A DNA stretch of 20,059 bases from a virus. Within the stretch, counting starts at the first letter, position 1, and each line of letters begins with the position of its first letter. A program made the position numbers and the translations under genes. The notes below the pieces were generated by a model that saw only the letters and a program-made list of their open reading frames with translations, had not been told where the DNA came from and did not search any database. Shown here piece by piece: positions 1 through 20,059 of the stretch. The stretch spans positions 1 to 20,059 of IMG/VR virus record IMGVR_UViG_3300032285_000392; one strand, 5' to 3'.

Positions 1-32
1 GTACTCTGCAATTTACCCCAGATGAAGGCCAT
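1..32 (-). CDS. Possible start of a further gene (partial, runs off window)
   Basis: An ATG at 32-30 overlaps the endolysin TAA by one base (TAATG) and the frame MAFIWGKLQS is open to the window edge. The coupled junction matches the style of the other genes, so it may be the next gene (a spanin or holin would be expected here). Ten codons are too few to identify it. Confidence 0.35.
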   Translation of the reverse strand, partial: MAFIWGKLQS

Positions 33-685
33 TAGGCATCTCTCTTTTTGAGCAGGTATATCGCAGCAAGCACGACCGCCCCGGCGACCAACGCCACGCC
101 CACCGCCCAATGCACGCCGCTGAGACCCGTCAGTGCCGGTGCCGCCGTTGCAGCCGCCGCAGCCACGCCGCCCAGCTTGCTGACATCCACCGCCATTGAG
201 CCCTGGGCCGGTGTGGCGGGCTCGACACTGCGAGAGGCCACGAATGCACCCTTGGCCCAGAGACCGGCTTCAGCGGCCCGCCTGTTGCTCAGACCGGCAT
301 CCAGTTTGTTTCCTTTGGTCTTGTTCCAGCGGGCCAACTCGGTGGGCACGGCGCTGTAATCACGACCGTTCAACTTCCGAACCAAGGTGCTTTTCCGCAT
401 AGCGGCGACGCCGACATTGAACGTCCAACTGACCAGGGCGGCGAATTGATTGTCGGTAAGTTCGGCGCTGACCGCGCGAGACACTGCGCTTTCCGAAATC
501 GACAGATCAATCAGAAGAAGCTTTTCGGCGTCTTCCTGGCTGATCTTCATGCCTTCGGTCACGCCCAGCGTGTGACCGTATCCGATGGTCCAAACACCGG
601 CTGTGCAGCGGTACGCCTCCAAACGGAGGCCCTCCCACTGCTTGATGAACGCCAGCCCCTCGGGGCTGATGCGACGCGTGGTCAT
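32..685 (-). CDS. Endolysin, GH24 lysozyme with C-terminal membrane segment
   Basis: The chosen ATG at 685 overlaps the upstream TGA (ATGA) and gives 217 residues beginning MTTRRISPEGLAFIKQWEG; a longer frame from 712 lacks support. The domain is a T4/P22-type phage lysozyme that hydrolyses peptidoglycan. Glu18, Cys27 and Thr33 fit the E-x8-(D/C)-x5-T catalytic pattern, followed by TIGYGHT, LTDNQFAALVSWTFNVG and an RAAEAGLW motif. After residue 150 comes an Ala/Pro linker, then a hydrophobic span (about 191-212, AVGVALVAGAVVLAAIYLL) and KKRDA at the C-terminus. No N-terminal signal or SAR segment is seen. Tail-anchoring is unusual and may delay or localise activity. Confidence 0.92.
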   Translation of the reverse strand: MTTRRISPEGLAFIKQWEGLRLEAYRCTAGVWTIGYGHTLGVTEGMKISQEDAEKLLLIDLSISESAVSRAVSAELTDNQFAALVSWTFNVGVAAMRKSTLVRKLNGRDYSAVPTELARWNKTKGNKLDAGLSNRRAAEAGLWAKGAFVASRSVEPATPAQGSMAVDVSKLGGVAAAAATAAPALTGLSGVHWAVGVALVAGAVVLAAIYLLKKRDA

Positions 686-1149
686 GACAGCACCGGCCAG
701 ACGACATTCCACGGGAAGCCGGGCTGGCTGGGCACGTCTCGCAGGGCCTGCCGGTATGCCGCAAGATCGAAGTCGAGGCCGTTGCCTTCCTCCAGCGCCT
801 TGATCACGCGCCAGTCGGTGGCGGCGATGCGGGCATTCCGATCTGCGCGCACTGAGGCGGCCTGCTGGGCATTACGAGCGTCAATCTCATCTTGGGACAG
901 CGCCTCAACAACCCACTGCTGCGTCCATGATTGCCCGTCAAACAACGGCGTGCGCTCCACCAGCTTGTGCGTAGCAGCATCAACCACCGGCTGATCTGCA
1001 AAGTGTACAGGGTACACATTCCATTCGGCCAGATCAGCAGACGAGATGCCACCAACCGGAAAGCTGGTTGATGGATTGTCTCGGATCAAATCAGTCTGCG
1101 TGTATGGGTACGTGACGATCTGATTGTCGATGGCTTTGACGTAGAGCAT
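682..1149 (-). CDS. Tail fibre assembly-like protein (155 aa)
   Basis: The N-terminus (YVKAIDNQIVTYPYTQTDLI, RDNPSTSFPVG, WNVYPVHFAD) and the C-terminus (ATDWRVIKALEEGNGLDFDL, YRQALRDVPSQPGFPWNVVW) are the two hallmark segments of a phage family annotated as tail fibre assembly or DUF4376-like proteins. They are linked by an Ala/Arg-rich helix (about 90-115). Such proteins are small chaperones or minor tail-tip components for fibres and usually sit next to their client, here the propeller-like or fibre genes. GGGGGGCTGAG precedes the ATG; its TGA overlaps the endolysin ATG (ATGA). Confidence 0.75.
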   Translation of the reverse strand: MLYVKAIDNQIVTYPYTQTDLIRDNPSTSFPVGGISSADLAEWNVYPVHFADQPVVDAATHKLVERTPLFDGQSWTQQWVVEALSQDEIDARNAQQAASVRADRNARIAATDWRVIKALEEGNGLDFDLAAYRQALRDVPSQPGFPWNVVWPVLS

Positions 1150-1150
1150 C

Positions 1151-1420
1151 TCAGCCCCCCAGTTGCTGCTTTAGCACCGCCAGCATCACCTTAGCCTTCT
1201 TTTGCTCCAACCGCTCGGAAGCAAGAAGGCCGGTTAGCTGATCAACAAAACCGGACAGTTCCGACCGTTCATCAGTGCCCATGGCGGCAATGTTCGCCAG
1301 CGCCAACGTGTAATTGTCGATGTTGATCTGGTAGTGCATCACCTCTTGCTCGCGCGCTTCAAGGTTGATGGCGAGAATTTCCTCGCGGGTTTTCGGGGTT
1401 TCTTTGGTGGTATCGGTCAT
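1151..1420 (-). CDS. Small helical protein, possible tail-assembly factor (89 aa)
   Basis: The 89-residue protein is highly charged and probably all helical: TREEILAINLEAREQEVMHY, then NYTLALANIAAMG, and a C-terminal helix with LLASERLEQKKAKVMLAVLK. AGGA lies about eight bases upstream of its ATG. Its TGA is one base before the next ATG. Small coiled-coil proteins at this place, between a receptor-type protein and a tail-assembly-like protein, often act as chaperones, but I do not recognise the family. Confidence 0.65.
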   Translation of the reverse strand: MTDTTKETPKTREEILAINLEAREQEVMHYQINIDNYTLALANIAAMGTDERSELSGFVDQLTGLLASERLEQKKAKVMLAVLKQQLGG

Positions 1421-1429
1421 TTCTCTATC

Positions 1430-3313
1430 CTATTTGATTGTGTTAAAGGCTACGCCACATGCAGTAGCGCCGGGAGGCAGCGTTGCTGGATTTGCGTACT
1501 TGGTTCCAAAGCCAGAACCTGAAAACGAGTATGCGGTAATATAGGGGCTGCCATCGTGCGCGATAGCTATTGCAGAGCTATCCGGGCTAAATGCGACACC
1601 GCCCCCAGCGCCCGTCGGTAGCGTCGCTGGATTAGAATATTTAGTTCCAAAGCCAGAACCTGACCATGGATAAGCAAATATAAATGGCGTTGTATCGCAA
1701 ACAACAGCAATAGCTGAACTATCCCCGCTAAATGCTATGCCTCTGCCATTGCCCGTCGGTAGCGTTGCTGGATCAGAATATTTAGTTCCAAAACCAGAAC
1801 CTGACCATGGATATGCTGAAATGTAAGGACTGCTAGAGTGCGCGATAGCTATTGCAGAACCATTGGGGCTAAACGCTACGCCAAATCCATTATTGGCAAG
1901 TAGTGTTCCTGGATCAAAATATTGAGTTCCAAATCCAGAACTTGACCATGGATATACTGAAATGTAAGGACTTAATTGATGCGCGATAGCTATTGCAGAA
2001 CTATTCGTGCTAAACGCTACGCCGTAGCCCCCGCCTGTTGGTGCCGTCGCTGGATTTGCATATTTAGTCCCAAAACCGGAACCTGAACATGGGTATGCTG
2101 AAATATTGGGGAAACCACTGTGAGCAACAGCTATTGTAGAACCATCAGGGCTAAACGCTATGCCATTGCCGGAGCCTGTCGGCAAAGTGCTTGGATCAGA
2201 ACATTTAGTTCCAAAACCAGAACCTGACCATGGATATATTGAGGTGTAAGGACTGCTTTGATACGATACAGCAATCTGCTGAACCGGATACCCGCCGGAT
2301 GTGAAGGCAACGCTAAATGCCAAGTTTGTTGGTAACGTGGTTGGGTTAGCGTATTTGGTTCCGAAACCAGAAGCCGACCATGAATAAGCAAATATAAATG
2401 GGGTTGTGTCGCAAGCAACAGCAATAGCCGAACTATCCCCACTAAAAGCAACACCGTAACCGGTGCCAGAAGGCAAGGTGGCCGGATTAGCATATTTAGT
2501 TCCAAAACCAGACCCCGACCACGGGTATGCGGTAACAAACGGCGTTGTGTCACTAACAACAGCAATAGCCGACCCATTTGGGCTAAACGCGACGCCTCGA
2601 CTAATATCTGGTGGTAATGTTGCGGGATCGGAATATTTAGTCCCATACCCAGAACTTGACCAAGGGTATGCCGACACAAACGGAGATGAAATATGAGCAA
2701 AAGCAATGGCAGCGCCATTGGGGCTGAACGCCACGCTTAAAGCCCCGCCTGCCGGTGGGGTTGCTGCGTTGGCATATTTAGTTCCAAATCCAGACCCCGA
2801 CCATGCGTATACCGACCCGTTACTATCAGCCACAGCGAGAGCGGTTCCGTCTGGACTGAACGCTACGCCGCTGCACTGCCCAACCGGCAAAGTCGAAGGA
2901 TTGGCATATTTAGTTCCAAATCCAGAGCCTGACCACGGGTACACAGTTACATATGGCGACCCAAGATGGCCCACAGCCAAAGCCGAACTATTGTAATTAA
3001 ACGCAGAACTTTGAGCTAGTGCCGCCGGTAGCGTAGCCGGATCGGAATACCTGCTTCCGAATCCAGACCCAGACCAAGAATAAGCCACAACATATGGTGA
3101 TCCTGATAAAGCCGCCGCAAGAACGGTTCCGGTTGGATTAAACGAAACACCCGTATAACCGGTTGGAAGTGAAGCTGGATTAGCGTATTTGGTTCCAAAT
3201 CCACTTGTTGACCAAGGATAAACAGAAATATATGGCGAACTAAGATGCCCAACGGCAATTGCCCGAGACGGTGCTGACGCGGCTGAAACCTGAGTTGTAT
3301 TTGCGCTAAACAT
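1430..3313 (-). CDS. 13-repeat beta-propeller-like tail-region protein (627 aa)
   Basis: After an 18-residue leader the entire protein is 13 consecutive repeats of 44-50 residues (mostly 47). Each follows the plan IAVAH..SPYISAYPWSGSG, FGTKYANPATLPTG, GVAFSPDGSA. This resembles WD40/YVTN-type propeller blades: a hydrophobic strand, a Tyr/Trp strand, and the FSPDG turn before the next strand. No signal peptide is seen. Repeat 4 is three residues short and repeat 7 three long. The gene sits with the fibre genes and begins on the preceding TGA (TGATG), so an adhesin or tail-tip role is likely. Codon use looks AT-richer than the head genes, perhaps indicating separate acquisition. A receptor-binding function is inference. 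Confidence 0.85.
   Translation of the reverse strand: MFSANTTQVSAASAPSRAIAVGHLSSPYISVYPWSTSGFGTKYANPASLPTGYTGVSFNPTGTVLAAALSGSPYVVAYSWSGSGFGSRYSDPATLPAALAQSSAFNYNSSALAVGHLGSPYVTVYPWSGSGFGTKYANPSTLPVGQCSGVAFSPDGTALAVADSNGSVYAWSGSGFGTKYANAATPPAGGALSVAFSPNGAAIAFAHISSPFVSAYPWSSSGYGTKYSDPATLPPDISRGVAFSPNGSAIAVVSDTTPFVTAYPWSGSGFGTKYANPATLPSGTGYGVAFSGDSSAIAVACDTTPFIFAYSWSASGFGTKYANPTTLPTNLAFSVAFTSGGYPVQQIAVSYQSSPYTSIYPWSGSGFGTKCSDPSTLPTGSGNGIAFSPDGSTIAVAHSGFPNISAYPCSGSGFGTKYANPATAPTGGGYGVAFSTNSSAIAIAHQLSPYISVYPWSSSGFGTQYFDPGTLLANNGFGVAFSPNGSAIAIAHSSSPYISAYPWSGSGFGTKYSDPATLPTGNGRGIAFSGDSSAIAVVCDTTPFIFAYPWSGSGFGTKYSNPATLPTGAGGGVAFSPDSSAIAIAHDGSPYITAYSFSGSGFGTKYANPATLPPGATACGVAFNTIK
1433..3259 (-). repeat. 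Tandem repeats of about 141 bp, 13 copies
   Basis: In-frame 47-codon units span nearly the whole gene. They are readable on the plus strand as recurring TTAGTTCCAAA(A/T)CCAGAACCTGACCATGG-type blocks about 141 bases apart. Copies vary from near-identical to strongly diverged; the block 1671-1732 matches 2385-2446 at 57 of 62 bases. The spacing is uniform and coding, with no unique spacers. Confidence 0.9.
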
Positions 3314-4026
3314 CAGAGGTAATTCTGCCCAGCAACCGAACCCAGCCAGTTCGTGCCATCAGCCGTGAACACAAATTTATCGCCTTTGCTGGCGGTGCTG
3401 GTGATTGTTGGCGCGGTAGACGAAGGCCACTTGACCACAGCGGGCCACGTCGCAGTTCTGCTGCCCGTGGCGTCCTGCTTCAGGAACATCATGAAGGATT
3501 GCCCTGCGGTGGCGGTTGGGAACGTGAACGTGCAGTTACCCGTCAACGTCAGGATTTGCAAGGTGCCGTTCGCTAAAGAAACTGTGTAAGCCGTGCTGGT
3601 GTTGGCTGTTACGGTTTCTTCGGTGTAACCATCGTTTACCGTCACAGCAGACAGCGTGAAACTGGTAAACGTGTTGGTGTTGCCCAGCGTACCTGCATTG
3701 TTATACAGCGCGTAACCCGAGGTGCCGCCGCTAATACCTGTTGTGCCAACCGTAAGGCCGCTGGCAACGGTCGAGAACGACAAAGTGCCCGATCCGTTGG
3801 TGGTCACCACCTGACCATTGGTGCCGTCTGCGGTCGGGTATTTTAGCCCTGCCGGATTGTTCATAAGGCGGGTGACGGTGCCCGACGCATTTTTAGAAAA
3901 CAGCGCCATGTCGGTGTTGGCGATGTTGATCGCCAGTTCGCCATCCGCAAGGTTCGTGTTGACGGGCACCGCTGCGCCGGTCGTCGTGCGGTACAACTGG
4001 ATCGGCGTGAATCCGACGGCGGCCAT
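3313..4026 (-). CDS. Tail fibre/receptor-type structural protein (237 aa)
   Basis: The N-terminus (GFTPIQLYRTTTGAAVPVNT, LADGELAINIANTDMALFSK) is a module commonly found at the start of phage fibre-like proteins. It is followed by Gly/Thr/Ser-rich linkers (TNGSGTLSFSTVASG, GTSGYALYNNAGTLGN). The C-terminal beta domain has LTGNCTFTFPTATAGQSFMMF, TWPAVVKWPSSTAPTITS and DKFVFTADGTNWLGSVAGQ, a pattern frequent in secondary tail fibres and phage adhesins. Its ribosome site AGGAG lies within the end of the endonuclease gene. The TGA overlaps the next ATG by one base. Confidence 0.8.
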   Translation of the reverse strand: MAAVGFTPIQLYRTTTGAAVPVNTNLADGELAINIANTDMALFSKNASGTVTRLMNNPAGLKYPTADGTNGQVVTTNGSGTLSFSTVASGLTVGTTGISGGTSGYALYNNAGTLGNTNTFTSFTLSAVTVNDGYTEETVTANTSTAYTVSLANGTLQILTLTGNCTFTFPTATAGQSFMMFLKQDATGSRTATWPAVVKWPSSTAPTITSTASKGDKFVFTADGTNWLGSVAGQNYL

Positions 4027-4027
4027 A

Positions 4028-4738
4028 TTATTTCTCCTGTTGCAATTGTTTACGCTTGGCCCAACTAATGCTTGCAGCTTGTGAAAGTTTTTTCCGCGTT
4101 TCTTCGTTTACAGGTTTTTGTTTTCTACCTTTCTGGGCTGCTGAAATTTTAGCTTTTGCTTCATCAGTGTGCGGTCGCCCCGGTTTGCCCATAAGAGACT
4201 CTGAAATTTTAGCTCGCGTTAAAGGGTCTCTAGTTTTTCCAAGCCAAAATCCCGGTGAACCCGTTTTGGCTACAGATATCTTAAGTTTTGATTCTTCTGT
4301 GTGATTTTTGCCGTAAAAATAATTGTTTTGTAAACTACGCGCCTTAGACATTTTTTCTAATGTCTCGGGTTTATGCGTCCTACCCTTGCGCTGCTCACCC
4401 ATTAACATTCGAGTTTCTTCAGTGTGAGAATAACCAGAAATTCCCTCTCCACCCTCAGTCATATTGGTCAACTTCACACCTGCGCGCCTAAGAGCTTTGA
4501 TCAAACCTTTTTCTAAGTCTAACGCAAGCTCTTCGCTTGAGCAATCAAAGCGACCTACAAGTATGATGTCTTCGCCGTATTTGCCAATTACGTTACCATG
4601 GTGATAATTTCTAGCCGAAAAATCATGCGAACGCCTTCCTTTACCCTTACCAACATAAAATATACCGCTCGCATCCGTTATATCCGGGCGAGCGTGGACG
4701 TATGCGTAGAACTGAGACGATTGTTGTAGCTCCTGCAT
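4028..4738 (-). CDS. GIY-YIG-type homing endonuclease with NUMOD3 repeats
   Basis: The 236-residue protein has a divergent GIY-YIG domain (residues about 9-98): FYAYVHARPD, GIFYVGKGKGRR (27-36), a metal-binding Glu in LDLEKGLI (76) and NMTEGGEG (92-99). It is followed by at least four NUMOD3-type repeats (GYSHTEETRMLMGEQRKGR, KNHTEESKLKISVAKTG, PHTDEAKAKISAAQKGR and others). It lies between the DUF5856-like gene and a fibre gene; its ATG is 4 nt after the upstream TGA. The last codons (CAG GAG AAA TAA) supply the Shine-Dalgarno of the fibre gene, whose ATG is one base after the TAA. It has an AT-rich composition. It is a free-standing mobile endonuclease; its target is unknown. Confidence 0.9.
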   Translation of the reverse strand: MQELQQSSQFYAYVHARPDITDASGIFYVGKGKGRRSHDFSARNYHHGNVIGKYGEDIILVGRFDCSSEELALDLEKGLIKALRRAGVKLTNMTEGGEGISGYSHTEETRMLMGEQRKGRTHKPETLEKMSKARSLQNNYFYGKNHTEESKLKISVAKTGSPGFWLGKTRDPLTRAKISESLMGKPGRPHTDEAKAKISAAQKGRKQKPVNEETRKKLSQAASISWAKRKQLQQEK

Positions 4739-4742
4739 CAGA

Positions 4743-5087
4743 TCACCTCAGATTTTCGATCTTGTACAGCGTCGTCATGTACACCGCTGTCATTTCATCA
4801 AGAATGTTTTCAAGGGCCGGGACACCTCGAGCGATGTCCTTGCGATTTGAATTTAGCCATAGCAGGTCTTTGCGAAGAAACTTAGCAATATCTTTGACCT
4901 CGTCCGGGGCTTCCGCAAGCTGACCAAACGTACCTTGATGCGCCTCAACGTAGCGATCCAGCACGTCGATGATGTTATCGTAAAACTCACCGAGAGCTTG
5001 ATGCTGAGAAAAGCTGTTGGTGGTCCAATGATTGGCATGCGCGGTGTTGCGCGCCTGGAAGGATTTTATGATCAAATCTTTGATCAT
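4743..5087 (-). CDS. DUF5856-like protein with Dps-type metal-site signature (114 aa)
   Basis: This 114-residue, largely helical protein resembles the phage family I know as DUF5856. The stretch HANHWTTNSFSQHQALGEFYD then IIDVLDRYVE recalls the Dps/ferritin family: HW at 20-21, His29, Tyr36, Asp44 and Glu48. The spacing from His29 to Tyr, Asp and Glu equals that of the Dps intersubunit ferroxidase site (for example His43, Tyr50, Asp58, Glu62 in Listeria Dps), and the HW-to-His loop is three residues shorter. The protein is shorter than Dps (about 150-170 residues). The ATG overlaps the fibre TGA by one base. Iron or oxidant chemistry is inference; a structural helper role is equally open. Confidence 0.7.
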   Translation of the reverse strand: MIKDLIIKSFQARNTAHANHWTTNSFSQHQALGEFYDNIIDVLDRYVEAHQGTFGQLAEAPDEVKDIAKFLRKDLLWLNSNRKDIARGVPALENILDEMTAVYMTTLYKIENLR

Positions 5088-7366
5088 CAGAATGTACCCC
5101 CATTAATGCCGCCCCAGGCGGGCGCACTGGCACCCGCAGATACCAGAACCTGACCGGCAGTGCCAGCAGCGGTAAATGCGTAAGCTGTTCCAGTTCCATA
5201 AGCAGAACCACCAGCCGTAGGCGCGGCAGTACCGTTCGTGCCGCCGTTCGCAACAGGCAGTGTGCCGCTCACATGGGTGGTAAGGCCGATCTTGCCGTAA
5301 CTCGGAGCCGCGCCGACACCGCCAGAGATTAGCGCATTGCCGGTGGCCACATCTGCAAGAGACGCCAGGGTGGTTGTGCCACTGGCGTAAACAAGATCAC
5401 CAATCGTGTAAGAGGTAAGGTTGGTGCCACCGTTGGCCACCGGTAGCGTACCGCTCACATGCGTTGTAAGCCCGATTTTACCGTAACTCGGAGCGGCCCC
5501 AACGCCACCCGAAATCAGCGCATTGCCCGTGGCGACATCGGCCAAACTTGCAAGCGTCGTGGCACCGCTGGCATAGACAATATCGCCAATCGTGTAAGAG
5601 GTGAGCCCTGTGCCGCCATACGCCACACCCACCGTGGTTGCATTCCAAGTTCCGGCGGTAAGCGTACCAACGCCCGTAATGCCCGTATACGAGCCGGTTA
5701 AGCGAGCCGACGCCAGCGTACCCGATGTGACCTGGGTGGCGGCAATGGCGATTGAGGTATCGAGCGCCGCCGTCAACTGGCCCTGGGCATTTACCGTAAA
5801 CGTAGGAACCGCCGATGCGGACCCGTAAGCGGCGGCGGTTACCGTTGTGTTGGTGATGCTGAAGACATTACCGGCAAGGGTTAGCCCGGTGCCTGCCGTA
5901 TATATGGTAGATGCACCAAACTGCGAGAACACAATTGCCGTGGTGCCAACCGTTATCGGCAACGGGGTCTGCTGAACCCACGATGTGTTAGCGTTGACCG
6001 TGCCCGCCGTGATGAAGAAGAAATCGCCTGCGTCAATCTGACTGACACCCGTACCCGGCGTGTCAAAATCAGTTGCACGGGTCAGAATAAAAGGCGCGGC
6101 ACCGCTGCCCGTCTGCGTGACGACATAGACGCCGTTATGGGCCTGATTGGCTTGGTTCTTGACCAGCACGCGGTTGGTGGTCGCAACCAGCGTGCCATCG
6201 ACCGACAGGGCCGCATTTGCCGTCGCGGTCAGCGTAGCGCCGACACCCGAAGACCCGTTGTTATAGGTGCAGGTCGGCAACGCTGCCGCACTAGCCAACC
6301 GACAAGCTTGGTGGAAGTTGATACCTGCCGCGATGGAATCGGCATAATTTTTGTTGACGATGTCGGTGCCGTTGGTCGGCGCAGTCGAGATGCTACCGGT
6401 CGTCAGGCTAACCGCGTTGATCGGGGTGTTCGTTGCAGAAGTGACTTGGCCCTTGGCGTTTACGGTGATGACCGGCACGACCGATTGAGAGCCGTATGTG
6501 CTGGCGGACGCGCCCGAATTGGGCAGGTCCGCCGTGACCAGAGCGCGAAAGCCTGTGGCCCCCGCAGGGCCAGATGCGGGGCCAGCATAGACCACGTTGG
6601 CCGCTTGGTCCGTTACGACGAGCGCCGAGCCCCAAGTGGGGGCACCAGTGCCGCCAGAAATAAGCACCTGACCGGCAATGCCGACCGGACCCACATACAG
6701 GCCATCGGCACCGGACCAGATAACAGCGCCAGCAGCCGCCACGATGCTTCGTGCCGTGCCGCCGTTGCTCAGGCCAAGAATGCCATCAACTTCGTCATCC
6801 ACACCGACATTCACCGCCGGGTGCTTATGGTCGGCGCGGGCAATATCGGTGGACGTGCCTGCCGAACCCGATTGGAACCCGGCCAGTGGGGCCGCGTTGC
6901 TCAGATTGGCCGTGATCGTGATGTTGCTGCTAAGCGGTCCACCGCCGCCAAGACCCGTCCCGGCGATAACTTGGCGGCTTGTGGGCACATACCCACTGAT
7001 CGCAACTGGCACCGTAGTGGCCGACATAACGCGGCCCGTGGCGTCAACGGTGAACACAGGAATGTCGGTGGCAGTGCCGTAGGAATTGGGCGTGACGCCC
7101 GAACTGGCAAGCTGGGTCGTGCCCACGCCGCCATTGGCAATGCTCAGCGTGACGTTTGAGGTAAGCTGGCCACCGCCGGTCATACCCGTACCGGCAATCA
7201 CTTGGCGCGTGACCGGCACCCCAGCAACAGCAAGCAGATCACCGACACGAATCTGATAGTTGTTGCCCTGGTAGACAATCATCATGAGCGAGTTTTCGTC
7301 AGCCACCGGGGCGACCGGTAGTTGCGTGATCCGCGTCGGAATGAGATTGCTAGGTACGTCGGTCAT
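5087..7366 (-). CDS. Large tail fibre protein (759 aa)
   Basis: The N-terminal segment (TRITQLPVAPVADENSLMMIVYQ) looks like the particle-attachment part of a podoviral fibre. The shaft is a series of Gly/Thr/Ser-rich modules: VIAGTGMTGGGQLTSNVTLS and VIAGTGLGGGGPLSSNITIT, YGTATDIPVFTVDATGRV and two related copies, an ARADHKHP motif near 180, and DGTLVATTNRVLVKNQANQA (about 395-415), a module frequent in fibres. Near the C-terminus two almost identical 62-residue units lie at 584-645 and 646-707. It likely forms a trimer that contacts the host surface. CTGGAG precedes the ATG, which directly follows the upstream TAA. No chaperone domain is visible at the C-terminus. Confidence 0.85.
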   Translation of the reverse strand: MTDVPSNLIPTRITQLPVAPVADENSLMMIVYQGNNYQIRVGDLLAVAGVPVTRQVIAGTGMTGGGQLTSNVTLSIANGGVGTTQLASSGVTPNSYGTATDIPVFTVDATGRVMSATTVPVAISGYVPTSRQVIAGTGLGGGGPLSSNITITANLSNAAPLAGFQSGSAGTSTDIARADHKHPAVNVGVDDEVDGILGLSNGGTARSIVAAAGAVIWSGADGLYVGPVGIAGQVLISGGTGAPTWGSALVVTDQAANVVYAGPASGPAGATGFRALVTADLPNSGASASTYGSQSVVPVITVNAKGQVTSATNTPINAVSLTTGSISTAPTNGTDIVNKNYADSIAAGINFHQACRLASAAALPTCTYNNGSSGVGATLTATANAALSVDGTLVATTNRVLVKNQANQAHNGVYVVTQTGSGAAPFILTRATDFDTPGTGVSQIDAGDFFFITAGTVNANTSWVQQTPLPITVGTTAIVFSQFGASTIYTAGTGLTLAGNVFSITNTTVTAAAYGSASAVPTFTVNAQGQLTAALDTSIAIAATQVTSGTLASARLTGSYTGITGVGTLTAGTWNATTVGVAYGGTGLTSYTIGDIVYASGATTLASLADVATGNALISGGVGAAPSYGKIGLTTHVSGTLPVANGGTNLTSYTIGDLVYASGTTTLASLADVATGNALISGGVGAAPSYGKIGLTTHVSGTLPVANGGTNGTAAPTAGGSAYGTGTAYAFTAAGTAGQVLVSAGASAPAWGGINGGTF
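5246..5617 (-). repeat. Two 186-bp tandem units in the tail fibre gene
   Basis: Units at 5432-5617 and 5246-5431 encode 62 residues each, from GGT(G/N)LTSYTIGD to GTLPVAN. By direct comparison the proteins differ at 3 of 62 positions, while the DNA differs at 44 of 186 positions, mostly third codon positions. A third partial GGTN start follows at 5245. Confidence 0.9.
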
Positions 7367-7675
7367 TTAGAACTCCAGATACCCATTGCCATTCTCAGTG
7401 ATGAAGAACTCGTCTCCCTGCTCTTGGATAACACCAGCGGGGCGCGTGTTGATAGGCGTATCGGGTCGATTGAACGGCAGCACAATCTGATCCGGTGCTC
7501 GGGGGGCAAGGCGATAGGGGTCATATTGGTCACGATCCTGATGGCAAACCATCAAGCCGGGATAATTCGGGTCAGGCATGAGTTCCGCCAGGAACATCTT
7601 GCGCGAACAGCGCCCGCAGATGCCAATGCCATACGTTGACTGGCCAGTCGGATCGAGAAACTTACCGCCACTCAT
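7367..7675 (-). CDS. Small Cys-containing structural-region protein (102 aa)
   Basis: This 102-residue protein has a CxxC pair (ICGRCSRK, Cys20 and Cys23) and later GLMVCHQDRDQYDPYRLAPRAP (Cys44, His45). The order CxxC, then hydrophobic/Asp segment, then GLxVC and DPYRL matches a small phage family encoded next to the adaptor, in which a second Cys pair normally completes a zinc ribbon. Here only three Cys are present, so His45 may be the fourth ligand or the metal site may be lost. Its TAA is immediately followed by the fibre ATG. Confidence 0.7.
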   Translation of the reverse strand: MSGGKFLDPTGQSTYGIGICGRCSRKMFLAELMPDPNYPGLMVCHQDRDQYDPYRLAPRAPDQIVLPFNRPDTPINTRPAGVIQEQGDEFFITENGNGYLEF

Positions 7676-8652
7676 GCGGTGTACGCCCGAATGCCGGGAT
7701 TGATTTGAATGGGAGAGCCATCATTGTCGCCATCCCAGGCACGCTGCATGGACATTGCCGCGCGTGCCTCGAGCACGGGGATGAGGTTCATATCGACAGC
7801 AGGCGTCTCAGCCGCCACACGGGCAGCAAGGCCATTCGTGATCGCCTCCAGCCACCGGTTGGGCACCTCGACCTCTTGCTGGAGGTTCTGGGTGTCCATA
7901 ATCTGGCGATGCCGCCAGAGCACAAGCTGGGCCTGCTCAGCCGCCGAGAACGGGGCGGGCCAGAGGTAGACGACCGGCTCGGGCAGGTCGCGCAGGAAAT
8001 AGTAATTGCTGGGTCGACCGGGAAACACCTTGTTGGACTGGTTGACGTAGCTGTCGCGGTTCAACTGCCCAAGTGGAATTTCCTGCGGCAGATTGCCCAG
8101 GGTGATGGCGGCGTAGTTGATCGTGCTGGCCGAGGTGATGCGGAAATATTGGTACGGCAGGCCGACGTTGATGTCCGACCATGTGATGTCACCGGCAACC
8201 GCCGCCGTTGTTTGCGTGCCGACCGTCACCCAGGTCGTGCCGTTATTGCTGACCTGAAAGGTGAGGTTGACGCCCACGCCGCTCCATTCAACGCCCACCG
8301 TGTTGACCACGGTCGCGCTGGTAAAGTTCACCGTGTAGCTGGTGGAGGTAACCACCGTCGCACCGCTGAGAAGCTGAAGCGTGCGGTAGTTGAGGTTCAG
8401 CACCTCGACCGTGCCGACCGGCAGCGTCACCAGGGGCTGGTTTTCGTACATCGGCAGAACCAGCTTCTCGATGCACCAGCTTGGCGTTTTGATGTTCGCC
8501 AGTTCGGAGAGCATAAGATAGAGCGAGTCGAGAGCATATGACTGCATCTCAGACGTGATCGCCTGGGCGGGCATGCGGCAACGCCGGAAGGCGTGGTCAA
8601 CCACCTTCAGCGCGTTAAATGTGGTGCCGCCGATACTGCCCGAATAGGCCAT
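7672..8652 (-). CDS. Head-to-tail adaptor, P22 gp4-like, with inserted beta domain
   Basis: The 326-residue protein has a helical N-terminal part (ALKVVDHAFRRCRMPAQAITSE, ALDSLYLMLSELAN, residues 14-53), then LVLPMYENQPLVTLPVGTVEVLNLNYR. The conserved C-terminal half has RPSNYYFLRDLPEPVVYLWPAP and helices with NRWLEAITNGLAARVA. This is the layout of gp4-like tail-accessory/adaptor proteins that seal the portal. Between them, about residues 100-186, is an all-beta insertion (VGVEWSGVGVNLTFQVSNNG, WVTVGTQ, YFRITSAS) that looks like a jelly-roll of the discoidin/carbohydrate-binding type. The start follows GGAG; the TGA overlaps the next ATG (ATGA). Confidence 0.8.
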   Translation of the reverse strand: MAYSGSIGGTTFNALKVVDHAFRRCRMPAQAITSEMQSYALDSLYLMLSELANIKTPSWCIEKLVLPMYENQPLVTLPVGTVEVLNLNYRTLQLLSGATVVTSTSYTVNFTSATVVNTVGVEWSGVGVNLTFQVSNNGTTWVTVGTQTTAAVAGDITWSDINVGLPYQYFRITSASTINYAAITLGNLPQEIPLGQLNRDSYVNQSNKVFPGRPSNYYFLRDLPEPVVYLWPAPFSAAEQAQLVLWRHRQIMDTQNLQQEVEVPNRWLEAITNGLAARVAAETPAVDMNLIPVLEARAAMSMQRAWDGDNDGSPIQINPGIRAYTA

Positions 8653-8688
8653 GCTGTCTCCGCTTAAAAGCGACGGTCGCTGATACAG

Positions 8689-8731
8689 CAGGCCCCGTGA
8701 TATTTACCAAAGAGATACGTCACGGGGCCTG
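8689..8731. repeat. Perfect 12-bp inverted repeat between two genes
   Basis: Positions 8689-8700 (CAGGCCCCGTGA) are the exact reverse complement of 8720-8731, separated by 19 nt. It fills the 89-nt gap between the DUF6496-like gene and the adaptor gene. On the transcribed strand no U-run follows, so a classical intrinsic terminator is doubtful. A smaller dyad (GCGAC/GTCGC, 8670-8680) lies between it and the adaptor start. Possible roles are an RNA processing hairpin, a protein-binding site or an attenuating hairpin. Confidence 0.6.
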
Positions 8732-8741
8732 AAATGACAAG

Positions 8742-9380
8742 CTACTTCTTCATAGCCTTGCGGGCTTCAGACATGCCAATCGCAACAGCCTGCTTGCGGC
8801 TCTTCACAACCGGGCCGCTCTTGCTGCCGGAATGCAGTTCACCGGCTTTGAACTCACCCATGACCTTGCCGACCTTAGCCATACCGCCTTTGGCCATGTT
8901 CACGGTGCCACGGGCATGCGGCATGGGTGCGCCCTTGCCGTCAGGAAGAAGGGTCTTCGCAGTGTTTTCCTTTTTGCTGTAGACCATGCCGCTGCCCGGG
9001 GCGGGGATCATTGGTTTTTGACGATCTATCGGGTACTGCTTCCGCGTCGCCATGCCACCATTTTTATAACCGGGGCTTTCGCGCGTAAGAGCGCGCATTT
9101 CGGCATCAGTGGGATGGGCACCCATTCTCCGGCGAGCGTTTTCATGCGCGAGAGATCGCATTTCGCTGTCAGTCAGATTGCCGCTTTTTTTGTGACCAAG
9201 TCCGTCACGCATAGCAGCGCGCATCTCACTATCAGTCAGATTGCCGCGCATCTCACTGCTATTCCCGACATGGCCGCCGTCCGCTTTCTTTATCCCGCCC
9301 TTGGCATAGCCAGTCGCCATCGGCTTGCTGTTGGACGACGGAAACGTAAACTCAGAGACATATTTCAGTGTCTTACCCAT
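8742..9380 (-). CDS. Basic repeat protein with DUF6496-like C-terminus
   Basis: The 212-residue protein is rich in Lys, Gly and Met. Residues 46-108 hold three consecutive 21-residue repeats, each opening with (G/A)(N/H)(L/P)TD(S/A)EMR. The C-terminal segment (about 166-212: AKVGKVMGEFKAGELHSGSKSG then VKSRKQAVAIGMSEARKA) resembles the phage family I know as DUF6496. GYAKGG (24-29) and MAKGG (162-166) are related to the YA(D/E)GG motifs of the transglycosylase. The start overlaps the preceding gene by 8 nt. High basic charge suggests contact with DNA or with an acidic protein; the role is unknown. Confidence 0.75.
   Translation of the reverse strand: MGKTLKYVSEFTFPSSNSKPMATGYAKGGIKKADGGHVGNSSEMRGNLTDSEMRAAMRDGLGHKKSGNLTDSEMRSLAHENARRRMGAHPTDAEMRALTRESPGYKNGGMATRKQYPIDRQKPMIPAPGSGMVYSKKENTAKTLLPDGKGAPMPHARGTVNMAKGGMAKVGKVMGEFKAGELHSGSKSGPVVKSRKQAVAIGMSEARKAMKK
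9057..9245 (-). repeat. Three tandem 63-bp repeats in the DUF6496-like gene
   Basis: Three in-frame 21-codon units encode GNLTDSEMRAAMRDGLGHKK.., GNLTDSEMRSLAHENARRRM. and AHPTDAEMRALTRESPGYKN. The first two share near-identical DNA at their 5' ends (the plus-strand string CAGTCAGATTGCCGC occurs in both), while the third has diverged. This looks like stepwise tandem duplication inside the gene. Confidence 0.8.
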
Positions 9381-9630
9381 TGGTCGGACCCTTCACACGA
9401 ATGTTTTCAATCAAACGATCAAGTTTTGCATCAAGCACTTCAAGACGGTTCATCACGCGATTGATGTCAGCATGAACTTCCGTCTTTGTCACATAGTCTT
9501 TGGCGATTTCCTCGCGCGTTTTGTTCAGAAGGATGGATATGCGGCTAAGTTCCGTCGCCTTATCCTTCAAAACCCAACTCACGATGCCAACCACCAAAGA
9601 TAGCGCAGCGTTCCACAGCGTCAGGTCCAT
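9373..9630 (-). CDS. Small membrane protein with coiled coil (possible holin/lysis accessory)
   Basis: The start is taken as the ATG at 9630, seven bases after GAGG; an in-frame GTG at 9633 directly before it is an alternative. The 85-residue product starts with one hydrophobic segment (LTLWNAALSLVVGIVSWVL, about residues 3-21). A charged helix follows, probably a coiled coil, with TREEIAKDYVTKTEVHADINRVMNRLEVLDAKLDRL. One membrane segment plus a cytoplasmic or periplasmic coil is compatible with a pinholin/holin-type or lysis-accessory protein, but it is also compatible with a membrane-bound virion factor. The lysozyme gene lies far downstream, so the lysis role is only a suggestion. Confidence 0.65.
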   Translation of the reverse strand: MDLTLWNAALSLVVGIVSWVLKDKATELSRISILLNKTREEIAKDYVTKTEVHADINRVMNRLEVLDAKLDRLIENIRVKGPTNG

Positions 9631-9642
9631 CACGTCACCTCA

Positions 9643-10053
9643 TCACGGTGTCGCATAGGTTTTGATGCACTCAAGAACAATGGTGTACATGTCCCCAGCA
9701 CTAGCATCGGCGGTGGTGAACAGCACGTTGCCGTTCACACCTGCACCGGCATTGCTGGGCAGGCCACCGAACGACGAAAAATCCATGAGATAGTTCGTGT
9801 TTTGGGGAAGCTGCCACGCAAACGTGTCCGTGGTGGCGTCAAACAAAATGCGGACTTCCATACCGTGCGTGGTTGCCCAAATCTTGTTGATCTTCACGCC
9901 GTTACAGGCATACCCGAAGATGTTCGGATTGAGGGTCGAGGCGTTGATCTTAACGACCGCCGTCTCGCCCGTGCCATCCGAGATATTCGTGAACTTGCCG
10001 ATAAACAGGCGTTCACCGTCGAGGATCGTCTGAGACGATACTGCATCAGCCAT
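9643..10053 (-). CDS. Hypothetical structural protein (136 aa)
   Basis: This 136-residue protein begins MADAVSSQTILDGERLFIGK and is predicted to be mostly beta: repeated hydrophobic/polar alternation such as KINKIWATTHGMEVRILFD and MYTIVLECIKTYATP. A strong AAGGAGG lies nine bases upstream of the ATG, so it is probably well translated. There is no Cys cluster, signal or membrane segment. Position between capsid and adaptor genes suggests a virion component; the family is not recognised. Confidence 0.7.
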   Translation of the reverse strand: MADAVSSQTILDGERLFIGKFTNISDGTGETAVVKINASTLNPNIFGYACNGVKINKIWATTHGMEVRILFDATTDTFAWQLPQNTNYLMDFSSFGGLPSNAGAGVNGNVLFTTADASAGDMYTIVLECIKTYATP

Positions 10054-10086
10054 TTATAAGCCTCCTTCTTCCGATTGAGGCTATCC

Positions 10087-10482
10087 TCAAGCGATTGTGA
10101 CGCCCTTGGAACCGATGACCGCCCAACCCGTAGCGGTGTAGATCATCAGCACACTGTCGCCCACATTGGTGAACGTGACGGTCGTGAAGCCGATCTTCGT
10201 GGTCGGGGTGAGCACCGCCGAACCGCCGTCCACAGTGTGGACGATGAACTTAATCAGACCTTCTGTCCCGTTGGCCAGCGTCAGGGCCTGAGAAGCACCG
10301 GTCGTGGTCAGCGAGGTGAGCATGTCGGTCAGGTTGACCGCGCCCGCGCCAGACAATGCCTGATTGGTTGCGGTGACGTCGCCCGTGATATTGCCGGTCA
10401 CGTTGCCGGTCACGTTTCCGGTAATTGCACCGATGAAACCGTTGCGCGAGGTAACGGGACCGGTAAATGTCGTTGAAGCCAT
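10087..10482 (-). CDS. Short fibre/spike-like structural protein (131 aa)
   Basis: The N-terminus reads MASTTFTGPVTSRNGFIGAI and is followed by tandem TGNV/TGNI/TGDV tetrapeptide-like repeats (about 20-37), a low-complexity pattern common in phage fibre and head-fibre proteins. The C-terminal half is beta-rich (TTVTFTNVGDSVLMIYTATGWAVIG), resembling a small trimeric beta domain. It is the first gene after the capsid terminator, with GAGG upstream. The role (head fibre, spike or decoration) is inferred. Confidence 0.7.
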   Translation of the reverse strand: MASTTFTGPVTSRNGFIGAITGNVTGNVTGNITGDVTATNQALSGAGAVNLTDMLTSLTTTGASQALTLANGTEGLIKFIVHTVDGGSAVLTPTTKIGFTTVTFTNVGDSVLMIYTATGWAVIGSKGVTIA

Positions 10483-10573
10483 GATAATATCCTCACATGC
10501 GAGATAGGCGCTACAGTCTGCATGACGTCAGCCGGGACTGTCTGCAACGCCGGTTTACCCGGGAAAAGCGAAT
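10483..10573 (-). other. Intergenic segment with inverted repeat and 8-bp palindrome
   Basis: Together with the terminator this is the largest gene-free stretch in the window (about 115 nt). It contains ACAGTC (10513-10518) facing GACTGT (10536-10541), with the palindrome TGACGTCA (10523-10530) between them, and ends in GAGG eight bases before the next ATG. A promoter for the downstream tail genes would be expected here because of the preceding terminator, but I see no convincing -35/-10 pair. It could be a phage-specific promoter or a processing site. Confidence 0.35.
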
Positions 10574-10591
10574 GGGGGGCCGAAGCCCCCC
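10574..10591 (-). terminator. UUCG-loop hairpin terminator after capsid gene
   Basis: On the minus strand, GGGGGGC and GCCCCCC form a perfect 7-bp all-GC stem closed by a TTCG tetraloop, six bases after the capsid gene stop. TTTT follows eight bases further on (plus-strand AAAA at 10564-10567). The stem is very strong and the U-run short, so it is a likely intrinsic terminator or transcript stabiliser that separates abundant capsid mRNA from the downstream genes. Confidence 0.8.
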
Positions 10592-10597
10592 ACCCAA

Positions 10598-11512
10598 TTA
10601 GACGCCAGCGGTGCCGAACACGCCGCGCGGGTCAGTCCAGCCGAACGTGTAACGCTCGGTGGCCTTGTAGCGCATGCTGTCGGTCTCGAAGTCGCCTTCC
10701 ATGCTCTTCTCGAGCCCACGGCGCATCATCAGCTTCAGCCCTTCAGGAGCGTCAGTCTGAATCCACCAAGCGGTGGTGGAAGTGATACGCGACAGGTTCG
10801 CCTGACCATCGCTCAGCAAGCCCATGGACTTCACGGGGTTGATGTCGTTGTCAGCCGTGCCGGTACGCAGCACCGACTTGAGCAGCACTTCCGCCTGGAA
10901 GACGTTGGACGGACCCGTCACAATCTTCTTCGGCGTCAACCGGATGCGCTTGCCGTTGTTGTCAACAGCGTTGCGAATCTGAATGAGAAGCTGTTCAAGC
11001 GAAGTCTGCGACAGGGCCGCAGGCGTGGTCAGCACGTTCGAGAACGTACCGTTGACGATGGGGTGGTTGTTGGCAACCAGCGCCACGCCGTCGCCGCCCG
11101 CATAGGCAGCGTTGAAAGCGCGGTTCAGGATGTTCGCGCCCAGCGTCTCCTTCGTCTCGATCAGAGACTGCGCGAGATGCTTCGCGTAGGTCTGGCCGAT
11201 GCGGATGTGATCGCCGTCTTCGACAAGAACCTTGGTCAGGCTGAACGCCAGACCATAGACCTTGTAGAGGTAACGCTGGAGGAACAGAACGCCACCGCTC
11301 TGGTAGCTAACGGCCATGCCGTCGGGCAGTTCAGGGGCCGCGCCAAAACCATAGAGCACAGGCTCTTCATGGTAATTGCGGGGAATGCCCTTCTGCTCGC
11401 GGAAGACCATCTTCCACTCATCAGCGCGCTGATCATAAACGCCGTCGAAGACTTCGTTCAGGATGGGCTCAACTACCGACCGGAAGTCGGTACTACGCAT
11501 TGGTGTAGCCAT
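10598..11512 (-). CDS. Major capsid protein
   Basis: At 304 residues this fits an HK97-fold major capsid protein of a short-tailed phage. Supporting patterns are the N-terminal MRSTDFRSVVEPILNEVFDG, an E-loop-like region with AVSYQSGGVLFLQRYLYKVYG, the helical spine (TYAKHLAQSLIETKETLGANILNRAFN), GDGVALVANNHPIVNG, LTPKKIVTGPSNVFQAEVLL and the C-terminal YKATERYTFGWTDPRGVFGT. The strong AAGGAGG 10 nt before the ATG, and a strong hairpin terminator directly after the gene, indicate high-level expression. No N-terminal maturation protease domain is fused. Its folding may depend on the GroES-like protein encoded upstream. Confidence 0.88.
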   Translation of the reverse strand: MATPMRSTDFRSVVEPILNEVFDGVYDQRADEWKMVFREQKGIPRNYHEEPVLYGFGAAPELPDGMAVSYQSGGVLFLQRYLYKVYGLAFSLTKVLVEDGDHIRIGQTYAKHLAQSLIETKETLGANILNRAFNAAYAGGDGVALVANNHPIVNGTFSNVLTTPAALSQTSLEQLLIQIRNAVDNNGKRIRLTPKKIVTGPSNVFQAEVLLKSVLRTGTADNDINPVKSMGLLSDGQANLSRITSTTAWWIQTDAPEGLKLMMRRGLEKSMEGDFETDSMRYKATERYTFGWTDPRGVFGTAGV

Positions 11513-11526
11513 GTGTCATACCCTCC

Positions 11527-12120
11527 TTAAACGGCGTTAACCGCTGCTTTGTACTGATGCTCGTTGATACGAACAGTCACTTGTACATAAGCGTCGGTCA
11601 AAGAATCGTTGATGTCGTAAGCAAAGCCGGTCATCTGGAACTGGCCAGACGTCGCCTGAGCAGCGGTCAACTGAGTGTTGCTCAGACCGGTGCGGGTCGA
11701 ACCGCCCGGGGAAGCAACGGTCCAGTCAAACTCTTCACCCACCGAGCTTTGAGCAGACGTGCCCGAAGACGGGTTGGTAAGCTGAACGTCGAACAGCGTT
11801 TCCGGGTCATCGTACACCCAGGCCACGATTTCAGTGCCAGTGGTGCCGGTGGGCCAGAACGGGCTGATCGTCGGCTTGCCGGACGCATCGAGGTACTGGC
11901 AGCCAGCGAAGATGCCGAGCAGCGAGATGCCGTCAGTCGTACCCGAACGGGTGCCGTCAGACGTGCCAAGCTGGATGACGCCGTTGCTGGTCAGCTTTAC
12001 CGGATCGCCGGAAAAGATGTTTGCAGCGTAGGCGCTTGTGATGGTGTAGGCCTTCGGACGCATCTGACCACTGTTGTGGAAAGACGGGCGAAAGCCATAA
12101 GGTGCGCTAATTGCGGACAT
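11527..12120 (-). CDS. Probable capsid accessory/decoration protein (197 aa)
   Basis: The product begins SAISAPYGFRPSFHNSGQMR and continues with beta-rich sequence (YTITSAYAANIFSGDPVKLTSNG, LLGIFAGCQYLDASGKPTIS, VYDDPETLFDVQL). This layout resembles proteins encoded directly before the major capsid gene in many short-tailed marine and freshwater phages. The family is usually unnamed; a head-decoration or minor capsid role is an inference from position. AGGAG lies upstream of the ATG, and its TAA runs into the AAGGAGG ribosome site of the capsid gene. There is no signal peptide or membrane segment. Confidence 0.75.
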   Translation of the reverse strand: MSAISAPYGFRPSFHNSGQMRPKAYTITSAYAANIFSGDPVKLTSNGVIQLGTSDGTRSGTTDGISLLGIFAGCQYLDASGKPTISPFWPTGTTGTEIVAWVYDDPETLFDVQLTNPSSGTSAQSSVGEEFDWTVASPGGSTRTGLSNTQLTAAQATSGQFQMTGFAYDINDSLTDAYVQVTVRINEHQYKAAVNAV

Positions 12121-12144
12121 TGTGGCTCCTAATGGATTGAGTGG

Positions 12145-12762
12145 TTACGATAGGTCAAACATGGCCTCCCGCTGTTGCCCAATCTCCAAATTACCTTCCC
12201 CAATTTGCAGCTTAGATTTTGAAGCCCGCGCCTGCTGCTCGAGGAAATCGGCAGTGTCGGTAAGCTTCTCTTCTTCGCGCAGTGGGGCGTCATGGTGCGC
12301 TTCCTGCATGTACTTCTCGTAAAGAGAAATGGGTAGCTTGAAAGCGAGCATCTCATTGACGCCAATGAGCCCAGACCAATCGCCGGTCTTCAACGTCGCA
12401 TATTCCCAGCCGGGAACCTCTTCCGGCTTCACGGGCTCGTAGCCCAATCGAATACGCATGTGAATCGAGTCACGGGGATTGGTAGTTGTCAGCCAGCAGG
12501 TATGCCAGCCGGGGATTTTTGGCAGGTCTGGTAGAGAGGACTGGAAGAATTGCTGACGAAACATAGCAACCCGCTCATCATCAGAGACCTCACGATTTTG
12601 GGTAACAGCGCGATCTTGCATCGCGCGGCTTTCGCGGCCTTCACCAGCAGATTTTTTCAAGCGTTCGTCGGACATTAAATCGCTCCTTTCAGCGATTGAG
12701 GGGACAATAGAATTTTCAAATTGGGTTTGCAAGTTTCTTCTACGCCTTGTTGTTTCGGTCAT
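12145..12762 (-). CDS. Phage structural-region protein of unknown function (205 aa)
   Basis: The protein begins with a basic segment (MTETTRRRRNLQTQFEN) and a charged helix. The central domain has the phrase LPDLPKIPGWHTCWLTTTNPRDS and then IRLGYEPVKPEEVPGWEY, a pattern I associate with uncharacterised proteins next to capsid genes in short-tailed phages. Residues from about 135 on form a long helical tail (YEKYMQEAHHDAP, DTADFLEQQARASKSK). The start overlaps the end of the scaffold-like gene by 23 nt, with GAGG upstream. The role is unknown; conserved Trp/Pro motifs suggest a folded domain and a possible head-assembly factor. Confidence 0.8.
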   Translation of the reverse strand: MTETTRRRRNLQTQFENSIVPSIAERSDLMSDERLKKSAGEGRESRAMQDRAVTQNREVSDDERVAMFRQQFFQSSLPDLPKIPGWHTCWLTTTNPRDSIHMRIRLGYEPVKPEEVPGWEYATLKTGDWSGLIGVNEMLAFKLPISLYEKYMQEAHHDAPLREEEKLTDTADFLEQQARASKSKLQIGEGNLEIGQQREAMFDLS

Positions 12763-13660
12763 ATTCCGCGTACCTCTTCACATACTTGGAACGCAGAACC
12801 GGATCATCCCAAACACCCGCCTCGACCAACGCTTGCTTGCGTTCCGGCGAGATGTACACCTCCCGGCGCGTGCTTGTCGGGGCGTGCTCGCGGCCAGAGC
12901 CGACCACCGGGCCACCACGCGGCTCGCGCTTGGCACCGGCCTTCTCGAACCGTTCGGGCAGGCGGCGTGCCGCACGCTTGTTCAGTTCATCCCAATATTC
13001 TGGGGTACGGGGGTCGTAACCGTCTTTCGCCATGGCCTGATCAATGGCGATAACGATGGCAGAATCCTCGTTGCGACCCATCGAGTCGTACCAGGGGTTC
13101 TTCTCAATGAACTCCTGGGCGTAGCGCAGCGTGACGTCGTCGATCTGCTGGGGCTGCGGTGCCTGGGGCGGCTTTTGGGCCACCTGATTCTTTTGGAAGT
13201 TAAGCTGCTGGATACGCGCCAGAGCCTGATCTCGGTATCGCATCGCCTGGGTGACGTCGTCGCCGTTACCGGCGGCCACGGCCTTGGCAATGACCCGCTC
13301 GGCCATGTCGGCCTCGTTGGCCGCTTGATTGAGGGCGTTATCGAACGCGCTCAAATCCATGGTGTGGGTGCGCTGCTCCTGAACGCTAACCCGGCGCTCG
13401 AGATCGTCGTTGCGCTTGCGAAGGAAATCTAGCTCGAGCTTGTCGCGCTTGATTGCATCGTCCCGGCGGGCTTTACGATCTTGCTTTTCCGCCCGACGAC
13501 GCTCGCGGATGGCATCGCGTTCATCGTCGTTCGATGACGTAACCCGCTCATCGGCAGCATCATCGTCGTCATTGTCATCAGCATCGGATAGCTGATTGGG
13601 GTCTTCGACAATGACGATTTCCTCGTCCTTGTCGTCATCGTCTCTCAGTGTACCAGACAT
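12740..13660 (-). CDS. Probable head scaffolding protein
   Basis: The 306-residue protein has a strongly acidic N-terminus (residues 8-47, Asp/Glu-rich), then a highly charged coiled-coil region (about 48-100, RERRRAEKQDRKARRDDA). A helical, Gln/Ala-rich middle and a basic C-terminal part (RKQALVEAGVWDDPVLRSKYVKR) complete it. Acidic/coiled-coil composition and location between portal and major capsid genes are typical of scaffolds, which line the procapsid and leave before or during packaging. There is no protease gene in sight. AAAGGAG sits upstream of the ATG. Its first ten residues (MSGTLRDDDD) match those of the portal (MSDTLKDDDD). The function is inferred from composition and position. 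Confidence 0.65.
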   Translation of the reverse strand: MSGTLRDDDDKDEEIVIVEDPNQLSDADDNDDDDAADERVTSSNDDERDAIRERRRAEKQDRKARRDDAIKRDKLELDFLRKRNDDLERRVSVQEQRTHTMDLSAFDNALNQAANEADMAERVIAKAVAAGNGDDVTQAMRYRDQALARIQQLNFQKNQVAQKPPQAPQPQQIDDVTLRYAQEFIEKNPWYDSMGRNEDSAIVIAIDQAMAKDGYDPRTPEYWDELNKRAARRLPERFEKAGAKREPRGGPVVGSGREHAPTSTRREVYISPERKQALVEAGVWDDPVLRSKYVKRYAEYDRNNKA

Positions 13661-13673
13661 GGTTCATCTCCTT

Positions 13674-14081
13674 TCAGATGAAGGCTTTGACCGTCAACGG
13701 ATCACCCGTGACGCGGCCAATAATATCCAAATCGTTAAAGATCACGAACATCGCGCTATCGTCGCGGTTGATCGCCACCTCCCACCGGTCGCCGCCGTAT
13801 TTCGGCACGCGGACGAAATCGCCCTGCACGCACCACGCGCCTTCCGGCCAGTGTTCCTGCGTGTTCCGGTTTCGGAATGCCAACGACCCGACGCTGACCA
13901 CCTTGGCCACCTGGGTGTTCCACTTTTCAGTGTCCTGCGTGTCAGAGGACAGGATGATACCGCCCTTTGTGACTTTGCGAGGGGTGCGAATTTGAACCAG
14001 AACGCGGCTTCCAAAAGGCTGAACGCCCGGATTTACATCCGGGAAAGCCTCTGCCAGTGCGTCCTCAGAAGTCGTTACCAC
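13674..14081 (-). CDS. GroES-like co-chaperonin (Cpn10 family)
   Basis: The 135-residue product resembles Cpn10: PFGSRVLVQI at 22-31 is the first core strand. A Gly-rich mobile loop follows with TKGGIIL (38-44), comparable to the GGIVL loop by which GroES contacts GroEL, and later come WCVQGDFVRVPKYGG and MFVIFNDLDIIGRV. Ordinary GroES is about 95 residues; the extra length is an N-terminal extension and an insertion around 66-85. Such proteins (T4 gp31 is the classic functional case) redirect host GroEL to fold the major capsid protein, which fits its place before the scaffold and capsid genes. The start is GTG, chosen because AGAGGAG lies 8 nt upstream. It overlaps the preceding gene. Confidence 0.8.
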   Translation of the reverse strand: MVTTSEDALAEAFPDVNPGVQPFGSRVLVQIRTPRKVTKGGIILSSDTQDTEKWNTQVAKVVSVGSLAFRNRNTQEHWPEGAWCVQGDFVRVPKYGGDRWEVAINRDDSAMFVIFNDLDIIGRVTGDPLTVKAFI

Positions 14082-14259
14082 TAGATTTCTCCTCTGCGAT
14101 GAGTTTTAACAGCACGCCAATCGCCGCCTCGTAACCGGCAACGACACCTACACGATACCCATACTCAAAGGCATCGCGTTCCTGTGGGCGCTTCAGGGCG
14201 TCCACAGAAAACTGAAATTGAGATTGCTTCAGAAGATTTAGAAGCTTGGTTTCGTTCAC
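14065..14259 (-). CDS. Small hypothetical protein (64 aa)
   Basis: This 64-residue protein begins MNETKLLNLLKQSQFQFSVD and contains an aromatic/Gly stretch, EYGYRVGVVAGYEAAIGVLLK, that may be an amphipathic helix rather than a membrane span. The start overlaps the preceding stop as ATGA, and the 3' end overlaps the GTG start of the GroES-like gene by 17 nt. The family is not recognised. The amphipathic pattern and small size suggest a partner-binding helical protein, but there is no direct evidence for a role. Confidence 0.6.
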   Translation of the reverse strand: MNETKLLNLLKQSQFQFSVDALKRPQERDAFEYGYRVGVVAGYEAAIGVLLKLIAEEKSSGNDF

Positions 14260-14396
14260 GCCTGATTCTTTTCAGTCTTCGGATCGGGCGGCAGAGACTG
14301 ACCATCAAGCTTTTCACCCGCCGCGAGGCGGTGCTTCTGCTTCACATAGGCACCGGTCATCGGCACCGTGCCGTTATTCTTAGGCTTGTCGTCCAT
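14256..14396 (-). CDS. Small hypothetical protein (46 aa)
   Basis: The ATG at 14396 is preceded by a clear TAGGAG ribosome-binding site 5 nt upstream. The frame encodes a 46-residue polar peptide starting MDDKPKNNGTVPMTGAYVKQ and ending KTEKNQA. The TGA overlaps the ATG of the next gene (ATGA). I do not recognise a family. The good ribosome site and the overlap on the 3' side make it a credible gene. It is hydrophilic, with no membrane segment or Cys, and probably a small accessory protein of the head operon. Confidence 0.65.
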   Translation of the reverse strand: MDDKPKNNGTVPMTGAYVKQKHRLAAGEKLDGQSLPPDPKTEKNQA

Positions 14397-14404
14397 GGTA
14401 ACTC

Positions 14405-15082
14405 CTATGGATTTGGGTTGGGGTTTAATCTGGCAGCATTTGCCGCCAGAACTCCAGCGCGGATACGCGCCTTTGTTTCTTCACTTCTCGGGCCTCTTGG
14501 CCCTCTTTTTATTCCAGACAATTTTGCGCTAATTTTAGCGCAGATTTCGGCATCACGACTTTTGCCAAAATATTGATGCTTAGCGCCGCTATGAGCTTCC
14601 GACATTTTTTGCCGGGTCTCTTCACTGGGTATTACACCCAAAGTGTGCTGGTTACCAATCAACGCGGTTCCTATGGCAGATCGATGAGACTTTGACAGCA
14701 CGTGTCCTGCGGTATTGCGATTCCCCAACAAACCTGCGGATATGCGTGAGCGGTGGTCCTCAGACAAAGAAACCCCTTTAAATTTTTTAGACATCCAAAT
14801 AGCATGCTTACGTTTTGCAATATCGTATAACCGACTATTAATTACGCGTTGTTCCCCAGCGGCAAACATCATCACGGCATACCACTGTGAGCCACCGTGA
14901 ACATGTGCCAAGAAAACATGAGCGATAAAATGCTCACGTGCGGTCAACCATACAAGGTTGTTACGGCTATTAGACCCACCCAAGCTGCGTGGAACGACAT
15001 GATGTCGCTCCGCGTAGCCTTTCGGCTTACCCCGCGCTTTAGCTTTGGCGATAAGCGCCTCGTAGTGTTTTGAATAATTCAT
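14405..15082 (-). CDS. HNH homing endonuclease with NUMOD3 repeats
   Basis: This 225-residue protein has an N-terminal HNH nuclease motif: ERHHVVPRSLGGSNSRNN (His27, His28, Asn41/42) followed by AREHFIAHVFLAH (His51 and His55, metal-binding). Residues about 106-212 contain NUMOD3-type repeats such as SLSEDHRSRISAGLLGNRN and PSEETRQKMSEAHSG. It is a free-standing homing-type endonuclease, not an intein or intron product: it has its own ATG, overlapping the portal TGA by 4 nt, and the portal appears complete. It ends in RLNPNPNP, echoing the portal C-terminus (GLNPNP), and its TAG is part of the TAGGAG ribosome-binding site of the next gene. Composition looks AT-richer than its neighbours. Confidence 0.92.
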   Translation of the reverse strand: MNYSKHYEALIAKAKARGKPKGYAERHHVVPRSLGGSNSRNNLVWLTAREHFIAHVFLAHVHGGSQWYAVMMFAAGEQRVINSRLYDIAKRKHAIWMSKKFKGVSLSEDHRSRISAGLLGNRNTAGHVLSKSHRSAIGTALIGNQHTLGVIPSEETRQKMSEAHSGAKHQYFGKSRDAEICAKISAKLSGIKRGPRGPRSEETKARIRAGVLAANAARLNPNPNP

Positions 15083-17634
15083 GGGTTTGGATTCAACCCT
15101 GTGCCTGTGCTGACCGCCACCTTCTCGCCGGTCGCCATTTCGGCGGCAGCAAGCAATTTGGCGGTGTCGTTATCCGCCTGATTCATGCGCTCGCGGGAAG
15201 CAATCTCGGCCCCCTTGCGCTCGTTCTCTGCGGCTTCCCTAAGCTGATCGGCCCGCAGTTTCTCGACAAGTTCCATCTGCTTGCTTTGCAGCTTAGCCTG
15301 CTCAAGTTGGGCATCCATCATCAGGCGCTGCTGCTCGATCTGGGCCTTCTGCTGATCGGCCTGGGCCTGCATTGCAAGGCGCTGTTGATCAAGCTGAGCA
15401 CGCTGCTGATCGGTCTGGGCGCGCTGCTGGATAGCCATCTGCTGCATCTGGGCACCAAGCTGGGCGACCTGCATGCTGTTGTCAGGCGGCATCTGCGGGT
15501 GCGGTGCGAACTGCTGTGCCGCCTGATCAATTGCGGCCAGTTCCTGGGCCATCCCACCCAGTTGCTGCTCGATGTACTGCTGCACCTGCACGATCACCTT
15601 GACCTGATCGGCGGCTTCTTCGGGGATCAAGTGCTTTTTCTGGGCGATAGAGACGCTCCTGTGCGCCTCAACCAGATAATAATTCAGCAAGTGATCGCGC
15701 AAGTGCATGGACATCGGATATAGGAACGTCTTGGTGATCGCCGGATTGCTGCCGAACAGCGGCGACTTCAAAAACGCCATATGCGTCATAATGTGGGCGA
15801 TGTGATCCTGCTTTGGCAGCACATAAACCGGCTGCCCCATAGATGCGGCCACGTTTTCGCTGACCGGGTCCATATCGTCCTGGGCAGGCTTAGGCTGAAG
15901 CACCTCATCATCCGGGATTTTGAGGGTGCGAAGGAACATCTCCTCGACTTTGCGAGGGTCATATAGCTGCGGCATCGCCGCTGCGCGCGCCATAATTGCC
16001 TGAATTTGGGCAAAACGCTGCGTTTCGGAAAAAATTGCCGGGTCACTGACTGGAACCACGTCGAGGGGGCCGTCAAAATCCGACGGATCAATTTCGAGGC
16101 CGTCAACCTGATCTTCGATGTCCTGTTCGGTCAGGTACGCCGAGTTAATCCGGTGCAAAATCTTAAAACACCGGGCCATCGAGTTGTGCAGGCGGGCGTG
16201 AATGCTCGAGAACACGACCATGCCCTGCTCGATCAGGGCCATTGTGGTGCCGACCGGCTGGTTGGCGTTCTGATCGCTCAGCTTCTCAAAGGAAGTCTGG
16301 ATGACACCCTTACCGGCCTCCACCAAAAAGCCCAGAAGCTGAAACAGCGTCGGGCTCGGCGGGTTGAACGGCATTGGCATGGCGATCTTGCGGACGTCGT
16401 CAATCATCGCGCCGCCGTCCATCTCGACCACTTCGGTCGGCTGGAGGTTGATCGTCTGCCCACCAGGGCCACCCTTGAGCTTCAGCAGGGTGGGGATGTT
16501 CTGGATGTGGGCACTATCCAGCAATGCGCGAAGGGCACCTGTAGCGGCTCCTGAGAGGCCGCCAATCATATGCGTCAGGCCAATCGGATACGCGCCGCGC
16601 CAGGGCACGAACGGGAACTCAACGATCCAGTCGAGTTCTTGATGCCGGGCATCATCCGGTTCCCAATTGCGGTAAAGGGCAAGGGCCTCGCCGGTCGATT
16701 TATCGACGCTCAAAATGTACGGGCAGAGGTCTTCGTCTTCAATGTCGAGGTAGGTGTAGATTTCAAAGATGGTCCGCAGGCCATCCTCGTTGTAGCTGGT
16801 GGATTTGCGGCCCTCGATCTTGTCGTTGGCAATCGTCGCCTTGCTGAACTCGGGGTCATCGGGATAGCCCAGGTCAACGTCGATATACATGCCAGCCTTG
16901 ACGCGCTTCAGGTACTCCATCTTCGTGATATACTGCACATGCGTCTTGCGCTCGGCGGTGTAGAAATTCGTGGCGGCGAACGGCAGGTAGACGTCGTCAA
17001 TCGGCACAAACTCGGCCTGCGGGCGACGGTGTTGCGGGTTCCACATAAACTTGAGGTACTGCCCGCCGCCAAGCGGAAGTTGCGTGCTCAGTTGCTCCAG
17101 TTCGCTGCGGAACTCGGGCATCTGCTGCGTGGTCTGCCAGTTCATGAACGCCGCCTTGCGTTCAGCCTTGGCCACCTTTTCCTTGTCGGCTTCGCCGTAA
17201 ATTTTACTCTTAACCGGCCCGTTCGACGGAAAGATTTCTTTCATGAAGCGCGCAGAGAAATCGACGCAGGCTTCGACGAGCATCGGGTGAACGACTTTGT
17301 TCGCCCCGCTGAACTGGGCACCGCCGGGCGCATCGTCGCCCAGGCCGGTGCGCCGCAGCCCTTCCTCGTACAATTTGTCCCGCTTCTCGCGGGCTTCCTT
17401 GTCGCGCTCGATCTTCTCGAGCAGGTCGGTGACGATGTCCTCTAGCGCGGCCTGATCGACTTCGTCGACAATGTTCGCAAAGTGAGCAAGATGACGCTTC
17501 TCGTCTTTGTCATTCTCAAGCCGAATGATCGCGCCACCGTCTTCGGTATCCTCGACTTCAAGATTGTCCTCGTGGTCGAGTTCAACCATCTCGCCGGGCT
17601 TGTCGTCGTCATCGTCTTTGAGAGTGTCAGACAT
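15079..17634 (-). CDS. Portal protein (P22/podovirus-like)
   Basis: The 851-residue product is the likely portal, the dodecameric ring through which DNA is packaged and ejected. It begins with a very acidic segment (DDDDD at 8-12). The main body follows, with phrases I associate with large podoviral portals: NKVVHPMLVEACVDFSARFMKE, a LPLGGGQYLKFMWN strand, FEIYTYLDIEDED, and SATGALRALLDSAH-type helices. Residues about 721-830 form a Gln-rich coiled coil (repeats of the type DQQRAQLDQQRLAMQAQ), probably the C-terminal barrel or crown. It ends TGLNPNP, and its TGA overlaps the ATG of the HNH gene. GAGG precedes the ATG. The family call rests on these patterns, on size and on position after terL. 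The first ten residues closely resemble those of the scaffold-like protein. Confidence 0.85.
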   Translation of the reverse strand: MSDTLKDDDDDKPGEMVELDHEDNLEVEDTEDGGAIIRLENDKDEKRHLAHFANIVDEVDQAALEDIVTDLLEKIERDKEAREKRDKLYEEGLRRTGLGDDAPGGAQFSGANKVVHPMLVEACVDFSARFMKEIFPSNGPVKSKIYGEADKEKVAKAERKAAFMNWQTTQQMPEFRSELEQLSTQLPLGGGQYLKFMWNPQHRRPQAEFVPIDDVYLPFAATNFYTAERKTHVQYITKMEYLKRVKAGMYIDVDLGYPDDPEFSKATIANDKIEGRKSTSYNEDGLRTIFEIYTYLDIEDEDLCPYILSVDKSTGEALALYRNWEPDDARHQELDWIVEFPFVPWRGAYPIGLTHMIGGLSGAATGALRALLDSAHIQNIPTLLKLKGGPGGQTINLQPTEVVEMDGGAMIDDVRKIAMPMPFNPPSPTLFQLLGFLVEAGKGVIQTSFEKLSDQNANQPVGTTMALIEQGMVVFSSIHARLHNSMARCFKILHRINSAYLTEQDIEDQVDGLEIDPSDFDGPLDVVPVSDPAIFSETQRFAQIQAIMARAAAMPQLYDPRKVEEMFLRTLKIPDDEVLQPKPAQDDMDPVSENVAASMGQPVYVLPKQDHIAHIMTHMAFLKSPLFGSNPAITKTFLYPMSMHLRDHLLNYYLVEAHRSVSIAQKKHLIPEEAADQVKVIVQVQQYIEQQLGGMAQELAAIDQAAQQFAPHPQMPPDNSMQVAQLGAQMQQMAIQQRAQTDQQRAQLDQQRLAMQAQADQQKAQIEQQRLMMDAQLEQAKLQSKQMELVEKLRADQLREAAENERKGAEIASRERMNQADNDTAKLLAAAEMATGEKVAVSTGTGLNPNP

Positions 17635-18757
17635 ATCCAGCCTCGATTTGATTGGCGAGCGCGTTTACCGCGTCAGGATCGTAAAGGGCGGCACCATCGT
17701 TAACAATGCCACCCTCGGCGTACCGCCGATACAAATCAGCCAAGCCGCCTTCAGCGTAGCCCATGGTCTGGCGAATGCGGTCACGGGCTTCAGCCGCTGC
17801 GCCAACTTCAGAACTGGGAGCAGCGCGCCCGGCGATCCGGTCCAGAACCATACCGTTCAGTTGGTCTGCCGTTAGTTCCTCGCGGGGCGCGGGGCGATGC
17901 GTGCGATGGCGAGGAAGACGGGTCGCCCTTACAACAATTTCATGAACAGGTATTGAGTCCACCATGCCGCCATCAGCGTACTTCTGCTCGAGGTGTGCCA
18001 GCCCACCATCGGCGTAGCCGGGCATGCCAGCGCGGCGCATGACCGCAGGCACGTAGGCCCGGGTCTCGGGATTGTCAGGGATTGTATTGCCCGCCTCAGT
18101 TACCCGGCGCGGGCCTGCATTGTACGCGGCCAAAGCCAACGGCACGTTGCCCTCAAACCGATCAAGCTGCTGGCGAAGATACCGGGCACTACCCTCGATA
18201 TTCTGCACGGGATCGCGGGGGTCAACGCGCAGATCGGCGGCGGTGCCGGGCATCAACTGCCCAATGCCAACAGCGCCCCGGGGGCTTACCGCATTTGGAT
18301 CAAACCGGCTTTCCTGTTGGAGCATCGACAGGAACACGTTGCGCGGCAGGCCATACCGCTCGGCCATTTGAATAGCGGTCGCGACGTGCGGGTTCTCGGG
18401 GTTAAAGCGTTCGTGCGTTGGCACCGCCTCAGCACCAGCCGTCTGCGGTAACAATGCTGGCGGAACATGCACCGGGTTGCCACTGGCATCTAGCGGCGGA
18501 GGGGTCGGGGGCACTGGTAGTGACTGAGCCTGACCACGGGCCTGGGGTGCCGGGGGCACTACTGTCGGCGGCGTGGGAGGCAGTGGAAGACCGTGCGAGC
18601 GCGCGGAAGCAAGTAAGGGGGCGGCGGGTGCCGCGCGCCGCTCACGGGCAGAAGCCGCCACTGGATCAAACGGGGCTTGGCGGTTGGCGTTGGACCGGCG
18701 CATCTGCTCGAGCAGGCCCAGCGCGGTCATGCGGTTTGGGATTTCGCGTTCAGCCAT
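17627..18757 (-). CDS. Lytic transglycosylase (SLT domain), probably virion-associated
   Basis: This 376-residue protein carries a soluble-lytic-transglycosylase domain that would cleave peptidoglycan. Residues 1-110 are Pro/Ala-rich and look unstructured. The catalytic domain spans about 122-240: MLQQESRFDPNAVSPRG with catalytic Glu149, then GAVGIGQLMPGTA and LALAAYNAGPRRV, all standard family motifs. After it come two copies of a roughly 22-residue unit built on GYADGG / KYADGG (247-268) and GYAEGG / RYAEGG (333-354). There is no signal peptide. Its position between terminase and portal suggests a particle component acting at DNA entry rather than the lysis enzyme, since a separate endolysin is encoded at 32-685. 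GAGG lies upstream of the ATG, and the end overlaps the portal start by 8 nt. Confidence 0.9.
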   Translation of the reverse strand: MAEREIPNRMTALGLLEQMRRSNANRQAPFDPVAASARERRAAPAAPLLASARSHGLPLPPTPPTVVPPAPQARGQAQSLPVPPTPPPLDASGNPVHVPPALLPQTAGAEAVPTHERFNPENPHVATAIQMAERYGLPRNVFLSMLQQESRFDPNAVSPRGAVGIGQLMPGTAADLRVDPRDPVQNIEGSARYLRQQLDRFEGNVPLALAAYNAGPRRVTEAGNTIPDNPETRAYVPAVMRRAGMPGYADGGLAHLEQKYADGGMVDSIPVHEIVVRATRLPRHRTHRPAPREELTADQLNGMVLDRIAGRAAPSSEVGAAAEARDRIRQTMGYAEGGLADLYRRYAEGGIVNDGAALYDPDAVNALANQIEAGYV

Positions 18758-18768
18758 CTACCGGTTCC

Positions 18769-18819
18769 TCACCACTTAACCTTGTCTGTCTTGTCCCAGA
18801 TCGGTTTCTTAGGCGGCAT
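18769..18819 (-). CDS. Possible 16-residue ORF between endonuclease and transglycosylase
   Basis: A short frame, MPPKKPIWDKTDKVKW, starts at an ATG lying inside the last codons of the GIY-YIG gene and ends at TGA just before the Shine-Dalgarno of the next gene. It is basic with two Trp residues. I do not recognise it. The only support is the tight fit between neighbouring genes; it has no strong ribosome-binding site of its own. If the endonuclease inserted later, this ORF would originally have overlapped the terL 3' end. It may be a leader peptide, a remnant, or chance. Confidence 0.35.
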   Translation of the reverse strand: MPPKKPIWDKTDKVKW

Positions 18820-19456
18820 CAGATTTAACCCTTTCACGCTTCCGCTGAACTCCTAAACGCTGCAACTCAAGTTGGCGAGTTTTATATTCCGGATCAGCCC
18901 ACTTTAGTTTTTGGCTTTCGGCGCGAATTTTTCGTGCCTCCTCGGTTTGAGGGACCCCCTTTTTTGCTTTTGAAATATTTTCACCCCATTCCGGTTTACG
19001 GGGAGTGGCTTTGAGAGTCGCCCGAATTTTTTGTTTTGTTTCGTCAGGCATTGTTTTGCCTTTTTGTTTTTCAGATCGCAGCTTTTTTGACTCTTCAGAG
19101 TGTTTGCGACCTTTGTGAGCCAATCCAATTTTCATTTTATCTTCGTCAGTAAAAATATAACCGACGGTGCCATCGCCACCTGCGGTCATATTATACCCAG
19201 CGGGAACCATTGTTGAATACGCAGCAATGGCTTTGACTTCCAAGTCTTTCACATAAGAAAAAGTAGATGTTAACAAAATTTCTTTTTTAAAGCTATCAAA
19301 TCCATATTTACAAATAGCTTTATGAAGCACGCATTTGGACCCGCAGCGAGCGGCATGAGAATGCTCTAACCAACGCTTGCGTGTGTTTTTTGTTATACCG
19401 ATATACACCTTACCCGAAGGCGAAGTTAATCGATAAAGATGTGCGGTTTCTGTCAT
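18809..19456 (-). CDS. GIY-YIG homing endonuclease with NUMOD3 repeats
   Basis: This 215-residue protein is a free-standing, site-specific endonuclease of the GIY-YIG class. The N-terminal catalytic domain (about residues 6-95) shows LYRLTSPSGKVYIGIT (the two Tyr motifs), the conserved Arg in KRW (28), the metal-binding Glu in DLEVKAI (73) and Asn in GYNMTAGGDG (89). Residues about 104-187 hold several NUMOD3-type DNA-binding repeats of the kind TDEDKMKIGLAHKGRKHSEE. Its ATG overlaps the terL TGA by 4 nt, so translation is probably coupled. Base composition looks more AT-rich than its neighbours, as expected of a mobile gene. The C-terminal KRERVKSDAA resembles the terL C-terminus (KRERINPYAA). 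Homing activity and cleavage site are inferred. Confidence 0.93.
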   Translation of the reverse strand: MTETAHLYRLTSPSGKVYIGITKNTRKRWLEHSHAARCGSKCVLHKAICKYGFDSFKKEILLTSTFSYVKDLEVKAIAAYSTMVPAGYNMTAGGDGTVGYIFTDEDKMKIGLAHKGRKHSEESKKLRSEKQKGKTMPDETKQKIRATLKATPRKPEWGENISKAKKGVPQTEEARKIRAESQKLKWADPEYKTRQLELQRLGVQRKRERVKSDAA

Positions 19457-20059
19457 GCTGCGTAAGGATTTATCCGCTCCCGCTTAAATTGCTGAGGCTC
19501 GTCCCGCTCTCGGGCTTGAGGCAATTCAAACCACCCCTCATTTTTTAAAAATATCACAGCTTGAGTCGTGCAGTCCACATAATCATCATGGGCCGCAACC
19601 GGAAACCTAGCCAGTTGCTTGATGAACGCCGTCGCCCAGCTCACGGGTTGGCCACGGTTTTTGCCACTCTCTGGCACCCACATTAGCCCGAGTTCCAGCG
19701 TCGGGGCTGCCTGATGGGCTCGGCTGATTTTGTCGGCATTGCCGGGATTGTAGGCAACGGCTGGCACCCTCGCAAGCCGCAGGTCTTGCAGCAGCGACTG
19801 ACCGGACGCCTTAGCCTCGACCAGTATCCTGTCGGGCTTGCGCGGGCGGCGTATGCCGTCCTTGACCGATGTTGCGCCATACTCGGTTGACCAATCCTTT
19901 ATCGCCCGGGCGCGCAGGTCGGGATAGCTGAGGTGTTCGTCCCAGGCGTCGATCAGCAGGATGTTGCGCTGGCCCTGGTGCGTGAAGACGGCCCAGACCG
20001 TGCAAGCTGTCGGATCGCCCGACGTTTTTTCCGTAAATGCACAATCATACGATTGCAGA
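19453..20059 (-). CDS. terL: Terminase large subunit, C-terminal nuclease part (5' end outside window)
   Basis: The reading frame is open from the window edge to a TGA at 19455-19453, giving the last 201 residues of the protein. It is the RNase H-like nuclease half of the phage packaging motor, which cuts concatemeric DNA at the portal. Visible family signatures are QSYDCAF near the start (first catalytic Asp), a LLIDAW strand, ILVEAKASGQSLLQDLR (second acidic residue, the Glu; relatives usually have VEDKASG, so the neighbouring Asp is Ala here), and HDDYVDCTTQA (third acidic cluster). The ATPase half must lie beyond 20059. The stop overlaps the ATG of the following endonuclease gene (ATGA). 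The C-terminus KRERINPYAA is echoed by the C-terminus of that endonuclease. The family call is firm; the start is not visible. Confidence 0.95.
   Translation of the reverse strand, partial: LQSYDCAFTEKTSGDPTACTVWAVFTHQGQRNILLIDAWDEHLSYPDLRARAIKDWSTEYGATSVKDGIRRPRKPDRILVEAKASGQSLLQDLRLARVPAVAYNPGNADKISRAHQAAPTLELGLMWVPESGKNRGQPVSWATAFIKQLARFPVAAHDDYVDCTTQAVIFLKNEGWFELPQARERDEPQQFKRERINPYAA

Follow-up and report, generated by a model that had tools for sequence, protein, structure and literature searches.

Candidate replacement and capture of host-gene tails by homing-endonuclease cassettes after the terL and portal genes of a phage

Endonucleases at gene ends in described systems

In fungal mitochondria, mobile open reading frames (mORFs) have been described in Allomyces macrogynus atp6 and in Glomus sp. 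atp6, atp9, cox2 and nad3 (PMC3630166). Here an endonuclease ORF, of the LAGLIDADG or GIY-YIG type, lies at the 3' part of a gene, a foreign in-phase C-terminus replaces the native one, and the native C-terminus, now farther downstream, resembles that of uninterrupted relatives more closely. In Glomus, mRNA of atp6 and cox2 was found not to include the native C-terminus, and no overlapping gene was described (PMC3630166). In T4-like phages, according to a review (PMC2988022), free-standing GIY-YIG and HNH genes (seg and mob) occur between essential genes, often overlap the upstream ORF (the mobE start lies on the nrdA stop; also segC, segF, mobA and mobC) and show co-conversion of their flanks. 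That review, searched for tail replacement, mentions neither a replaced host-gene tail nor capture of an old one. A further phage element, in ShiLan, contains a hidden out-of-frame HNH and lies within a coding sequence with no known splicing element (PMC11855218).

The stretch analysed here (the window, G000) is 20,059 bases of a phage virus record, with a GIY-YIG endonuclease directly after terL and an HNH endonuclease directly after the portal gene. We consider it highly probable (about 0.87), from comparison with related sequences, that these are two free-standing homing-endonuclease cassettes which each replaced the tail of their host gene and captured the old one. The arrangement is shared with the fungal mORFs (PMC3630166) in the position of the endonuclease ORF, the foreign in-phase C-terminus and the native end displaced downstream. 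It differs in that only about 5–20 codons are involved, and in that both tail cases of the window, and a denA case in Klebsiella, translate the displaced tail as the endonuclease C-terminus, which carries the start signals of the next gene. This likeness may be read as a similar way of working, and descent is not claimed. The sequence-only reading of this DNA had offered the atp6 elements as a precedent, and their way of working indeed matches (PMC3630166). A between-gene ORF overlapping the upstream stop is a feature shared with T4-like endonucleases (PMC2988022). As in ShiLan, an endonuclease has been inserted in phage coding sequence without a known splicing element, but the host gene is neither interrupted nor lengthened and its end is resupplied by the insert. 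Tail-replacing ORFs in fungi and overlap with the upstream stop are thus known, whereas tail replacement with capture in phages and the division of an overlap's duties appear to be new. No phage account of either was found in open-licence full texts, which is weak evidence of absence; that reading, too, had known of no such case in phage terL.

The terL end and the GIY-YIG endonuclease

The C-terminal part of terL (19453..20058, minus strand, as are all genes of interest) is cut by the window edge, matched Pfam Terminase_6C (E=1e-7) and has 80 relatives in IMG/VR. It ends QFKRERINPYAA-stop, and its last 33 bases (19453..19485) encode KRERINPYAA-stop, a recoded tail with TAC as the tyrosine codon, in which the start codon of the next gene has been lost. 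The endonuclease ORF (18809..19456, 215 aa) begins on the terL stop as ATGA (19453..19456), as do those of L001, L083, L084 and L013. Its nuclease domain appears intact, with a Pfam GIY-YIG match (E=4e-6) and the motif residues Y..Y.G, E and N conserved in relatives. The ORF ends RKRERVKSDAA-stop; the segment KRERVKSDAA-stop (18809..18841) contains the GAAAGG and the ATG (18817–18819) of the next gene, which encodes MPPKKPIWDKTDKVKW-stop (18769..18819). The ATGA junction and the start of the next ORF within the last codons of the endonuclease had both been reported from the sequence alone. So had the likeness of the two tails, which on recomputation again came to six of ten residues and 21 of 33 bases including the stop.

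The uninterrupted relatives were examined at the 80 IMG/VR loci, with tail statistics taken on distinct ends. Of 54 distinct uninterrupted ends, 51 have the start of the next gene within the last terL codons as TATG (the tyrosine codon and the next G), and a GAAAGG-like Shine-Dalgarno often lies within terL codons as well, for example CGCGAAAGGGTGAATCCGTATGCCGCCTAAGAAGCCAGTCTGGGACAAG in L012. A different small gene (KS.VNAAGNYTKPGMRKKLF...) overlaps the terL end in uninterrupted L005, L015 and L027, with the same TATG overlap. In uninterrupted L002 and L003 the last terL codons lead directly into the downstream leader seen in the window, TATGCCGCCTAAGAAACCGATCTGGGACAAG. In the window, this terL/leader junction (GATGCCGCCTAAGAAACCGATCTGGGACAAG) is absent from the end of terL and sits at the end of the endonuclease. 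This agrees with the earlier proposal that an endonuclease invaded the 3' end of terL and that the old end became its tail.

Across 51 distinct uninterrupted terL ends the endonuclease tail matched a mean of 21.8 of 33 bases, compared with 10.1 (s.d. 1.9) for 3146 other ORF ends; the highest of these null scores was 16.9, leaving out the terL tails of endonuclease carriers and the same tail in L084. The likeness is thus far above chance, despite an earlier caution that KRER is basic and short. Over the same 33 bases, the endonuclease tail was closer to 29 of the 51 uninterrupted ends and the terL tail to 18, with four ties, a split that does not decide between them. One expectation of the sequence-only reading failed, namely that uninterrupted terL genes would end closer to KSDAA. 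They mostly encode NPYAA or NPYAV; a single base per codon separates K-S-D from N-P-Y. It had also held that relatives running from NPYAA straight into the downstream sequence, with no trace of the endonuclease tail, would refute invasion. The relatives do run on in this way, but the start codon and leader of that junction persist in the endonuclease tail.

All four endonuclease-carrying terL variants (window, L083, L084 and L013) use TAC for the tyrosine, which removes the old start codon from terL, and ATG is retained in the endonuclease tail. The left copy, in terL, keeps the peptide KRE(R/K)INPYAA in recoded form. The right copy, which continues the endonuclease reading frame, has retained the start codon and the downstream leader, and its peptide reads KSDAA in the window, L083 and L084 and SKNAV in L013, where GAAAGG and ATG persist with a spacing one base shorter. 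The two copies would thereby split the work, the left supplying the conserved NPYAA peptide and the right the start codon, Shine-Dalgarno and leader. In predicted structures, the captured tail lengthens the last helix of the GIY-YIG protein with modest confidence and lies beyond the last helix of the HNH protein with low confidence; mean pLDDT was 63–64, which is low, for both endonucleases.

The endonuclease is patchily distributed, being present in three of the 80 terL-relative loci (L001, L013 and L014), and L083 and L084 were found by searching with the endonuclease itself. At least three gains or losses are required on the terL tree, in which L013 is sister to L021, an uninterrupted locus. 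Between these two, the last 60 terL bases hold 18 mismatches and the 1140 before them 92 (p=2e-6); past the endonuclease stop on the right, L013 differs from L016 at one of 105 bases. This indicates that the left tail came with the endonuclease and that the right side is native. Together with the TAC-recoded tail of the window, the divergence agrees with the earlier view that terL carries a replacement end. As the KSD tail is common to the window, L083 and L084, it would have been captured once and then travelled with the endonuclease, which is also indicated by the placement of the window and L084 in terL lineages with uninterrupted neighbours. The best pair of terL loci with and without the endonuclease is 94% identical, with no near-identical pair, and the decisive support comes from the portal and denA genes, where near-identical phages with and without the insert exist.

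The gene after the endonuclease is a 16-codon remnant in the window and longer (MPPKKPIWDKKRPADLGE...) in L001. Two small genes occupy the interval between endonuclease and transglycosylase in L001, and at 18769–18819 of the window they are collapsed into this one ORF, in which MPPKKPIWDK is joined to TDKVKW; the apparent cause is the loss of some 390 bases between GACAAG repeats. The adjacent transglycosylase-domain protein (17627–18757) is 376 aa long in the window and 890 aa long in L001; its ends are similar in both, and the difference amounts to a large internal insertion or deletion.

Portal, denA and further insertions

The portal gene (15079..17634) was named by its size and its position between packaging and head genes, and had no Pfam match. 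Its tail STGTGLNPNP-stop (15079..15111) is recoded by comparison with relatives, and its stop overlaps the start of an HNH-type endonuclease ORF (14405..15082) as ATGA at 15079–15082. This ORF carries NUMOD3 motifs (Pfam E=2e-11) and conserved HH..N..H residues, so that both insertions encode homing-family nuclease domains with intact motif residues, as in free-standing phage homing endonucleases. The portal ends GLNPNP-stop and the HNH ends RLNPNPNP-stop. Uninterrupted portals end GINPNP-stop with the Shine-Dalgarno of the next gene immediately after, for example AACCCAAATCCATAG-GAGTTTACATGG in L091. At the HNH end of the window the corresponding sequence is AACCCAAATCCATAG-GAGTTACCATGG, where the putative displaced portal end AACCCAAATCCATAG (14405..14420) forms the C-terminus and is followed by GAG, the Shine-Dalgarno of the next gene.

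The cleanest comparison is between L172, which carries the HNH, and L122 and L124, which do not. Their left flanks (2582 bases) are 97.7–98.3% identical, and the right flanks of L172 and L122 (2399 bases) are 99.3% identical. The HNH tail of L172 (ATCAATCCCAACCCCTGATAGGAG...) is base-identical to the uninterrupted portal end, and the match continues for more than 470 bases without a mismatch. The last 37 bases of the L172 portal itself hold nine mismatches compared with about 50 in the other 2545 (Fisher 7e-8; 4.5e-9 against L124), all synonymous save one change of I to L. Endonuclease-carrying portals of different lineages share the recoded tail, the window matching L172 at 31 of 33 bases and L124 at 26 of 33. 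Given the concentration of changes in the left copy (9/37, about 2% elsewhere), their absence from the right copy and the recoding common across lineages, import of the left copy with the cassette, as opposed to drift in place, appears to be the only sensible reading.

A related arrangement occurs in cultured phages. In the Klebsiella and Raoultella Jiaodavirus-type phages LAL003, PMBT63 and M12a, denA ends NTQHKVKKC-stop and rnlA starts within its last codons. In Klebsiella phage Mexia, denA ends NTQHTNKAK-stop with an ATGA junction, and the following HNH, 39% identical to that of the window, ends CKHKVKKC-stop. The sequence ACATAAGGTAAAGAAATGTTAG at the end of the Mexia HNH is identical to the uninterrupted denA end, with no mismatch over the next 120 bases and 47 in 1478 bases farther downstream. 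This appears to be an independent case in which a host tail was replaced and the old one captured. As in the fungal mORFs, a foreign in-phase C-terminus was found on the host gene in the L172 portal, L013 terL and Mexia denA. The displaced native C-terminus was base-identical to uninterrupted relatives for portal and denA, and in the window terL its likeness lay in the start codon and leader. In the Lactobacillus Cequinquevirus phages Ld17 and phiLdb, a GIY-YIG gene follows terL, the last 39 terL bases are replaced relative to c5 and Ld25A, and in Ld17 the old terL end (GTTATTTAAGTTTGGGGGTG) persists behind the endonuclease stop, untranslated. Staphylococcus phage PH15 has an endonuclease listed inside a terL annotated in two pieces, which is a different arrangement.

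A third endonuclease with NUMOD3 (4028..4738) appears to be a mirror image, in which the leader and start codon of the next gene were taken over and that gene was given a replaced start. The leader and ATG that it follows are identical to those of the next gene in uninterrupted L180 over at least 65 bases without mismatch, and at its end lie a new Shine-Dalgarno and ATG (CAGGAGAAATAATATG). The head of the following gene, MAAVGFTPIQLYRTTT (3973..4026), differs from L180 at 15 of 54 bases, and the subsequent sequence at 9 of 176 (p=1.6e-5). The same MAAVGF head is found on the next gene in L175, an endonuclease carrier of another background; when L175 is compared with L183, its uninterrupted neighbour, the excess of head mismatches is no more than suggestive (p=0.06). 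The head might also be a simple allelic variant, since L185 and L189, both uninterrupted, have heads of the MAA type.

Proposed mechanism, alternatives and generality

We propose that the cassettes insert in the final codons of structural genes that share their 3' end with the start codon and/or Shine-Dalgarno of the gene that follows. Each cassette would comprise a recoded host tail ending in TGA, overlapped as ATGA by an endonuclease ORF which reads in frame into the displaced original tail and takes its stop. The overlap would then be present twice, the left copy forming the C-terminus of the host protein and the right copy the translation start of the next gene and the stop of the endonuclease. 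Spread would presumably occur by double-strand-break homing with short leftward co-conversion, and recoding may protect the occupied site from cutting, keep the two copies from recombining the cassette out, or both.

Convergence of short, basic, low-complexity tails by chance is extremely improbable as an explanation, common though such tails are. The terL match lies far above the null from 3146 ORF ends (21.8 against 10.1), the downstream leader is continuous with the endonuclease tail, further independent cases exist in the portal/HNH and denA/HNH pairs, and base-identical tails in L172/L122 and Mexia/LAL003 refute it. More serious, though still unlikely, is a target-site duplication of the native tail in place, with the left copy diverging afterwards. 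Two tail copies do flank the endonuclease, and a left copy under protein constraint with a drifting right copy might be expected. In L172, however, the excess of changes lies in the left copy and the right copy has none, and the recoded portal tail is common to lineages.

A nuclease beside terL could also be a working part of the packaging machinery, with the tail likeness reflecting shared binding. Its position fits, and conserved packaging components do exist among the HNH proteins next to terminases (see PMC10448857 and PMC12724721 for discussion). We regard this as very unlikely, since conserved presence beside terL was not observed (3 of 80 loci, in at least three separate lineages with uninterrupted sisters), a related HNH follows denA, which is not a packaging gene, and the right tail drifts in sequence. 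Self-splicing of an intron or intein, with terL joined to the distal tail, would likewise leave an endonuclease flanked by two forms of the same gene end, much as intron-borne homing endonucleases are. That prospect is close to negligible: an Rfam search found no self-splicing core of a group I intron or intein (nothing reached the gathering level, and at E<=1 there was nothing relevant), a full tail with its stop is already in place in terL upstream, and the endonuclease ORF reads in frame through the distal tail.

If tail replacement with capture is correct, it would show a selfish gene invading a tightly overlapping phage late operon without an intron, the shared stretch being doubled and its jobs split. 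It would also account for ATGA junctions and odd endonuclease C-termini, and it predicts the location of the endonuclease's target. One warning for interpretation is that terL, portal or denA may have terminal residues of imported origin. Since such insertions are present in cultured Klebsiella and Lactobacillus phages, they are open to ordinary laboratory crosses.

Tail copying proved not to be a general trait of the HNH family in a set of 51 distinct members, most of them from IMG/VR, that have an ORF upstream. In-register tail identity averaged 6.5 of 24 compared with 6.6 for shuffled pairs, and only the portal and, more weakly, denA cases stood out. No tail copy was found for HNHs beside capsid genes, so it is neither universal nor obligatory, or at a T4-like topoisomerase/HNH pair (L222). 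A search for host-tail relics behind capsid-associated HNHs gave one weak candidate above the null, L248. Tail copies seem to appear where the end of the host gene carries the start signals of the next gene. A broader generalisation is tentative and, in our estimate, somewhat short of even odds: that phage homing endonucleases at overlapping junctions are general "junction-duplicating" cassettes, in tail and head versions, combining a recoded neighbour end with an adopted native end, such that overlapping essential genes are invaded harmlessly and recoding is selected against self-cleavage and precise excision.

Same-family HNHs in L236–L252 and L265 repeatedly lie directly after a gene ending SPIYFAPNISVYTR-stop, which is probably the major capsid protein gene, many with ATGA or TAATGA junctions and without a tail copy. 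Another HNH of this family (L173:3001–3636) has its start overlapping, as ATGA, the stop codon of a helicase-like gene. Elsewhere in the window, a 627-aa ORF (1430–3313) is built from a SPYI..YPWSGSGFGTKYANPATLP-like unit repeated many times.
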